Assembly: GCF_009392895.1 (NCBI RefSeq)
Contig: NZ_CP045488.1
Location: forward strand, 2,852,001-2,916,000
Source: Natronorubrum aibiense
GTDB taxonomy: Archaea; Halobacteriota; Halobacteria; Halobacteriales; Natrialbaceae
Direction: 5' to 3'
DNA: 64,000 nucleotides
Below are positions 1 through 64,000 of this stretch, one piece after another; positions within the stretch are counted from its first letter, which is position 1; each line of letters opens with the position of its first letter. The notes below the pieces were generated by a model, which was not told the origin of the DNA, searched no databases, and worked only from the letters and a program-made list of their open reading frames with translations. The position numbers and the translations under genes were made by a program.

Positions 1-1
1 C

Positions 2-199
2 GACGACGGCATCTACACGACGACCTCCCGCTCGTTCGCCGTCGTCGGCGTCGCCGATTCGATCAGCGATGCCGAGGAGATCGCCGAGGACGCCCTCGCG
101 GTCGCCGGCGACGAGGGCCTGCACATGCGCCACGACATCGGGAAAGCAGACCTCGTCCAGCGCCGGATCGACCACATGAACGAACTCCGCGGCGAGTAA
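2..199 (+). CDS. purD: Phosphoribosylamine-glycine ligase, C-terminal end (partial)
   Basis: Only the last 65 residues are present; the gene begins before the window. The end resembles the C-terminal part of archaeal PurD, with a [14 protein letters not shown] segment followed by an alternating helix and a final [12 protein letters not shown] stretch. PurD joins glycine to phosphoribosylamine in the second step of purine synthesis, using ATP, in the cytoplasm. It stops with TAA at 197-199, about 190 bases before the antiporter gene on the same strand. The family call rests on this short end only, so it is likely but not certain. Confidence 0.7.
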
Positions 200-390
200 C
201 ACCGTCGCTGCGTTCTCTCGGTCATCGTTTTTTCGTCATCGTCTTCAGCGTCCAGTATTGTTCGACCCCGTCCGCTCTCCTGACCGAATCGATCCGATGA
301 CCATCACGAGACTTGTCAATACAATGGAACAAAGTAGCTGAGCGTCCAGCATACGACAGAGAGCCGATCTAGCGGTCTCACCTCCAAGAA

Positions 391-2649
391 ATGACATCGG
401 CAGAGATAATCGAGCCGCTCGGCCACCACGAACTCCTGCTCGTCATCGTCCAGTTTACGGTGTTGCTGTTCGTCGCCCGGGCGCTCGGCGAGACGTTCCG
501 GGCACTCGGCCAACCGGCGGTCGTCGGCGAACTCCTCGCGGGCGTCGTCCTCGGGCCGTCGATCCTCGGGCTGGTCGCCCCCGGCATCTACGAGTCGCTG
601 TTTCTGGTGTCCGAAGCGCAGTTTCACTTACTCGAAGTGATCTCGTGGCTCGGGCTGATCATGCTGTTGATCGTCACCGGCCTCGAGACGGACATCGACC
701 TCATCGTCAGCAAGGGCCGGACAGCGCTCATCCTGTCGCTCGGGGGGATCATCGTCCCGTTCGCGACCGGCTTCGCGCTGGGCTGGGTGTTGCCGTCGGC
801 GTTCATCGCCGCGCCCGAGGAACGAATCGTCTTCAGCCTGTTTCTCGCGACCGCGATGAGTATCTCCGCGATTCCGGTCATCGCGAAGGTGCTCATCGAA
901 CTCGACGTCGTTCGTCGCGACATCGGCCAGTTGATCCTCGCGGCGGGAATGGTCGACGATACAATCGGCTGGATCCTGCTGGCGACGGTCGCCGGACTGG
1001 CTCGAACCGGCGTGTTCGACGTCGGCTCGGCCGTCACGACGGTGCTTTCGGTGATCGCCTTCCTCGGAATCGCGTTCACCATCGGTCGACGGCTCACGTT
1101 CGAACTCGTCCGCTGGGTCGACAACGCCTTCGGGAGCGACGTCGCGTTGCTGTCGACGCTCATGCTGCTGGCTCTCGCCGCGGGCGCGGTCACGCAGTAC
1201 ATGGGACTCGAGGCGATCCTCGGCGCGTTCGTCGTCGGCGTCCTGGTCAGTCAGGTCAAGCGGTTCGACTACGATCTCCGGCACACGTTCGAGACGATCA
1301 CGCTCTCGATCTTCGCGCCGATCTTCTTCGCGATCGCGGGCCTCCGGATGGACGTCGCGGGCCTGTTCGATCCGACGGTCTTTACCGTCGGACTCGTCGT
1401 CCTCGCCGTGGCCTGTTTCGGAAAGTTCGCCGGCATCATGGGTGTCGCTCCGATCGCCGGCCTCTCACGGTGGGAGGGGATCACGATCGGCGGCGGGATG
1501 AACGCGCGCGGGGCGATGGAGATCATCGTCGCGACGATCGGCCTCGGTGCCGGCATCCTGACGGTCGAGATGTACAGCATCATCGTCGCCATCGCCATCG
1601 TCACGTCCCTGATGGCACCGGCGATCATGCGGTGGTCGATCCCGAAAATCGAGATGAGTCCCGACGAGCGGGAGCGAATCGATCGGGAGGCCTACCGTCA
1701 GGAGAGTTTCGTCGAGAACCTCACGCGCGTCCTGTTGCCGACTCGCGGCGGCGCCGACACCCAGTATGCGGCGCGGTTGCTCGGCCCGCTGCTCCGGGAC
1801 CGAGAGATCGAACTCGACGTGCTCTGTGTGAGCGAGTCGGGTGCGGAGTCTGGGAACGACGTCGCCGGGGCCGCGACGCGACTCCGACGCGGACTGGTCT
1901 CGTGGCTGCGCCCAACTGTTCGATCGTCGAACACGGCCGTCGTCGCCGACGAGACCGAGCGGATCTTCGACCTCGTCGAGGCTAACCTCGGAGAAGGGAC
2001 GCGCCAGCCGAGACGGCTCACGCGCGCTCGAACGGACAGCGTCGCCGAGACGATCCTCGAGGAAAGCACGGCGGGATACGACCTCGTCGTTCTCGGTGAG
2101 GCGGGAACCGGGCGAACCCCGGACGAACCGCTGTTCAGCGATACGGTCGATCGCGTCATCCAGGAGACGACGTCGCCGGCGATGGTCGTTAGCACGCAGT
2201 CGGTGCAGACAGCGCCGCCCGACGAACCGCTCGAGCGAATCCTGCTTCCGACCGTCGGGACGGTCTCGAGCCGGTACGCTTCCGAACTCGCGTTCGCGAT
2301 CGCCGCCAGCGAGAACGCACTCGTCGAGATCCTCCACGTGGTCGCAGAGCCACAAGCTGACGAGCAGTTCGCCGGCGGTCCCGACCTCTCGAGGCAGGTG
2401 GGGATCGGCGAACAGATCGTCGAGCGGGAAGCGGCACTGGGCAGGCAACTCGGCGCGTCGGTGCTGACGACGGTGACGACCGCGGCGTCGCCCGAGGCGG
2501 AGATCGTCGAGCGTGCCGCCCGCACCGACGCCGACGTGATCGTCATGGGATCGGACGTCCGGGCGATCTCACGACGGGCGTTTCTCGGCCACCGAGTCGA
2601 ACACGTCGTCCGGAACGCCCCGTGTCCGGTCGCGGTGCTCAGCGCGTAA
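391..2649 (+). CDS. CPA2-type cation/proton antiporter fused to two universal stress domains
   Basis: A 752-residue protein. Residues 1 to about 415 hold roughly 12 hydrophobic segments of the Kef/NapA-type monovalent cation:proton antiporter fold, including a conserved acidic pair in AAGMVDDTIGWILL near residue 190. After a charged linker come two UspA-like domains, about 445-600 and 610-752. The second keeps a nucleotide-loop-like stretch (VIVMGSDVRAISRR) near its end. The family exchanges Na+ or K+ for protons across the membrane; the Usp tail probably senses nucleotide or regulates transport (inference). It stands alone between purD and a convergent aminotransferase. The first ATG after a gap of about 190 bases was taken as the start. 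Ion specificity cannot be read from the sequence. Confidence 0.85.
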   Translation: MTSAEIIEPLGHHELLLVIVQFTVLLFVARALGETFRALGQPAVVGELLAGVVLGPSILGLVAPGIYESLFLVSEAQFHLLEVISWLGLIMLLIVTGLETDIDLIVSKGRTALILSLGGIIVPFATGFALGWVLPSAFIAAPEERIVFSLFLATAMSISAIPVIAKVLIELDVVRRDIGQLILAAGMVDDTIGWILLATVAGLARTGVFDVGSAVTTVLSVIAFLGIAFTIGRRLTFELVRWVDNAFGSDVALLSTLMLLALAAGAVTQYMGLEAILGAFVVGVLVSQVKRFDYDLRHTFETITLSIFAPIFFAIAGLRMDVAGLFDPTVFTVGLVVLAVACFGKFAGIMGVAPIAGLSRWEGITIGGGMNARGAMEIIVATIGLGAGILTVEMYSIIVAIAIVTSLMAPAIMRWSIPKIEMSPDERERIDREAYRQESFVENLTRVLLPTRGGADTQYAARLLGPLLRDREIELDVLCVSESGAESGNDVAGAATRLRRGLVSWLRPTVRSSNTAVVADETERIFDLVEANLGEGTRQPRRLTRARTDSVAETILEESTAGYDLVVLGEAGTGRTPDEPLFSDTVDRVIQETTSPAMVVSTQSVQTAPPDEPLERILLPTVGTVSSRYASELAFAIAASENALVEILHVVAEPQADEQFAGGPDLSRQVGIGEQIVEREAALGRQLGASVLTTVTTAASPEAEIVERAARTDADVIVMGSDVRAISRRAFLGHRVEHVVRNAPCPVAVLSA

Positions 2650-2683
2650 CGGCTGCAACTTCGAACGACGATCCGACGACGGC

Positions 2684-4027
2684 TTACGCCGACTCGACCG
2701 CGACGGCATCGATCGCCTCGCCCAACAGCCGCGCGCCGAGATCGATCTCCCGCGCGGTGACGTCCAGCGGCGGCAACAGTCGCAGCGTCTTGTACCCACA
2801 GCCGAGCGTCAACAGGCCCCGCGAGAACGCCGCCTCGAGGACGGCATCGCGGCGCGCTTTGGTGTCGAACTCGACGCCGAGCATCAGTCCGCGGCCACGA
2901 ACGTCGACGATCGACTCGTACTCGGGTTCCTCGAGTCGGTCCCGGAGTTGCTGTCCTCGTCTCCGGACGTTCTCGAGGAGACCCTGCTCGTGGATGGTAT
3001 CGATCGTCAACACGCCCTGCATCGCGGCGATCAGGTCGCCGGCACCCCACGTCGAGGAGAGACGTCCCGTCTCCGCGGGAAACAGGTCCGAACGGGCGAT
3101 CGTCGCGCCGACACGCAGTCCCTTCGCACTGGTGATGACGTCCGGCGTGAGGTCGAGGTGATCGATCGCCCATAGTTCGCCCGTGCGACCGAGTCCGGAC
3201 TGGATCTCGTCGGCGATAATCCGGATGTCGTAGCGCTCGCGCAGCGCCTCGAGGTCGCGGGCGAACTCGGGGTGGGCGACGCGGTAGCCGCCTTCGCCCT
3301 GAATCGGCTCGAGGATGAGGAACGCGACCTCGTCGGGGTCGACGGTGCCGCGGTCGGGGTGAAGCCTGTCGGCGACGACGTTGCCGCCGGGGCCGTCGGT
3401 CAGCCAGCGGCGCTCGTACTCGTCTTGCGTCGCTGGATAGGGGAGACTGATCACACCGGGGACTTCGGGAAAGCCACGGCGGTGGACGGTCTTCGAGCGG
3501 TTGAGCGAGAGCGCGCCGAGCGTGCGGCCGTGGAAGGCCCCCTCGAAGGTGAACGCACGGTGGCCGCCCGCAGCATAACAGATCTTGATGGCGTTCTCGA
3601 CGGCCTCGGCGCCGGAGTTCGAGAGGAAGACCCGATCCATCCCGTAGTGGTCGGTCATCGCGACGAGCCGATCCAGCAACTGCGTCGGGCCCGGTACGTC
3701 GGGGCTTTCGGGTGGGCCGCTGCCGCTGACGTAGAAGTCCTGACCGGCGATTTTCAGCGGGTCGACCAGCTCGAACGCGCGAAGCTTCTCGCGCAGGGCG
3801 GGATTGTTGTAGCCGAGCGGGGCGGCAGCGACGTGGCTCGTAAAGTCCAGCAAGACGTTGCCGTCGACGTCAGTACAGAACGGACCGATCGCATCCGCGC
3901 CGACGTCCCAGACGAACTCGTAGACGTACGTACTCGGGGCAGCGAACTGGTGGTGGTAGTCGACCCACTGTCTGGCTCGCTTGTCCGGAATCGTCTCGAC
4001 CTCGGGTTCGACCGTAGCGCGGTCCAT
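2684..4027 (-). CDS. Class III PLP-dependent aminotransferase
   Basis: A 447-residue enzyme with the class III (acetylornithine / 4-aminobutyrate / lysine aminotransferase) fold. Visible landmarks are FLSNSGAEAVENAIK near 134-148, FHGRTLGALSLN near 165-176, the acidic PLP-binding segment IIADEIQSGLGRTG near 270-283 and the Schiff-base lysine K302 in SAKGLRVG. It moves an amino group from an omega-amino acid to 2-oxoglutarate; the exact substrate (GABA, lysine, ornithine) is not readable. The start is supported by a TATA-like box about 27 bases upstream, giving a leaderless message. It is convergent with the antiporter gene, with 34 bases between the stops. Confidence 0.85.
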   Translation of the reverse strand: MDRATVEPEVETIPDKRARQWVDYHHQFAAPSTYVYEFVWDVGADAIGPFCTDVDGNVLLDFTSHVAAAPLGYNNPALREKLRAFELVDPLKIAGQDFYVSGSGPPESPDVPGPTQLLDRLVAMTDHYGMDRVFLSNSGAEAVENAIKICYAAGGHRAFTFEGAFHGRTLGALSLNRSKTVHRRGFPEVPGVISLPYPATQDEYERRWLTDGPGGNVVADRLHPDRGTVDPDEVAFLILEPIQGEGGYRVAHPEFARDLEALRERYDIRIIADEIQSGLGRTGELWAIDHLDLTPDVITSAKGLRVGATIARSDLFPAETGRLSSTWGAGDLIAAMQGVLTIDTIHEQGLLENVRRRGQQLRDRLEEPEYESIVDVRGRGLMLGVEFDTKARRDAVLEAAFSRGLLTLGCGYKTLRLLPPLDVTAREIDLGARLLGEAIDAVAVESA

Positions 4028-4047
4028 GCCGTATGGTAGCGCCCGTC

Positions 4048-4059
4048 ACTAAAATAAGT
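4048..4059 (-). promoter_or_regulatory. TATA-like box of the aminotransferase gene
   Basis: Read on the minus strand this is ACTTATTTTAGT, centred about 27 bases before the ATG at 4027. That spacing fits archaeal leaderless transcription and supports the chosen start. Confidence 0.5.
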
Positions 4060-4073
4060 CGCCGCCAGTTTCG

Positions 4074-5366
4074 CTATATGACGACGAGGATCGACGCCAG
4101 CGCACCGCCGAGCAAGAGCAAGCCGCTGTACGTCGCGACCTGCTTTCGAAAGTCGTGATTCGGCGACGTCGACGCGAGCACGGCCTTGACGACGATGCTC
4201 GAGACCGTCGCAAGCAGGATGGCGATCGTCGCCTCGGCAGCGCCGAGTTGACCGCCCCGATACAGAACGACCGCCGACGTGGTCGCGCCGGCGCTCGAGA
4301 CGAAACCGCTCGCGACGGCGGTCGCGTAGAAGCCGAGCGTCCCAAACCACGTCTCGGCGAGCGACCCGAAGACGAGGACGACGAGGAAGACGGCTCCGAA
4401 CGCGAGCGCGTTTTTCATCGAGAACGGACTCTCGAGTTCCATCGGCCCGGATTCGTGCCAGTCGGCGGTCATGGCGGCGACGACGAAGGCAATCACGATG
4501 ACGGCCCCGAGCGGAACGATCGCTTCGAGGAGGACTGCCGTCTCGCCACCCATAGTGAAGCCGACAGCGATCGCGAGGTTCCGAGCCGCCATCGCCGCGT
4601 TCGCGAGCAAAATCGCTGCGACGGCATAGGAGGCGGCCTCCGGTCGCTGGTTGACGTGATCGAGCATCGTCCCGACGACGGCCGTCGAGGAGGCCAAACC
4701 GCCGAAAAAGCCCGTCACGGCGATGCCGCGGCCGCCGTACGTCGAGACGATCGCGTAGTTGACGATCCCGATCCCCGCGACGGCGACGACCATCAGCCAG
4801 ATGACTTGCGGCTCGAGTGGCAGCGCCAACCCGCCGACGTCGAGGGTGATCTCGGCGGGCAACAGCGGGTAGATCACGAACGCCAGAATGGCGAACTCGA
4901 TCGTCGAGCGCATCTCCTCGTGGGAGAGCCCCCACGCGAACTCGTGGAGTTCCCGTTTGAGCACGAGCAACAGCGACGAGAGTACGGCGACTGTGACGCC
5001 CTCGAGGATGAACCCGGCGGCGACCAGCGCGCCGACGCCGTAGGCGACGAGCATCGAGACGGAGGTCGTCAGTGAGAGACCGGACTCGTCATCGCTCAGT
5101 AGGCCTTGCACCGCGAGCAACACGCCCTGAATGATCACGAGCACGCCGCCGAGGACGAGCAACCCCTCGCCGATGTCGGTCTCGAAGGCGAATATCGTAA
5201 AGACCGCCCCGAGGAGACTGATCAGCGAGAACGTCCGAATGCCGGCGGACTTCTGGGACCACTCGCGCTCTAGGCCCAGAAACATTCCGAGCGCGCCGGC
5301 GAGCGCGATCCGGAGGACCGTCTGGTCCAGCGGGGCATCCACGACCTGGAGCGAGACACCGTTCAC
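4074..5366 (-). CDS. MgtC/DUF4010 family integral membrane protein
   Basis: About 430 residues with roughly 12 predicted membrane segments. The N-terminal MgtC/SapB-like part carries GMFLGLEREWSQKSAGIRTF, and the rest matches the DUF4010 layout, including GFFGGLASSTAVVGTMLDHV and a late GFVSSAGATTSAVVLYRGG. MgtC proteins are linked to magnesium or membrane-potential homeostasis; the role of the long two-part form is unknown. The open frame extends to 5606, but that part overlaps the next gene. A TATA box 28 bases before the GTG at 5366 supports this later, leaderless start. Confidence 0.8.
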   Translation of the reverse strand: MNGVSLQVVDAPLDQTVLRIALAGALGMFLGLEREWSQKSAGIRTFSLISLLGAVFTIFAFETDIGEGLLVLGGVLVIIQGVLLAVQGLLSDDESGLSLTTSVSMLVAYGVGALVAAGFILEGVTVAVLSSLLLVLKRELHEFAWGLSHEEMRSTIEFAILAFVIYPLLPAEITLDVGGLALPLEPQVIWLMVVAVAGIGIVNYAIVSTYGGRGIAVTGFFGGLASSTAVVGTMLDHVNQRPEAASYAVAAILLANAAMAARNLAIAVGFTMGGETAVLLEAIVPLGAVIVIAFVVAAMTADWHESGPMELESPFSMKNALAFGAVFLVVLVFGSLAETWFGTLGFYATAVASGFVSSAGATTSAVVLYRGGQLGAAEATIAILLATVSSIVVKAVLASTSPNHDFRKQVATYSGLLLLGGALASILVVI

Positions 5367-5388
5367 CGTGGATCGTATACTGTGGACC

Positions 5389-5399
5389 CATATATACTG
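5389..5399 (-). promoter_or_regulatory. TATA box of the MgtC/DUF4010 gene
   Basis: The minus strand reads AGTATATATGG, centred 28 bases before the GTG at 5366. It decides between the long frame and the short, leaderless start. Confidence 0.6.
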
Positions 5400-5506
5400 T
5401 CGGACGGCACACAGCGGATCGACAGTCAGCGGTCGGGCTGTCACGATCGCGGTCGTGCGTCGCCCCGGAATCGACGTCAGACCACACCGCTCGACTGCAG
5501 CTACGC

Positions 5507-5800
5507 TTACTGGAGCTGATCGCGCTCGGTAGCGTTCGGCCGATCGAGGCGACGACCATCCCGTGGACAGTACTCGTGCGTCGGCTCCGTCGTGCGAAAC
5601 GAACACTGCGGACAGCGCCTCTCCGTCGGCGATCGGGTCGATTCGTCCGTGTCGTCCGTCCGACCCAGATCGAAGACGAAGGGGACGAACGGAAGAAACA
5701 GAAAGAGCAGTACCGTCTCAAAGAGGATCCAGGCAGCGATGCTCACCGCGATGCCGAGAACCAGCCCTGCAAGCGCGGTGGTCGTTCGTGACCGAACCAC
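5507..5800 (-). CDS. Small membrane protein with C-terminal zinc-ribbon-like cysteines
   Basis: A 97-residue protein. Residues 9-42 form a hydrophobic membrane region. The polar tail has two cysteine pairs, CPQC and a later CPRDG, of the zinc-ribbon kind. It starts with GTG three bases after the stop of the PadR regulator on the same strand, so the two are probably co-transcribed, as is common for PadR genes and membrane partners. I do not recognise the family. It may be the regulated partner of PadR (inference). Confidence 0.65.
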   Translation of the reverse strand: MVRSRTTTALAGLVLGIAVSIAAWILFETVLLFLFLPFVPFVFDLGRTDDTDESTRSPTERRCPQCSFRTTEPTHEYCPRDGRRLDRPNATERDQLQ

Positions 5801-5803
5801 GTC

Positions 5804-6079
5804 CTACAGGTCGACGTACTGCGCTTCCCACTCCCGGCGCGCCTCGAGCTCTCGGCGGCCGCGGCGGGTGAGCGTATAGAAGTTCGTCCGCCGGTCACGT
5901 CGTCCCTTCTCGACGAGGCCTTTGTCGACGAGCGTATCGAGATTCGGGTAGAGACGGCCGTGGTGGATCTCCTTTTCGTAGTACTCTTCGAGTTCCTCTT
6001 TGATTGCCAGTCCGTGGGGCTCCTCCTCACCAGCGATGACGTACAGCAAGTCCCGCTGGAATCCTGTCAGGTCGTACAT
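5804..6079 (-). CDS. PadR-family winged-helix transcriptional regulator
   Basis: A 91-residue PadR domain: LTGFQRDLLYVIAG opens the first helix, HGLAIKEELEEYY forms the recognition region, HHGRLYPNLDTLVDKGLV is the classic PadR wing motif, and a short C-terminal helix follows. PadR proteins usually repress nearby genes in response to small molecules. The gene leads a two-gene unit with the downstream membrane protein. A TATA-like CTTATTAAAATTC about 30 bases upstream fits the start. The leader between box and start contains the imperfect palindrome ATTGG-N7-CCAAT, which could be an autoregulatory site (inference). Confidence 0.85.
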   Translation of the reverse strand: MYDLTGFQRDLLYVIAGEEEPHGLAIKEELEEYYEKEIHHGRLYPNLDTLVDKGLVEKGRRDRRTNFYTLTRRGRRELEARREWEAQYVDL

Positions 6080-6373
6080 TGGGAAAGTACCAATCTCACT
6101 TACTGTCGAATTTTAATAAGGCTATCGGGTTGTTTCGATCGAAACCGGGATATTACCGATGAGAATCGTTCTTTCGGCTACTCTCGAATGATAACCACCG
6201 TGAGGGGTTCAAACCAATGGATACATAGCATCGAATTCATGTCTACCGTCCGTATCGATCGTTTATGGATAATTATACGATACGATGAGAAGAGACGGGC
6301 CTGTACAGGTTCGCTTCGACCGATGTGAGAACAGCGCTACTGCTCGAGTGTGGTCGTTGGAAACAGGAAAGCA

Positions 6374-6403
6374 GATCGCGTGACGGAAAAATGTCACGCG
6401 ATC
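6374..6403. repeat. Perfect 11-bp inverted repeat
   Basis: GATCGCGTGAC at 6374-6384 pairs with GTCACGCGATC at 6393-6403 around an 8-base A-rich loop. It is a strong hairpin in DNA or RNA on either strand. Confidence 0.8.
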
Positions 6404-6429
6404 GCTTGCCGCCCTGAATTGGTCCCCGC

Positions 6430-6459
6430 TGACGCTTCGGCCCTCCAAGCGAAGCGTCA
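6430..6459. repeat. Perfect 10-bp inverted repeat
   Basis: TGACGCTTCG at 6430-6439 pairs with CGAAGCGTCA at 6450-6459 around a 10-base loop. It lies 26 bases from the neighbouring 11-bp hairpin. Confidence 0.8.
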
Positions 6460-6526
6460 CGTGAAGTCTTCTGCCGAATATACTTAAAGGTAACGACACC
6501 CAACCATCGATCGCACCCGATTACAC

Positions 6527-6673
6527 TCAGATGTGCTCTTCCTCGAGGACCCAGCCGAGCGCGCGTTTGTAGTACGTGAACATCTCTTTGACGCCCTCGT
6601 GACGCATCTCCTCGCTCTCGAGGTGTTCTTTGAGAAACTCGTACTGCTCGCGGATTTCGTCTTCGTCACGCAT
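6527..6673 (-). CDS. 48-residue charged helical protein
   Basis: A short frame starting MRDEDEIREQYEFLKEHL and ending VLEEEHI. It is rich in Glu, Lys and aromatic residues, looks almost wholly helical and has the acidic composition of a halophile protein; reading frames around it do not. An ACCTTTTTTGC tract about 25 bases upstream may serve as the promoter element. Small soluble proteins of this type are frequent in haloarchaea; no function is known to me. The protein is cytoplasmic by composition. Confidence 0.6.
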   Translation of the reverse strand: MRDEDEIREQYEFLKEHLESEEMRHEGVKEMFTYYKRALGWVLEEEHI

Positions 6674-7036
6674 ACGCAGCGCTACACGCTGGGCATGCAA
6701 AAAAGGTCGCCGGCTGCAAACGCAATCACTGATTGGGGTACTCGCGTCTCACGATTGCCGTCACTTTCAGCAGTCAGTCGCCGATTTCGAATCGACAACA
6801 ATCGGGCGAGCAGTTCAGTGCCTCGAGTAGTGTCTCGTGGCGACATCTAGCGGCTCGCGTGCGAAAGGCCGCAAATCACCCGATTAGTCTCACCACACCC
6901 GGACCGCAACTGATCCGGTGTCGGAGCAGTTCCCAGCGGTCGTCGATTCGGCGGTAAAAACAGTGGGGACACGCAGCCGTTCAGTCGATCAGCCGCCCGA
7001 TACTCGTTCGATCACCGCGTCGCGACCCGCAGTCGA
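6674..7036. other. Intergenic stretch, no feature seen
   Basis: This 363-base region lies upstream of the 48-residue gene and downstream of the copper-protein gene. Apart from the short T-rich tract close to the small gene I see no reading frame of halophilic composition, repeat or RNA gene in it. Confidence 0.5.
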
Positions 7037-7696
7037 TTACATTCCGTCGTCTTCGCTGTCGTTCTCACCACCGTTCTCGGTCTCATTGCCGTTTTCTTCC
7101 TCGCCGTTCTCCATTCCGTTGCCGTCTTCACTGTCGGTAGCGTTCTCTTCGCCGTTTTCTTCCTCGCCGTTTTCTCCACCGTTTCCGCTCTCGATCTGGA
7201 TCTCACCGCGCATCGAACTCTCGTGTGGACGACAGACGTATTCGACCATCTCGCTCGTGATTTCGTCGACCTCGAGGTCTTGCGTTTCGCCTTCCTCGCC
7301 CATGTTTTCGGTCGAGTAGTCGTCGACGACCTCGTCGTTGTCGTCGACGATCTCGAGGTTGTGCTCTTGACCGTCGAGGTTCTCCCACGTGAACTGATAC
7401 GATTCGCCCTCTTGGAGGACGAGTGTCGGATTCTCTTCGTCGGCGATCTGGTCGGGGGCCTGGCCCATCCACGCTTGCACTTCCGCGCCGAGTTCGATCG
7501 TCTCGCTCGGGTCGATTGGCTCGCCGTTGGATTCTTCGTCGCCGTTTTCAGCCCCGTCATCCATACCGTTTCCGCCGCCGTTTTCGTCGCCGTTGCCCTC
7601 GCCGCCACTTTCGTCAGCACACCCGGCGATGACGAGCGCGGTTGCGGTTCCTGCAGCGGTAACGAACTTGCGTCGGTTGAGTTTCGGATCGGACAT
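7037..7696 (-). CDS. Tat-exported lipoprotein with cupredoxin (blue copper) domain
   Basis: A 219-residue precursor. The N-terminus has a twin-arginine signal (LNRRKFVTAAGTATA) and a lipobox ending IAGC at about residue 25, so it is probably folded in the cytoplasm and anchored outside. The core resembles halocyanin/plastocyanin: a first copper histidine in GQEHNLEIV, then YVCRPHESSM, which supplies Cys, His and Met in the usual order. Regions on both sides are low-complexity Glu/Asn/Gly repeats (GGENGEEEN type), likely extended linkers. Halocyanins carry electrons between membrane complexes. The gene stands alone, so its redox partner is unknown. Confidence 0.8.
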   Translation of the reverse strand: MSDPKLNRRKFVTAAGTATALVIAGCADESGGEGNGDENGGGNGMDDGAENGDEESNGEPIDPSETIELGAEVQAWMGQAPDQIADEENPTLVLQEGESYQFTWENLDGQEHNLEIVDDNDEVVDDYSTENMGEEGETQDLEVDEITSEMVEYVCRPHESSMRGEIQIESGNGGENGEEENGEENATDSEDGNGMENGEEENGNETENGGENDSEDDGM

Positions 7697-7979
7697 ATCT
7701 CTGGATAAAACGCTCCCGCTGGTTCCAGTGCGGCCTGCAACTGCCGTCCGTTAATGACCTATTGAACATCGCTCCGGAACGGATGATCGTCATCGGTTTT
7801 GTACCGTTCAGCGGGTAACAACAGCATGAACCACGGTAACAATCAGTAGTCATCGAACTGTGGCGTCTCTCTCGCTCGCGAGCGAGTCTCAGTTCGGTGT
7901 CCGCACGACGCTGTCGGTCAGCAGTCGGTCCTCGAGTGACTCCGGTGCGGTTTTTGGGGTCGCGCACGTACTGTCACCC

Positions 7980-8702
7980 ATGAAAGTCCGGGGTGAGCGC
8001 GAGTGCAAGGAGTGTGGCACGCGGTGGTCGTACTACGAAACTGGCAGCGTAGGCTGTCCGGCCTGTGGAAGCCTTCGCAGCGTCGGCATCGACGAGCGCA
8101 CCGAACACACCGACCTACAGGTGGCGTTCGATCTCACGCCGGTTCGAAACGCGATCGACGATCTCTCGACCGATGATCTCGCTGCTCGAGCTCGCGAGGA
8201 GTGTCGTGAGTACATCCGTCGCCGTGGCTTCGTCAACGCTGGGACGCTTCGCGAACTCGACGACACATACCTCGCTGCCAGCGAACTCCACCACGTCGCC
8301 GACATTGTCGGCCGCGATATCCGCCTCGAGGAGCGCGAGGAACTGTACTTCCTCGCGTTGCTCCGCGACGCCGACACCGGTGAGCGGCCGCCGGCCGCCG
8401 AAGTGCCGCCGAGCCTGCGTGGGGCTCGCGGCCTCGCCGCCGCGAACGCCGTCCGCGAGTATCGCCGCGACGTCCGAACGTGGGCCGCAGACCGCGACCT
8501 GACGAGTGCTGAACGAGGTGCCTTAGAGACGCTCGGCGAACACGTCACCCGCATCCGGATGCTCGACGGCGACGTCGATCCCCGTACGGCCGACCGGCTG
8601 ATCGAAGCGACTCGCGACCTCGCAAATGGACTTCGGGGCGACGAACTGGCGTTTACGCAGGCCCAAGACAGACTCGAGAGCCTCGAGTTCGACGACGCCT
8701 AG
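7980..8702 (+). CDS. Zinc-ribbon-headed haloarchaeal protein of unknown function
   Basis: A 240-residue protein. The first 35 residues form a rubredoxin-like zinc knuckle (CKECGTRW then CPACGSL). The rest is mainly helical and charged, with no enzyme motif I recognise. The ATG at 7980 was preferred over the upstream frame start because the zinc ribbon begins right there and the 40 residues before it are Ser-rich and not halophile-like. The family appears widespread in haloarchaea without a known role (from memory). It is convergent with folD across a 14-bp inverted repeat. Confidence 0.7.
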   Translation: MKVRGERECKECGTRWSYYETGSVGCPACGSLRSVGIDERTEHTDLQVAFDLTPVRNAIDDLSTDDLAARAREECREYIRRRGFVNAGTLRELDDTYLAASELHHVADIVGRDIRLEEREELYFLALLRDADTGERPPAAEVPPSLRGARGLAAANAVREYRRDVRTWAADRDLTSAERGALETLGEHVTRIRMLDGDVDPRTADRLIEATRDLANGLRGDELAFTQAQDRLESLEFDDA

Positions 8703-8719
8703 AAACGAGCGAACAGCTC

Positions 8720-8787
8720 AGACGGTCTGCTGTCGTCAATTGCCGATGACAGACCCCGCCACTGGTGATCGGTACAGCAGACCGTCT
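8720..8787. repeat. 14-bp inverted repeat between convergent genes
   Basis: AGACGGTCTGCTGT at 8720-8733 pairs perfectly with ACAGCAGACCGTCT at 8774-8787 across a 40-base loop. The right arm touches the folD stop codon. It may act as a bidirectional terminator or processing hairpin. Confidence 0.8.
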
Positions 8788-9680
8788 CAGGGCAGGTCGA
8801 CGTCGACGTCTTCCTGCAGGCTGGCGGCTTTCACAGTGTTGTAGAGCAACATCGCGCGCGTCATTGGGCCGACGCCGCCCGGAACGGGCGTGATGGCGCT
8901 GGCGGGTTCGTTCGCGCTCTCGAACTCGACGTCGCCGACGAGTTCGTACCCTTTCTCGGTGTCCGCGTCGACGCGGTTGACGCCGACGTCGATGACGACC
9001 GTTCCTTCACTGATCATCGAACCGTCGATGAGTTCGGGGACGCCGACGGCGGCGACGACGATATCCGCGCTACGAGTTTTCGCAGCGAGGTCGTCGGTTC
9101 GGGAGTGACAGACCGTCACCGTCGCGTTGCCGTCGTCGGCCTTCTGGATCAGCAGGTTGGCGAGGGGTTTGCCGACGATGTCCGAGCGGCCAACGATCGT
9201 GACGTCTTTGCCCTCGGTGTCGACGTCGGCGGACTCGAGTAATTTCTGCACCCCGTGGGGCGTGCAGGGACGGAATCGGGCGTCGCCGGCGACGAGTCGG
9301 CCGACGTTTTCGGGGTGGAAGCCGTCGACGTCTTTCGCGGGGTCGACACGGCGAATGACCTCGCGGTAGTCGACGTGGTCCGGAACGGGGGCCTGCACGA
9401 TGTAGCCGTGGACGTCGTCGTTGTCGTTGAGATCGGCGATGGTGTCGTACAACTCCTCGGCTGGAGCGTCGCCAGCGACGTCGACGTGGTGGCTTTCGAT
9501 GCCAACTTCCTGGCAGTCGCGTTGTTTCATATTGACGTACGTCTGGCTGGCCGGGTCGTCGCCCATCAGGACGGTCGCGAGGCCGGGTCGAGCGCCTGCG
9601 TCGGCGAGCGTCTCGATCGCGTCCGTCAGGTCGTCACGAATCTCGCTTGCGACGGCGTTGCCGTCGATGATCTCGGTCAT
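8787..9680 (-). CDS. folD: Methylenetetrahydrofolate dehydrogenase / cyclohydrolase FolD
   Basis: A 297-residue protein of normal family length. Visible motifs are the substrate-side YVNMKQRDCQEVGI with catalytic lysine near residue 52, the VQAPVPDHVD segment, KDVDGFHPENVGRL, the dinucleotide-binding VGRSDIVGKPLANLL near 164-178, and the end motif TPVPGGVGPMTRAML. It interconverts methylene-, methenyl- and formyl-tetrahydrofolate, supplying C1 units to purine synthesis and matching glyA and gcvT-gcvH in this window. A TATA-like TTGATTAGCC about 27 bases upstream supports a leaderless start. Confidence 0.95.
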   Translation of the reverse strand: MTEIIDGNAVASEIRDDLTDAIETLADAGARPGLATVLMGDDPASQTYVNMKQRDCQEVGIESHHVDVAGDAPAEELYDTIADLNDNDDVHGYIVQAPVPDHVDYREVIRRVDPAKDVDGFHPENVGRLVAGDARFRPCTPHGVQKLLESADVDTEGKDVTIVGRSDIVGKPLANLLIQKADDGNATVTVCHSRTDDLAAKTRSADIVVAAVGVPELIDGSMISEGTVVIDVGVNRVDADTEKGYELVGDVEFESANEPASAITPVPGGVGPMTRAMLLYNTVKAASLQEDVDVDLP

Positions 9681-9779
9681 TACTCGAGTGGGTGGCCGCG
9701 AGGCTAATCAACCCTCGGGTTCGTGCTCAGAATAGCCGTCAACACTCGCACACATATCCACGGTTATGGATAAATACGC

Positions 9780-10592
9780 TCAAAATCGCTCGTCGAGGAA
9801 CGACGTGATCGCCTCGTTGACCCGGTCCGGGGCCTCGAGATTTGACGTGTGACCCGCGTTCGGAATCCGTTCCATGCGAGCGTCAGGTAGCTCCGCCAGC
9901 ATCGGTTCGGCTCGTGAGGGGTCGATCGACGGATCTTCCTCGCCGTGGACGACGAGCACGGGGACGTCGATCTCGGCGAGTCGGTCCGTGACGTCCGGGC
10001 GCTCGAGCCAGGAGTGCAGTTCGTTGTAGACCGCTGCGCCGGGGTACGTCGCCCACCGATCGATCCACGCCTCGACGAGCGCGGGGTTCGTCTCGCGCGT
10101 CGTCTCACCGAAGAGGTAGCCGGCGACACCCTCGGCCAACGACCGCGGTACGGCTGCGTGCGATCCCTCAAGCGGCTCGACGAGTTGGCCGTAGGTCTCA
10201 CGTTCGGCGGGTTCGTGGGGTGTCGCCATCGAGTCGATCAGAATTAGCCCGTCGACTCGCTCGGGATAGGCGAGCGCAAAGCGCAGCGCCATGAACCCGC
10301 CCATCGACATCCCGCCGATGACGGCGCGCTCTTCGCCGAGCCCGTCGAGTACCGCGGCACAGTCGCCGGCGAGATCCGCGAGGTCGTACGTCGACGCGTA
10401 CTGATCCGTCCGCGCCCGCAGGTCGTAGGCGACTGCGCGGTAGTCGGGGGCCAGCGCCTCGAGTTGGGGCTGGAACATCGTCCGGTCCATCAGGGTCCCG
10501 TGGGCGAAGACAACCGGTTGCCCGTCGCCGACGTCGGTCGTGAGCGCGTCGGTTCTGATCCGGTACATCGTCGTCGTGGTCGACTCAGTCAT
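9780..10592 (-). CDS. Alpha/beta-fold hydrolase
   Basis: A 270-residue hydrolase. It shows the HGTLMD oxyanion region near residue 33, the nucleophile elbow GGMSMGG with Ser near residue 95, an acid in VVHGEEDPSIDP and a histidine in IPNAGHTSNLE near the end. The fold hydrolyses esters or related bonds; the substrate is unknown. The frame extends to 10727, but those residues are not halophile-like. An ATCTTTTT element about 29 bases before 10592 supports the later start. It is downstream of glyA on the same strand, about 110 bases apart. Confidence 0.8.
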   Translation of the reverse strand: MTESTTTTMYRIRTDALTTDVGDGQPVVFAHGTLMDRTMFQPQLEALAPDYRAVAYDLRARTDQYASTYDLADLAGDCAAVLDGLGEERAVIGGMSMGGFMALRFALAYPERVDGLILIDSMATPHEPAERETYGQLVEPLEGSHAAVPRSLAEGVAGYLFGETTRETNPALVEAWIDRWATYPGAAVYNELHSWLERPDVTDRLAEIDVPVLVVHGEEDPSIDPSRAEPMLAELPDARMERIPNAGHTSNLEAPDRVNEAITSFLDERF

Positions 10593-10701
10593 GCCACACG
10601 AGAACACGACACAGCACAAAAAGATACGCGAACCGGACAGTCTCGGTTCAGCGACGGATTCCACGGGTGGACTCGTCGCCGAACGAGCCCAAACAGGCGC
10701 G

Positions 10702-11949
10702 TTACTCGTACAGCGGGTTCGCGTCACACAGCGACTCGACGTCCTCGCGGACCTCGGCGAGGACGGCCTCGTCCTCGGGGTTGTCGATGACGCGCGTGAT
10801 CAGGTCGGCGACGGTGCGGCAGTCGTCCTCGTCGAAGCCACGCGTCGTCAAGCCGGGCGTGCCGGCGCGGATGCCCGAGGGGTCAAACGCCGAGCGCGTC
10901 TCACCGGGCACCGTGTTCCCGTTGAGGACGATACCGGCGTCCTCGAGCGCTTCTTCGGCGTCGCCGCCGGAGGTGTCGGGGTGGCTCTCGCGCAGGTCGA
11001 CGAGTACGAGGTGGTTGTCGGTGCCGCCCGAGACGAGCGAGAAGCCGTTCTCGACGAGTTGCTCGCCGAGGGCCTCCGCGTTAGCAACCGTCTGCTCGGC
11101 GTAGTCTTCGAACTCGGGCGCTAAGGCTTCCTTGAAGCCGACGGCCTTGCCGGCGATGTTGTGCATGAGCGGGCCGCCCTGTCCGCCGGGGAAGACCGCC
11201 GCGTCGATGTCGTCGGCGTACTCCTCGTCGCACATGACGATGCCACCGCGACCGGCGCGGATGGTCTTGTGCGTGCTGCCAGTGACGAAGTCGGCGATGC
11301 CGACCGGCGAGTCGTGAACGCCGGCGGCGACGAGCCCCGTGATGTGGGCGATGTCGGCGAGGTGGAGCGCGTCGGCGCTGTCGGCGGCCTCCTGAATGCG
11401 CTCCCAGTCGATCTCGCGTGGGTATGCGGAGTAGCCCGAGACGATGATGTCCGGCTCGAACTCCTCGGCCTGCTCGGCGAGCCCCTCGTAGTCGACGTAG
11501 CCCGTCTCGGCGTCGACTTCGTACTGCTCGACGTCGTAGAGCTGGCCGACGAAGTTCGCCGGATGGCCGTGACTGAGGTGGCCGCCGTGAGTCAGATCCA
11601 GCGAGAGGATCTTGTCGCCGGGCTCGAGCATCGCGAAGTAGACGGCCTGATTGGCCTGCGTGCCCGAGTGTGGCTGGACGTTGACGTGTTCGGCACCGAA
11701 CAGCTCCGTGGCGCGGTCGATCGCGAGCTGTTCGACCTCGTCGGCGTACTCACAGCCGCCGTAGTAGCGCGAGCCGGGATACCCCTCGGCGTACTTGTTC
11801 GTGAGGGCGCTTCCCTGCGCGTCGAGGACGGCCTTCGAGACGTGATTCTCGCTGGCGATCATCTGCAGCGACTCTCGTTGGCGATCTACCTCTCCCTCGA
11901 GTGCATCGGCGACGGCGGGATCGACGTCCCGAACGTGCTCGTGTTCCAT
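10702..11949 (-). CDS. glyA: Serine hydroxymethyltransferase
   Basis: A 415-residue enzyme of family length. It transfers the hydroxymethyl group of serine to tetrahydrofolate, giving glycine and methylene-THF. Motifs include LQMIASENHVSKAV near 28-41, NKYAEGYPGSRYYGGCEYAD near 51-70, the histidine-rich THGGHLSHGH loop, and PLP lysine K228 in TGSTHKTIRAGRGG. The frame runs to 12015, but a TATA box 27 bases before 11949 supports this ATG. It works with FolD, GcvT and GcvH of this window in C1/glycine metabolism. Confidence 0.95.
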   Translation of the reverse strand: MEHEHVRDVDPAVADALEGEVDRQRESLQMIASENHVSKAVLDAQGSALTNKYAEGYPGSRYYGGCEYADEVEQLAIDRATELFGAEHVNVQPHSGTQANQAVYFAMLEPGDKILSLDLTHGGHLSHGHPANFVGQLYDVEQYEVDAETGYVDYEGLAEQAEEFEPDIIVSGYSAYPREIDWERIQEAADSADALHLADIAHITGLVAAGVHDSPVGIADFVTGSTHKTIRAGRGGIVMCDEEYADDIDAAVFPGGQGGPLMHNIAGKAVGFKEALAPEFEDYAEQTVANAEALGEQLVENGFSLVSGGTDNHLVLVDLRESHPDTSGGDAEEALEDAGIVLNGNTVPGETRSAFDPSGIRAGTPGLTTRGFDEDDCRTVADLITRVIDNPEDEAVLAEVREDVESLCDANPLYE

Positions 11950-11970
11950 ATCCGATGTGCCGGCTGGCGG

Positions 11971-11980
11971 CAGTATAAGT
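11971..11980 (-). promoter_or_regulatory. TATA box of glyA
   Basis: The minus strand reads ACTTATACTG, centred 27 bases before the ATG at 11949, giving a leaderless start. Confidence 0.55.
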
Positions 11981-12154
11981 GTACCCGTCTTCGGCGAGAA
12001 GCGCCACGATTTCATACCGCTGCCATCGGTTGCTATCGGATATCGAGCACGAGAACGGTGTCAGTAATCTTGACAATCAATGCCAGCAGTAGATGTGTCG
12101 GAATGAAAACAACCCGATACAACTAACTTTCCCGAGCGACATTCAGCGTATCGA

Positions 12155-14260
12155 ATGATAGAGTGGGGAGTCGACGATCGGGTGCTTCGTGTTACGGACG
12201 CCGATAACACCACGGTGTCAGTTCACGGGGCCGATCTCGACATCGAGGAGTCGGCCCCCGACATCCCACGACCGGTCGAGGAGACGCTCACCGTCACGAC
12301 GGACAAACTCCGGTTTCCACACGCAGTCGTCTACGCGTTCTCGCTCGACTCGAGCGAACGGTACGAACTCGAGCCACGCGGTGCGCCGCTGTCGCTCCCT
12401 GCCGGCGAGTACATCGTCGATATCGATACGGAGATCAAGACGTATCTCCAGTTCTCGGGCACCGCAACGCTCGAGAAGACCGACGACTACGAATCGGTCG
12501 TCGTCTCCTTTCCGGATCGGTATCGCGTGACCGTCGGCTTCCGAAGCCATCACGAACTCCCTGCAGAGACGATCACCGTCACCGACTCTCCCGATGCGGT
12601 CGCGACGGCCATCAGCCATCTTGCGACAGCACACAAGACGGACAGCCCCGACCGCACCTATCCCACGCTTCGTGGGCATCCACCGCTGCTCGAGCGTGGC
12701 AACGCCCTCGAAATTCCGGACCGCCTTCGGGCCGCCCGCTCCGACGCCGGAATCGAGGTCGTCGTCCCGCCGACGTACGACGCGCTGTTCGTCGCCGCGC
12801 CGCTTGCGTACTACCTGCAGGCCACGCTGCGGACGGCAGCCACTCCCGAGGGTGGCCTCGCCCGGCCGCGACTCCGCCTCACCGACCTCGGGATCGAAGA
12901 ACGGCTCTCGCCGATGCCCGACCTCGAGCGCGACGTCGAGCGACTGTTGCGCAAGACGTTCTTTCTCGACTGTCTCGTTCGCAATGCCGGACCCTACGGC
13001 ACGAATCTGGCGGAACAACGCGTCCTCGAGACGCTCGATCTCGACGCTGACGTTCTCTACAACGCCAGTCCACAACAGCGGCTGGCGACCTATCTCGAAG
13101 TGCCCTACGAGGCGATCGAACATCGGCTTCCGGAGTGGCATCTCTCGACGTACGTCGCTCCCGAGTACGACACCGTCGAACAGCTGCCGTTCTTGCTCGA
13201 TCGGCTGAGCATGCTCTACATGCCGCGAACGTCCAAACTCGAGGGAAAGGAATTGATCGAGCGCTCGCTGGCCGATTTCTACCGCGACGGGAACGGGGGC
13301 GGAAGCAGCCACGACAGGGCAAGTGCCAGCAAGGTCGCCTCTGTCGACATCGTCAAACCCGAACTCCGAACCGGACGAGCACACGGCTGGCTCGCGGACG
13401 GCGTGCCGATCGACGTCTTCAAAACCACGCCCGAAGCCTACTACAACCGCCTCGACTACCTCGAGCGGCCAACCGAATCCACGTCAGTCTGTGTCGTCCT
13501 GAACGATCCCGAAATGGCCGGCGAACACGACGAGGTCGCCGAAATCTACCGCCAGCGAGCCGAGGAGTTGTCGATGGACGTCACCGTCGCCGACTCGCTC
13601 TCGACGGCCGAACTCGCGCGCGTCTTCGAACACGAGTACGAGTTCGTCCACTACATCGGCCACTGTGAGAACGGGGGGCTTCGCTGCCCGGACGGCCCGC
13701 TGTCAACGTCGAGTATCGACCGCTGTAACGTCCAGACGTTCTTTCTCAACGCCTGTGGCTCCTACTACGAGGGGATAGAACTGATCGAAAAAGGAAGCGT
13801 CGCCGGCGCGGTGACGTTTACCAAGGTGTTGAACGACCACGCTGTCAAGGTCGGCTCGACGTTTGCGAAACTCCTCGTCAACGGCTACAGCCTCGAGCGA
13901 GCGCTTGGGCTCGCCCGGAGTCGGATCATGATGGGCAAAGACTACGCGGTCGTCGGTGACGGCACGCACTCGCTCGTCCAAAGCGACCACCGACTCCCGA
14001 TTACCATCACCGTCGAAGACCTCGAGGACGGCACCGGCCGATATCTGGTCACGCTCGACTGTTACTCGACGCGCGTGACGGGGTCGTACTACTTCCCACA
14101 CACAGAGGCAAACGAGTTCGCCTATCTCTGCGGGACCGAATCCAGTTTCACGCTCGAGGCGTCGGGCGTCGCCTCGTTGCTGCGCGAAACCGATGCATCG
14201 GTCATCTACGACGGCGACCTCTACTGGTCGGAAACGCTGGCACAGCAGTTTGCACGCTGA
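12155..14260 (+). CDS. CHAT-domain (caspase-like) protein with long N-terminal region
   Basis: A 701-residue protein. Residues about 440-610 resemble the CHAT peptidase fold: VCVVLNDPEM opens the domain, FVHYIGHCENG carries candidate catalytic H503, and TFFLNACGSYYEG carries candidate C534. A following VAGAVTFTKVLNDHAVKVGSTF and the helix LVNGYSLERALGLARSRIM match the CHAT tail. The N-terminal 430 residues are beta-rich then helical and are not TPR repeats. Bacterial CHAT proteins are proteases in defence or cell-death systems; the role here is unknown. No cleavage partner is adjacent: glyA is divergent and an acidic protein is convergent. The start is the first ATG, in frame with halophilic sequence. 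Confidence 0.7.
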   Translation: MIEWGVDDRVLRVTDADNTTVSVHGADLDIEESAPDIPRPVEETLTVTTDKLRFPHAVVYAFSLDSSERYELEPRGAPLSLPAGEYIVDIDTEIKTYLQFSGTATLEKTDDYESVVVSFPDRYRVTVGFRSHHELPAETITVTDSPDAVATAISHLATAHKTDSPDRTYPTLRGHPPLLERGNALEIPDRLRAARSDAGIEVVVPPTYDALFVAAPLAYYLQATLRTAATPEGGLARPRLRLTDLGIEERLSPMPDLERDVERLLRKTFFLDCLVRNAGPYGTNLAEQRVLETLDLDADVLYNASPQQRLATYLEVPYEAIEHRLPEWHLSTYVAPEYDTVEQLPFLLDRLSMLYMPRTSKLEGKELIERSLADFYRDGNGGGSSHDRASASKVASVDIVKPELRTGRAHGWLADGVPIDVFKTTPEAYYNRLDYLERPTESTSVCVVLNDPEMAGEHDEVAEIYRQRAEELSMDVTVADSLSTAELARVFEHEYEFVHYIGHCENGGLRCPDGPLSTSSIDRCNVQTFFLNACGSYYEGIELIEKGSVAGAVTFTKVLNDHAVKVGSTFAKLLVNGYSLERALGLARSRIMMGKDYAVVGDGTHSLVQSDHRLPITITVEDLEDGTGRYLVTLDCYSTRVTGSYYFPHTEANEFAYLCGTESSFTLEASGVASLLRETDASVIYDGDLYWSETLAQQFAR

Positions 14261-14376
14261 AGGGGGGGTGTCGGCTCGTGTGCGTCTGTAAGCTATGGAG
14301 TTCCGAGACGGTACTCAGTGCGAAGAACGCGAACGGAACGAACGTGGCTCGAGGAAACACGGGGTCACAGCCACAC

Positions 14377-14503
14377 GAGCGGGGCAGTCTGCGGGCGGGT
14401 GTCTCTCGATTTCGAGCGGTTACGAGAACAGTCGACCGAGCGGGGCAGTCTGCGGGCGGGTGTCTCTCGATTTCGAGCGGTTACGAGAACAGTCGACCGA
14501 GCG
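14377..14503. repeat. 61-bp tandem repeat, two perfect copies
   Basis: The unit beginning GAGCGGGGCAGTCTGCGGGC occupies 14377-14437 and repeats exactly at 14438-14498, followed by the first five bases of a third unit. The second copy includes the last codons and stop of the minus-strand acidic gene; the first copy lies downstream of that stop. Confidence 0.95.
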
Positions 14504-15473
14504 TCGCGCGGAGCCAGCCCAGCAGGCCCGTGGCGCCGCCATCGTCCGCAGTCGCCTGCGACTTCGCGTTTTCGTCGGCGCTGCGAGTTGCATCGGCCGT
14601 TTCGGGGGCGGTATTCGATTCGACCTCGGCGGTTGCCGTCGTACCCTCGGTATCGGCGGTTGCAACTGCCAAATCATGCTCGTCCGGCGATCTGTCACTC
14701 GAGGGTGCGTCGGCTGGCTCGGGCGCGTCCGACTCGGGTTCCGACTCGACGAAATTGCGTTCGGCCTTACTCGAGTCAGCAACGGAATCGGATTCCGACT
14801 CAGCAGCGTCCGACGCTGGCTCGGCATCGGTGTCTGCTGTCGACTCGATGTCGGCCACAGCTGTCGGTTCGATGTCCTCCTCGGCCGTTGGTTCGACGTC
14901 GGCCGCAGCGACGGATTCACCGTCATCGACAACTCCTGAGTCGGCAGCCTCGTCGGAGGCTGGCTCGACGGCGGGTGCAGCGGTCGATTCGGTGTCGTCA
15001 GACGTCGGCTCGTCGGTCTCGACAGCTGTCGACGCAGTAGGTTCGTCGGCCTCGGCAGCGTCGTCCGAATCGATCCAGAGGAACTCCTGTTCTTTCGTTC
15101 GATCGGTCAACAGCAGTTCCTCGAGTGCGCCATCATCGACGAACAGGTCGTCGTCGGCCGTCTCGGGCTCCGGTTCGTCCGCGGTCGCGATGATGTCCTC
15201 GGGACTGTCGCCCTCGAGGATATCGTCGACGTCGTCGGCCGTGGACTCGCTGTCCTGGAGGTTGCCGAACACGGTCGCGGCCGTCTGGTCTTCGACATCG
15301 CCGTCGGACGGCTTTTGCTCGTCGTCCGTCGATTCCGACTCGTCCGTCGCCTCCCCGTCGACCGGCTCTCCCTCCGGTATCCCCTCCTCGAGGTCCCCGA
15401 ACAGATCGTCGGCCGCCGATCCGACGTCGAGTGCCCCGTCACTCGAGTTCGTATTTATCGTGCTATCAGTCAT
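14481..15473 (-). CDS. Very acidic, low-complexity protein with hydrophobic C-terminal tail
   Basis: A 330-residue protein. Residues 1-135 have some sequence complexity (DLFGDLEEGIPEG, DDVDDILEGDSPEDIIATAD, LLTDRTKEQEFLWIDSDD). Residues 135-310 are almost only Asp, Glu, Ala, Ser, Thr, Val and Pro, so likely disordered. The last 13 residues, TGLLGWLRATLGRLFS, form an amphipathic or membrane-touching helix. I do not recognise the family. An SD-like AAGGAG sits just before the ATG and an AT-rich TATA box lies about 25 bases upstream, supporting this start over the frame start at 15959. It is convergent with the CHAT gene. Confidence 0.65.
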   Translation of the reverse strand: MTDSTINTNSSDGALDVGSAADDLFGDLEEGIPEGEPVDGEATDESESTDDEQKPSDGDVEDQTAATVFGNLQDSESTADDVDDILEGDSPEDIIATADEPEPETADDDLFVDDGALEELLLTDRTKEQEFLWIDSDDAAEADEPTASTAVETDEPTSDDTESTAAPAVEPASDEAADSGVVDDGESVAAADVEPTAEEDIEPTAVADIESTADTDAEPASDAAESESDSVADSSKAERNFVESEPESDAPEPADAPSSDRSPDEHDLAVATADTEGTTATAEVESNTAPETADATRSADENAKSQATADDGGATGLLGWLRATLGRLFS

Positions 15474-15794
15474 AGACTCCTTCCATGATAATATATAATC
15501 GCATGACTTTAACTTTCGGAATTTTTTCACCACAGATGAACAAGACTGATACCCTATTAGTGTGACGGCCGTTTCCCCGGGTCGACGTAGGTAGAAGTTT
15601 ACGTTTGTATAAAAATATACTTCTTGAGTGAGATTGCCGGCATTCGAAAGAGCATTCCCCGATAGCGAGCGTGATACCGTTCGAACGGAAGGGAACGGCC
15701 GAAACGGGAAACAGGACACAGCGCTGTTCGGACGCTGGGTCTGAGAAACCGGCACAAACCCTATTACTCGCCGTGATGAACTCCAGAAGTTGCT
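15474..15794. other. Divergent promoter region
   Basis: This 321-base gap separates the acidic-protein gene from the RuBisCO gene. It holds the minus-strand TATA box near 15496 and, on the plus strand, a weaker CCCTATTACTCG near 15757-15768, about 30 bases before rbcL. AT content is higher than in the genes. No reading frame looks real. Confidence 0.5.
15491..15501 (-). promoter_or_regulatory. TATA box of the acidic-protein gene
   Basis: The minus strand reads CGATTATATAT about 25 bases before the ATG at 15473. A purine-rich AAGGAG follows close to the start, which is less usual among the leaderless genes here. Confidence 0.5.
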
Positions 15795-17045
15795 ATGACT
15801 GGCATCGAATATGACGACTTCCTCGACCTCGAGTACGAACCCACGGCGACGGATCTCGTCTGCGAGTTTACGATCGACCCCGCTGACGGGATGTCGACGG
15901 AGGCGGCGGCGAGCCGGGTCGCCTCGGAGTCCTCCAACGGAACGTGGGCCGCGTTGCACGTCGACGAGGACGAACTGACCGATCTAAGCGCGGTTGCGTG
16001 TGCGATCGACGGCCACGAGATCACCGTTGCCTACCCCGAAGCCCTGTTCGAAACAGGAAGCATGGCCCAGATCCTCTCGTGTATCGCGGGCAACATCATG
16101 GGGATGAAAGCGGTCGAGACGATCCGCCTCGAGGACTGCCACTGGCCCGAGCCCATCGTTTCCGGCTTCCCCGGCCCGCAGTTCGGGACCAGCGTCGCCC
16201 ACGAGAAACTCGACGCAGGCGAACGACCGATCCTCGCGACGGTCCCCAAACCGAAAGTCGGGCTCTCGACGGACGCCCACGTCCAGATCGGCGAAGACGC
16301 CTGGCGCGGCGGCGTCGACCTGCTGAAAGACGACGAGAATCTCACCGATCAGTCGTTCAACCCCTTCGAGGACCGACTCGCCGACAGCCTCGCCGCTCGA
16401 GACCGTGTCGAAGAGGACGTCGGCGAGCGGAAGGATTACCTCGTGAACGTGACCGCGGAGACGAACGAGATGTTAGAGCGCGTCGACCTCGTGGCCGAAC
16501 ACGGCGGCGGCTTCGTCATGGTCGACGTGATCACCAGCGGCTGGGCAGCCGTCCAGACGGTCCGCGAGCGCTGCGAACGACACGACCTCGCGATCCACGC
16601 CCACCGCGCCATGCACGCGGCCTTCGACCGTCTCGAGCACCACGGCGTCTCGATGCGCGTGCTCGCTCAGATCGCCCGCCTCTGTGGTGTCGACCACATC
16701 CACACCGGCACCGCCGGGCTGGGCAAACTCGCGAACGAGGATACACCGGGGATCAACGAGTGGCTCACGTCGGACCTGTACGGGATGACCCCGGTCCTGC
16801 CCGTCGCCTCCGGCGGCCTCCACCCCGGTGTCGTCGACCAGTTACTCGACGCACTCGGCACGGACATCATCGTCCAGGCCGGTGGCGGCATCCACGGCCA
16901 TCCCGACGGCACGCACGCGGGCGCGAAAGCGCTTCGGCAGTCGGTCGAGGCGAGCCTCGAGGGCGTCTCGCTCGACTCCTACGCCGACGAACACGACGAG
17001 TTGGCGACGGCGCTCGAGAAGTGGGGATCGGAGACGCCGCGATAG
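15795..17045 (+). CDS. rbcL: Ribulose-bisphosphate carboxylase, archaeal type III
   Basis: A 416-residue RuBisCO large chain, shorter than plant forms as usual for archaeal type III. Active-site segments are intact: TVPKPKVGL with proton-abstracting K152, GGVDLLKDDENL with carbamylated K178 and metal ligands D180 and E181, IHAHRAMHAAF, loop 6 in HTGTAGLGKLAN, and ASGGLHPG. In archaea this enzyme works with AMP phosphorylase and ribose-1,5-bisphosphate isomerase to turn nucleotide ribose into 3-phosphoglycerate, rather than in a Calvin cycle. Those two partner genes are not in this window. It is convergent with the next hydrolase gene, four bases apart. Confidence 0.93.
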   Translation: MTGIEYDDFLDLEYEPTATDLVCEFTIDPADGMSTEAAASRVASESSNGTWAALHVDEDELTDLSAVACAIDGHEITVAYPEALFETGSMAQILSCIAGNIMGMKAVETIRLEDCHWPEPIVSGFPGPQFGTSVAHEKLDAGERPILATVPKPKVGLSTDAHVQIGEDAWRGGVDLLKDDENLTDQSFNPFEDRLADSLAARDRVEEDVGERKDYLVNVTAETNEMLERVDLVAEHGGGFVMVDVITSGWAAVQTVRERCERHDLAIHAHRAMHAAFDRLEHHGVSMRVLAQIARLCGVDHIHTGTAGLGKLANEDTPGINEWLTSDLYGMTPVLPVASGGLHPGVVDQLLDALGTDIIVQAGGGIHGHPDGTHAGAKALRQSVEASLEGVSLDSYADEHDELATALEKWGSETPR

Positions 17046-17049
17046 CACC

Positions 17050-17943
17050 TCAGGTCCGATCGACGAAGGCGACGATTCGCTCGGCGATCTCTTCGCCGGC
17101 GTCCTCCTGAAGGAAGTGGGCGGCCTCGTCGATCCAGACGTCGGGTTGGTCGCTCGCGGTCGGAATTAGCTCGCGCATCGAATCTCGGAAGCCGGACATG
17201 ATCGGGTCGTTCCTGCCGAAGAGAACGAACGCCGGCTTCTCCCAGTCGACGAGGCGCTCGTGGGCCTCGGCAAAGCGGTCCGCACCGGGCTCGTCCGGCG
17301 ATTGGGGTACCAGTCCCGGAAACGTCCGAACTCCGGCCAGCGACCGTTCGTCCGGGAACGGCGCGCGATAGGCCTCGAGGACGTCCGCCGGGTGATCATT
17401 ATAACAGCCGTTCTGGACGATACGACCGACATCTAGCTCGTCGGCTGTCGCGACCGTCTCGGCGAAGCGGTGCCAGATCTCGGGCATCTCCTGGGTACCG
17501 TCGGGGAGGACGGTGTTCATCGGCACCAGCCGCGCGAATCGCTCCGGCTGTTCGGTTGCGAGTGCCAGTCCGAGCAGACCGCCCCAGTCCTGGCAAACGA
17601 GCGTGACGTTCGTCAGGTCGAGTTCCGTGACGAACGTCCGCAGGGTCTCGTAGTGCATCTCGACGGTGTAGGCGTCGCGGTCTTCGTACTTGTCCGACCG
17701 ACCGAAGCCGATGAAATCGGGCGCGACGACGCGACCGCGCTCGGCCAGCGTCGGAATCATTTTTCGGTAGAGAAACGACCAGGTGGGTTCGCCGTGGAGA
17801 CAGAGGAACGTTTCGTCGGCGTCGTCCGCCGATTGTCCCGCATCGACGTACACCATCCGGACGTCACCGACGTCGACGTAGTCGTGGTCGTAGTCGAATT
17901 CTGGTAGCTCCTCGAATCGCTCCTCGGATGTCCGGATAACCAT
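17050..17943 (-). CDS. Haloalkane-dehalogenase-like alpha/beta hydrolase
   Basis: A 297-residue hydrolase. It carries HGEPTWSFLYR at 50-60 (oxyanion region of haloalkane dehalogenases) and the nucleophile elbow CQDWGG with Asp119 and Trp120, matching the dehalogenase Asp-Trp pair rather than a Ser hydrolase. A late DEAAHFLQED supplies the histidine. These features point to haloalkane dehalogenase or a closely related epoxide-hydrolase-like enzyme; the substrate is unknown. The ATG at 17943 was chosen because the eight residues before it in the frame are atypical. It stands alone. Confidence 0.8.
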   Translation of the reverse strand: MVIRTSEERFEELPEFDYDHDYVDVGDVRMVYVDAGQSADDADETFLCLHGEPTWSFLYRKMIPTLAERGRVVAPDFIGFGRSDKYEDRDAYTVEMHYETLRTFVTELDLTNVTLVCQDWGGLLGLALATEQPERFARLVPMNTVLPDGTQEMPEIWHRFAETVATADELDVGRIVQNGCYNDHPADVLEAYRAPFPDERSLAGVRTFPGLVPQSPDEPGADRFAEAHERLVDWEKPAFVLFGRNDPIMSGFRDSMRELIPTASDQPDVWIDEAAHFLQEDAGEEIAERIVAFVDRT

Positions 17944-18196
17944 GATCGTGCTATGACACCTCACCACACAAGCGTTTGGAATGACGAATCACCGTCTCCG
18001 AGACAGCGTCAACCGAGACGCGGATGTGGCTCAGTCCACCGATGCTGGGGACTCGAGCCATCACGGACCCTTCTCGTTCGTTGCGGCCCGTGACGAACGT
18101 CCCGGCGATGCTTCTGGAGCATTCGACCGGCACAGCCGCGGATAGCAGCTACATACGGCTTCCCCGGATGTTGCAAATAACGCGACATTCCACAAC

Positions 18197-18206
18197 AATT
18201 ATAATG
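18197..18206 (+). promoter_or_regulatory. TATA box of the biotin operon
   Basis: AATTATAATG is centred about 27 bases before the GTG at 18228. It overlaps the in-frame ATG at 18204, which makes that ATG unlikely as the start. Confidence 0.55.
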
Positions 18207-18227
18207 TCGTTAACCTCCATTACGAGT

Positions 18228-19334
18228 GTGGTTTACGAGACGAACAACAAGACGGTCGACGACGCGCTCGAGCGAGTGTTCGCCGGCGAGCAGCTCGATC
18301 GAACCGACGGGCTCGCGTTGCTGGCCCAGCCGGTCGACGCGCTCGCAGAAGCCGGCGCAGCCGTGCGCGATCACTTCGGTGACGGCACGGTCGACGCCTG
18401 CTCGATCGTCAACGCAAAGGCGGGCAACTGTGCCGAGGATTGTGGCTTCTGTGCGCAGTCGGTCCACTTCGACACCGGCATCGACACGTACGATTTCATC
18501 GGCCCCGAGAAGGTCTTAGAGGCCGCAAAGCGGGCCGAGCGCGACGGTGCTCAGCGTTTCGGCATCGTCGTCGCCGAGAAGGGGGTCTCGAAAGAACACC
18601 GACCCGACGAGTGGGAAGACGTCCTCGAGGCCATCCGACTCGTCAGAGACGAGTGTGCCCTCGAGATCGACGCCTCCCTCGGCATTCTCACCGAGGAGGA
18701 AGCCGAGATCTTGGTCGAGGAGGGGATCAACCACTACAATCACAACATCGAGACCTCACCGCGATACTTCCCCGAGATCGTCGACACCCACAGTTTCGAG
18801 GATCGGGTCGAGACGCTCGAGGTCGCCAAGGATGCCGGCATGGATCTCTGTGCTGGCGTTATCCTCGGCATGGGCGAGACGCCGACCGACCGCGTCGACG
18901 CGGCAATCGCGCTTCAGGAGATCGGCATCTCCTCGCTCCCGGTGAACGTGCTCAACCCGGTCGAGGGAACGCCGCTTGCCGAGCAGGGGGTCGCCATCTC
19001 GACCGAGGAAATTATCAAGACGGTTGCGGTGTACAAACTCCTCCATCCCGAGTCGCGGGTGCGGCTCACCGGCGGTCGCGAGGTCAATCTCGCGCCCGAC
19101 GAGCAGCATCTCCCGCTCGAGGCCGGTGCAGACGGCCTGCTCACGGGCGACTACCTCACCACGGAGGGCCAGTCGCCCGGCGACGACATCGAGATCATCG
19201 AACGGGCGGGCCTCGAGCCGAATCAGGAGACAAACGAGTTCGACCCCGAGGCGGTCAAGGCTCGCCACCGCAACGCCGCGGAGTCGTCGACTGACTCGAC
19301 AGCGAGTACAGGCGCAGAACCGAGCGACGACTGA
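18228..19334 (+). CDS. bioB: Biotin synthase
   Basis: A radical-SAM enzyme of 368 residues that inserts sulfur into dethiobiotin. The 4Fe-4S motif CAEDCGFC is at 68-75, followed by the typical AQSVHFDTGIDTYDF and, later, HYNHNIETSPRYF and LCAGVILGMGET. The C-terminal 35 residues are a Ser/Thr/Asp tail. The GTG at 18228 is preferred as a leaderless start from the TATA spacing and because VYETNNKTVDDAL matches the usual haloarchaeal N-terminus as I recall it; an in-frame ATG at 18204 would add eight residues. It leads bioB - bioU-like - bioF - bioD. Confidence 0.93.
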   Translation: MVYETNNKTVDDALERVFAGEQLDRTDGLALLAQPVDALAEAGAAVRDHFGDGTVDACSIVNAKAGNCAEDCGFCAQSVHFDTGIDTYDFIGPEKVLEAAKRAERDGAQRFGIVVAEKGVSKEHRPDEWEDVLEAIRLVRDECALEIDASLGILTEEEAEILVEEGINHYNHNIETSPRYFPEIVDTHSFEDRVETLEVAKDAGMDLCAGVILGMGETPTDRVDAAIALQEIGISSLPVNVLNPVEGTPLAEQGVAISTEEIIKTVAVYKLLHPESRVRLTGGREVNLAPDEQHLPLEAGADGLLTGDYLTTEGQSPGDDIEIIERAGLEPNQETNEFDPEAVKARHRNAAESSTDSTASTGAEPSDD

Positions 19335-19358
19335 CGACGAGACAACCCACAGAGACAC

Positions 19359-20468
19359 ATGGACGAAATCACGTTTGCAGTAGTTGGAACCGGTGGAATC
19401 GGCCGACGAGCACTCGAAGTGAGCCAACACAAAGACGCGCTGACTCCTGTCGCGGCGTGTGACCGCCACGGCACCGCGATCGATTTCGACGGCCTCGACG
19501 TCGACGAGTTGCTGGCGGCGACGGAGGGCAACATCGATAACGAGGTGGCAACGGACGGCGGTAAGCGAACTGACGGGTCGCGATCTTCGTCAGCGCTCCG
19601 CTCTGACGGCGGTGCGGGTGCGACGGCCGCTGAAGGCGGCGTCAAACAACACGGCGAGAATAAAGGCGTCGTCGCCTCCGAGCAGGCCCAGCCCAGCGAG
19701 GATTCGATTCAGGATATCATCGACCACGGCGACGGGATCGACGCCGTCCTGCTGGCGCTGCCCAACTACGAGCACGACTTCATCCCGCGAACCGCCGACC
19801 GGTTCCTCGAGGGTGGCTACTCGGGCGTCATGATCGACGTGCTCAAACGCTCGCGCGTGATCGGTATGCTGGACGAGCGCCGCGAGGCGTTCGAGGACGC
19901 CGGTATCACGTTCATCTGCGGCGCTGGGGCGACGCCCGGCCTGCTAACCGGCGCGGCCGCACTCGCGGCCCAGTCGTTCGTCGAGGTTACCGACGTCGAC
20001 ATCCACTGGGGCGTCGGCCTCAAATCGGGCTACGAGGACAACCGCGGCACCGTCCGCGAGGACATCGCCCACCTGCCCGAGTACGACATCGACACCGCTC
20101 GAGAACTCTCCGACGAGGAGATCGAAGCGATCATCGACGACCACGACGGCGTCATCGAGTTCGAGGACATGGAACACGCCGACGACATCCTCCTCGAGCG
20201 CGCTGGCGTCTGCGATGCCGAGGACGTCACTGTCGGCGGCATCTTAGACGTTCGCAGCGACGAGAAGCCGACGACGACAACCGTTTCCGTAACGGGGCGA
20301 ACGTTCGACGGCGAGACGGCGACGAACACGTTCCAACTCGGCGACGAGACGAGCATGGAAGCCAACGTCAACGGCCCGGCGCTGGGGTATCTGCAAACTG
20401 GCGTTCGACGGAACCGGGCCGGCGAGTACGGCGTCTTTGGCCCCGTGGAACTGATGCCCGGGTTCTAA
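19359..20468 (+). CDS. bioU: BioU-like NAD(P)-dependent enzyme (KAPA to DAPA step)
   Basis: A 369-residue protein with an N-terminal Rossmann fold (VVGTGGIGRRALE at 8-20). It lies between bioB and bioF, 24 bases after bioB, where a DAPA aminotransferase would be expected; no bioA is in the operon. BioU, first described in cyanobacteria and also found in haloarchaea, is a single-turnover enzyme that gives up its own lysine amino group to make 7,8-diaminopelargonate. The candidate lysine is K163 in MIDVLKRSRVIG. Residues about 63-112 are a Gly/Ala/Ser/Lys-rich insertion; without it the lysine would fall near position 120. The assignment combines motif, length and position, not a database match. 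Confidence 0.75.
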   Translation: MDEITFAVVGTGGIGRRALEVSQHKDALTPVAACDRHGTAIDFDGLDVDELLAATEGNIDNEVATDGGKRTDGSRSSSALRSDGGAGATAAEGGVKQHGENKGVVASEQAQPSEDSIQDIIDHGDGIDAVLLALPNYEHDFIPRTADRFLEGGYSGVMIDVLKRSRVIGMLDERREAFEDAGITFICGAGATPGLLTGAAALAAQSFVEVTDVDIHWGVGLKSGYEDNRGTVREDIAHLPEYDIDTARELSDEEIEAIIDDHDGVIEFEDMEHADDILLERAGVCDAEDVTVGGILDVRSDEKPTTTTVSVTGRTFDGETATNTFQLGDETSMEANVNGPALGYLQTGVRRNRAGEYGVFGPVELMPGF

Positions 20469-20585
20469 CTAACGTGTGCCGAACCGACGGCAAACGGTCT
20501 GGAACGGCGGAAGTCGTCTCTTTCGAGACGAGACAGACGAGCGCGGACACAACCCGAATCCAGGCAGAACCGTGAGAGTGAAAGC

Positions 20586-21818
20586 ATGGCGATGATACCG
20601 TTCACCCGAATGGAAGACCGCGGGTTCGACCTCGAGGCCCGACTCGAGCGGCTCGAGGATGCGACGCTGAAACGATCGTTGTCACCCGTCGACCGGGTCG
20701 CCGAGCGGGGCTACTTTGCGGCTCCCGCTGGCGGCGGCCTCCCGGTCCTCGAGTCGGACGAAGCGCTGGTGTTCGCCGCGAACAACTACCTCGGGCTGAC
20801 GGACGACCAGCGTGTCCAAGATGCGGCTCGGCAGGCCGCCGCGACCGTCGGCACGGGTGCCGGTGCGAGCCGACTCGTCACCGGCGACACGATGGTGCAC
20901 CACGACCTCGAGCGGCTGCTGGCCGAGACGAAAGGAGCCGAGCGCGCGCTCGCATTCTCCTCGGGATATGCCGCGAACGTCGGCACGATCACGGCCCTCG
21001 AGCCGAACGTGATCTTCTCCGACGAACTCAATCACGCGAGCATCATCGATGGCTGTCGGCTCACGAGTGCCGAGACGGTCGTCTACGATCACTGCGATGC
21101 TGCGAGCCTGCGTTCGAAACTCGAGGCGCGGGCGGCCACGGCCGATGGTACTGCTGAATCGTGGTTGATCGTCACCGACTCGGTGTTCAGCATGGACGGC
21201 ACTGTCGCCCCGCTGACCGAAATCTGCGACCTCGCCGAGGAGTTCGGCGCGTGGGTGATGGTCGACGAAGCCCACGCAACCGGACTCTACGCCAACGGCG
21301 GCGGCGTCGTGCAGGCGGAGGGACTCGAGGATCGAATCCAAATCCAGCTGGGGACGCTTTCGAAAGCGCTCGCGAGCCAGGGCGGCTACGTCGCGGGCAG
21401 CGAAGCGCTGATCGAGTGTCTGGTCAACGACGCTCGCTCGTTCGTCTTCTCGACCGGTCTCGCCCCGCCGGCCGCCGCGGCCGCGAGCGAGGCGCTACAC
21501 ATCGCCCGCCACAGCGACGCTCGAGAACGGCTCTGGGAGAACGTCGTCCACCTCCGGGACGGCCTCGAGTCGATGGGCTATACGGTCGTCGGAGACTCAC
21601 AGATCCTCCCCGTGCTCGTCGGCGACCGACAGGACGCCCTTGCACTTGCGGACGGACTTCGAGAGCGAGACGTCGTTGCGCCGGCGATTCGGCCACCGAC
21701 GGTCCCCGAGGGAACCAGCCGGATTCGAGTCGCGCCGATGGCGACTCACGACCAAGACGACATCGTCACCTGCCTCGAGGCGTTCCGGGCGGCGGGTGAG
21801 GACATCGGGCTAATCTGA
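20586..21818 (+). CDS. bioF: 8-amino-7-oxononanoate (KAPA) synthase
   Basis: A 410-residue alpha-oxoamine synthase, PLP-dependent, condensing pimeloyl-CoA (or thioester) with alanine. Landmarks are ANNYLGL near 65-71, TGAGASRLVTGD near 90-101, SDELNHASIIDG near 145-156, VDEAHATGLYA near 226-236 and the Schiff-base K260 in GTLSKALASQGGY. It is 117 bases after bioU-like and three bases before bioD, so bioF-bioD are surely co-transcribed; the larger gap could hold a second promoter, though none is clear. Glycine C-acetyltransferase is the close alternative, but the operon decides for BioF. Confidence 0.93.
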   Translation: MAMIPFTRMEDRGFDLEARLERLEDATLKRSLSPVDRVAERGYFAAPAGGGLPVLESDEALVFAANNYLGLTDDQRVQDAARQAAATVGTGAGASRLVTGDTMVHHDLERLLAETKGAERALAFSSGYAANVGTITALEPNVIFSDELNHASIIDGCRLTSAETVVYDHCDAASLRSKLEARAATADGTAESWLIVTDSVFSMDGTVAPLTEICDLAEEFGAWVMVDEAHATGLYANGGGVVQAEGLEDRIQIQLGTLSKALASQGGYVAGSEALIECLVNDARSFVFSTGLAPPAAAAASEALHIARHSDARERLWENVVHLRDGLESMGYTVVGDSQILPVLVGDRQDALALADGLRERDVVAPAIRPPTVPEGTSRIRVAPMATHDQDDIVTCLEAFRAAGEDIGLI

Positions 21819-21821
21819 CCG

Positions 21822-22502
21822 ATGAGCGACCCAATCGCCGTCGTCGGCACCGATACCGGCGTCGGCAAGACCGTCGTGACCGCGGGCCTGACGCGCTGGC
21901 TTCGCGAGCGAGGCGTCGACGCGCGGGCGATCAAACCTGCACAGACTGGCTTTCCGCCGGACGACGACGCTGGTTTCGTCACCGAGGCGTGTGGCGACCC
22001 CGACGCCGCGACCTGTTGTCGATACCTCGAGCCGCCGCTCGCGCCGCGCGTGGCCGCCGCTCGAACGGGCGCGGAACTAACGTACGACTCGATTTTGACA
22101 GCCTGTCGGGACGCAGTTGCCGACGTCGACCGCCCGATCGTCGAAGGCATTGGCGGGCTCCGCGTGCCACTCGCTGGCGACCACGAGGTGATCGACCTCG
22201 TCGACGACCTCGAGGCGACGGCGCTCGTTGTCACCCGATCCGGACTCGGCACGCTCAACCACACCGCGCTCTCGGTCGAGGCCCTCGAGCGCCGCGGGAT
22301 CGACGTTGCCGGAATCGTCTGCAACGAGTACGAAGGCGCGACAGTCGCCGAACGAACTAACCCTCCCGAACTCGAGCGAATGACCGGCCACGACGTCGAG
22401 ACCGTCCCACCGCTCGAGGGCGAGACGCCACAGGCGCTGGCCGACGGCGTCGCTGACGGGCTTTCAACGGCGTTTTTAAAACAGATCGGACTGGACGACT
22501 GA
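21822..22502 (+). CDS. bioD: Dethiobiotin synthetase
   Basis: A 226-residue ATP-dependent carboxylase that closes the ureido ring of dethiobiotin. The P-loop is GTDTGVGKT at 8-16; KPAQTG near 38-43 and EGIGGLRVPL near 109-118 are substrate and metal segments; TRSGLGTLNH is the usual nucleotide-base region. It starts three bases after the bioF stop, the last step but one in this operon. Length is normal. No sign of decay. Confidence 0.93.
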   Translation: MSDPIAVVGTDTGVGKTVVTAGLTRWLRERGVDARAIKPAQTGFPPDDDAGFVTEACGDPDAATCCRYLEPPLAPRVAAARTGAELTYDSILTACRDAVADVDRPIVEGIGGLRVPLAGDHEVIDLVDDLEATALVVTRSGLGTLNHTALSVEALERRGIDVAGIVCNEYEGATVAERTNPPELERMTGHDVETVPPLEGETPQALADGVADGLSTAFLKQIGLDD

Positions 22503-22508
22503 TGTGAC

Positions 22509-22709
22509 CTAGTCGGCCGACGGCATCGGCCGTTCCTTGCTGGCTACCCCTGGCCCGCCGTCGATCGAACTGTCGAGTCCAGTCTCGTACAGGTCGATGA
22601 ACTCGGTGACGATTTCGGACTTTCTGTGCTCGACCTCGAGGTGCACGTGGAGGGACGTCCGTTCGTCGTACGTTGCCGTACAGAGGGGGCAGCAATGTCG
22701 ATCGTTCAT
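22509..22709 (-). CDS. Small C2H2 zinc-finger protein
   Basis: A 66-residue protein. Its N-terminal half has CPLC followed by 13 residues and HLEVEH, a C2H2-like finger, then a helix (IVTEFIDLYETGL) and a loose tail. Such tiny zinc-finger proteins are frequent in haloarchaea and may bind nucleic acid or protein. It is convergent with bioD, six bases away. It may be separate from the upstream rfcL, about 100 bases away on the same strand. Confidence 0.65.
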   Translation of the reverse strand: MNDRHCCPLCTATYDERTSLHVHLEVEHRKSEIVTEFIDLYETGLDSSIDGGPGVASKERPMPSAD

Positions 22710-22813
22710 TCGTTACTCACCGTCACGTGTTAACATGGGTCTGCAACGTAATAGTGTTGGTTGTAATTGTCGCCGACAGATCCCCACAGGTGCTACACCG
22801 GCACTACAGCGTG

Positions 22814-24298
22814 CTACATGAAATCGCTCAGTCCGGCCTGTCCGTCGTCGGTGTCGTCGGCCGCAGATTCCGAAGCGGTCGTCTCGGCCTCCGACTCCGC
22901 GGCTGCCGCGAGTGTCTCCTGATCGCTCGAGCCGTCACCAGCGTCCGTTTCGGTTTCGGTGGTGTCAGTGTCGTCGCTCGAGTCGCCGGCATCGAAGAAG
23001 GCACCGCCGGAGTGTTCGACCGTCTCCTCGGCCAGCAACTCCTCGGCGTCCTCGACGATCGACTGGACCTTGTTGGTGTCTTTGCCGCTGCCGGTGACGA
23101 AGGAGACCTCCTTTTCGTCGAGTTCGTAGACGGCGGCCATCCGGACGGTCAGCTCGCGGTTCGTGCAGTGGTGGGTCATCGCCGAGAGGAACGGCAGGAT
23201 CTCCCGCCGGGCAGTCGCGACGCTCGTCCCTTCGCGTTCGGCGATGCGTTCGGCGATGGCGTCGCGGGTGTTCCGGGTGCCTTTGGTACGCCCGAGTTTT
23301 GACCAGTAACTCGGCGGACCGTAGCGGGTCCAGCCACCCTTGTGCCCGCGGCGAGAGGCAGCGACGCCGGCGGTCATGTTGTCGGTCGCGTACCGCCAAA
23401 ACGAGTAGTTCTGGGTCGCCCGGACACGGCCGAGCCAGCGGTCGGCATTCGAGAGGAACTCGTAGGCATCGGCCAACTCCGCGCCTTCGTAGTCTTTGGG
23501 CACGTTGTCTTCGATCCAGTTCAGCATCTCGTCGGGATTCTCGTCGACGTCGTAGGACGCCCGCAGCGCGCCTTCGGCGTCTTCCTCTTTGATGAGCGCA
23601 TCGAGGAAATCGAAAATCCCCTCGGTGGTGTCGCGTTCGCCCGTGACGACGTCGTCGACGGTGAGCCGGCTGGTCTCCTCGGCGACTGCCTGCAGGTCGT
23701 TGACCGCCGACCGCAGGTCGCCGCTGGTCGCGTCGGCGATTTTCTTCAGGGCGTCCTCCTCGAACTCGATCTCCTCGCGCCGACAGATGTCCCGCAACAC
23801 GGGGACTATCGAACGCTTCGAGACGTCGCGGAACTCGATCGTCTCGCAGGCGTTTCGCAGCGACTGGCTCATGTCGTAGAACTCGTTCGCGACGAGCACG
23901 ATCGGCTGGTTCGCGTTCTTGACGACCCGCGTCACCTCCCTCGAGCCGCCGTAGTCGGCGTTGCCGTGGAAGTTGTCCGCCTCGTCTAGGATGACGAGTC
24001 GACGACCGGCCCCGCCCGCGGTGAGCGTGCCGCTCTGTGCGGCCTCGCCCGCGATCCGTTCGATGACGTCGGCCTTCCGGTTGTCACTGGCGTTGAGTTC
24101 CATGACGGGCCAGCCCATGTCGTTACCCAGCGCGTGGGCGGCGGAGGTCTTTCCGACACCCGGACTGCCGTGGACGATCACCGCCTCCCGGTGGTCGTCC
24201 CACGTCCGCGCCCACTCCTCGAGCTGGTCGCGGGCTTTGTTGTTCCCACGTACCTCCGACAGCGTCGTCGGTCGGTACTTTTCGGTCCAGTCGCTCAT
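22814..24298 (-). CDS. rfcL: Replication factor C large subunit (clamp loader)
   Basis: A 494-residue AAA+ ATPase that loads the PCNA sliding clamp together with small RFC subunits. The Walker A GSPGVGKT is at 44-51, Walker B ILDEAD ends at residue 108, and the sensor region SGDLRSAVNDLQ is near 212-223. The collar domain follows. Residues 425-485 are an acidic linker, and the end QAGLSDFM fits a PIP box for PCNA binding. Start and length fit the family. No problem seen in the sequence. Confidence 0.95.
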   Translation of the reverse strand: MSDWTEKYRPTTLSEVRGNNKARDQLEEWARTWDDHREAVIVHGSPGVGKTSAAHALGNDMGWPVMELNASDNRKADVIERIAGEAAQSGTLTAGGAGRRLVILDEADNFHGNADYGGSREVTRVVKNANQPIVLVANEFYDMSQSLRNACETIEFRDVSKRSIVPVLRDICRREEIEFEEDALKKIADATSGDLRSAVNDLQAVAEETSRLTVDDVVTGERDTTEGIFDFLDALIKEEDAEGALRASYDVDENPDEMLNWIEDNVPKDYEGAELADAYEFLSNADRWLGRVRATQNYSFWRYATDNMTAGVAASRRGHKGGWTRYGPPSYWSKLGRTKGTRNTRDAIAERIAEREGTSVATARREILPFLSAMTHHCTNRELTVRMAAVYELDEKEVSFVTGSGKDTNKVQSIVEDAEELLAEETVEHSGGAFFDAGDSSDDTDTTETETDAGDGSSDQETLAAAAESEAETTASESAADDTDDGQAGLSDFM

Positions 24299-24531
24299 TA
24301 CGCCGTGATTAGGGTGAGTCGCGTTTAGTGGTTGCGGAGCGTCTCGTCGGTCGGCCCTGCCGTGGTGTTTCGTGAGAAGTACAGCTGTGCGATCAGTGTA
24401 TAACCCGGTTCAGTCGATCGTATATTAACGACTTGCTCACGCTCTTCGCGACGTTCCTCGGTTCTCCATCCGTCGACCCGATAGCGTTCCAGCAGGTGAT
24501 ACCGGCGTTGTGAATTCGCTGCGCTGGCCGA

Positions 24532-25897
24532 TCAGCCAGCCGATTCCTCTGTCTCTGCACTCACGTCACGAACAGCCACGTCCGAGATCCGCGTCCCGTC
24601 AACGCCTTCGACAGTCAACTCGTAGCCGTCGGCTTCGATCGTATCGCCGACTTCCGGGGCCCGACCGAGACGGCTCAACACCAGTCCACCGATAGTTTCG
24701 AACGCGTCGCTCTCGAACGACGTGCCGAGGAGTCCGTTGATGTCCTCGAGTAAGACGCCGCCGTCGATGGCGTAGCGACCGTCGTCGCGTTCGTCGATCG
24801 AGGGTTCCACCGACGCGACGTCGAACTCGTCTCGAATCTCGTCGATGAGCTCCTCGATCACGTCCTCGATGGTCAACACGCCCTCGAACGCGCCCCACTC
24901 GTCGATGACGACGGCGAGGTGGACGTTCTGGCGACAGAACTCGGCGAGTATCTCGTCGATCCGGCGGGTTTCGGGCACGATGAGGGCGTCTCGAGCGAGG
25001 TCGCGTGCGGTCGGTTCCGCGCGCCGATCCTCGGCTGCCGAGCGGTCGTCTTGGTTCGTTTTTTCGATGGCCTGAAGCACGTCTTTCGCGTGCACGAACC
25101 CGATAACGGGCTGGTCTGCGTCCTCGTCGACGACGGGGAATCGGGTGTAGCTCCCGCTCGCGGCGACGGTTCGAAGCTCCGAGAGGGGCATGTCCGCGCT
25201 GACGGTGGCGACGTCCGGACGCGGAACCATCACCTCGCGGGCGACCGTGTCGTCCAGTTCGAAGACCGATTCGATCATCTCGACTTCGTCCATGTCGACG
25301 GCCCCCTGTTCGCCCGATTGCGAGACGATGCGGATGATTTCCTCTTGGCTGTGGCTCTCGTCGCGCTCCGAGGCCGGGGCCACGCCGATGAGCCGCGTGA
25401 AGTAGTTCGCCGTCCCGTTGAACACGACGATACCGGGGATGAAGATGTAGTAGAAGAACTTCATCGGTGCGGCGACCAGCAGCGCGATCCGTTCGGCGTC
25501 AGCGATGGCGAGCGTCTTCGGCGCGTTCGCCGAAGACGACGTGCAGGAAGGTGATGACGCTGAACCCGATCGCGATGGCGACCAGATGAATCGAGCCCGC
25601 CGGAAGCACCGATCCCAGCACGGGCTCGAGTAGCGAGGCGATCGCCGGTTCGCCGACCCAGCCCAGCCCCAGCGAGGCGATCGTGATGCCGAGTTGCGTC
25701 GTCGCGAGGTAATCGTCCAAGTTCTCCTCAGCTTCTTGGACGAGCTTCGCGAACGACCGACCCTCCTCGACGAGCGACTCGATCTACGTCGACCGGATAC
25801 GGACGTACGCGAACTCCGCCGCGACGAAAAAGCCGTTCAGGAAGACCAGAAAGAGCGCAAAGAGGAGTCGACCGAGCGAGAAGGCGATGTCGACCAT
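24532..25897 (-). pseudogene. CNNM (DUF21) / CBS-pair / CorC_HlyC membrane protein, disrupted
   Basis: The full frame would start at the ATG at 25897 and give roughly 450 residues. Codon 38 (25784-25786) is TAG between RIRST and IESLVEEGRSF, where this family has one continuous helix. Near 25525 the reading frame shifts: HVVFGE should continue with LAPKTLAIADAERI, which appears in another frame, as if two bases were lost. From 25464 the rest is intact: two CBS domains (EVMVPRPDV onward, GVLTIEDVIEELI) and the CorC_HlyC end. The intact family is a possible Mg2+/Co2+ exporter. The C-terminal half could still be made as a fragment from 25464, but the membrane part cannot. Confidence 0.85.
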
Positions 25898-26231
25898 CGA
25901 ATCACGCCCACCCGACTCGAGCTACACGGGACCCTCGACACCCTGCCGAGGCCATGCGCTCTTCGAGCCTCAGTTCCGTCGTGACGGGCGCTTCCTCGGT
26001 AGAACGGACGGCACCGTGAAGCGCCGGGACACCGGTGGGACTCCTAGCTTCCGTGAATGCAATCATACAGTCACTTGTGTCACGAATTATAAAACCGTGG
26101 CGCTGACCATTGCGGGTGGTGACGACCAATGCAAGTGCTTTTTGACCGATTGACGCCTCCACCTGTGGTTCCGAACGGAGAGGCGATCGCACACCCAGTG
26201 TGGCTAATTGTATCGATCCCGAACGGCGGGT
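25898..26231. other. Intergenic stretch between divergent genes
   Basis: This 334-base gap lies between the broken CNNM gene and the CinA-like gene. It has an AT-rich tract CGAATTATAAAACCG near 26080-26100 that looks like a TATA element, but it is over 130 bases before the CinA-like start. No convincing gene, repeat or RNA is seen. Confidence 0.4.
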
Positions 26232-26981
26232 ATGCACGTCGCGATCGTCACCGTCGGCGACGAGATCCTCGCCGGCTCGACGACGAACACCAACGCGTCC
26301 TGGCTAGCCGAACAGCTCACCGACCGCGGGAGCACGGTCGAGCGCATCCTGACGATTCCCGACGACCGCGAGATAATCGCCGACACCGTGTCCCGCTGGG
26401 CAGCGGCGTTCGACGCCGTCATCGTCACGGGTGGGATCGGCGGGACGCCCGACGACGTCACCGTCGAGGGCGTCGCAGACGGGCTGGGACGCGATCTCGT
26501 CGTTCACGACGGGATCAAAGACGGGCTACTCGAGAAAGCAGCCTCCTTCCGTGAGGAAAACCCGGATCTGGTCGCGGAGTACGAACTGCAACTCGACATC
26601 GACGCTGCGGCGTCGATCCCCGAAGGCGCGACACCGATCGTCGTCGACGAGGGGTGGGTCCCGGGCTGTCTCGTCGAGAACGTCTCCGTCTTCGCCGGGA
26701 TTCCCGACGAGATGCGGGCCATGTTCGAGACCGTTGCCGAGGAGTTCGCGGGCGACGCTGTCGCCCGAACGATCTTTACGCCGGCACCGGAGGGGGCGCT
26801 CCACGACGCTCTCGAGGGCGTCACCGAGGCGTTCGACGTGACCGTCGGCAGCTATCCACGCAGCGAGAGCCGTCCCGGTCGGCTCCGGGTCAGGGGGACG
26901 GACGAGGCGACGGTCGAAGAAGCGATCGCGTGGCTCCGAGCGCGGGTCGAGACGGTCGAGCCGCCGACGGCCGACGACTGA
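26232..26981 (+). CDS. CinA-like / molybdopterin-binding domain protein
   Basis: A 249-residue protein of the MoCF_biosynth (MogA/MoeA-like) family, COG1058 type. VTVGDEILAGSTTNTNASWLA opens the domain, IVTGGIGGTPDDVTVEGVA is the characteristic glycine-rich loop, and GCLVENVSVFAGIPDEM follows in the second half. It lacks the pncC-type amidohydrolase domain of bacterial CinA. The family is linked to nucleotide or cofactor pyrophosphate turnover; its role in archaea is unsettled. The ATG at 26232 was preferred to the frame start eight residues earlier. Confidence 0.8.
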   Translation: MHVAIVTVGDEILAGSTTNTNASWLAEQLTDRGSTVERILTIPDDREIIADTVSRWAAAFDAVIVTGGIGGTPDDVTVEGVADGLGRDLVVHDGIKDGLLEKAASFREENPDLVAEYELQLDIDAAASIPEGATPIVVDEGWVPGCLVENVSVFAGIPDEMRAMFETVAEEFAGDAVARTIFTPAPEGALHDALEGVTEAFDVTVGSYPRSESRPGRLRVRGTDEATVEEAIAWLRARVETVEPPTADD

Positions 26982-27132
26982 TACGGGCTGCTGTCACTGT
27001 GTTTCGTCGCACCCGCATGGCGGGTCACGAGTGCGCTGGCACTGACTGACAGGAGTTCGTATGACTGCGAACGCCGACGTCGCAGCGAGCGGTCTCCAGT
27101 AGCTACTTGAGTCGACCGGCTAACCGAGACAT

Positions 27133-27843
27133 ATGAGCGGCCGTGGGCCAAAACGGGAACTCGCAGAGAAGATCGCCGGGGAGATCACGTTGAGTGCCGA
27201 CCCCGGTGCGACGCTGCGAAAGTGGCGAACCGACTTCGGCGTCTCGCAGACCGATCTCGCGTCGGAACTCGACATCTCCTCGTCGGTGATCTCCGACTAC
27301 GAGAGCGGCCGCCGGGAGAGTCCCGGCATCGGCGTCGTCCGCCGACTCGTCGAGGGATTGCTGGCGATCGACGAACGACGCGGTGGCGACCGCATCCGCC
27401 AGTACGGTCGTGTGCTCTCGGCCGGCTTCGAAAGCGACATCGTCTATGATCTCCGGGAGTACGCGACGTCGATCCCGCTCGTAAAACTCTACGACGACAT
27501 CGACGCAACCGAAGTCGCCGCCGGCAACACCGACCGCATCAGCGGCCACACCGTCATCGACAGCATCGAAGCGATCACTCGCCTCTCGAGCGAGGAGTTC
27601 TTCCGGCTGTACGGCCAGAGCACGAACCGCGTGCTGGTGTTTACGGGCGTCACCCGCGGCGAGTCGCCGCTGGTTGCCCTACGAGTCGTCAACCCGACGC
27701 CCAACGCCGTGATCCTTCACGGCATCGACGAGGACGACCTGTGGGATCACGCGGCCGATTTAGCCCGGATCGACGGCTACTCACTTGCCGTCACCGACAC
27801 CGATCTCGACGAGCTGCTCGAGTATCTCGTTGGCCTCGAGTAA
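27133..27843 (+). CDS. HTH (XRE-type) transcriptional regulator
   Basis: A 236-residue regulator. Residues about 28-72 are a Cro/C1-type helix-turn-helix: TLRKWRTDFGVSQTDLASELDISSSVISDYESGRR, quoted here in pieces as LRKWRTDFGVSQTDLA and SSSVISDYESGRR. The C-terminal 140 residues form a mixed fold with GHTVIDSIEAITRLS and RVLVFTGVTRGESPLVALRVVN, which looks like a ligand- or partner-binding domain seen in euryarchaeal HTH proteins. Targets are unknown. It stands alone between the CinA-like gene and a 59-residue membrane protein that starts 28 bases after its stop. Confidence 0.8.
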   Translation: MSGRGPKRELAEKIAGEITLSADPGATLRKWRTDFGVSQTDLASELDISSSVISDYESGRRESPGIGVVRRLVEGLLAIDERRGGDRIRQYGRVLSAGFESDIVYDLREYATSIPLVKLYDDIDATEVAAGNTDRISGHTVIDSIEAITRLSSEEFFRLYGQSTNRVLVFTGVTRGESPLVALRVVNPTPNAVILHGIDEDDLWDHAADLARIDGYSLAVTDTDLDELLEYLVGLE

Positions 27844-27871
27844 TGCGAATCGACAACCCGGGGTAACGACG

Positions 27872-28051
27872 ATGGTCGATCGACCGGACTGGCTGACCGC
27901 CGCGCTGACGGTCGTCTTTTTCGTGACGCTGACGGCGACTGCGGCCGTCAACACGCCAGTGGTGTGGCTCGGCTGGGCGACGGCGATGGTGCTACTCGCT
28001 GGCGGTGCGCTCGTTCTCACGAATCGATCCGCGCCGCCGGACAATCGCTAA
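27872..28051 (+). CDS. Small two-helix membrane protein
   Basis: A 59-residue protein with two hydrophobic segments, about 9-27 and 30-50, and a polar end SAPPDNR. It starts 28 bases after the HTH regulator on the same strand, so the two may be co-transcribed. Its composition fits a haloarchaeal membrane microprotein. I cannot assign a family or role. Confidence 0.55.
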   Translation: MVDRPDWLTAALTVVFFVTLTATAAVNTPVVWLGWATAMVLLAGGALVLTNRSAPPDNR

Positions 28052-28080
28052 CTGCGTTCGTCTGCGCCTCGAGTCGTCGT

Positions 28081-28464
28081 TCAGGCGATCTGGTCTTCGT
28101 ACTCCTCGGCAGTCAGGAGGGTCTCGAGTTCGTCGAGGTCGTCGGCCTCGATCTCGATCATCCAGCCCTCGCCGAAGGGGTCGTCGTTGACGAGTTCGGG
28201 AGCGTCGAACAGGTCCTCGTTGACCGCCGTCACCTCGCCGCTGACGGGTGCGTAGAGGTCCGACACGGCTTTGATTGACTCGATGACGCCGAGATCGCCT
28301 TCCTGCTCGAGGTGATCGCCCTCGTCGGGCAGTTCGACGAAGACGACGTCACCGAGTTCGTCCTGTGCGAAATCGGAGATGCCCATGCGGACGACGCCGT
28401 TTTCCTCGAGTGCCCACTCGTGCGATTCTAGATACCGTCTGTCGTCTGGAATGTCGAAGCTCAT
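28081..28464 (-). CDS. gcvH: Glycine cleavage system H protein
   Basis: A 127-residue lipoyl carrier. The lipoylated lysine is K65 in [19 protein letters not shown]; the family end motif GEGWMIEIE is near 97-105. It shuttles the aminomethyl group of glycine between the P, T and L proteins. The start overlaps the gcvT stop by one base (TAATG), which suggests translational coupling. The gcvP genes are not in this window. Confidence 0.95.
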
Positions 28465-29585
28465 TATACTGTGTCGATGAAGGGTGTCGTCTCAACTCTT
28501 GCTTTTTTCGACTGGCCGCGGACGACGACCTGGAGCGTCGTCCCCGGTTCTGCGTACTCGACCGGAACGTAGCCGAGCCCGATCGGATGGCCGAGCGACG
28601 GGCTCATGGTACCGCTGGTGACGGTGCCTACGACCCGTCCGTCGGTGTTCGTGATGTCGTAGCCGTGTCGCGGGACGCCGCGGTCGATCAGCTGGAAGCC
28701 GACCAACTGCTCCTCGACGCCGTCGTCGTGGACCCGTTCGAGGGCATCCCGGCCGACGAACTCGGTCTCGAGGTCGACGGTAAAGCCGATCCCGGCCTCG
28801 TAGGGCGTTCGCGGATCCGATTCGTGGTCGAAATCCTGTCCGGCGAGCAGGAGACCGGCCTCGATTCGTAACGTGTCTCGTGCGCCGAGCCCGCAGGGCT
28901 GGCACTCGACGAGCGACCAGATGTGCTCGGCTTCCGACCACGGGACGAGCAGTTCGAAGCCGTCCTCGCCGGTGTAGCCCGTTCGAGCGATCCAGCAGGT
29001 TACGTCGTCGATGGTCGCATACCGGGCTTCGAAGCGGTCCAGTTCGGTGACGGCCTCGTCCGTGAGGTCGTCAACGAGCGCTGGCGCGTTCGGTCCCTGT
29101 ACTGCGAACATGGCGTACTCGTCGGTTCGGTTGTCGACGGTCGTCTCGAGGTCCCACTCGTTGCGGTAGCTGATCCAGCGTTCGTGTGTTTCCTCGTCGG
29201 TGCCGGCGTTCGGAACGAAGAGATACGTCGCCTCACCGTCGCCGCCATTCGACGCCGTGGCGCTCTCGTCTGGCAGCCGGTAGACGACGGTATCGTCGAT
29301 GATGATCCCGTCCTCGTCGGTGATCGCAGCGTACTGGGAGTCGCCGACCGCGAGTCGGCTGACGTCGTTCGAGGTGAGCCGTTGCATGAGTTCGGTCGCA
29401 TCCGGCCCGGTGACGTGAATTTGTCCCATATGTGAGACGTCGAACACGCCGACGTCCTCGCGAACGGCTGCGTGTTCCGTTCGGATCGAATCGAACTCGA
29501 CCGGCATATCCCAGCCGCCAAACTCCGTAAACTTCGCTCCGCGCTCGTCGTGCGCCCCACGTAACGGCGGCGTCTGAAGCGGCAT
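28464..29585 (-). CDS. gcvT: Glycine cleavage system T protein (aminomethyltransferase)
   Basis: A 373-residue enzyme that moves the methylene group of the H protein to tetrahydrofolate and releases ammonia. [20 protein letters not shown] opens it, then [16 protein letters not shown] near 48-63, [15 protein letters not shown] near 196-210, [17 protein letters not shown] and a C-terminal [18 protein letters not shown]. The ATG at 29585 is preferred over the longer frame start at 29651. A weak CATTACTAC element lies about 27 bases upstream. It forms an operon with gcvH. Confidence 0.95.
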
Positions 29586-29704
29586 ACTCCAGACGACACG
29601 CCCGGAGTAGTAATGTCTTTTCGTCGGTCGACCGGCGGTGTGGCCGGTCACACCTCGCGTCGCGTTTCGTCACACCTATCTCGCGGCCGTGGAAACGCCA
29701 GTAC

Positions 29705-30181
29705 ATGTTCGACCACGTTCGCGCCCGGCTCGCCCGCCTCGTCGGTCCCGACACCGACCTCGAGACCGAGCCGACAGTGGGCCTGTTCGTCGACGGGCCG
29801 AACGTCTTTCGCGAGGAGTTCGACGTCGATCTGGATGATCTGCGAGACGTCGCCCGAAACCTCGGCCACGTCGGCGTCATCCGGCTCTATCTCGACGAAC
29901 ACGCCACACCCGGACTCATTCAGGCCGCCGAAGCCCGCGGCTTCGAAGTGATCATCACCAGCGGCGACGTCGACGTCAAACTCGCCGTCGACGCGACCGC
30001 CCTCGCCGGCGACGGCACACTCGACCGACTCGCGATCGCCTCCCGCGATACGGACTTCAAACCCGTCCTCGAGCACGCGGGCACCCTCGGCGTCGAAACG
30101 ATCGCCATCGCCCCGGGCGAGTACGGCCGCTCGGACGCGCTGCGAAACGCGGCCGACGAGGCGATTACGCTCGAGTCTTGA
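29705..30181 (+). CDS. NYN-domain protein (PIN-like nuclease fold)
   Basis: A 158-residue protein with the NYN/LabA fold. Acidic residues expected at the metal site appear in FVDGPNVF near 28-35, TSGDVDVKLAVDAT near 85-98 and IASRDTDFKPVLEHA near 111-125. The family is thought to cleave RNA; the substrate here is unknown. It is divergent from gcvT, with about 120 bases between starts. Length is typical. No partner gene is adjacent. Confidence 0.8.
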   Translation: MFDHVRARLARLVGPDTDLETEPTVGLFVDGPNVFREEFDVDLDDLRDVARNLGHVGVIRLYLDEHATPGLIQAAEARGFEVIITSGDVDVKLAVDATALAGDGTLDRLAIASRDTDFKPVLEHAGTLGVETIAIAPGEYGRSDALRNAADEAITLES

Positions 30182-30712
30182 GGTGGGTTCCGTCACAATC
30201 CTCCGGAGAGCCTCGGTTTTGATTTTGATCCAGCAAGAATAGAGAATGTATACACCGTTCGGCTCGTTGAACCATCAATACTTGTCAATAACGGCGGACG
30301 AGACACAGAGGCTCCATTTATCCGCTTGGTCAACCGTACCAAATCCAACCAAAGACAACAGCAAGAGCGATTGTTACAACACCGACAATAGCCAGCATGA
30401 GTGGGACTGTCGACTCCATCACATATGAAAAAACGATAGTCTGTCATAAATCTCTTCTGAGTAATCTGATATTGTCGACTAACATCTGATAACTACAGAC
30501 GGGTCTCTTGCACGAGGCTCCGAACACCATCCGTACCTGTCGGATGCCCAGCGGTCACTTCGCACCTGTAGTGAACACACATCTCGAGCGAAGACACAGC
30601 TGAAACGACAGCACTTGAGGGCACCGAAAAGCAGGCTTGCAGTCACACTCGTCCCACAGCCGAGGCGTCCAAAGTCGGTGACTTTTCACCCGCGGCAGCC
30701 ACAGTACCGGCC
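30182..30712. other. AT-richer intergenic stretch
   Basis: This 531-base gap is richer in A and T than its neighbours, especially 30220-30500. It holds one candidate microprotein on the minus strand (30330-30419) and otherwise no frame of halophilic composition. The lower GC suggests DNA of different history, but I see no insertion-sequence ends or attachment repeats. Confidence 0.5.
30330..30419 (-). CDS. Candidate 29-residue single-pass membrane microprotein
   Basis: The frame starts MESTVPLMLAIVGVVTIALA and ends with VVFGWIWYG. It is one hydrophobic helix with a short charged N-terminus and an aromatic end, a common layout for membrane microproteins. A TTTATGA element about 28-30 bases upstream fits a leaderless promoter. 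The evidence is only hydrophobicity and promoter spacing; it could be chance in an AT-richer stretch. Confidence 0.35.
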   Translation of the reverse strand: MESTVPLMLAIVGVVTIALAVVFGWIWYG

Positions 30713-31561
30713 ATGATCGACGAGATGCCGGTGCTCGACAACCACCTCCACCTCGATCCGGACCACCATCGCGGTATCGACGCCGTTCGGGATTTCGCCC
30801 GCGTCGGCGGCACCCACCTGCTCGTGGTGAACAAACCCTCGTGGCATCTCGGCGTCGAAGCCGAGACTGGCGAGGACTTCCGCGCCGTCTTCGAGCGCAC
30901 CATCGAGGTCGTCGAAGACGCCTCGAGCGAACTCGAGGGGCGCGCCTGGCCCGTCCTCGGCGTGCATCCGGGGCTGATCTCGCGGCTGGTCGACGACCGC
31001 GACTTCAGTCCCGCCGAGGCGCGTGACCTGATGCAGGCCGGGATCGACGTCGCGGCCGAGTACGTCGACACAGGCGAGGCGCTGGCGCTGAAATCCGGAC
31101 GACCCCACTACGAGGTCGACGACGCCGTCTGGGCGGCCTCGAACGCCGTCATGCGCCACGCGTTCGAGCGCGCGAGCGACCTCGAGTGTGCCGTCCAACT
31201 TCACGCCGAGGGAAGCGAGGACATGACCGAGGTCACGGACTGGGCCGAAGACGTCGGCCTCCCGGCGCACAAGGTCGTCAAACACTACGCGGGCGGGCGA
31301 CTCGAGGGGCCGATTCCGAGCGTGATCTGTGACAAGGACGAACTCGAGACGGCCGCCGAGCGCGGCGAGCCCTTTTTGATGGAGACCGACTACATCGACG
31401 ACCCGGACCGCCCGGGAGCCGTGTTAGGACCGAAAACGGTGCCGCGGCGAGTGCAGTGGTTACTCGAGAACGGCCACGAAGATGCCGTCCGAAACGCCCA
31501 CGTCGAAACGCCCGCGCACGTCTACGGCATCGATACGGAAGACACCCTCGAGCGGCCCTAA
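30713..31561 (+). CDS. TatD-like metal-dependent hydrolase (archaeal)
   Basis: A 282-residue TIM-barrel hydrolase. The metal motif is LDNHLHLDP at 8-16; VLGVHPGLI near 84 and VQLHAEGSED near 162 hold further histidines, and FLMETDYIDD the last acid. Bacterial TatD acts as a DNase or deoxyribonuclease-like enzyme; the archaeal branch (COG1099 type) has no settled substrate. A second ATG four codons on (30725) is possible. The 76-base gap after it leads to the DUF2150 gene on the same strand. Confidence 0.75.
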   Translation: MIDEMPVLDNHLHLDPDHHRGIDAVRDFARVGGTHLLVVNKPSWHLGVEAETGEDFRAVFERTIEVVEDASSELEGRAWPVLGVHPGLISRLVDDRDFSPAEARDLMQAGIDVAAEYVDTGEALALKSGRPHYEVDDAVWAASNAVMRHAFERASDLECAVQLHAEGSEDMTEVTDWAEDVGLPAHKVVKHYAGGRLEGPIPSVICDKDELETAAERGEPFLMETDYIDDPDRPGAVLGPKTVPRRVQWLLENGHEDAVRNAHVETPAHVYGIDTEDTLERP

Positions 31562-31636
31562 AACGGACGATACGGATTCGTTCGGATCGACGCACAGTAG
31601 AGAAAGGCATTTCAAGCGGCCGGTGTAGGTGTCTGT

Positions 31637-32215
31637 ATGAGCAATCCACCGACCGAGTTCTACTCGGAGGAACGCTGGCAGAACTGGATCGACCGCATCA
31701 AAGACGAAGACCTCGATCCGGAAGACGAAGACTCGGCCCGTCTCCTGTTGAACCTGCAGGACGACACGGCGATCGCGATCGCGAAGATCGTCGCCGCCTA
31801 CGACGACGGGGACATCGGCCAGGAGGAAGCGCTCGAGGAGATCAACGACGTTCGCGAGATCGTCCTCAGCGAGGTCGACATCGAGGACGAGGAGAAACTG
31901 ATCCTCGTCGACGGCGTCCAGACGAGTCTCGTCTGCGTCTTTTTCGCCGCCGAGGAGTTCATCGCCGGTGGCCCCGCAGACGAAGGCAGCGTCGGCGACT
32001 ATCTCGGCGCTGCGGCCGACGCCGAAGCCGAAGAGGACCTCGACGCCGCACTCGGCTACGCCGCACAGGCGGGCACGCTCATCATCGACGGCGAGGAACT
32101 CGACATCTCCGTCGCCGAAGACCTCGAGTACGGGCTCGTCACCGAGTGGATCAACGGTCTCGACAGCCTCCAGAGCGCGATGAGCGATCCGGAAGTCGTC
32201 GAAGAAGACGAGTAA
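31637..32215 (+). CDS. DUF2150 family protein
   Basis: A 192-residue acidic protein. It opens FYSEERWQNWIDRIKDE and continues with long helices such as EEALEEINDVREIVLSEVDI and FAAEEFIAGGPADEGSVGDY. The layout matches the haloarchaeal/methanogen family DUF2150, whose role is unknown. It is cytoplasmic by composition, with no membrane or signal segment. It follows the TatD-like gene by 75 bases and may share its transcript. Confidence 0.75.
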   Translation: MSNPPTEFYSEERWQNWIDRIKDEDLDPEDEDSARLLLNLQDDTAIAIAKIVAAYDDGDIGQEEALEEINDVREIVLSEVDIEDEEKLILVDGVQTSLVCVFFAAEEFIAGGPADEGSVGDYLGAAADAEAEEDLDAALGYAAQAGTLIIDGEELDISVAEDLEYGLVTEWINGLDSLQSAMSDPEVVEEDE

Positions 32216-32649
32216 CCACGACACCGAATCGAGCTGTCGGTCGACGGTGATTCTTCGAGACCCTGCCACTATGAGCAGCTGTGCTGGACGAGCCCACGAG
32301 GCCCCATAGTTCGGACGCCGACGAAACACGGCGCCGCTCCGTTCAGGTCCCGGCAACGTTCGCCCGTCTCAATGGCAACGGCGAGTCGACACGACAGACA
32401 GCCAGTCGTCTGCGCGACCGTGGTGGGAACGAGTCGCTGGCTGGCTGGAACTGGAGACGACCCGCTGAGACAGCCGACCAACCACAGGATGTCGTTGAGA
32501 GCGAGGCCAAGCATCGAGTTCGAACGGTCGTTCGGCACTTCTCAACGGGTGTAACCGAGCGGTAGCGTCAAGTCGTCGTCGCAGCTTGCGACAGACGTTT
32601 CCGGTCCCAAAAAGCGTTTAACCCTGGTAATTATATCTAATTACACTCT
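32216..32649. other. Intergenic stretch, no clear gene
   Basis: This 434-base gap lies before the PP-loop gene. A 94-codon frame on the plus strand (32281-32565) and an 89-codon frame on the minus strand lack halophilic composition and third-position GC bias, so I leave them out. AT-rich boxes near 32615-32640 are the likely promoter of the next gene. Confidence 0.5.
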
Positions 32650-33621
32650 ATGACAGCGAACTTCCCCGACTACGTCGACGTCGATTACGACGACGGTACA
32701 GGCGAAACGCCTGCGGACTATCCCCACATCCAGGACCGAATCGAGAAGGCGATCGAAGTCACCCGCGAAGGTCTCGAGCAGTACGAGAACCCGGCCGTGA
32801 TGTGGACCGGCGGAAAGGACTCGACGCTCGTCCTGTACTTCGTCAAGGAGGTCGCTGACCGCTACGATCTCGAGGTACCGCCGGCGATCTTCATCGACCA
32901 CTACCAGCACTTCGACGAGATCCACGACTTCGTCGACCACTGGGCCGACGAGTGGGATCTCGAGGTCATCTACGCACGCAACGAGGACATCGGCGAGTAC
33001 GTCGACGAACACGGCCTCGAGCCCGGCGACGACATCGAGATTTCGGAGCTCTCCGAACACAACCAACACCACGTCGAGAACATCCTCGAGTACGAGGAAG
33101 ACACGTTCCCGTTCCTGCTCGACACCTACGTGGGCAACCACCTGCTGAAGACGGTCGCGCTGAACAACGCGCTCGAGGAGTACGGCGTCGACGGCGTTAT
33201 CTCCGGCGTCCGCTGGGACGAACAGGAAGCCCGGGCCGACGAGACGTTCTTCTCACCACGCCACGACCCTGACATCTACCCGCCCCACGACCGCGTCCAA
33301 CCCATTCTGCAGTTCGACGAACCCGGCGTCTGGGAGGCGTTCTGGAACTTCGTGGTGCCGGATACCGTCGCCGAGTTCCCCGACGACGGCTACGTCCCAC
33401 AGAGCGACACCGACCTGCCGAACGACCTGACGCAGGACGACATCCCCGTCTCGCCCAAATACTTCGCCGGCTTCCGCTCGCTCGGCAGCGAGATCAGCAC
33501 CGAAAAGAGCGACGAGGACCCTGCCTGGCTGCAGGACCTCGAGGGAACGACCGAGCGTGCAGGCCGCGCCCAGGACAAAGAGGACCTGATGGAGCGCCTG
33601 CGCGACCTCGGTTACATGTAA
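32650..33621 (+). CDS. PAPS-reductase-like PP-loop protein
   Basis: A 323-residue protein of the phosphoadenosine-phosphosulfate reductase / sulfurtransferase group. The PP-loop MWTGGKDSTLVL starts near residue 51; a later GVISGVRWDEQEARADE is the second typical segment, and the tail contains PVSPKYFAGFRSLGSE. PP-loop enzymes activate a substrate with ATP, often for sulfur transfer or reduction. No catalytic ECGLH-type end is visible, so a true PAPS reductase is not certain; the role could be in sulfur metabolism or tRNA thiolation. It stands alone. Confidence 0.75.
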   Translation: MTANFPDYVDVDYDDGTGETPADYPHIQDRIEKAIEVTREGLEQYENPAVMWTGGKDSTLVLYFVKEVADRYDLEVPPAIFIDHYQHFDEIHDFVDHWADEWDLEVIYARNEDIGEYVDEHGLEPGDDIEISELSEHNQHHVENILEYEEDTFPFLLDTYVGNHLLKTVALNNALEEYGVDGVISGVRWDEQEARADETFFSPRHDPDIYPPHDRVQPILQFDEPGVWEAFWNFVVPDTVAEFPDDGYVPQSDTDLPNDLTQDDIPVSPKYFAGFRSLGSEISTEKSDEDPAWLQDLEGTTERAGRAQDKEDLMERLRDLGYM

Positions 33622-33735
33622 GCTCGACAGCCTCGTCTCGAACTCGACTAGCGATAGGTTTCGGCTCTCGCTTCATTTTGTCTGGTGCAACTCCCGCAGT
33701 ACTATGTGTCTCTGAGTGATCGAACACAGATACGA

Positions 33736-34941
33736 GTGAACATCTATCGAACACGGGCCGGGCTTCGCCACCAGTTCAGGGACGTGCTGAACTTCTACTA
33801 CCCGGACTGTCTCGACACGGCCGTCGGCGGCTACGTCGCTCAACTCGACGAGCGTGACGGTCACGTCTACGATACGCAGACCAGACACCTCGTCGCGACG
33901 GCGCGGGGCGTCCACAACTTCAGTTTAGGCGTACTCGCCGACGGTCCCCACTGGTGTCGCTACGCCGCCGAACACGGCCTGCAGTTTCTCTCGTCGGCCC
34001 ACTGGGACGACGACCGGCAGGGGTACGACTGGCTCCTCGAGGGCCGGACCCCGACTGACCGGACGCGGTACTGCTACGGTCACGCGTTCGTCTTGCTCGC
34101 CGCTGCGCGGGCGCTGCAGGCGGGAATTCCCGGGGCTCGAGGCGAACTCGAGCGCGCCGACCGCGTCCTCGAGGATCGATTCTGGGATTCCGAGTACGAA
34201 CTCTACGCCGATCAGGCCTCATCCGAGTGGGACCTCGCGGCGTATCGCGGCCAGAACGCGAACATGCACGTCTGCGAGGCGCTGCTCGCGGCGTCCGAAG
34301 CCACGGGCGAACCACGGTTTCTCGAGCGGGCGTACACGGTCGCGAACCGATTCACGAGAGACGTGACACAGGCCACCGACGGGCTCCTGTGGGAACACTA
34401 TACGGCCGACTGGGAGCCCGACCTGTCGTACAACGAAGACAGCCCGCGCCACCAGTTCCGTCCGCCGGGCTACCAGCCCGGCCACCACGCCGAGTGGGCG
34501 AAGCTGCTGGCGCTGCTTGCCGACCATCGGTCGGAACCGTGGCTGCTCGAGCGGGCGCGCGAACTGTTCGACGCCGCCGTCGACCTCGGCTGGGACGACG
34601 AGTACGGCGGTCTCTACTACACGGTCGACGCGGACGGTGAGCCGATCGTCGCCGACAAATACGGCTGGGTCCACACCGAAGCGATCGGCGCGAGCGCGCT
34701 GTTGAGTCGGACCGACGACGACTACCTCGAGTGGTACGACCGACTCTGGGAGCACGCTCGAGACCACCTGATCAATCCGCGATACGGAAACTGGTACGAA
34801 CGACTCACGCGCACGCACGAGCGGGACGGCCCGAACCACGGCCCGGCGGTCGAACCGGGCTACCACCCGCTGACGAACTGTTGGCTCGCAATGCGAGTAC
34901 TCGAAGAAGCGCCGGCGGCGTTCGATTCGGGTCGATGCTGA
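33736..34941 (+). CDS. AGE-family epimerase/isomerase (GlcNAc 2-epimerase-like)
   Basis: A protein of about 401 residues with an alpha/alpha barrel fold. Recognisable parts are LNFYYPDCLDTAVGGYVAQLD, DTQTRHLVATARGVHNFSLG, RYCYGHAFVLLAAARALQAG, GQNANMHVCEALLAASEATG and PGHHAEWAKLLALLA, with the histidines expected at the active site. The family interconverts sugars at C2 (N-acylglucosamine, mannose/glucose or similar); the exact sugar is unknown. The GTG at 33736 gives the usual N-terminus. The frame itself opens at a GTG at 33685, adding 17 residues of lower quality. Confidence 0.8.
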   Translation: MNIYRTRAGLRHQFRDVLNFYYPDCLDTAVGGYVAQLDERDGHVYDTQTRHLVATARGVHNFSLGVLADGPHWCRYAAEHGLQFLSSAHWDDDRQGYDWLLEGRTPTDRTRYCYGHAFVLLAAARALQAGIPGARGELERADRVLEDRFWDSEYELYADQASSEWDLAAYRGQNANMHVCEALLAASEATGEPRFLERAYTVANRFTRDVTQATDGLLWEHYTADWEPDLSYNEDSPRHQFRPPGYQPGHHAEWAKLLALLADHRSEPWLLERARELFDAAVDLGWDDEYGGLYYTVDADGEPIVADKYGWVHTEAIGASALLSRTDDDYLEWYDRLWEHARDHLINPRYGNWYERLTRTHERDGPNHGPAVEPGYHPLTNCWLAMRVLEEAPAAFDSGRC

Positions 34942-34964
34942 GAGTGGCGGCTCCCTGTCGCCGA

Positions 34965-35156
34965 TCAGTGCTGTGCGCGGTACTCGCCGTGTTTGACGCC
35001 GATCGCGAGCATGAGCAATCCGAAGACGATCATCGACGGCGCGACCATCATCAACACAGTATTCATCGTCATCATGGGGGCAGCGATCAAGCCGCCGACG
35101 CCGATAGCGATTACGACGAGAAACACGCCTGCTGTCGTCGGGAGGTTGAATTCCAT
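34965..35156 (-). CDS. Small membrane protein, 63 residues
   Basis: Two hydrophobic segments (TAGVFLVVIAIGVGGLIAA and TVLMMVAPSMIVFGLLMLAIG) with a short polar end, KHGEYRAQH. The gene is convergent with the epimerase and lies downstream of a larger membrane protein on the same strand. A GTG at 35180 would add eight residues; the ATG at 35156 is preferred. Small membrane proteins of this layout occur widely in haloarchaea. No function is known to me. Confidence 0.65.
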   Translation of the reverse strand: MEFNLPTTAGVFLVVIAIGVGGLIAAPMMTMNTVLMMVAPSMIVFGLLMLAIGVKHGEYRAQH

Positions 35157-35244
35157 ACGTGGTCGTTGGGAATCGGACACCTAATGCTGACGGGAATCGG
35201 CAGTCCGTACACATCGACGAGTCGAGAGCGGGGAAAACGAGAAA

Positions 35245-36015
35245 TTATTGCGCCGGTCGGACCAGATTCGCCAGCGCGGTGACGATGACGAGGAACCAGC
35301 CGAGCGGGAACGAGATGCCGGTCCACATCGCCGCGTAGGCTGCCCCCTCGAGTTGGAAGTTCTCGCGGAGATATTCGTTGATGCCGCCGACGAAGAGGAC
35401 GTTGTCGAGCACCCAGACGGCGAAGTCGTAGCTGGGTTCCAAGACGACACCCTCGAGCGACGGTGTGACAAGTGCGGCGACGACGGGCGGCAAGAACAGC
35501 GCCGTCATCGCGAAGGGGTAGGCGAGGACGACCGTGAGCCACCGGCCGCCGACCTTCGAGCACGTGGCGGCGAGTGCGGTCGACACCGTCGCGACGCCGC
35601 TGGCTGCGGCGACGGCCAACACCGCGTCGAACGGAATATCGACCTGTTCCATGTAGGACATCGCCCCCCAAGCGAGCGTCAACAGGCCCCAGCCGAGCAA
35701 GGCGATGCCCGTGACGCCGACGATGCCGAGCCGCGTTCGCGTCGAGTCGAGTTTCGCCGCGTAGTAGCGGGTGCCAAAGCCGATAACGGTCAGTGGGTAC
35801 AGGATCAGCAAGCCGAGCAGTCCGAGAATGCTCCATCCTCGGTAGCCGATTCGCTGAGGGAGCGTCTCGGGTTTCCATTTTCCCATGACGGAGTGGCCGC
35901 GGCCACGCTGGCGTGGAAAGACGAGTTCCATCCAGGCACCGTGTAGCCGTCGGACGTCGGTCTTGATCGCCCCGACGACCCCACCGCCGCCACGTTGTCG
36001 TGAGCGGGTGGACAT
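35245..36015 (-). CDS. Multi-pass membrane protein, possibly Yip1-like
   Basis: A 256-residue protein. The first 60 residues are basic and polar (RQRGGGGVV, PRQRGRGH), then five or six hydrophobic segments follow to the end. The layout resembles the Yip1-type membrane proteins of haloarchaea, but no motif makes this firm. It sits about 90 bases upstream of the 63-residue membrane gene on the same strand. Function unknown. Confidence 0.65.
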   Translation of the reverse strand: MSTRSRQRGGGGVVGAIKTDVRRLHGAWMELVFPRQRGRGHSVMGKWKPETLPQRIGYRGWSILGLLGLLILYPLTVIGFGTRYYAAKLDSTRTRLGIVGVTGIALLGWGLLTLAWGAMSYMEQVDIPFDAVLAVAAASGVATVSTALAATCSKVGGRWLTVVLAYPFAMTALFLPPVVAALVTPSLEGVVLEPSYDFAVWVLDNVLFVGGINEYLRENFQLEGAAYAAMWTGISFPLGWFLVIVTALANLVRPAQ

Positions 36016-36124
36016 ACGCGAGCCAAAAAGCCGGCGTACCGTAAACGTTCCTGCTTTTCTGGAGTTTAAATAGGTAAGTTCGGTGTCACGAACCGTCGCT
36101 GCTGCCAGCTATTGAGCGCTTGCA

Positions 36125-36967
36125 TCAGTTCCACGGCGCGAAGTCGGGATCGACTTTCCGACTCCGCGCTCCGATGCTGTCGATCGCTTCGACGTCTTCC
36201 TCGTCTAGCTCGAGTGCCAGTGACGCCCAGTTGTCCTGAATGTGTGCCTCGCTGGTCGCTTTCGGAATCGCGGTAATACCCTTCTCACGGAGCCAGGCGA
36301 GGCTGACCTGTGCCTCGCTTGCATCGTGTTTCTCCGCGATCTCCTGTATCTCGGACTGGTCGAACACATCGCCACGAGCCAGCGGGGAGTAGGCAACCAG
36401 TTCGACGTCGTGCTGTTCACACGTCTCTTGAAGCACCTCCTGGGGCAACATCGGGTGTAGTTCGACCTGATTCGCCAGAATCGGGACGTCGCAGGTTTCG
36501 ATGGCTTCCTCGAGTTGCTCGGGCTGGAAGTTGCTCACGCCGACGTTCTCGATCAGGCCCTCCTCGTACAGCTGGGAGAAGGCTTCGAGGGTGTCCTCGG
36601 GGTCGTACGTTCGGGCCGGCCAGTGGACGTACAGCAGGTCGACGTACTCGACGCCGAGTCGGTCGAGGCTCTCGCGAGCCGTCTCGAGGACATCCTCGGA
36701 CTCGAGGTTCGAGATCCAGATCTTGGTCGCGAGGAAGATGTCGTTGCGGTCGACGTCGGCGGCGGCGATCCCCTCGCCGACGGCGGCTTCGTTCTCGTAG
36801 ATCTGGGCGGTGTCGATGTGTCGATATCCCGTTTCGAGGGCCGTCCGAACGCTTTCGGCACACTGCTCGGGGTCTTCGTTCTGCCAGGTGCCGAGGCCGA
36901 GCATCGGCATTCCGTTTGCGGTTGGACACGTTTCTGGAGCAACAGTATCGGCCGATTCTGATCCCAT
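36125..36967 (-). CDS. Aldo/keto reductase
   Basis: A 280-residue NAD(P)H-dependent oxidoreductase. GLGTWQNEDPEQCAESVRTA starts the barrel, then YRHIDTAQIYENEAAVG (catalytic Asp and Tyr), FLATKIWISN with the lysine, YVDLLYVHWP with the active-site histidine, and the cofactor segment ITAIPKATSEAHIQDN. The family reduces aldehydes and ketones; the substrate is not known. The frame extends to 37342, but the ATG at 36967 starts the family-like part. It is divergent from the TRIC channel gene. Confidence 0.9.
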   Translation of the reverse strand: MGSESADTVAPETCPTANGMPMLGLGTWQNEDPEQCAESVRTALETGYRHIDTAQIYENEAAVGEGIAAADVDRNDIFLATKIWISNLESEDVLETARESLDRLGVEYVDLLYVHWPARTYDPEDTLEAFSQLYEEGLIENVGVSNFQPEQLEEAIETCDVPILANQVELHPMLPQEVLQETCEQHDVELVAYSPLARGDVFDQSEIQEIAEKHDASEAQVSLAWLREKGITAIPKATSEAHIQDNWASLALELDEEDVEAIDSIGARSRKVDPDFAPWN

Positions 36968-37097
36968 ACGCGAGTAATGCGCCAGCGTGGGAAAATGGGT
37001 TTGGGTTGCGGTCAGCTTCGGGGGCGTCCTCCAGGTGGCGGTTCGTCGAAAGACCGATGCGCAGGGCTCAAGATGCTCGCTGCCTTTCAGTAACCCA

Positions 37098-37769
37098 GTG
37101 GCCCGAGACTTCGTTGGCGTTCTGTTAGCCGATCCGTTCGTCGTGATGAACACGATCGGGCTGGTCGCGTTCGCGCTCGTCGGTGCGACCAAGGCGATTC
37201 GGGAGGAGTTCGACCTGTTCGGGATCGCCGTCGTCGGACTAGCGACGGCGTTTGCGGGCGGCATCACGCGGGACCTGCTCGTCAACCGGCTCCCGCTGGC
37301 GCTTCGATCGCTGGGTGAGATCAGCCTCGGCGTGCTCGGCATTAGTCTGGCGATCGGCCTCTACCACGCCCTCGAGTCGCCGGACGATCACCCGATCACG
37401 CTGGTTTCCGACGCCGTCGGCCTCGCCGCGTTCACGACGGCTGGTGCCATCGTCGCGACCGAAACCGGCGTGTCGGGCTTTGGCGTCGTCGCGATTGGGA
37501 CGATCAACGCCGTCGGCGGCGGCGCACTCGCGGACGTGCTACTGGACCGCGCGCCGTTCATCCTGTTCGAGGACTTCTACGCGAGCTGTGCGGTGTTGGG
37601 AGCTGCCACCTACTGGCTGGTCGGGACGCTCAGTGCGACCGGCAGCACCGCCGCGGCGATGTGTGCGGCCGTCACGGTCGGAACGCGACTGGTTGCCGTC
37701 ACCTACGGCTGGCGGCTCCCGACGGCCCAGACGCTCGAGTCGATCGGTGGCGACGTCGGCAAGCAGTAG
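37098..37769 (+). CDS. TRIC / UPF0126 family cation channel-like membrane protein
   Basis: A 223-residue protein with about seven membrane helices in two related halves: VMNTIGLVAFALVGATKAIR and later ATAFAGGITRDLLV, then SDAVGLAAFTTAGAIVAT and TINAVGGGALADVLLDR. The two GG(x)xRD/GGGxxxD-type loops are the TRIC signature for potassium-selective trimeric channels. The GTG at 37098 gives the normal N-terminus; the ATG at 37146 is possible. Likely in potassium or membrane-potential balance, which suits a salt-in halophile. Confidence 0.8.
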   Translation: MARDFVGVLLADPFVVMNTIGLVAFALVGATKAIREEFDLFGIAVVGLATAFAGGITRDLLVNRLPLALRSLGEISLGVLGISLAIGLYHALESPDDHPITLVSDAVGLAAFTTAGAIVATETGVSGFGVVAIGTINAVGGGALADVLLDRAPFILFEDFYASCAVLGAATYWLVGTLSATGSTAAAMCAAVTVGTRLVAVTYGWRLPTAQTLESIGGDVGKQ

Positions 37770-37837
37770 CCGGGACCCTCGAGCGGCGAGGACGACCGGA
37801 ACGATTATCGAAGACCAGTTGACAGATACAAGTAACG

Positions 37838-38092
37838 ATGGCGGAGAAGATGGATACGGACACTGGACTGACCTCCGAACCGAGTGACGAGACCGAATAC
37901 GCAGTCGTTCGGGACGCGATTTTCGACGCAGTCGGCACCGTCGCGCTGCTCGGCTTCGCGCTCGTGTTCCTGTTCGTCGGCGTCCGCGGATTCGTCGTCG
38001 GTTCGTCGCTGCCACTCAGCGCCGCGTTCGTCGCTGCCAGCCTGCTCGTGGCCGGGGCAGCGCTGGATCTCGTGCCGCCGTTTCGCGGCTGA
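37838..38092 (+). CDS. Small haloarchaeal membrane protein
   Basis: An 84-residue protein with an acidic N-terminal 30 residues followed by two hydrophobic segments (VGTVALLGFALVFLFVGVRG and PLSAAFVAASLLVAGAALDL). It starts 69 bases after the TRIC gene on the same strand and may be co-transcribed. I do not recognise a function. Confidence 0.65.
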   Translation: MAEKMDTDTGLTSEPSDETEYAVVRDAIFDAVGTVALLGFALVFLFVGVRGFVVGSSLPLSAAFVAASLLVAGAALDLVPPFRG

Positions 38093-38121
38093 GGGGTCAC
38101 TCGGTTTCGAAAACGGATCTG

Positions 38122-38862
38122 CTACTGATACATCCGCAACGGCTGAGCCTGCGAACTCTCCTCTTGGGCGATCGCCCGCATCTGCTGGGCGAACTGCTCG
38201 CGTTGTTCTTTGATCTCCGCGTCTCGCTCGAGGAGCTCGTCCGTGTCGATCGAGATGTCGGCGATCGGGGCGACGGCCTCCTCTAGGAGCACGCTCGCGG
38301 CTTCGGGATCGGGAAACTGGGGACTGCACTCGACGACGATGCCGTAGCTGTCGTGTTCGCGGTGGGCTGCACGGTTGATCAACGCCCCGGTCGGGCCGGT
38401 GATGACGCCGTCTTCGGGCGGCGGAGAGATGCCATGGGTCGCGAGCGTCTCGCCGACGGAGCCGGTCGCGATCCCGTAGAGATCCGGTTTCGTCTCGCGC
38501 TCCGCGGGGAGGCCGCTGAGATAGAGCGGCGTCGCGTCGTGATCGACGACCCACTGTGTCACGCAGTCGGCGACGTTGTTGACTGCGGCGGCGACGATCG
38601 GCACGTCACTCTGGAGGGCTAGCAGGTCGCGTTCGTCGCTGACGTAGAGGCGAACCGGCGGGCGAGCGGTTCGGTCACCGCTGCGGTAGACGCCGATTCG
38701 AGGCAGTCCCTCGCAGTCGACGCTCGCGTAGTAGCGCATCTCGAGTTGGTCGATGAGGTAGTCGGTCGCAATCTTGCCGACGAGTCCCACGCCGGGGAAG
38801 CCTTCGACGAGCGTCGGCTCCTCGAGGTCCGGTTCGGGTCCCTGTGTGCAAAGGCCAGTCAT
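38122..38862 (-). CDS. PAC2 family protein (proteasome-assembly-chaperone-like)
   Basis: A 246-residue protein of the archaeal PAC2 group: VEGFPGVGLVGKIATDYLID near 17-36, a Cys-containing core, HDATPLYLSGLPAER, and ISPPPEDGVITGPTGALINRA. The end forms a charged helix (ERDAEIKEQREQFAQQMRAI). PAC2 chaperones build proteasomes in eukaryotes; the archaeal proteins have unsettled roles. A TATA-like TCTTTATG lies 27 bases before the ATG at 38862, so this start is chosen over the ATG at 38889, which overlaps that box. It is divergent from the methyltransferase gene. Confidence 0.8.
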   Translation of the reverse strand: MTGLCTQGPEPDLEEPTLVEGFPGVGLVGKIATDYLIDQLEMRYYASVDCEGLPRIGVYRSGDRTARPPVRLYVSDERDLLALQSDVPIVAAAVNNVADCVTQWVVDHDATPLYLSGLPAERETKPDLYGIATGSVGETLATHGISPPPEDGVITGPTGALINRAAHREHDSYGIVVECSPQFPDPEAASVLLEEAVAPIADISIDTDELLERDAEIKEQREQFAQQMRAIAQEESSQAQPLRMYQ

Positions 38863-38885
38863 GTAGAGAGATTCGAACGCAGCCC

Positions 38886-38893
38886 GCATAAAG
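38886..38893 (-). promoter_or_regulatory. TATA-like box of the PAC2 gene
   Basis: The minus strand reads TCTTTATG, about 27 bases before the ATG at 38862. Its overlap with the earlier ATG at 38889 rules that start out. Confidence 0.45.
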
Positions 38894-38996
38894 ACGGTGC
38901 CACGGGGCAGTAGACGACGATACGTCGGTCGGCGCGACCGAGCCGGTCCGCTTGCCTTCGAAACCCACAAACGACGGGCGCGCGAATCTCGATCCA

Positions 38997-39908
38997 ATGG
39001 AGCCATTCGAGCGGTATCGATCAATTATCGACGATTTCGACGCGTTTCTCGCCGCCTGCGAGCGACCGCTCGGCAACGCCGTCCGCATCAACACGATCAA
39101 AGGGTCCGTCGAGCGAACGCTCGAGGCTCTCGATGAGAACGGTGTCGCCTACGAACAGGCCGACTGGAACCCGCGCGTATTGCGCCTCGAGACGGACTCA
39201 CCGGGCTCGACGTGGACGTCGTTTCACGGCCTTACCCACGGGCAAGAGGAGGTGTCGGCGGTCCCGCCGGTCGTCCTTGACCCCCAGCCCGGTGACCGTG
39301 TCTGGGATAGCTGTGCCGCACCGGGCGGGAAAGCGACCCAGTTCGCCGCGCTGATGGACGACCGCGGGACCGTCGTCGCAAACGACAACAACCTCGGCCG
39401 GATCTCGGCGCTGCGGTTCAACGCCGAGCGCCTCGGCGCGACGAGTCTCGCCGTGACCAACGCTGACGCCCGAACCTACTCGCTCAAGCGTTTTTCCTTC
39501 GACGAGTTCGATCGAGCGCTCGTCGACGCCCCCTGTTCCTGCGAGGGGACGATCCGGAAGAATCCCGATGCGCTCGACAACTGGAACGAAGGCCACATCA
39601 GCTCCGTCTCGGGCATCCAGAAAGGAATCCTCCGGCGGGCTGTCCAAGCCACACGCGAGGGTGGCACCGTCGTCTACTCGACGTGTACGTTCGCGCCCGA
39701 GGAGAACGAGGCCGTCGTCCAGCACGCACTGGACACCGAGTCCTGTCGCGTCGTCGACTTCGACCTTGGCCTCGAGCACTCACCGGGACTGTCCGAGTGG
39801 GACGGCGAGACGTTCGACTCGAGTCTCGAGCGCGCCGCTAGAATCTACCCCCACCAGAACGACACCGGCGGCTTCTTCGTTGCGAAGTTGGAGGTGACCG
39901 CCGAATGA
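38997..39908 (+). CDS. RNA m5C methyltransferase (NOL1/NOP2/Sun family)
   Basis: A 303-residue S-adenosylmethionine-dependent enzyme that methylates cytosine C5 in tRNA or rRNA. The SAM loop is DSCAAPGGKATQFAAL near 104-119; motif IV is VDAPCSCEGTIRKNP with C180; motif VI is VVYSTCTFAPEENEAV with the likely nucleophile C230. Both cysteines of the mechanism are present. Archaeal forms often carry a PUA-like RNA-binding domain; here that domain is a separate gene overlapping the stop by four bases (ATGA). Confidence 0.9.
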   Translation: MEPFERYRSIIDDFDAFLAACERPLGNAVRINTIKGSVERTLEALDENGVAYEQADWNPRVLRLETDSPGSTWTSFHGLTHGQEEVSAVPPVVLDPQPGDRVWDSCAAPGGKATQFAALMDDRGTVVANDNNLGRISALRFNAERLGATSLAVTNADARTYSLKRFSFDEFDRALVDAPCSCEGTIRKNPDALDNWNEGHISSVSGIQKGILRRAVQATREGGTVVYSTCTFAPEENEAVVQHALDTESCRVVDFDLGLEHSPGLSEWDGETFDSSLERAARIYPHQNDTGGFFVAKLEVTAE

Positions 39909-40411
39909 GCGACAACGACGGGCAGCGATTCGACCGACTCCCCGCGACGGCAGCGGAGCGATCCGTCGAGGGCCGAGCCAGCCGCGAGGAAGTGATCGAC
40001 TACTTCGAGGACCGGTTCGGGATCGCGTCCGAGACGTTCGCGGACTACACGTTCTGGGAGAAAGGGGCCGGCAAGATCTGGATCTACGCGGGCGAGGCAC
40101 CGACGCCGATCGAGATCGAAGCGATCGGAATGACCTGCCTCCGAACGCGACAGGAACACTGGAAGCCGACGACGGACTTCGCCCAGCGCTTCGGCCAGTA
40201 CGCCACCGACTGCGTGATCGAACTCGACCGCGAGCAGGCGCGAGCGTTCGCAGCCGGCGAGGATCAGGATCTCGAGTGGTGGGACGGTGACTGGGGATAC
40301 CTCATCGCTGCGCACGAGCTTGCAGGCGACCTCAAGCCGCTCGGGATCGGTCTGTACGTCCACGGTGAACTGCGCTCGATGGTGCCGAAGGGGCGCCAGC
40401 GAGACATCTGA
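39905..40411 (+). CDS. PUA-like RNA-binding partner of the m5C methyltransferase
   Basis: A 168-residue protein. A short N-terminal helix region (EEVIDYFEDRFGIASETFADY) leads into a beta-rich PUA-like fold with GAGKIWIYAGEA and GYLIAAHELAGDLKPLGIGL. It resembles the C-terminal domain of NOL1/NOP2/fmu-type methylases. The ATGA overlap with the upstream methyltransferase implies coupled translation and a shared complex, presumably to position tRNA or rRNA (inference). No catalytic motif is seen. Confidence 0.75.
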   Translation: MSDNDGQRFDRLPATAAERSVEGRASREEVIDYFEDRFGIASETFADYTFWEKGAGKIWIYAGEAPTPIEIEAIGMTCLRTRQEHWKPTTDFAQRFGQYATDCVIELDREQARAFAAGEDQDLEWWDGDWGYLIAAHELAGDLKPLGIGLYVHGELRSMVPKGRQRDI

Positions 40412-40484
40412 ACTGCCGCTGCTCGAATATCATCGTCGCCGCTTTTTTCCTGCCGTTCGTGCCGACACGAGAACAGTCGAATCA

Positions 40485-42017
40485 CTATCGCTCACGGATC
40501 GTCCCGCCGGCCAGCCCCTCCCACTCGACGCGATAGCCCAGTTCGGCGAGGGTCGCACTCGAGTCCCCAATGCCAACGTCCTCAAGGACTTCCTCGGCCT
40601 CCGAAAGCGCCATCCCGGCCTCGAGGTCGGCGGCGAGTGACTCGAGTACCGCTGGCCGAACAAGCGTCCGTCCGACCTGCTCGTGGTCGGGAAACGAGAC
40701 GTCTGCGAGGGCGTCTTCGCTGACGCCGTGGCGCTCGGCCAGCGACTCGATCGAGACGACGTCGTCGTCCGGTTGCAGGTCGTCGGGCAGCGTGGCCGCG
40801 CTCTCGGCGACGAGTTGGCGCTCGTACTCCCCGAGTACGTCGGCGACGGCTTTCAGCCGAACCGTCCCGGAGTAGGGGATCGCCCGGAAGTCGCGGGCGG
40901 CGATCTCCGCGCCGACGCCCAGCGACTCGTCGACGGCGACGATCAGTTCGACGTCCTCGAGGTCGGCGAGTTGGGCGAGTTTCTTCTCGACGTACTCGGG
41001 GGTCCAGAAACCCATAATCTCGAAGTAGACGCGGAAGTCACTGTGCTGGTAGTCGAACGCGAAATCGGGGATCATCACTCGCGTGCCCGTCGCGAGGGGT
41101 TCGGGTTCGCGTACGAGGTCCCACTCGAGATCTAGATTCGAAAAGCGGGCGGCAAAGTCGGCCTCAACGCCGCTGTCGAACGAGACATCCGCGACGGGAT
41201 CGGCGTCGGGAGCGCGGACGGGGTCGGCGTGGGTGAGCGAGAGCGTGCGTTCGGTGCCGCGGTCGTCGATCGTCGCCTCCAGCGACCACTCGTCGGCGTT
41301 CGTCACCGTCCGAAGGAGTCGCGCGAAACGGGTGCCGTACCGACGGGTCGCCCGGAAGAGGTGGGTGGGGCCGGTGACGATCACCTCTCGTTCGGCGATT
41401 CCGGTGTGTTCGCCCGCGTCTTCGTCTTCGAGGCGGCGAATCTCGTACATCAGCCGGAGGCGTTTGATCGCCGAGATCAGCGCCTTCGGATCGCTCGAGC
41501 GAGCCCGCAGTTCGGTCGCGTCGAACAGCGCTGTCTGTGCGAGCGACAGATTGTACTGGGCGAGAAGCTCGTCGGGGCCCCACCGCGGGTCGAACGCGGT
41601 GAGCACCTGTCGCTCCTCGAGGTCGGCATAGAGCGCTCGCTCGATGGCATCTGCAGAGCACGACAGCGACTCGCCGGCCCGGACGAGCGCCATCGTCCGG
41701 TCGTCCTCGCTGACGACATCGACGGCCTCGGCGGCCTCGAAGGCAGCCCGGCGGGCGCGTTCGGGCTCGATTTCGGCGTCCGTTTCGAACGTCGCCTCGC
41801 GCTCGAGCAGCGCAGCGAACCCGCGGACGAGTTTGAAGTCCGGGGCGTCGGCCTCGAGGTCGGCGAGCACGTCCTCGAGCGCCGCTCGCGGCTCGCCGAC
41901 GTGGCCCTGATACGTGCCGATCACGCGGGCAGCCAGCGGCCGGTGTTCCCGGCCAGCGAACTGGGGGTGGTAGCCGCCACCGGCCCTCGAGACGCGCAGC
42001 AGGTCCTTCGTCAGCAT
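40485..42017 (-). CDS. Bax1-like nuclease (DUF790), XPB partner
   Basis: A 510-residue protein starting MLTKDLLRVSRAGGGYHPQF, a good match to the archaeal DUF790/Bax1 family. The nuclease part is about 330-420: MIPDFAFDY supplies an acid, and FEIMGFWTPEYVEKKL and LIVAVDE give the E-x-K-type remainder. Bax1 binds the XPB helicase and incises DNA beside bubbles, an archaeal alternative to XPG/XPF steps in excision repair. The XPB gene is 1.5 kb upstream on the same strand, separated by dacZ and a broken gene. The ATG at 42017 fits the family start. Confidence 0.85.
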   Translation of the reverse strand: MLTKDLLRVSRAGGGYHPQFAGREHRPLAARVIGTYQGHVGEPRAALEDVLADLEADAPDFKLVRGFAALLEREATFETDAEIEPERARRAAFEAAEAVDVVSEDDRTMALVRAGESLSCSADAIERALYADLEERQVLTAFDPRWGPDELLAQYNLSLAQTALFDATELRARSSDPKALISAIKRLRLMYEIRRLEDEDAGEHTGIAEREVIVTGPTHLFRATRRYGTRFARLLRTVTNADEWSLEATIDDRGTERTLSLTHADPVRAPDADPVADVSFDSGVEADFAARFSNLDLEWDLVREPEPLATGTRVMIPDFAFDYQHSDFRVYFEIMGFWTPEYVEKKLAQLADLEDVELIVAVDESLGVGAEIAARDFRAIPYSGTVRLKAVADVLGEYERQLVAESAATLPDDLQPDDDVVSIESLAERHGVSEDALADVSFPDHEQVGRTLVRPAVLESLAADLEAGMALSEAEEVLEDVGIGDSSATLAELGYRVEWEGLAGGTIRER

Positions 42018-42143
42018 GGCGAGCACTCGACGCGGAAGGGGCAAAAGGATACCTCGTTGCCGTGGCCGGACGAACGGGCAGGTGAACCACGAGACTGTCA
42101 GATTGGCCGACGGGATTACGGTCTCGGACGATGACCGTGTCGT

Positions 42144-42719
42144 ATGGACGAGTCGGCCCTCCGGATCGCCTACGAAACACACGACGAGGTGCGAGCGCTG
42201 ATCGACCGACTCCACGATACGCTCGAGTCGATCAGCCTGAGTTTCGATCGCTGGGACGAGCAGTACATCAAGGGCCCGGGACTGTACGTCGCCGTGGTGA
42301 CGGGGCCGTCGATCGCGTCATTTGCCGATCCGATGGGGCGAAACCGGTGGCCGACGGACCGCTGTCGGAGCATCCGTCGAAACGGTGAGAGTCTCTTCGA
42401 AACGGCGCGAGAGGTCGCCTTGAGCCGGGACGGCGCGGTCGTCGTCGGTGTCGACGGCGTCATCCAACCGCAGATGGTTCGGTTCACCGACCCCAGACCG
42501 GAAGATCTCGAGGAGAGCGAGTCGGCAGCGCCAGAGTACGAAGACTGGATGGGGTCGCGCCACATGAGCGCCCTCGACACCTCACGGCGACCGAGCGTCG
42601 TGTCGACGCTGACGCTGAGCGAGGAAACCGGGCGGGTCACACGGTTCGAAGGAGGTGCCTTCGAGACTACCACGCGGTCGGCACTCGGCGGGGAGTGGAA
42701 CCCACACGCCACCGCCTGA
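42144..42719 (+). CDS. dacZ: Diadenylate cyclase DacZ (c-di-AMP synthase)
   Basis: A 191-residue protein carrying a DisA_N-type cyclase core. SRDGAVVVGVDGV has the DGA motif at 96-98, and GSRHMSALDTSRRPSVV has the RHxSA-type motif at 139-144 that replaces the RHR of bacterial enzymes. The protein would make cyclic di-AMP from two ATP; in haloarchaea this messenger is linked to salt and osmotic balance. It is divergent from Bax1, with 126 bases between starts, and interrupts the Bax1-XPB neighbourhood. The assignment rests on the two motifs and length. Confidence 0.82.
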   Translation: MDESALRIAYETHDEVRALIDRLHDTLESISLSFDRWDEQYIKGPGLYVAVVTGPSIASFADPMGRNRWPTDRCRSIRRNGESLFETAREVALSRDGAVVVGVDGVIQPQMVRFTDPRPEDLEESESAAPEYEDWMGSRHMSALDTSRRPSVVSTLTLSEETGRVTRFEGGAFETTTRSALGGEWNPHATA

Positions 42720-42898
42720 CGAGAACGCGTTGAGATGGAGCGCCACTGCGAGACCGGCGTCGCTGAGTTCGGTCGGGTCGACCGACGATGGAGTAGCACA
42801 GTCACGCCGTAGAACTAAGTCGGCTTTCGTGGACGCCGTGACCGTGTTGAGCGATCACGAACGCGATTGTCACCGCCATCACGGGGGATGGGCGATCC

Positions 42899-43560
42899 GT
42901 GACTGACCTCGGCTACCACGCCTCCCACGAGCAGTTCGCGCCGAGTGCGCTCTTGGAGTACGTCCAACTCGCGGACGAGCAGGGGTTCGACCACGCCCTC
43001 GCCTCCGACCACTTCCATCCCTGGAGCGAGCGGCAGGGCGAATCCGGATTCGTCTGGTCGTGACTCGGCGCGGCGCTGGAAGCGACCGAGCTGACCTTCG
43101 GGACGGTCAACGCACCCGGTTATCGCTACCATCCCGCGATCATCGCACAGAGTGCGGCGACACTTCGCGAGATGTATCCCGAACGGTTCTGGTTCGCCGT
43201 CGGCAGTGGCCAACTCCTCAACGAAGGCACCACGGACACCGACTGGCCCGTCAAACGCGAACGGAACGCACGCCTCGAGGAGTGCGCCGAGATCATGCGG
43301 CGACTGTGGAACGGGGAGGAGGTGACCCACCACGGCCGTATCGACGTTGAGCAGGCCCAACTGTACACCCGGCCCGAGACGGCACCGCCGAGGAGGTCGC
43401 GGAGAACGTCCGCGTTTCTGGGGAGCTCGACGACCACGTCGAGTGGCTCGAGTCGGACCTCGAGCTCGGTGTCGACAAAGTGTTCATCCACAACGTCACC
43501 ACGAATCAGGCAGCGTTCATCGAGGCGTTCGGCGAGGCCGTGGTGCCCGCCCTCGAGTGA
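42899..43560 (+). pseudogene. F420-dependent (LLM-type) oxidoreductase, broken
   Basis: The reading starts at the GTG at 42899 as TDLGYHASHEQFAPSALLEY and runs well into the TIGR03557-like F420-dependent oxidoreductase family. A TGA at 43061 replaces the tryptophan expected after FVWS. The sequence then continues in frame with LGAALEATELTFGTVNAPGYR to AQLYTRPE near 43378. There it jumps frame to DGTAEEVAENVRVSGELDDH and ends at TGA 43558. About 100 residues are missing at the jump compared with the usual 320. The gene cannot give a working enzyme. Confidence 0.85.
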
Positions 43561-43575
43561 CAGAACCCAGCGCTG

Positions 43576-45015
43576 TCAGCGCCGACGCCGATCCGCGATC
43601 CGTTCTTCGCCCGTTTCCGCGGAGACGATCTCGTAGAGGACGGCTCGCGTGCCGTCGCCACTCGGTCGGAGAATCCGTCCGAGTCGCTGAACGAACTCCC
43701 GTTCGCTCCCGCTGCCCGAGAGCACCACCGCGACCGACGCGTCGGGGACGTCGACGCCCTCGTCTAAGACGTTCGAGGTCGCGATGCGCGTGTAGGTCCC
43801 CTCGCGGAACCGCTCTATGATCTCGCGACGCTCCCCAGCGGCGGTCTGGTGGGTGATCGTCGGGATCAGAAACCGTTCGCTGACGTCGTAGGCGAGGTCG
43901 TTGTGGGCCGTAAAGACGATCGTTCGCTCCTCGCGGTGATCGTCGAGGATGTCGGCGAGGGCCTCGAGTTTGGCCTCACTGCCGAGCATGATCTCGCGTG
44001 CGCGCTGGCGCGCGAGGAGCGCTTTTCGTGCTTCGGGGTCGTTTCCGGATCGCTTGACGAGTTCCTGATAGTCCGAGCCGCTTCGCATCCGGATGTTCGA
44101 GCGCGCGAGGTAGTTCGTGAAGACCGCCTGCTTGCGTTCGTACTCTTCACGTTCCGCGGGTGTGAGCGACACCTCGAGTCGCTTGAGGTCGTAGGCCGCG
44201 AGGTGGTCGCCGGCCAGTTCGTCGACGTCGACGCAGGAGACTAGCGGGCCGACGACGTTCTCGATCACCTCGTGTGCGTCGTCGGGGCGTTCGAAGGTGG
44301 CAGTGAGCCCCAGCCGTGCGGGGGCAGCGAGCAGGCGTGCGATCTCGCGATACCCCTCGCCCCCGAGATGGTGGACTTCGTCGAAGACGACGAAGCCGAA
44401 GCGATCGCCCACGGAGTCGGCTTTCAAATACGCCGAGTCGTACGTCGAGACCGTGATCGGGCCGAACCGCTGCTCGCCGCCACCGAACCGCCCGATATCG
44501 CAGTCGAACTCCCGCTCGAGTTCCCGTTGCCACTGCTCGAGCAGATCGATCGTTGGGACGACCACGAGCGTCGGCACCGAGAGCCGTTCGATCGCTTTCA
44601 GGGCGATGACGGTCTTCCCGCTGCCCGTTGGAAGTTCGAGGACGCCTGCCGGTGCCCGCGCGAGCGAGTCGAACCCGTCGCTGTCGTCCCAGCGATCCGT
44701 CTCGAGCCACGCCTCGAGAGCCTCCTGTTGGTACTCGCGGAGTTCGTACGCCGACTCGAGCGCTGGCAGCGACTCGAGACCGAGGACGCGGTCGTCGAAG
44801 GCGGACCCGATGGTGCCGGCCAGCGCGCGTCGTAAAGCAGCGTAGCGAAATGCGGGTATCCGCCAGCCACCGGTTCGGGAGTCGCGCTCGAGGTCGGGAA
44901 CCGACTCGCGGATGGCAGCCGACGCATTCGCCTCGAGGCCGTCGATTCGGACGGTGCCGTCTTCGTATCGGAGCGTCGGTTCCGAACCCGTGGCGTCGTC
45001 TTGGGGCCGCGTCAC
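43576..45015 (-). CDS. XPB/Rad25-type DNA helicase
   Basis: A 479-residue SF2 helicase. The N-terminal damage-recognition part comes first, then YELREYQQEALEAWLE, Walker A LPTGSGKTVIAL, the DEVH box VVFDEVHHLGGE, motif III LTATFERPDDA, and C-terminal motifs TIVFTAHNDLAYD and VLDEGVDVPDASVA with RLGRILRPSGDG. In archaea XPB works with Bax1 to open and cut damaged DNA. The frame can be extended to a TTG at 45042, but an AGTATTTGTCG box 29 bases before the GTG at 45015 supports the shorter, leaderless start. Confidence 0.9.
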   Translation of the reverse strand: MTRPQDDATGSEPTLRYEDGTVRIDGLEANASAAIRESVPDLERDSRTGGWRIPAFRYAALRRALAGTIGSAFDDRVLGLESLPALESAYELREYQQEALEAWLETDRWDDSDGFDSLARAPAGVLELPTGSGKTVIALKAIERLSVPTLVVVPTIDLLEQWQRELEREFDCDIGRFGGGEQRFGPITVSTYDSAYLKADSVGDRFGFVVFDEVHHLGGEGYREIARLLAAPARLGLTATFERPDDAHEVIENVVGPLVSCVDVDELAGDHLAAYDLKRLEVSLTPAEREEYERKQAVFTNYLARSNIRMRSGSDYQELVKRSGNDPEARKALLARQRAREIMLGSEAKLEALADILDDHREERTIVFTAHNDLAYDVSERFLIPTITHQTAAGERREIIERFREGTYTRIATSNVLDEGVDVPDASVAVVLSGSGSEREFVQRLGRILRPSGDGTRAVLYEIVSAETGEERIADRRRR

Positions 45016-45185
45016 GGCCGATGGTCCGGCCGGGAACGACAAATACTGTCTGATGTCTCGCGCCCGCTCGAGCGGCGAGCACGTCTCATCGCCCCCCGGT
45101 CAAAACGGATGGGACCGCCGGCTCGAACGAATGACTCGAGGTCGTCACCGGGCGGCGATGGGTGGCCGGCAAACCGTACCTCAAC

Positions 45186-45195
45186 CCTTTTATTA
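45186..45195 (+). promoter_or_regulatory. TATA-like box of grpE
   Basis: CCTTTTATTA lies about 27 bases before the ATG at 45217, giving a leaderless start. Confidence 0.5.
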
Positions 45196-45216
45196 CCGCT
45201 GTTCGTTGACTGGCAC

Positions 45217-46167
45217 ATGAGCGAAGACGAGGGCACGAACGCGACGGCCCAGGGTGTCCCGTCCGAGGAGCAATCCGACGACGGCGAGACGGCCGACGTC
45301 GAGTCCGACGCGACCGGCACGGACGATGCGACTGCCGACACCGACTCGCCCGAGACGGACACCGCGGCCAAGGACGAGCCACAAGCGGAGACGGCAGCCG
45401 ACTCGACGGCTGCGGCCGACGCGGCCATCGCCCCGGAGACGAGTGCCGACGTCCAGGAACTCCTGGACGAAATTAGCGAGTACGACGACGACCTCGCTCG
45501 ACAGGTCAACGCCATCGTCGAGGAGGCTCGAGACGTAAACGCCACCGTCGCCGACCAGCGCGCGGAACTCGAGGACCTCACCGAGCGCGTGGAGGAACAG
45601 GCCGAAACCATCGGGGAGTTGCAAGATGACCTCGAGGCAGCCGAAGCCGAAGTCGACGATCTCAAGAGTCGGCTCAAGCGCAAGCAGGCCGACTTCCAGA
45701 ACTACAAGAAACGCGCCAAAAAGCGCCAACAGCAGATCAAAGACCGCGCCACCGAGGACCTCGTCGAACGACTGCTCGGCGTCCGCGACAACATGAAACG
45801 CGCCCTAGAGGAGGAAAGCGGCGACGCCGACAGCCTCCGTGATGGCGTCGAGATGACCCTTCGCGAGTTCGACCGCGTGCTCGAGGACGAGAACGTCTCG
45901 GAGATCGATCCCGAACCGGGCACCGAGAGCGACCCACAGCGCCACGAAGTCATGATGCGCGTCGACAGCGCGCTGCCCGAAGGGACCATCGCCGACGTCT
46001 ACACGCCCGGCTACGAGATGGGCGAGAAGGTCATCCAGAACGCGCAGGTGACGGTCTCGAACGGTGAACTCGAGGGCGACGCGGACGAAGACGACTCGGC
46101 AACGGCAGCCGACAGCGACGATGACGGCGCCGGCGACGAGGCCGAGACTGAAGAAACGGCTGAGTGA
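45217..46167 (+). CDS. grpE: GrpE nucleotide exchange factor
   Basis: A 316-residue protein, longer than bacterial GrpE because of a disordered acidic head of about 70 residues and an acidic tail of 35. The middle has a long coiled coil (RAELEDLTERVEEQAETIGE, then DLEAAEAEVDDLKSRLKRK) and DFQNYKKRAKKRQQQIKDR. The beta domain includes HEVMMRVDSALPEGTIADVY and GYEMGEKVIQNAQVTVSN, the family signature. It releases ADP from DnaK. It begins the grpE-dnaK-dnaJ stress cluster. Confidence 0.93.
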   Translation: MSEDEGTNATAQGVPSEEQSDDGETADVESDATGTDDATADTDSPETDTAAKDEPQAETAADSTAAADAAIAPETSADVQELLDEISEYDDDLARQVNAIVEEARDVNATVADQRAELEDLTERVEEQAETIGELQDDLEAAEAEVDDLKSRLKRKQADFQNYKKRAKKRQQQIKDRATEDLVERLLGVRDNMKRALEEESGDADSLRDGVEMTLREFDRVLEDENVSEIDPEPGTESDPQRHEVMMRVDSALPEGTIADVYTPGYEMGEKVIQNAQVTVSNGELEGDADEDDSATAADSDDDGAGDEAETEETAE

Positions 46168-46300
46168 CGGACGCTACCGTCGGCTGACAGTTCAGACCCG
46201 ACTTTCACTCGATTTGAATTTACCTGTTTCACCCACTCGAGAGTGACGTCGCTAGCCGTTTCGGGTCATTTTATTCGACTCTCGAGACGCCCTAGTAAGC

Positions 46301-46308
46301 TTTAAAAC
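46301..46308 (+). promoter_or_regulatory. TATA-like box of dnaK
   Basis: TTTAAAAC lies about 30 bases before the dnaK ATG at 46334, so dnaK has its own promoter although grpE is 166 bases upstream. Confidence 0.5.
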
Positions 46309-46333
46309 AAAGTGCGCACAATAGCCCCCCACG

Positions 46334-48235
46334 ATGGCGAGCAACAAAATTCTCGGAATTGACCTTGGGACGACGAACAGCGCGTTCGCGGTGATGGAAG
46401 GTGGCGATCCGGAGATCATCGTCAACGCGGAAGGTGAGCGGACGACACCCTCCGTCGTCGCGTTTACCGATGACGACGAGCGACTCGTCGGGAAGCCGGC
46501 GAAGAATCAGGCGATTCAGAACCCCGAAAAGACGATCGCCTCGATCAAACGCCACATCGGCGAGGACGACTACACCGTCGAGATCGACGACGAGGAGTAT
46601 ACGCCCGAGCAGATCTCGGCGATGATCCTCCAGAAAATCAAACGCGACGCCGAGGAGTATCTCGGTGACGAGGTAGAGAAGGCCGTCATCACCGTCCCCG
46701 CGTACTTCTCGGACCGACAGCGCCAAGCGACCAAAGACGCCGGCGAGATCGCCGGCTTCGAGGTCGAGCGCATCATCAACGAGCCAACCGCCGCGTCGAT
46801 GGCCTACGGCCTCGACGACGACTCCGACCAGACCGTGCTCGTCTACGACCTCGGTGGCGGTACCTTCGACGTCTCGATTCTCGACCTCGGCGGCGGCGTC
46901 TACGAAGTCGTTGCCACCAACGGTGACAACGACCTCGGTGGCGACGACTGGGACGAGGCGATCATCGACTGGCTCGCAGAGGAGTTCGAGGCCGAACACG
47001 GCATGGACCTCCGCGAGGACCGACAGGCCCTCCAGCGGCTCAAAGACGCCGCCGAAGAGGCCAAGATCGAACTCTCCTCGCGCAAAGAAACCGAGATCAA
47101 CCTGCCCTTCATCACGGCAACCGACGACGGCCCGATCCACTTAGAGGAGTCGCTCACGCGAGCGAAGTTCGAATCCCTCACGCAGGATCTGATCGACCGC
47201 ACCGTCGAGCCGACCGAGCAAGCACTCGAGGACGCCGGCTACAGCAAAGACGACATCGACGAAGTGCTGCTGGTCGGAGGTTCGACCCGGATGCCACAGG
47301 TCGCCGAAAAGGTCGAAGAGTTGACGGGCAAAGAGCCCCAGAAGAACGTCAACCCCGACGAGGCCGTCTCGCTGGGCGCGGCGATTCAGGGAGGAGTCCT
47401 CGGCGGCGAGGTCGACGACATCGTCCTGCTCGACGTCACGCCGCTATCGCTGGGTATCGAGGTCAAAGGTGGCCTCTTCGAGCGGCTCATCGAGAAGAAC
47501 ACGACGATTCCGACCGAGGAGTCGAAGATCTTCACGACCGCGGCGGACAACCAGACCTCCGTGCAGGTCCGCGTCTTCCAGGGCGAGCGCGAACTCGCAC
47601 AGAAAAACGAGATGCTCGGCGAGTTCCACCTGACCGACATCCCGCCAGCGCCGGCGGGCACCCCGCAGATCGAGGTCACGTTCTCCATCGACGAGAACGG
47701 CATCGTCAACGTGAGTGCAGAGGACAAGGGTACCGGTGCAAGCGAGGAGATCACCATCGAGGGTGGCGCCGGTCTCTCCGACTCCGAGATCGAGGAGATG
47801 CAGGCCGAAGCCGAAAAACACGCCGAAGAGGACAAACAGAAGCGCGAGCGCATCGAGGCCCGCAACACGGCCGAAGCGACGATCCAGCGCGCTGAGACGC
47901 TGCTCGAGGAGAACGAAGAGGAAGTCGACGACGACCTGCGTGGTGACATCGAGGCAGCCGTCGAGGAACTCGAGGAAACGATCGACGACGGCGATGCGGA
48001 CGCCGAAGACATCGAAGCCGCGACCGAGAGCCTGAGCAAAGAACTCCAAGAGATCGGCAAGCAGATCTACCAGCAACAGGCTGGTGCTGCAGGCGCTGGC
48101 GGTGCCGCAGGCGCGGGTGCCGGTATGGGCGGCATGGGTGGCGGTCCAAACCCAGGTCCAGGCGGCGCAGCAGGCGACGAGGGCGAGGAGTTCGTTGACG
48201 CGGACTTCGAAGACGTCGATGAAGACGACGAGTAA
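46334..48235 (+). CDS. dnaK: Chaperone DnaK (Hsp70)
   Basis: A 633-residue Hsp70. [15 protein letters not shown] is phosphate loop 1 at 9-23, [14 protein letters not shown] is phosphate loop 2 near 171-184, and [13 protein letters not shown] is the adenosine loop near 312-324. The substrate-binding domain and a helical lid follow, ending in a Gly/Ala-rich tail and acidic end [16 protein letters not shown] in place of the bacterial EEVD. It refolds proteins with GrpE and DnaJ. Two tandem hairpins follow the stop. Confidence 0.97.
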
Positions 48236-48251
48236 CGAGTCTTCGTTGGCT

Positions 48252-48313
48252 CGGAAGGTGAACGAAGTGAACCTTCCGTAGTTTCGAAAAGTGAGCCAAG
48301 CGAACTTTTCGAA
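48252..48313. repeat. Two tandem hairpins after dnaK
   Basis: CGGAAGGT (48252-48259) pairs with ACCTTCCG (48271-48278), and TTCGAAAAGT (48283-48292) pairs with ACTTTTCGAA (48304-48313). Both loops are 11 bases and resemble each other (GAACGAAGTGA and GAGCCAAGCGA). They start 17 bases after the dnaK stop and may end or process its transcript. Confidence 0.75.
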
Positions 48314-48531
48314 GTGGACAAAGACGACCTCATATCTCGCCGTTGTCGTTCGAATTTTTGCGACTCGAGTCCCCGACCCTAAACCCACAGGCCGAGTGTT
48401 CACTGTAGTCGACGAGTGGACAGCACCCGGCAAGCGGTTCCGTGTCAGATAACCGGAACGGCACCGATGCGTCGGCGTCCACACGGAACGTTCGTTTCAA
48501 GTGGCTCAACCGAGTATCGGTGTGACAACGA

Positions 48532-49701
48532 ATGAGCGAGGACTTCTATGACGTGCTCGGCGTGAGTTCCGACGCGTCGGCTGAGGAGATCAAACAGGCG
48601 TACCGGACGAAGGCCACGGAGTACCATCCGGACGTCAGCGACGACCCTGACGCCGAGGAGAAATTCAAGAAGATCCAGAAGGCAAAGCAGGTGCTGACCG
48701 ACGAGGAAAAGCGTCAGGCCTACGACCGAATGGGTCACGACCGCTACGAGCAAGCCGAAAAGCACGGCTTCGACGCCAGCGACGCCGGTGCCGGCGGGAT
48801 GGGCGGTGGCCCGTTCGGTGGGATGGGCAGTGGTGGCGGCATGGGTGGCGGCGGACTCGGCGACATCTTCGAGCAGGTTTTCGGCGGCGGTGGGGGCCGC
48901 GGCCGCGGTCGGCGTCGACCACGGAAGGGGCGCGACCTCCGAACAGAACTCGAGATCGACCTAGAAGAAGCGTTCGAGGGGGCCGAAAAGCAGTTTACGG
49001 TCGAGCGTCCCGAGGCGTGTGAGGTCTGTGACGGTGCGGGCCATCCGGCGGATGCGGACGCCGAAACCTGTCCGGAGTGTCAGGGTCGCGGACAGGTGAC
49101 GCAGGTCCAGCAGACGCCGCTGGGCCGAGTCCAGCAGACGACCTCGTGTCCACGCTGTGAGGGCGAGGGGACGCTGTACTCCGAGACCTGCAGCGAGTGT
49201 CGCGGCGAGGGCTACGTTCGCAACGAGGCCACGCTGACCGTCGACGTTCCGGCGGGGATTCAGGACGGACAGACGCTCCGGATGGAAGGCGAAGGCGCAC
49301 CCAGCCCCGAAGGCGGACGACACGGCGACCTGTTGATCGACGTCTCGATCCGCGAGCACGAGACGTTCGAACGCGAGGGTGACGACCTGCGACACCGACT
49401 CGCCATCTCGTTCCCCCAAGCCACCTTCGGCGACACCGTCTCCGTGCCGACGCTCGACGGCACCGTCGAGTTCGAGATTCCCGACGGCACTCAGAGCGGG
49501 GAGACGTTCCGTCTCGAGGGGAAGGGGATGCCCCGACTGCGCGGTCGCGGCCACGGCGACCTCTACGTAACGGTCCAGCTCGTCACACCCGAGAGTCTGA
49601 ACGAGGAACAGCGCGACGCCCTCGAGGCCTTCGCCGAGGCCGGCGGCGACGAGATCGAGGTCAAAGAGGGATTCTTCGAGAAGATCAAACGAGCGTTCTG
49701 A
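48532..49701 (+). CDS. dnaJ: Chaperone DnaJ (Hsp40)
   Basis: A 389-residue type I Hsp40. The J domain covers about 1-70 with the HPD in YHPDVSDDPDAEEKFKK. A Gly-rich stretch follows near 82-125. Four zinc-binding repeats are intact: CEVCDGAG, CPECQGRG, CPRCEGEG and CSECRGEG. The substrate domains contain LDGTVEFEIPDGTQSGE. It stimulates DnaK ATPase and passes clients to it. It lies 296 bases after dnaK, beyond the tandem hairpins, so it may be transcribed on its own. Confidence 0.96.
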   Translation: MSEDFYDVLGVSSDASAEEIKQAYRTKATEYHPDVSDDPDAEEKFKKIQKAKQVLTDEEKRQAYDRMGHDRYEQAEKHGFDASDAGAGGMGGGPFGGMGSGGGMGGGGLGDIFEQVFGGGGGRGRGRRRPRKGRDLRTELEIDLEEAFEGAEKQFTVERPEACEVCDGAGHPADADAETCPECQGRGQVTQVQQTPLGRVQQTTSCPRCEGEGTLYSETCSECRGEGYVRNEATLTVDVPAGIQDGQTLRMEGEGAPSPEGGRHGDLLIDVSIREHETFEREGDDLRHRLAISFPQATFGDTVSVPTLDGTVEFEIPDGTQSGETFRLEGKGMPRLRGRGHGDLYVTVQLVTPESLNEEQRDALEAFAEAGGDEIEVKEGFFEKIKRAF

Positions 49702-49886
49702 GTCATCTCGGCCTCAGCGTCCGAGCCGTTCTTCGGGCCGTCGTCGACTCCTCACAGTGGTATTACGTGAACCGGGTCTCCCAGATCGACAGCTCGCTCG
49801 AGTGGACGGGATCGAAAGCGGACGTATCATGAGACCTGTCAACAGGCGTTATACCCAGTGCGACCGTAGTGTCGGACGGAAGACCC

Positions 49887-50480
49887 ATGTCAGCACAACA
49901 GATCCTGCTCCTCGCGGGCGACTACGTCGAGGACTACGAAGTGATGGTTCCGTTTCAGGCACTCCAGATGGTCGGCCACGACGTCCACGCCGTCTGTCCG
50001 GAGAAAAAAGCCGGCGACACCTGTCCGACGGCCGTCCACGACTTCGAAGGCGACCAGACATACACCGAGAAGCCGGGGCACAACTTCGAGTTGAACCACG
50101 ACTTCGACGCCGTCGATCCCGCCGAGTACGACGCGCTGGTCGTTCCCGGCGGCCGCGCGCCCGAATACCTTCGGACGTACGACGAGATCCTCGAGCTCAC
50201 CCGCCACTTCTTCGAGGAAGACAAACCCGTCGCCGCGCTCTGTCACGGCGTCCAGATCCTCGCTGCGGCGGACGTCCTCGAGGGCCGAACCTGTACCGGC
50301 TATCCGGCGCTCGAGGCCGACGTTCGCGGCGCGGGCGGCGAGTGGACGAGCGAGGTGACACGCGACGGGAATCTGGTGACGGGACAGGCGTGGCCGGATC
50401 ACCCCGAGTGGCTCGCCGAGTTCCTCGAGTGTCTCGGCACCGACATCGACCACGCGACGCCGGCGGCTGCGGACGACTGA
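49887..50480 (+). CDS. DJ-1/PfpI family protein
   Basis: A 197-residue protein with the class I glutamine-amidotransferase-like fold. E15 in [10 protein letters not shown] and C119 in VAALCHGVQ followed by H120 match the conserved Glu and nucleophile-elbow Cys of the family; [12 protein letters not shown] is the strand before. Members are proteases, glyoxalases or deglycases and chaperones, mostly in stress. The ATG at 49887 is preferred over a GTG six codons earlier because a TTATA element near 49849-49853 fits it better. Confidence 0.85.
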
Positions 50481-50583
50481 CGACGCGTGGAGCACCGTGG
50501 GGCCGTCGTATGACGGGTCCTGTGAACGAGGTAATCGCCCTCGAGTCGGCGCGCTTTTTTCGGCCGGGTGCGGAGTGGCACGT

Positions 50584-51330
50584 ATGACCGCCGTGACAGT
50601 CGACGAGCTACTCACGCGTGAACTTCGGGACGATCGCACGGCACTCGTCGATGCGACGGGCCGGGAGTTTGATCACCACTGGCTGTGTACGACGTCCTGG
50701 AAAGCGGGGAACTTCCTGCGACACTCCGGCGTGCGCAAGGGCGTCACCGTGGGCATCGTCGGGGAGAACCCGCTCGCCTTGCTCGCCTTCCTCGGCACCG
50801 CGATGCTCAAGGGGACCACGCAATTCGAGCCACCAACCGACCTCGAAGACGAGGCCGACTTCCGGGCGCTCGTGGCTCCGGTCGAGGTCCTCGAGTCCGG
50901 TCGCTACGACCTGCCGCCGGGTGCCCAGCGAGTCGGCTACGGGTCGAAACCGAACGAGCCCGACATCCACCACTTCGACGCCGGCGTCTGGAGCGAGAAT
51001 CCCTCGTTCCCGCCGCTGGACATCGACCCCGAGACGGTGCTGTTGGCCGACGGCGACCGAACCGTCACCCACGGGGCGGCACTCGAGGCCGCGTCCAAAC
51101 TGATCGACGAGTACGGCCTCGAAACCGGCGATCGCGTGGTCGTTCGCGAACCACTCTCGGACCCGCGCGTCCTGATCGCGGGCGTCCTTGCACCGCTGCT
51201 CGCGGAGGGCGTGATCGTTCTCGCTGGCGACGACGAGGACGAATCGGCAGCCGAACGCGGCGCGTACGCGGTCTCGAGCGACGACGTCCTCGAGTCGAGT
51301 CGGCTCGATCCAGACGACGTGGCGCTGTAA
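50584..51330 (+). CDS. Short AMP-binding-like protein (ANL fold remnant or partner)
   Basis: A 248-residue protein that resembles only part of acyl-CoA/acetyl-CoA synthetases (ANL superfamily): LVDATGREFDHHWLCTTSWK near 22-41, KGVTVGIVGENPLALLAFLG near 52-71, then a loop with no acyl-binding core and a late AAEGVIVLAG-like part (LAPLLAEGVIVLAGDDEDE). The adenylate-forming motifs of full enzymes are absent, so it is unlikely to be a synthetase. Similar short proteins recur in haloarchaea, as I recall, so it may be a conserved gene rather than a decayed one. Confidence 0.6.
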   Translation: MTAVTVDELLTRELRDDRTALVDATGREFDHHWLCTTSWKAGNFLRHSGVRKGVTVGIVGENPLALLAFLGTAMLKGTTQFEPPTDLEDEADFRALVAPVEVLESGRYDLPPGAQRVGYGSKPNEPDIHHFDAGVWSENPSFPPLDIDPETVLLADGDRTVTHGAALEAASKLIDEYGLETGDRVVVREPLSDPRVLIAGVLAPLLAEGVIVLAGDDEDESAAERGAYAVSSDDVLESSRLDPDDVAL

Positions 51331-51408
51331 TCGGCGTCCACACTGTCGAGCCGACGCGGACGAGTGCGAGAACGAACCGTTTTTGCCGCGATTTCTCCAA
51401 TCGTCCCC

Positions 51409-51954
51409 ATGGAACGACTCCTCGCATCGCTGGATGACGCGCCGATTATCGACAAAGACGGCTACGAGTACCTCGTACATCCGATCAGCAACGGCGTTCC
51501 GAGACTCGACCCCGATCTGTTGCGGGAGGTCGTCGTCGAAGTCATGCGGACGATCGACCTGAACGTCGACGCGATCGTCGCCCCCGAGGCGATGGGCATT
51601 CACCTCGCGACCGCGCTGTCGCTCCAGACCGACATCCCACTGGTCGTGATCCGCAAGCGACCGTACGGCCTCGAGGGCGAGGTCTCGTTGCACCAGGAGA
51701 CGGGCTACTCGGAATCGGAGATGTACATCAACGACATCGAGGAGGGCGACCGCGTCGTCATCGTCGACGACATGCTCTCGACGGGCGGCACGCTGGCAGC
51801 GATCTGTACGGCGCTGGACGACATTGGTGCCGAGATCGTCGATATCGCCGTCGTCATGCGGAAGGTAGGACCGTCGGCGCTCGACGACACCGAGTTCGAG
51901 GCGACCAGCTTGATCGACATTACCGTCGAAGACGGCAAAGTGACTGTTCACTGA
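51409..51954 (+). CDS. hpt: Purine phosphoribosyltransferase (hypoxanthine/guanine type)
   Basis: A 181-residue phosphoribosyltransferase. The PRPP loop is [19 protein letters not shown] near 116-134; [20 protein letters not shown] near 55-74 and [13 protein letters not shown] near 80-92 complete the fold. It turns purine bases and PRPP into nucleotides. The archaeal group covers hypoxanthine/guanine and adenine enzymes, and base preference cannot be read here. A nucleobase permease follows about 200 bases later, consistent with a salvage pair. Confidence 0.82.
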
Positions 51955-52060
51955 ACACTTCGGGTCTATCGAGACACGCGACCGCCGGATCGAACGATTT
52001 CTTCGAGACCGCGAGCCAAGAAATCGAGACACGAGAGCGACCTGTGGGCGACGGACTGGT

Positions 52061-52119
52061 TATATACGCATGAACGTGCACAATATAGTCAGTAAGTGGC
52101 CACCTGATGAGCGTATATA
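52061..52119. repeat. Inverted TATATACGC motif upstream of the permease
   Basis: TATATACGC (52061-52069) is mirrored by GCGTATATA (52111-52119); a third partial copy, CGCGTATAG, lies at 52152-52160 just before the permease start. The motifs also resemble TATA boxes, so they may combine promoter and operator roles. Confidence 0.5.
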
Positions 52120-52161
52120 CGAGACTTTTTGTAAGTCAACTCGTTACGGGACGCGTATAGC

Positions 52162-53577
52162 ATGTCGAACGATACGGACGGGAGCATTCAACTCGAGTAC
52201 GAGATCGACGACAGGCCGCCGTGGCCGAAATCGATCCTTCTGGGATTACAACATGTTGCGGTAATGATCGTTCCGGCGACGGCCGTGGCGTACGTCGTCG
52301 CCGGTGGCGTCGGTCTCAGTGCCGCCGATACAGCGTACATCGTTCAGATGGTGCTGCTGTTTTCCGGGCTGGCGACGATCGTCCAGGCCTACACGGTCGG
52401 CCCGGTCGGTGCACGACTGCCGATCGTGATGGGCTCGAGTTTCACGTTTGTGGGGGCAGCGATCTCGATCGGCGTCGATTACGGGTTGGCCGCGGTGTTC
52501 GGCGCGATCCTAGTCACCGGGTTCGTCGTCGAGGGACTCATCGGCTGGCAGTTCAAACGCATCAAACCCTTCTTCCCGCCGCTGGTGACCGGTCTCGTCG
52601 TCGTCATCATTGGCCTCTATCTCGTGCCCGTCGCGATGGAGTACGCCGCCGGCGGCGCCGAGGCGGAAGCGGCGGGCCAACTCGGTGCGCTCCAGCATAT
52701 CGGGCTGGCCGCGCTCGTGCTGGCGATCGCCGTCGGCCTCAACATGCTCACACGCGGTGTGACCCGACTCCTGAGCGTGCTCATGAGTATCGTCGTCGGC
52801 TACGTGGCTGCCGTTGTACTCACGTTCACGACCGGCCTCGAGATCGTGACCTTCGCGGCCGTCGGTGAGGCTGCCTGGTTCGCTATTCCCGAGCCCACCC
52901 GGTTCGGATTCGAGTTCGAACCGATCGCGATCGTTACGTTCGCCGTCCTCTTTCTCGTCTCCGCGATGGAGACGGTCGGCGACATGTCCGGTGTCACGGC
53001 CGCCGAAGGGCGTAACCCGACGAACGAGGAGTTCCGCGGCGGGCTGTTCAACGACGGCCTACTGAGTTCGATCAGCGCCGTCTTCGGGGCGTTCCCGATC
53101 ACGTCGTTCTCTCAGAACGTCGGCATCGTCAACTTCACTGGCGTGATGAGCCGCCACGTCGTCGGCATCGGCGGCGTCTTCCTCGCTGTGCTCGGACTGA
53201 GTCCGAAAGTCGGTGCTGCCGTCACGACGATCCCCAGCGCCGTCTTCGGTGGTGCGGTGTTGCTGATGGCCGGCATGGTCGCCGCCAGTGGGTTCCGACT
53301 GGTTATCACGCACGCCGACCTCGACCGTCGGAACTCGGTCGTCGTCGCCGTCTCGCTCGGCCTCGGCCTCGGGATCGCGACGACGCCCGAAGCGCTCGCG
53401 GGCCTTCCCGACGCCGCGGAGACGTTCTTCGGCCAGCCGGTCATCGTCACCGCGCTGTCGGCACTGCTGCTCAACACGTTCGTCCCCGGTGAGCAGAGCC
53501 CACTATTCGATGCCGTCCCCGACTCGTCGGCTCCGGAAACCGGGACCGAAGCCACTGTCGGCCCCAGCGACGATTAA
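52162..53577 (+). CDS. NCS2-family nucleobase permease (uracil/xanthine type)
   Basis: A 471-residue transporter with about 14 membrane segments. The conserved parts are LGLQHVAVMIVPATAV, GSSFTFVGAAISIGVDYG, a middle acidic segment SAMETVGDMSGVT carrying the substrate-binding Glu, and FSQNVGIVNFTGVMSR near the end. The family takes up uracil, xanthine or uric acid with protons. It follows the purine phosphoribosyltransferase gene on the same strand, suggesting import and salvage together. Short repeated GCGTATA motifs precede its start. Confidence 0.88.
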   Translation: MSNDTDGSIQLEYEIDDRPPWPKSILLGLQHVAVMIVPATAVAYVVAGGVGLSAADTAYIVQMVLLFSGLATIVQAYTVGPVGARLPIVMGSSFTFVGAAISIGVDYGLAAVFGAILVTGFVVEGLIGWQFKRIKPFFPPLVTGLVVVIIGLYLVPVAMEYAAGGAEAEAAGQLGALQHIGLAALVLAIAVGLNMLTRGVTRLLSVLMSIVVGYVAAVVLTFTTGLEIVTFAAVGEAAWFAIPEPTRFGFEFEPIAIVTFAVLFLVSAMETVGDMSGVTAAEGRNPTNEEFRGGLFNDGLLSSISAVFGAFPITSFSQNVGIVNFTGVMSRHVVGIGGVFLAVLGLSPKVGAAVTTIPSAVFGGAVLLMAGMVAASGFRLVITHADLDRRNSVVVAVSLGLGLGIATTPEALAGLPDAAETFFGQPVIVTALSALLLNTFVPGEQSPLFDAVPDSSAPETGTEATVGPSDD

Positions 53578-53660
53578 CCCGTCCTGTCAGATCCGAACAC
53601 GGTCGACACCCGGAGCGCATCAGGCTCGAATCCGAGACCGTCATCCAATGCTGAAAAATC

Positions 53661-53669
53661 GTTTATTTC
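53661..53669 (+). promoter_or_regulatory. TATA-like box of the small FAD protein gene
   Basis: GTTTATTTC lies 27 bases before the ATG at 53692, giving a leaderless start. Confidence 0.5.
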
Positions 53670-53691
53670 GTTCTCCGTTGTCGGCCGAGAC

Positions 53692-54264
53692 ATGCCAGAC
53701 GTTGCAATCGTCGGCGGCGGTCCCGCCGGCCTGAGTGCTGCACTGTTCACTGCGAAAAACGGCCTCGAAACCGTCGTCTTCGACACCGACGAGACGTGGA
53801 TGCACAAGGCCCACCTGTTCAACTATCCGGGCATCCGGAGCATCAGCGGCAGCGAGTTCATGAAACTCACACGCGGGCAGGTCAGCGACCGGGGTGCCGA
53901 CGTTCGGGAGACCGAGGAAGTGACCGACGTCGAGGCGACCGGGGACGGCTTCCGGGTCGACACCGAAGACGACAGCTACGAGGCCGACTACGTCGTGCTC
54001 GCGACGGGGGCAGATCGCTCAATCGCCGAGGGCCTCGAATGTGCGTTCGAGGACGATGGCACCGTCGACGTCGACCTCGAGATGGAGACGAGCGTCGAGA
54101 ACCTGTACGCGACGGGCGCGATGGTCCGACCCGAGGAGTGGCAGGCCGTTATCGCCGCGGGCGATGGGGCTGCGGCGGCACTGCACATTCTGAGCAAAGA
54201 GAAAGGCGAGCATTTTCACGACTTCGACGTCCCCGACGACGTGCCGGGACTCGAGTCGGAATAA
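53692..54264 (+). CDS. Short thioredoxin-reductase-like FAD/NAD(P) protein
   Basis: A 190-residue protein. The N-terminal FAD site is VAIVGGGPAGLSAALFTAKN at 4-23; YEADYVVLATGAD near 98-110 and the FAD end ATGAMVRPEEWQAVIAAGDG near 139-158 are present. It lacks the CxxC redox pair and most of the NAD(P) domain of a full thioredoxin reductase (about 300 residues). It could be a flavin-binding reductase of a different partner. It stands alone between the permease and DUF892 genes. Confidence 0.75.
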   Translation: MPDVAIVGGGPAGLSAALFTAKNGLETVVFDTDETWMHKAHLFNYPGIRSISGSEFMKLTRGQVSDRGADVRETEEVTDVEATGDGFRVDTEDDSYEADYVVLATGADRSIAEGLECAFEDDGTVDVDLEMETSVENLYATGAMVRPEEWQAVIAAGDGAAAALHILSKEKGEHFHDFDVPDDVPGLESE

Positions 54265-54343
54265 CGCGCTCGAAGGCCTCGAGTCGCCGAAACGCGGCCG
54301 GTCTACCCGCCGCTCGTCGCCTGCATTGTCGGGGCGCACGACT

Positions 54344-54895
54344 ATGGAACTGTTCGACGGACGTCGACGTATGGAAACGAGCGTCGACCGTATCGACGAC
54401 CTCGAAGAACTGTTCCACCACAAACTCGCCCAGCAGTACTATATCGAAGAAGAACTCGTCGGGACGTTAGACGAGATGGCGATCAACGCGAGCAACGAGC
54501 GGCTGAGCGACGGCTTTGCCGACCATCGCGACGAAACGCGAACGCAGATCGAGCGGCTCGAGGACGTGTTCGCCGCGCTCGATCGACCGGCAGAACGGCG
54601 CGAGGCTCCGATCCTCGACGCGCTCGAGGAAGAACGAGCGACGCTCGAAAACGCCATCGAGGACGACGACCTGCTCGATATGGTCTACCTGAACGCGGGG
54701 ATGATGACCGAGCGCATCGAGATGACGGCCTACGAGGGGCTGACGTCGATCGCAGGTCAGATCGGCTACGACGACGAGATCCGCAAGCCGCTCGAGTCGA
54801 ACCACGACGAGGAGCAATCGGCCTACCGCGAACTGTCGGCGATGGAGACCGCGTCGGACATGAAGTCGCTGTGGGATCGACTGACGCCGTCGTAA
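54344..54895 (+). CDS. DUF892 (YciE/YciF-like) ferritin-fold protein
   Basis: A protein of about 183 residues. VDRIDDLEELFHHKLAQQYY starts a four-helix bundle with Glu and His residues placed as in ferritin-like proteins; IERLEDVFAALDRPAERREA and NAGMMTERIEMTAYEGLTSI follow. DUF892 proteins are stress-linked and some bind iron or manganese. The ATG at 54344 is chosen between a TTG at 54326 and an ATG at 54371. In the same frame after its TAA a coding-like stretch continues (54896-55078). Confidence 0.78.
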   Translation: MELFDGRRRMETSVDRIDDLEELFHHKLAQQYYIEEELVGTLDEMAINASNERLSDGFADHRDETRTQIERLEDVFAALDRPAERREAPILDALEEERATLENAIEDDDLLDMVYLNAGMMTERIEMTAYEGLTSIAGQIGYDDEIRKPLESNHDEEQSAYRELSAMETASDMKSLWDRLTPS

Positions 54896-55078
54896 GCCAC
54901 AGGTGCTCCGGGTCGATACCGGGACGTTCCCAACGATCACCCCGACGGTCGGGTCGGCACCGGCCCGCGAACGTTCGTCGACGCGATGGTCACCGGACGG
55001 TATCTACTGGTTTCGGGTCCGAAGTACGACGCCGTCGACTCGCACTGTCGGGCCGTCGGTTCGTCGCTCTGCGGATGA
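54896..55078 (+). pseudogene. Coding-like remnant after the DUF892 gene
   Basis: Reading through the DUF892 stop in frame gives about 60 codons with GC in most third positions, including DVPNDHPDGRVGTGPRTFVD and GRYLLVSGPKYDAVDS, ending at TGA 55076-55078. No start codon of its own is near. It may be the end of a lost gene. I cannot name the family. Confidence 0.3.
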
Positions 55079-55399
55079 AGCATGAGAATGTCACCCACAT
55101 ATATTAGCCGTTGGAACGCATACGTGCGTCGTGCTGTCGGGCGATAGCAAGTCCGACGACCAGTTCAGGCAGTATCGTGTCCGAACACGATCGGTGGGAC
55201 ACGCGCGCTCGATGTGGCTCGAACGCGTCACCGGAGCACTGGCCCGAGGGAAGTCGTTGAATAGCAGACCACCGCTCGAGAATACGCGGCCGACGACCGC
55301 GGTCGGTCGCTCGAGCGAGACGGGGTCTCTCGTCTCAACGGCTCGACGACGCGTTCATTCCCCCGTTCGCGTGATCCCCCTCACTGTGATTTGATACTT

Positions 55400-55421
55400 G
55401 TGTGCCAATTTCTTGGCACAC
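55400..55421. repeat. Inverted repeat, likely operator or hairpin, before the HAD gene
   Basis: GTGTGCCAA (55400-55408) pairs with TTGGCACAC (55413-55421) with a four-base spacer. It ends five bases before the TATA box of the HAD gene, a place where a repressor or activator could act. Confidence 0.7.
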
Positions 55422-55425
55422 TCAC

Positions 55426-55434
55426 TATAAAAAG
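55426..55434 (+). promoter_or_regulatory. TATA box of the HAD phosphatase gene
   Basis: TATAAAAAG is centred 38 bases before the ATG at 55468, so the transcript would have a leader of about 11 bases. Confidence 0.6.
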
Positions 55435-55467
55435 AGCTATAATCGGAGGGGAAATACCACCCCAGCG

Positions 55468-56139
55468 ATGCAGTACGACGCGGTCCTGTTCGATTTCGAT
55501 GGGGTCGTGGTCGAGACGCCCTCGTCCCAGCGACTGTCCGATGCGCTCGGGCGAACGTACAAGAAACTCGATCGATCTGGACCCACGGCGGAGACCCTCC
55601 GAGAACTGATGCAGGGCGATTTCGAGTCGATCGCTGAACGCTGTCGGCACCTTGAGATCGATACCGACCGGTTCTGTACCGAGGCCGTGCGCGAACTGGT
55701 CCGCGCACAGGTGAGCGACGTTGAGCGTGGGTTACGTGCAGCATACGACGACGTGGGCGTGGTTCGATCACTCGAGTACCCGCTGGGAATCGTCAGCGAT
55801 AACCACCCGACCGTGGTCACGAGACTTCTCGAGCGGTTCGGTCTACGATCGGTGTTCGAGACCGTCTACGGCTGCCCGCTGACGTCGGACGGGCTCGCCC
55901 GACGAAAGCCCGATCCGACGAACATCGACCGCGCGATGGACACCCTCGAGGCCGAGTCGGCGCTATACGTCGGCGACCGCGAGCGCGACGTCCGGGCGGC
56001 TCACAACGCGGGGATCGATTCAGTGCTGCTCACGCGCGCTGATGACGGAGCCGACGACACACCGACCGACGACGCGCTCGACGTCGAGCCCACGTATCAG
56101 CTCTCGTCGCTCACGCAACTGCCCGCCGTCCTCGAGTAG
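55468..56139 (+). CDS. HAD-superfamily phosphatase-like hydrolase
   Basis: A 223-residue HAD protein. Motif I is VLFDFDGVVVE at 6-16, motif II is GIVSDNHPTVVTR near 110-122 (Ser in place), and motifs III and IV are ARRKPDPTNIDRAM and ALYVGDRERDVRAAHNAG. A helical cap lies between motif I and II. The family cleaves phosphate from sugars, nucleotides or phosphoglycolate; the substrate is unknown. The ATG at 55468 is chosen; the earlier frame start at 55402 overlaps the inverted repeat and TATA box. Confidence 0.85.
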   Translation: MQYDAVLFDFDGVVVETPSSQRLSDALGRTYKKLDRSGPTAETLRELMQGDFESIAERCRHLEIDTDRFCTEAVRELVRAQVSDVERGLRAAYDDVGVVRSLEYPLGIVSDNHPTVVTRLLERFGLRSVFETVYGCPLTSDGLARRKPDPTNIDRAMDTLEAESALYVGDRERDVRAAHNAGIDSVLLTRADDGADDTPTDDALDVEPTYQLSSLTQLPAVLE

Positions 56140-56221
56140 CGTGCTCGAGCGCGTCAGCCTCGATCACGTCCGCCGGAACGCCCCCGCTGCTTTTTGTCCG
56201 TGTCCGTAGGAGGGTACTGGA

Positions 56222-57157
56222 ATGGATGACGACCACTGGGACGACCTACGCGAGCAGTGCCGAGGGATCGAATCCGGTGCCGAACTGGTGACGCCGCTTT
56301 CCGAGCGACCGTTTAGGATCGACGCGGCCGACGACGATCGGATCGTCGTTCGCTTCGGCGACAGCGACGAAACGCGGCCGCTCTGGCGCGACCAGTTCGG
56401 CGTCTTCGACGACCAACTCGAGGGGCAAGCGATGGCGGTCGACGAATTGCAGCCGGGTGTCGAACCGTACGCCGCGGTGCTCACGCTCTCGTCGGCGTAC
56501 ACCGTCGACGATGACACGATCAGCAAGGCCCCCGCGGACGCCACCGGCGGCGAGAGTCCGTTTCTCGTCCCGGCAGTCGAAGCGCGGACGCCGCCCGAGC
56601 GCATCCACGACGACGCACTCTTGCTGGCCCACCTCATCGACCGCCTCGAGGTAGACGAACCGTCGGCGGTCGATGGGCTCGCGACCGACTCGTTGACCGA
56701 TTACTACGTCCTCGCCTCGGACGTCCAACGCGGGGCCGACGGGATTCGACAGGAAGCGCGCGACGAACTCCTCGAGCGGCTGGGTCCCGACCAGGAACTC
56801 CACGGCCACTTCGGGACGGTCCGGCGGACGACTCGGGAGCGCCGGCGACCGAAAGCCGACGAGACCGTCCTCGCCGCCCTCGACGAGCGTGGCATCCCCC
56901 GGGAGTGGGTGCTGGGCGTCGATCCGTCGAAACTGGACGTCGTTCTCTCGGTCACCGACCTCTCCGAAGACGAGGTGTACGACACCACAGAGGACGTATA
57001 CGTCCAGAAAACGGGCGTCGACGAGGACGAGAAGTACGCCAGACTGCAGGGGCTGGTCACCCGACTCGAGGAGCTCGAGGATGCCGACGGCGAGTCGCTA
57101 CGTGCCGAGATCGAAGACATCGAAGCGCGACTCGAAGAGGCACTGACGGCGACGTAA
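56222..57157 (+). CDS. Haloarchaeal protein of unknown function
   Basis: A 311-residue acidic protein. The first 135 residues seem beta-rich (FRIDAADDDRIVVRFGDSDE, VLTLSSAYTVDDDTI), then helices (LLAHLIDRLEVDE, DGIRQEARDELLERLGPD) and a C-terminal coiled coil (ARLQGLVTRLEELEDADGES to the end). No catalytic, membrane or metal motif is seen. It is cytoplasmic by composition and lies on the same strand as the HAD and GNAT genes with about 80-90 base gaps. Confidence 0.65.
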   Translation: MDDDHWDDLREQCRGIESGAELVTPLSERPFRIDAADDDRIVVRFGDSDETRPLWRDQFGVFDDQLEGQAMAVDELQPGVEPYAAVLTLSSAYTVDDDTISKAPADATGGESPFLVPAVEARTPPERIHDDALLLAHLIDRLEVDEPSAVDGLATDSLTDYYVLASDVQRGADGIRQEARDELLERLGPDQELHGHFGTVRRTTRERRRPKADETVLAALDERGIPREWVLGVDPSKLDVVLSVTDLSEDEVYDTTEDVYVQKTGVDEDEKYARLQGLVTRLEELEDADGESLRAEIEDIEARLEEALTAT

Positions 57158-57250
57158 CCGTCCAGCGCGACGCCCATCGAGCGGACCGCTGGCGGGCACT
57201 CCCCCTGTCGCTCACAAATACTTTTGACCGCACGGCCCGTATTTCCAATC

Positions 57251-57835
57251 ATGTACGTGCGGGACGCGAAAAACAGAGAGGAGGTCTGGCTGCTCGACCA
57301 CATCGAGGCGATGGGGCTCGACGAGACGGCGTTCCGCTCGCGCGATTACGTCGTGGCAGTCGACGAAGCGTCCGGCGAAAAGGCAGGTTTCGGACGCATC
57401 CGTATTCACCGGGTCGAAGACGGTTCGGACGTCTGTGAACTGACCAGCATCGGCGTCCTCGAGTCGTGGCGCAACCAGGGCGTCGGGGCTCACGTCGTCG
57501 AACGACTCGTCGAGTACGCCAGCGACGACGGGTTCGACACCGTCTACGCGCTGACCGGCGAGGGGAGCTATCTCGCCCAGTTCGGCTTCCGGCGAATCGA
57601 GGAATCACAGCTTCCGGCCCCGCTCCAACAGCGCCTCACAGACAAACGTGACGGTGTCGACCCGGACGCCGTCCCCCTCGAGCTCGATGTCTCTCGGTTC
57701 CGGGTCCCGGATCGGCTTCGGGAGGCGTTCAAGCGCGCTCCGGAAGGGCGCGAGGAGTCATCCGACGACGAGTCCGCCGAGGACTTCGGCATCGACCCCG
57801 AGACGGCGACGTACAAGTACGACACCGGTCGCTAA
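57251..57835 (+). CDS. GNAT-family N-acetyltransferase
   Basis: A 194-residue protein. ELTSIGVLESWRNQGVGAHVVERLV holds the acetyl-CoA motif A (R/Q-x-x-G-x-G/A), here RNQGVG near 78-83; VYALTGEGSYLAQFGFRRIEE is the last strand typical of GNATs. The C-terminal 70 residues are a family-specific acidic extension. Substrate unknown. A CAAATACTTTTG box about 27 bases upstream supports the ATG at 57251. The next gene begins five bases after the stop. Confidence 0.85.
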   Translation: MYVRDAKNREEVWLLDHIEAMGLDETAFRSRDYVVAVDEASGEKAGFGRIRIHRVEDGSDVCELTSIGVLESWRNQGVGAHVVERLVEYASDDGFDTVYALTGEGSYLAQFGFRRIEESQLPAPLQQRLTDKRDGVDPDAVPLELDVSRFRVPDRLREAFKRAPEGREESSDDESAEDFGIDPETATYKYDTGR

Positions 57836-57839
57836 CCCA

Positions 57840-58166
57840 ATGACTCCAACCGAGCCGCACTCGACGGAGACCGATCGAGACGGTGCCGAATCCGACGACG
57901 ACACCCGTGTCTGGCTCGTCGAGCGCACCTACTCGGACGACGAGCTGAACCTGATCATTCTGGTGTACGCCACCGAGGACGGCAGCCGCTACCATCGTCG
58001 CGAGCGAGCGCTGACGAGTTTCACCGGGCCCGCTCGAGAGACGAAAGCCGGACTATGCGTTTCGTCTGACGCGCTTGGCACCGTCGACGATCCCGCGACT
58101 CGAGACCGGTACGCGACGGAGGCGCGCAGAATGGCCGAGCAACACGACCCGGACGATGCCGTTTAG
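57840..58166 (+). CDS. Small haloarchaeal protein of unknown function
   Basis: A 108-residue acidic protein. After a Thr/Glu/Asp-rich head, TRVWLVERTYSDDELNLIIL gives a short beta-rich core and a polar tail. It starts five bases after the GNAT stop, so the two are almost certainly co-transcribed. No motif or known family is visible. Confidence 0.6.
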   Translation: MTPTEPHSTETDRDGAESDDDTRVWLVERTYSDDELNLIILVYATEDGSRYHRRERALTSFTGPARETKAGLCVSSDALGTVDDPATRDRYATEARRMAEQHDPDDAV

Positions 58167-58280
58167 TCGAGCCGTCGGCCGATCGGCACGGTCGGTCTGC
58201 TATGATCGCGACGGGCCACAACTCGAGCCGGCAGCCGCATTCATTAAACTTCAAGCCCCACCCCAGCCACGGTAACGATA

Positions 58281-59963
58281 ATGTTTGACTCTGAAGAACT
58301 CGAAGAGATTCGTGCCAACGAGGAGGAGTGGCACGAAAACGAAGTAGAGCCAGTCATCGACCGGTTCGGTGAGCGAAAGGAGACGTTCACGACCGATACG
58401 GGCGGGCAGGAGGTCGACCGAGTCTATACGCCAGCCGACGTCGCCGACCTCGACTACGAGGAGGATCTCGGCTACCCCGGCGAGCCACCGTACACGCGCG
58501 GGGTGTACTCTACGGGCTACCGCGGTCGCCTGTGGACGATGCGACAGTACGCCGGCTTCTCGACGCCGGAAGACACGAACGAACGGTTCCACTACTTGCT
58601 CGATCAGGGTCAGACCGGGCTGTCGATGGCCTTCGACCTGCCGACCCAGATGGGCCACGACTCGGACGCGCCGATGTCGGCCGGCGAGGTCGGGAAGGCC
58701 GGCGTCGCGATCGACTCCCTCGACGACATGGAGACCGTCTTCGACGGGATCCCGCTCGACGAAGTTTCGACGTCGATGACGATCAACGCGCCCGCTTCGG
58801 TGTTGCTGGCACTCTACATTGCCGTGGGTGACCGACAGGGTGTCGACCGCGAGGAGCTTCGTGGGACCATCCAGAACGACGTGCTCAAAGAGTACGCCGC
58901 CCGGAACACCTACATCTACCCGCCCAAGCCGTCGATGCGGATCATCACGGACATCTTCGAGTTCTGTTCGGAAGAGACGCCGAAGTTCAACACGATCTCG
59001 ATCTCGGGCTATCACATTCGCGAGGCAGGTGCAACGGCGGCTCAGGAACTCGCCTTCACGCTCGGAGACGGGATCGAGTACGTCGAAGCGGCGATCGACG
59101 CCGGCCTCGACGTCGACGACTTCGCCCCACAGCTGTCCTTTTTCTTCAACGGGCACAACAACATCTTCGAGGAAGTCGCGAAGTTCCGCGCGGCCCGCCG
59201 GATGTGGCACGACATCATCGACGAGCGCTTCGATGCCGACGATCCGAAATCCAAACAGCTCAAGTTCCACACCCAGACGGCCGGCTCGATGCTGACCGCC
59301 CAGCAGATCGAGAACAACGTCGTCCGCGTCGCCTATCAGGCTCTCGCGGCCGTCCTCGGCGGCACCCAGAGTCTCCACACCAACGGCAAAGACGAAGCTC
59401 TCGCGCTGCCGACCGAAGAGTCCGTCCGCACCGCCCTGCGCACCCAACAGATCCTCGCCCACGAGTCCGGCGCTGCGGACACCATCGATCCGCTCGCTGG
59501 CAGCTACTACGTCGAGAGTCTCACCGACCAGGTCGAGGAAGAGGCCTACGAACTCCTCGACGAGGTCGACGAGCGCGGCGGCATGCTCGAGGCCATCGAA
59601 CAGCAGTGGGTCCAGCGCCAGATCCAAGACACCGCCTTCGACCGTCAGAAAGAGATCGAGAACAAAGACCGCATCATCGTCGGCGTCAACGAGTTCGAAG
59701 TCGAAGAGGACGTCGAGATGGACGTCGAGGAGATCACTAAAGAGGACGAACAGCGCCAGATCGACCGCCTCGAGTCGACTCGCAGCGAGCGCGACGACGA
59801 GGAAGTCGAGGCGAAACTCGAGGCCCTGCGCGAGGCCGCTCGCGGTGACGACAACCTCATGCCGTACATTATCGACGCGGTGAAAGCGTACGCGACCGTC
59901 GGCGAGGTCTGTAACGTCTTCCGCGAGGAGTTCGGCGAGTACCAGCCCGGCAGCGCGGTCTAA
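58281..59963 (+). CDS. mcmA1: Methylmalonyl-CoA mutase, large (catalytic) subunit
   Basis: A 560-residue catalytic chain of B12-dependent methylmalonyl-CoA mutase, without the cobalamin-binding domain, which in archaea is a separate small subunit. Landmarks are [20 protein letters not shown] near 74-93, [14 protein letters not shown] near 118-131, [17 protein letters not shown] near 155-171, [20 protein letters not shown] and [20 protein letters not shown]. The C-terminal 80 residues are acidic helix. It interconverts methylmalonyl- and succinyl-CoA; the epimerase gene lies 1.1 kb downstream. The small subunit is not in this window. Confidence 0.95.
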
Positions 59964-60070
59964 GACCGCCGACTGCGGCGTTCGAGTATCTCCTGCACTG
60001 CTCGAGGTAACGTCGCCTCGACCCCTTCTTTCGACACGCGAACAGCGACTCGTATCGAAACGGTAATACT

Positions 60071-60078
60071 CAGATATT
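60071..60078 (+). promoter_or_regulatory. TATA-like box of the STAS-like gene
   Basis: AGATATTT lies 28 bases before the ATG at 60103, giving a leaderless start. Confidence 0.5.
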
Positions 60079-60102
60079 TCCTCTCGCCGAGATAGTTCAC
60101 TA

Positions 60103-60498
60103 ATGTACACGATTGAACGGACGGCGTTCGGGTTTCGGATTACGTTTGCCGGGACGATGGACGAACGAGAGCTGCGCGAGTGGGCCGCGGACTCTCGAAA
60201 GGCGCTCGAGGAAGCACCCGACGAGTTCGGCGTCCTCGTCGATATGCGGGAGTTGAACCTGCTCAGCGACGACGAACAGCAGGTCATGCGGGCGGGACAG
60301 CAACACTATCAGGACGCGGGTATGGTTCGCTCGAGCGTCATCCTCGAGTCGGCGGTGCTGACGCTGCAGTTTCGCCGCCTTGCCAAGGAGTCGGGAATCT
60401 ACGAGTGGGAACGCTACATCAATGCCGGGACGACCGACGACTGGCACCAGCAGGCGGTCGACTGGTTGACCGACGGCATCGATCCGGATTATCAGTAG
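60103..60498 (+). CDS. STAS/SpoIIAA-like protein
   Basis: A 131-residue protein. ERTAFGFRITFAGTMDERELRE and EFGVLVDMRELNLLSDDEQQ match the SpoIIAA-like (STAS) fold, as does SSVILESAVLTLQFRRLAKE. Such proteins bind partners or lipids rather than act as enzymes; the partner is unknown. It stands alone after the mutase, with its own TATA box 28 bases upstream. Confidence 0.7.
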   Translation: MYTIERTAFGFRITFAGTMDERELREWAADSRKALEEAPDEFGVLVDMRELNLLSDDEQQVMRAGQQHYQDAGMVRSSVILESAVLTLQFRRLAKESGIYEWERYINAGTTDDWHQQAVDWLTDGIDPDYQ

Positions 60499-60662
60499 GG
60501 CGAGACCGGGACACTCGCCAGCGGTGACTGATAAGCCAGTAAACGCCCGATCACGTCTCACGGCTCGCCGCCTCCGGCGACGACCGGTCGCGTGCGATCG
60601 GTGCGCGAATCGTTTCGTCCGGCAGTATGAGCAACACGATCCGCTCGAGGACGACTGGGACC

Positions 60663-60977
60663 TTACCGGAGTCGAACGGCAGTCCCGTAGGCCATCACTT
60701 CGGAGCCGCCGTCGGTGATCTGGGAGGTCTCGAGGCGGACGTTGACCACGGCATCGGCACCCATCCGCTCGGCGTCGACGACCATGCGGTCGATCGCCTC
60801 GTCACGGGCTTTCGAGAGCAGATCGGAGTACGCCTTGAGTTCGCCGCCGAAGAGGTTGCGGATCGCCTGCGTGATGTCGCGACCGACGTTTCGCGCCTCG
60901 ACGGTGTTCCCGCGGGCAACGCCGAGAACGTCGACGATTTCGTGATCGGGGACCGTTTCAGTGGTCGTGATTTGCAT
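60663..60977 (-). CDS. YbjQ/UPF0145 family protein
   Basis: A 104-residue protein. VPDHEIVDVLGVARGNTVEA and DAVVNVRLETSQITDGGSEV match the YbjQ (DUF74) fold, which forms pentamers; a helix with AYSDLLSKARDEAIDRMV lies between. The biological role is unknown. The ATG at 60977 is chosen over the start three codons earlier because a TATA box lies 28 bases upstream. It is divergent from the epimerase gene. Confidence 0.85.
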   Translation of the reverse strand: MQITTTETVPDHEIVDVLGVARGNTVEARNVGRDITQAIRNLFGGELKAYSDLLSKARDEAIDRMVVDAERMGADAVVNVRLETSQITDGGSEVMAYGTAVRLR

Positions 60978-61002
60978 ACGACCCAACTGTTGATTTCGTT
61001 GT

Positions 61003-61012
61003 CATATATACT
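61003..61012 (-). promoter_or_regulatory. TATA box of the YbjQ gene
   Basis: The minus strand reads AGTATATATG, centred about 29 bases before the ATG at 60977. Confidence 0.55.
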
Positions 61013-61076
61013 CGCCGCCCGACGGCGGCACTCGAGACCACCGCGATATTTGTTGCCCCCCGAGAAACCGTCTCCC

Positions 61077-61460
61077 ATGCACTTCGATCACGCGGGAATT
61101 GCGACCGACGACGCACGAGAACTCGCAGCGCTGTACGAGGACCTGTTCGGCCTCGAGGCCGTCCACGAAGAGGAGTTCGACGGCATGCGCGTCGTCTTCC
61201 TCGACTGCGGGAACGGCTATTTTGAACTGCTCGAACCGCTCGAGGAGGGCACGATTTCGAAGTATCTCGACGCTAACGGCGCGGGCATCCACCACCTCGC
61301 GCTCGCGACGGACGACATCGAGGGCGCACTCGAGACGGCACGCGACCACGACGTCACGCTAATCGACGAGGAGCCACGACCCGGTGCGTGGGGTCACGAG
61401 GTCGCGTTCTTGCATCCAAAAGACACCGGCGGCATTCTGATCGAGTTCGTCGAACACTGA
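61077..61460 (+). CDS. mce: Methylmalonyl-CoA epimerase
   Basis: A 127-residue vicinal-oxygen-chelate protein. Metal ligands fit MHFDHAGIATDDAREL (His5), GIHHLALATDDIEGAL (His in the second half) and ILIEFVEH (Glu near the end). It converts S- to R-methylmalonyl-CoA for the mutase. Position near mcmA1 makes this assignment over glyoxalase. Length is usual. The gene lies convergent with an acidic 130-residue protein gene. Confidence 0.9.
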   Translation: MHFDHAGIATDDARELAALYEDLFGLEAVHEEEFDGMRVVFLDCGNGYFELLEPLEEGTISKYLDANGAGIHHLALATDDIEGALETARDHDVTLIDEEPRPGAWGHEVAFLHPKDTGGILIEFVEH

Positions 61461-61494
61461 CTCGCGGCACCTACACACGAGGTGTGCCAACGAG

Positions 61495-61887
61495 TTACCG
61501 ATCCGACTCGTCGCGGTCGTCGAGGCTCCCGGATTCGACGTCGATCCGATGTGGCTCGGGAGGTTCACTGCGTTCGTCGCTGCTCCCGCCGACCGGAATC
61601 TTCGTCCCGAGATCACTGGCGAACGACTGCACCCGATCCATCAGGGTCTCGACTTCGTCTTCGAACTGTTCGACCGAACGTTCGACGTAGTGGACGCGGG
61701 TCGACGGAATCCGCCGAACGATATCGCGGCCCTGTTCGTCTTCGTCGGTCTTGATGATCCAGTGGTCCTGAAAGTACGCGACGTGTTCGTTCGGCACCGT
61801 CTTTTCGACCGTTCCTTCGTCGGGATCGTCGTAGACGATCGTCGCTTCCCCCAGATCGCGCTCGAGTTCGAGGTCTTCGTCAACCAT
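61495..61887 (-). CDS. Acidic haloarchaeal protein of unknown function
   Basis: A 130-residue protein. GEATIVYDDPDEGTVEKTVPNE, quoted as ATIVYDDPDEGTVEKTV, and YFQDHWIIKTDEDEQGRDIV form a small beta-rich domain; YVERSVEQFEDEVETLMDRV is helical; the final 35 residues are a disordered acidic tail. No motif is recognised. It follows the reductase-like gene on the same strand by 77 bases and may share its transcript. Confidence 0.65.
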   Translation of the reverse strand: MVDEDLELERDLGEATIVYDDPDEGTVEKTVPNEHVAYFQDHWIIKTDEDEQGRDIVRRIPSTRVHYVERSVEQFEDEVETLMDRVQSFASDLGTKIPVGGSSDERSEPPEPHRIDVESGSLDDRDESDR

Positions 61888-61964
61888 ACGACTGGTTCTA
61901 GTGTGGACGGACGGAGAAACGTGTGCTTGCGAACAACGGGACCCCGCCGTGACCAGCGAAGAAC

Positions 61965-62630
61965 TCAGCCGAAGTTTTCGATCAGTGCCTCGTCCGGATC
62001 ACCGCCGGCGTCCTCGATCGCGTCCGCGACGGTCGTCACGAACGACTCGAAGCCGAAGGCGTAGAGTTGGCCGTCCTCGAGGTGCGTCTCGATCGCATCG
62101 GCCAGTCCGTCGTCATCGTCAGACTCGAGGAGAACGACGTTCGCGCCCGCCTCCTCGAGGGTCTCGAGTCGGTCGCGGTGGGCCGGCTCGTCGTCCTGGT
62201 AGATGACGACCGCGCCGTGACCCGACTCGTGGGCCGCTTCGGCGATGGCGACTGCGGGGCCGACGCCGGGGCCGCCGGCGGCAGCGACGACGTCCGTATC
62301 GCGCTCGTACGTGATCGTCCCGAATGGCCCCTCGATGTGGACGATTTCGCCGCCCTCGAGGTCGGCAAGCCACGGCGAGAGGTCGCCGTCGGGATCGATT
62401 CCGACCGTGAGCTCAAAGGTCTCGTCGACGGCCGGCGACGAGAGCGTGTAGTGGCGCATGACCACGTCGTCGTCATCGACCTCCTCGTCGGCGACGTCCC
62501 AGGGAACGGCTCGGAGCAAAACGAACTGGCCGGGTGCGGCATCGAACCCATCGGGGGTCTCGAGTTCGAGCGCAACGGTCCCGGGGCCGACCTCACGTAC
62601 TGATTCGACTGTAACTGGCGTCCCTTCCAT
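61965..62630 (-). CDS. Ferredoxin-reductase-like FAD/NAD(P) oxidoreductase
   Basis: A 221-residue protein. The FAD part has PGQFVLLRAVPWD and RHYTLSSPAVD (the R-x-Y-S/T flavin motif, near 58-68), and GPFGTITYERDTDVVAAAGG leads to the NAD(P) part with GGPGVGPAVAIAEAA near 118-132. No iron-sulfur cysteines are present. The family passes electrons between NAD(P)H and a partner; the partner is not clear. The ATG at 62630 is chosen; the 20 residues before it in the frame look untranslated. It is divergent from korA. Confidence 0.8.
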   Translation of the reverse strand: MEGTPVTVESVREVGPGTVALELETPDGFDAAPGQFVLLRAVPWDVADEEVDDDDVVMRHYTLSSPAVDETFELTVGIDPDGDLSPWLADLEGGEIVHIEGPFGTITYERDTDVVAAAGGPGVGPAVAIAEAAHESGHGAVVIYQDDEPAHRDRLETLEEAGANVVLLESDDDDGLADAIETHLEDGQLYAFGFESFVTTVADAIEDAGGDPDEALIENFG

Positions 62631-62751
62631 GTCGAATCGGTTCGGCGGAAGGGTGAAAAGCCGTTCCGTTCGGTCCGTCAAAAAATACACTCATAATCGA
62701 GTGAAGGAGGCGAGATAGAGGGTCGTGAACCGGTTGAGGTTTCAGAAGCCT

Positions 62752-62760
62752 TTTCATTTA
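62752..62760 (+). promoter_or_regulatory. TATA-like box of korA
   Basis: TTTCATTTA is centred 27 bases before the ATG at 62784, giving a leaderless start. Confidence 0.5.
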
Positions 62761-62783
62761 CTGGGGAAAAGGGTCTGCATAAC

Positions 62784-64000
62784 ATGGCTGAGGATCTCAA
62801 CTGGGCGGTCGGAGGTGAAGCCGGTGATGGTATCGACTCCACCGGTAAAATCTTCGCTCAGGCACTTTCCCGAGCCGGACGGCACGTATTCACGTCGAAA
62901 GACTTCGCGTCGCGAATCCGCGGCGGCTACACAGCCTACAAGATTCGCACCTCTGTCGACCGGGTCCAGAGCGTCGTTGACCGACTGGACATCCTGGTTG
63001 CGCTGACACAGCGAACCATCGACGAGAATCTCGACGAGCTCCACGAGGACAGCGCCATCATCTACGACGGCGAACGCTCGTGGGAGGCCGAGATTCCCGA
63101 GGAGATGAACGCAGTCGACGTCCCGCTGAAATCCCTCGCCGAAGACGCCGGTGGCGCAATCATGCGCAACATCGTCGCCCTCGGTGCCGCATGTGAGATT
63201 ACCGGCTTCGACGTCGAGTACCTCGACGAAGCCTTAGAGAAGCGTTTCGGTGGCAAAGGGTCGAAGATCGTCGAAAACAACAAGGAAGCCGCCCGCGCAG
63301 GACAGGAGTACGTCCAAGAGCACTACGACTTAGATCACCTCGGCTACGACCTCGAGACGACCGACAACGACTACGTCCTCCTCAACGGTAACGAGGCGGT
63401 CGGGATGGGTGCCCTCGCCGCTGGCTGTCGGTTCTACGCCGGTTATCCGATCACGCCCGCGACCTCCATCATGGAGTACCTGACGGGCCGAATCGAAGAG
63501 TACGGCGGCCACGTCGTGCAGGCCGAAGACGAACTGTCGGCGATCAACATGGCCCTCGGTGGCGCTCGCGCTGGTGCGCGATCGATGACCGCGACGTCCG
63601 GCGCCGGGATCGACCTCATGACCGAGACGTTCGGACTGGTTGCAACCAGCGAAACGCCGCTGGTCATCGCCGACGTTCAGCGATCGGGTCCCTCGACGGG
63701 AATGCCGACGAAACAAGAGCAGGGCGACCTCAACATGGCCCTGTACGGTGGCCACGGCGAAGTGCCACGCTTCGTCGTCGCTCCGACCTCGATCGACGAG
63801 TGTTTCTGGAAGACCATCGAGGCGTTCAACCTCGCCGAAAAGTACCAGACACCAGTGTTCCTGGTCTCGGATCTGGCAATGTCTGTCACCGAGCAGACGT
63901 TCGCGCCCGAAACGTTCGACATGGACGCCGTCGAGATCGACCGCGGCAAACTCGTGGACGACGACAGTGTCGACGAGTGGCTCGACGAACAGGGCCGATT
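62784..64000 (+). CDS. korA: 2-oxoacid:ferredoxin oxidoreductase, alpha chain (KorA), partial
   Basis: The first 405 residues are present and the gene runs past the window end. The gamma-like domain comes first (VGGEAGDGIDSTGKIFAQAL near 9-28), then an alpha domain with GNEAVGMGALAAGCRFYAGY and PITPATSIMEYL, and GPSTGMPTKQEQGDLNMALY near 300-319. This fused gamma-alpha order is that of haloarchaeal 2-oxoglutarate:ferredoxin oxidoreductase, which feeds electrons to ferredoxin in the citric acid cycle. A pyruvate-type enzyme cannot be ruled out; korB should follow beyond the window. Confidence 0.88.
   Translation, partial: MAEDLNWAVGGEAGDGIDSTGKIFAQALSRAGRHVFTSKDFASRIRGGYTAYKIRTSVDRVQSVVDRLDILVALTQRTIDENLDELHEDSAIIYDGERSWEAEIPEEMNAVDVPLKSLAEDAGGAIMRNIVALGAACEITGFDVEYLDEALEKRFGGKGSKIVENNKEAARAGQEYVQEHYDLDHLGYDLETTDNDYVLLNGNEAVGMGALAAGCRFYAGYPITPATSIMEYLTGRIEEYGGHVVQAEDELSAINMALGGARAGARSMTATSGAGIDLMTETFGLVATSETPLVIADVQRSGPSTGMPTKQEQGDLNMALYGGHGEVPRFVVAPTSIDECFWKTIEAFNLAEKYQTPVFLVSDLAMSVTEQTFAPETFDMDAVEIDRGKLVDDDSVDEWLDEQGR

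Follow-up and report, generated by a model that had tools for sequence, protein, structure and literature searches.

The described proteins closest to the haloarchaeal protein reported here (P0001) are SAVED-CHAT of type III CRISPR systems (8tl0), TPR-CHAT/Csx29 (Craspase), gingipain R (family C25) and separase (family C50), each of which has its catalytic fold in common with P0001. SAVED-CHAT also aligns at the LNAC motif, but P0001 carries other N-terminal domains and is encoded by a core chromosomal gene; Pfam matched no SAVED domain in it, the fold search aligned the CHAT part only, and no CRISPR genes were noticed next to the P0001 gene. Relative to TPR-CHAT/Csx29, P0001 lacks TPR repeats and does not lie beside a Cas7-11 gene. 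Gingipain R is secreted, whereas P0001 is probably cytosolic and has different flanking domains, and separase is far longer, with an alpha-solenoid and a securin/cohesin context that P0001 does not have. Both gingipain R and separase cleave after basic residues. CHAT proteins from other archaea of the phylum match the catalytic domain by hhalign, with His and Cys aligned, but the N-terminal region of P0001 gives them no match.

The catalytic domain is of an already known kind (CHAT, clan CD). What is new is a family outside the Pfam model, its N-terminal architecture, its near-universality in Halobacteria, its division into three clades, and a pseudo-protease clade linked to histidine kinases. 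A literature search for CHAT together with haloarchaea, Halobacteria or Haloferax returned no paper, a weak sign of novelty since subscription papers were thinly covered.

A haloarchaeal gene for a CHAT-type protein

The window, which is the whole 64,000-nucleotide stretch of DNA analysed here, contains the gene and its predicted parts as follows.

10702-12015, minus strand: glyA (serine hydroxymethyltransferase), the divergent upstream neighbour
12155-14260, plus strand: coding sequence of the CHAT-type protein P0001 (701 aa, clade A), from its ATG start, codon comparison and whole-length homologues
12155-12580, plus strand: residues 1-142, a predicted beta-sandwich with weak topological likeness to half of a galactose-mutarotase-like sandwich (AlphaFold of 1-440)
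12590-13474, plus strand: residues 146-440, a predicted mixed alpha/beta domain (alignments and predicted structure)
13472-13978, plus strand: residues 440-608, the predicted catalytic CHAT/caspase-fold domain (VIA, Foldseek, hhalign)
13523-13525, plus strand: codon of E457, which lies in the helix that follows strand 1 and aligns near a conserved Glu of CHAT domains (alignments)
13649-13651, plus strand: codon of H499, first His of HYIGHC, kept in 118 of 120 members (family alignment)
13661-13663, plus strand: codon of H503, predicted catalytic His (conservation and profile alignment)
13754-13756, plus strand: codon of C534, predicted catalytic Cys nucleophile (conservation and profile alignment)
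13985-14257, plus strand: residues 611-701, a small, less conserved C-terminal alpha/beta domain (predicted structure and alignment)

Comparison with orthologues at 71-83% identity gave dN of 0.10-0.18 and dS of 0.56-0.90 (NG86), hence a dN/dS of about 0.2, and third codon positions were approximately 2.5-3.5 times richer in changes. This purifying selection in orthologue codons identifies 12155-14260 as a real gene and not a chance frame. The encoded protein has neither signal peptide nor transmembrane stretch (maximum 19-residue hydropathy 1.32) and, having no hydrophobic segment, is probably cytosolic. Pfam returned no match to P0001 at E 10, the CHAT model included, and a genome search with Pfam CHAT gave 0 matches. 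Likewise, PADLOC had no model that matched P0001 and NCBIfam none that matched it meaningfully, and the family had no match among the phage records searched.

The catalytic domain

AlphaFold modelled P0001 with a pLDDT of 88.9 and a pTM of 0.89 from an 83-sequence alignment. In Foldseek, the best matches of the catalytic domain were SAVED-CHAT (1.8e-8), separase (3.6e-7) and gingipain (5.3e-6). VIA returned the same folds together with Craspase: gingipain RgpB with Z 18.6 over 240 residues, SAVED-CHAT 8tl0 with Z 18.5 over 168 residues (rmsd 2.3 Å, model residues 440-608), separase with Z 17.5 over 225 residues, and Craspase TPR-CHAT with Z 13.8 over 208-231 residues. The HYIGHC motif starts at residue 499, which places its histidines at H499 and H503, and LNACGS starts at residue 531, which places its cysteine at C534. 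DSSP assigns strands to 497-501 and 528-532, ahead of H503 and C534. The model has the caspase-haemoglobinase alpha/beta fold, in which the His follows strand 3 and the Cys follows strand 4 in an HxxxH...(L)xxC context, as is characteristic of CHAT and clan CD.

For profile comparison, 20 true CHAT domains were gathered from PF12770 loci of other members of the phylum. The P0001 family aligned with them by hhalign at a probability of 97.4 and an E-value of 1.1e-11, compared to 0.42 for an unrelated control alignment. The alignment pairs HYIGHC with the CHAT HxxxH and LNAC with LSAC, and the sole two invariant columns of the CHAT set (H157/C221) are those of H503 and C534. Sequence models recover the relationship less readily. 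Searched alone against solved structures, P0001 gave noise, and a profile search of the same structures ranked SAVED-CHAT first but weakly (E 0.15). The Pfam CHAT model matches 15 of 48 divergent family members (best 1.9e-5), so that most haloarchaeal members fall below it, and Peptidase_C25 matches 3 of 48, weakly; P0001 itself has no Peptidase_C25 match and no hydrophobic N-terminus. We describe the family as divergent CHAT-like, outside the Pfam model, because P0001 does not reach the curated cut-off of PF12770.

Overall, the predicted structure and the profile alignment identify residues 440-608 as a clan CD caspase-like domain of the CHAT type. A preliminary description of this DNA had proposed such a domain at about 440-610, with H503 and C534 as its catalytic pair, and had suggested comparing a predicted structure with CHAT and caspase folds; residue numbering, profile alignment and the caspase-like fold that the prediction returned all agree with it.

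The N-terminal region

The same description found no TPR repeats ahead of the catalytic domain, and this holds; nor does the region belong to a recognised family. Pfam has no match there, the prediction is a beta-sandwich followed by a mixed alpha/beta domain in place of helical repeats, and fold and profile comparisons give no clear known match. Modelled alone, residues 1-440 reached a pLDDT of 89.3, and Foldseek found nothing for them below E 0.01. For residues 1-142, the best structural Z was 8.9 over 126 residues, near background, and homology to mutarotase-like or YidC periplasmic domains is accordingly not claimed. The alpha/beta domain (146-440) contains near-invariant R173/H175-P176-P177 and P326-x-W328 and a disordered insert at about 363-393; residues 136-422 gave only weak matches, to Clostridioides Cwp6 and Cwp8 (Z 8.3 and 8.1), near chance level. 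Several structural-match rows of the full-length model start near residues 143-208. When the 1-440 model was searched by itself, no caspase-type fold was returned that would indicate a pseudo-caspase half within 146-440, as occurs in separase and gingipain, and CHAT profiles showed no match to the region in their N-terminal half. We regard it, from these models, as an unrecognised domain arrangement and not as a proven new fold.

Distribution and clades

A species scan recovered 70 loci, all haloarchaeal, and the family occurs in 271 of 292 Halobacteria genomes (93% of the sample) and 68 of 77 genera. A phylum-wide profile search added relatives in four genomes, all from a single further taxonomic family (E 1e-78 to 1e-90); of three frames read from these relatives outside Halobacteria, two keep His and Cys, whereas both residues are lost in the third. 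The source genome has three members, namely P0001 and two paralogues near C1:950,000. Plasmid copies exist, every one of them less than 60% identical to P0001. In NCBI annotation most members are "hypothetical", and only a few are called "CHAT domain-containing" or "caspase family".

Haloarchaeal members fall into three clades, each monophyletic at support 99. Clade A is that of P0001, a single-copy gene between glyA and tbsP; clade B includes the Haloferax copy; and clade C is sister to clade A (support 93). Both H503 and C534 are kept by 111 of 120 members, while eight lack both and one lacks only the Cys, and these nine form one clade (clade C, support 99). Homologues lacking both residues, which the preliminary description took as a potential argument against catalysis, are thus limited to this pseudo-protease clade and one methanogen-side relative. 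All 75 haloarchaeal members outside clade C retain H503, C534, N532, M454, E457, F529, T554, A563 and Y597, and the eight clade C members of the same alignment have lost nearly all of this constellation, E457 included. Joint loss in clade C and full retention elsewhere in the haloarchaeal alignment is the pattern expected of an active site that was relaxed once.

At locus L093 (4601-11540, minus strand), three CHAT paralogues that are catalytically dead stand in tandem; a histidine kinase-like match adjoins them on the same strand, and their genome (G019) has 13 family matches in all. Two divergent pairs of a clade C pseudo-protease and a kinase lie beside purA (adenylosuccinate synthetase-like, by sequence) at L092 and L097, in different genomes.

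Genomic neighbourhoods

Clade A loci are strongly syntenic. The upstream glyA is conserved at 72 of 79, and tbsP follows on the same strand at 74 of 79, mostly 160-850 bp (about 400 bp) from the CHAT stop to the tbsP start. The earlier statement that no target gene lies beside P0001 is therefore correct for the window and does not extend to the family. In the source genome, tbsP is located at C1:3126472, approximately 260 kb from the CHAT gene, and its usual place is taken by a RuBisCO gene together with an acidic ORF. Elsewhere, in Haloferax and other genomes, some of which have no family member at all, glyA and tbsP are adjacent with no CHAT gene between them. These empty sites mark a point of insertion or loss and indicate that tbsP does not need the CHAT protein; an obligate partnership with tbsP is unlikely in view of them.

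Several other features of these regions were observed. Just downstream of the CHAT gene, at window positions 14377-14500, a sequence of about 62 bp (gcggggcagtctgcgggcgggtgtctctcgatttcgagcggttacgagaacagtcgaccga...) is perfectly duplicated head to tail, in the spacer and into the end of the convergent acidic ORF. The product of that ORF (14484-15488, minus strand) is about 335 aa long, very acidic and probably disordered, and carries GLLGWLRATLGRLFS at its C-terminus; it belongs to no Pfam family and has homologues at at least four other loci (L001, L004, L006 and L033). The gene at 15795-17045 (plus strand) encodes an archaeal RuBisCO large chain (Pfam RuBisCO_large, 4.7e-83). In many loci outside the window's family (L043-L066), a gene for a YcaO protein of about 580 aa follows tbsP.

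Clades B and C adjoin signalling genes. A DUF7504 gene lies upstream of 13 of 34 clade B members, typically less than 100 bp away, and a HalX-domain response regulator adjoins eight of the 34; the Haloferax copy has a DUF7504-HalX cassette. Histidine kinases are abundant in haloarchaea. A same-strand GAF/PAS histidine kinase adjoins all seven clade C loci, compared to 1 of 32 in clade B and 0 of 79 in clade A. The difference between clades C and B (Fisher p 5e-7) is no more than indicative, five of the histidine kinase queries having come from clade C loci.

Proposed function and alternatives

We propose that P0001 acts in the cytosol as a cysteine endopeptidase of CHAT type (clan CD), from clade A of a core haloarchaeal family for regulatory proteolysis, a reading of sequence and model that we hold with slightly better than even confidence. 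That the protein is an active peptidase is likely on the same grounds; that its role is regulatory signalling, as opposed to death or defence, is on balance probable. We favor a regulatory protease because the active site is intact, inheritance is vertical, the protein appears cytosolic, and its paralogues lie beside two-component genes. For clade A, the signalling role is carried over by analogy from these paralogues, as no signalling gene adjoins the clade A copy. In the mechanism that we envisage, the N-terminal beta-sandwich and alpha/beta domain would sense a ligand or partner and hold the protease off until a signal opens them; Cys534, activated by His503, would then cut a small number of substrate proteins, perhaps a single one, at a defined site, and this cleavage would switch a metabolic or stress programme. 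The clade C proteins, whose active site is erased, may serve as pseudo-protease adaptors to the histidine kinase of their operon.

The preliminary description instead pointed to programmed cell death or phage defence, and neither fits well with a near-universal, vertically inherited and syntenic family whose paralogues adjoin two-component genes. A role in cell death is possible by general analogy with CHAT proteins and caspases. The Haloferax genus group is relevant to this question; we identify it as Haloferax because its PCNA is identical at 245 of 247 positions to 3HI8/3IFV, the H. volcanii PCNA. Each of the 14 listed genomes of the group has exactly one family member, and both members read have an intact active site (HYIGH, LNAC). 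Extracts of H. volcanii show strong caspase-like activity that is blocked by caspase inhibitors, is linked to the stress response and has no assigned gene, and archaeal genomes were reported to lack clear caspase homologues (PMC3615174). The family could supply this LEVD/VEID/IETDase activity as an executioner of programmed death, but we consider this unlikely. Growing cells already have the activity at a very high basal level, other proteases could produce it, and the residue fixed near the active site of the family is the acidic E457 and not a basic one. Furthermore, nothing in the analysis points to specificity for Asp at P1, and gingipain R and separase, among the closest folds, cut after basic residues; we rate the link to caspase activity low for these two reasons.

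Defence would require that a phage-triggered partner activate the protease to kill or arrest the cell, as in Craspase and SAVED-CHAT. CRISPR-associated proteases are indeed among the closest CHAT folds, and some paralogues reside on plasmids, but the absence of PADLOC and phage-record matches, the fixed chromosomal site between housekeeping genes in most genera, and a presence in 93% of sampled genomes, unlike the patchy and mobile pattern of defence genes, make such an effector quite improbable. Conservation of tbsP on the same strand, about 400 bp downstream at 74 of 79 loci, could alternatively mean that the protease cleaves TbsP or steers one-carbon/glucose metabolism through it. This partnership is also unlikely, given that the genes are too far apart to be tightly co-transcribed, that glyA and tbsP adjoin without CHAT in Haloferax and other genomes, and that the source genome keeps its CHAT gene conserved with tbsP 260 kb away. 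Finally, the family tolerates complete loss of the dyad, both in clade C and in one non-halobacterial relative, and P0001 might be a non-proteolytic scaffold or transferase despite its conserved active-site residues. We find this improbable as well, since the constellation was lost together only in clade C and is retained by every other haloarchaeal member of the alignment.

Implications

A broader and highly speculative extension of regulatory proteolysis would join these observations into a proteolytic branch of haloarchaeal two-component signalling. It would consist of an ancient CHAT-like family with active copies (at the glyA/tbsP site and in the DUF7504-HalX cassette) and a kinase-linked pseudo-protease clade, and would also be the source of haloarchaeal caspase-like activity. 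The family offers a first candidate gene for that long-reported activity, and, with one copy per Haloferax-group genome, deletion of one gene would suffice to test the link. A regulatory role would carry CHAT proteases beyond defence and death into apparent housekeeping signalling, for which the sister pseudo-protease clade provides a natural control.
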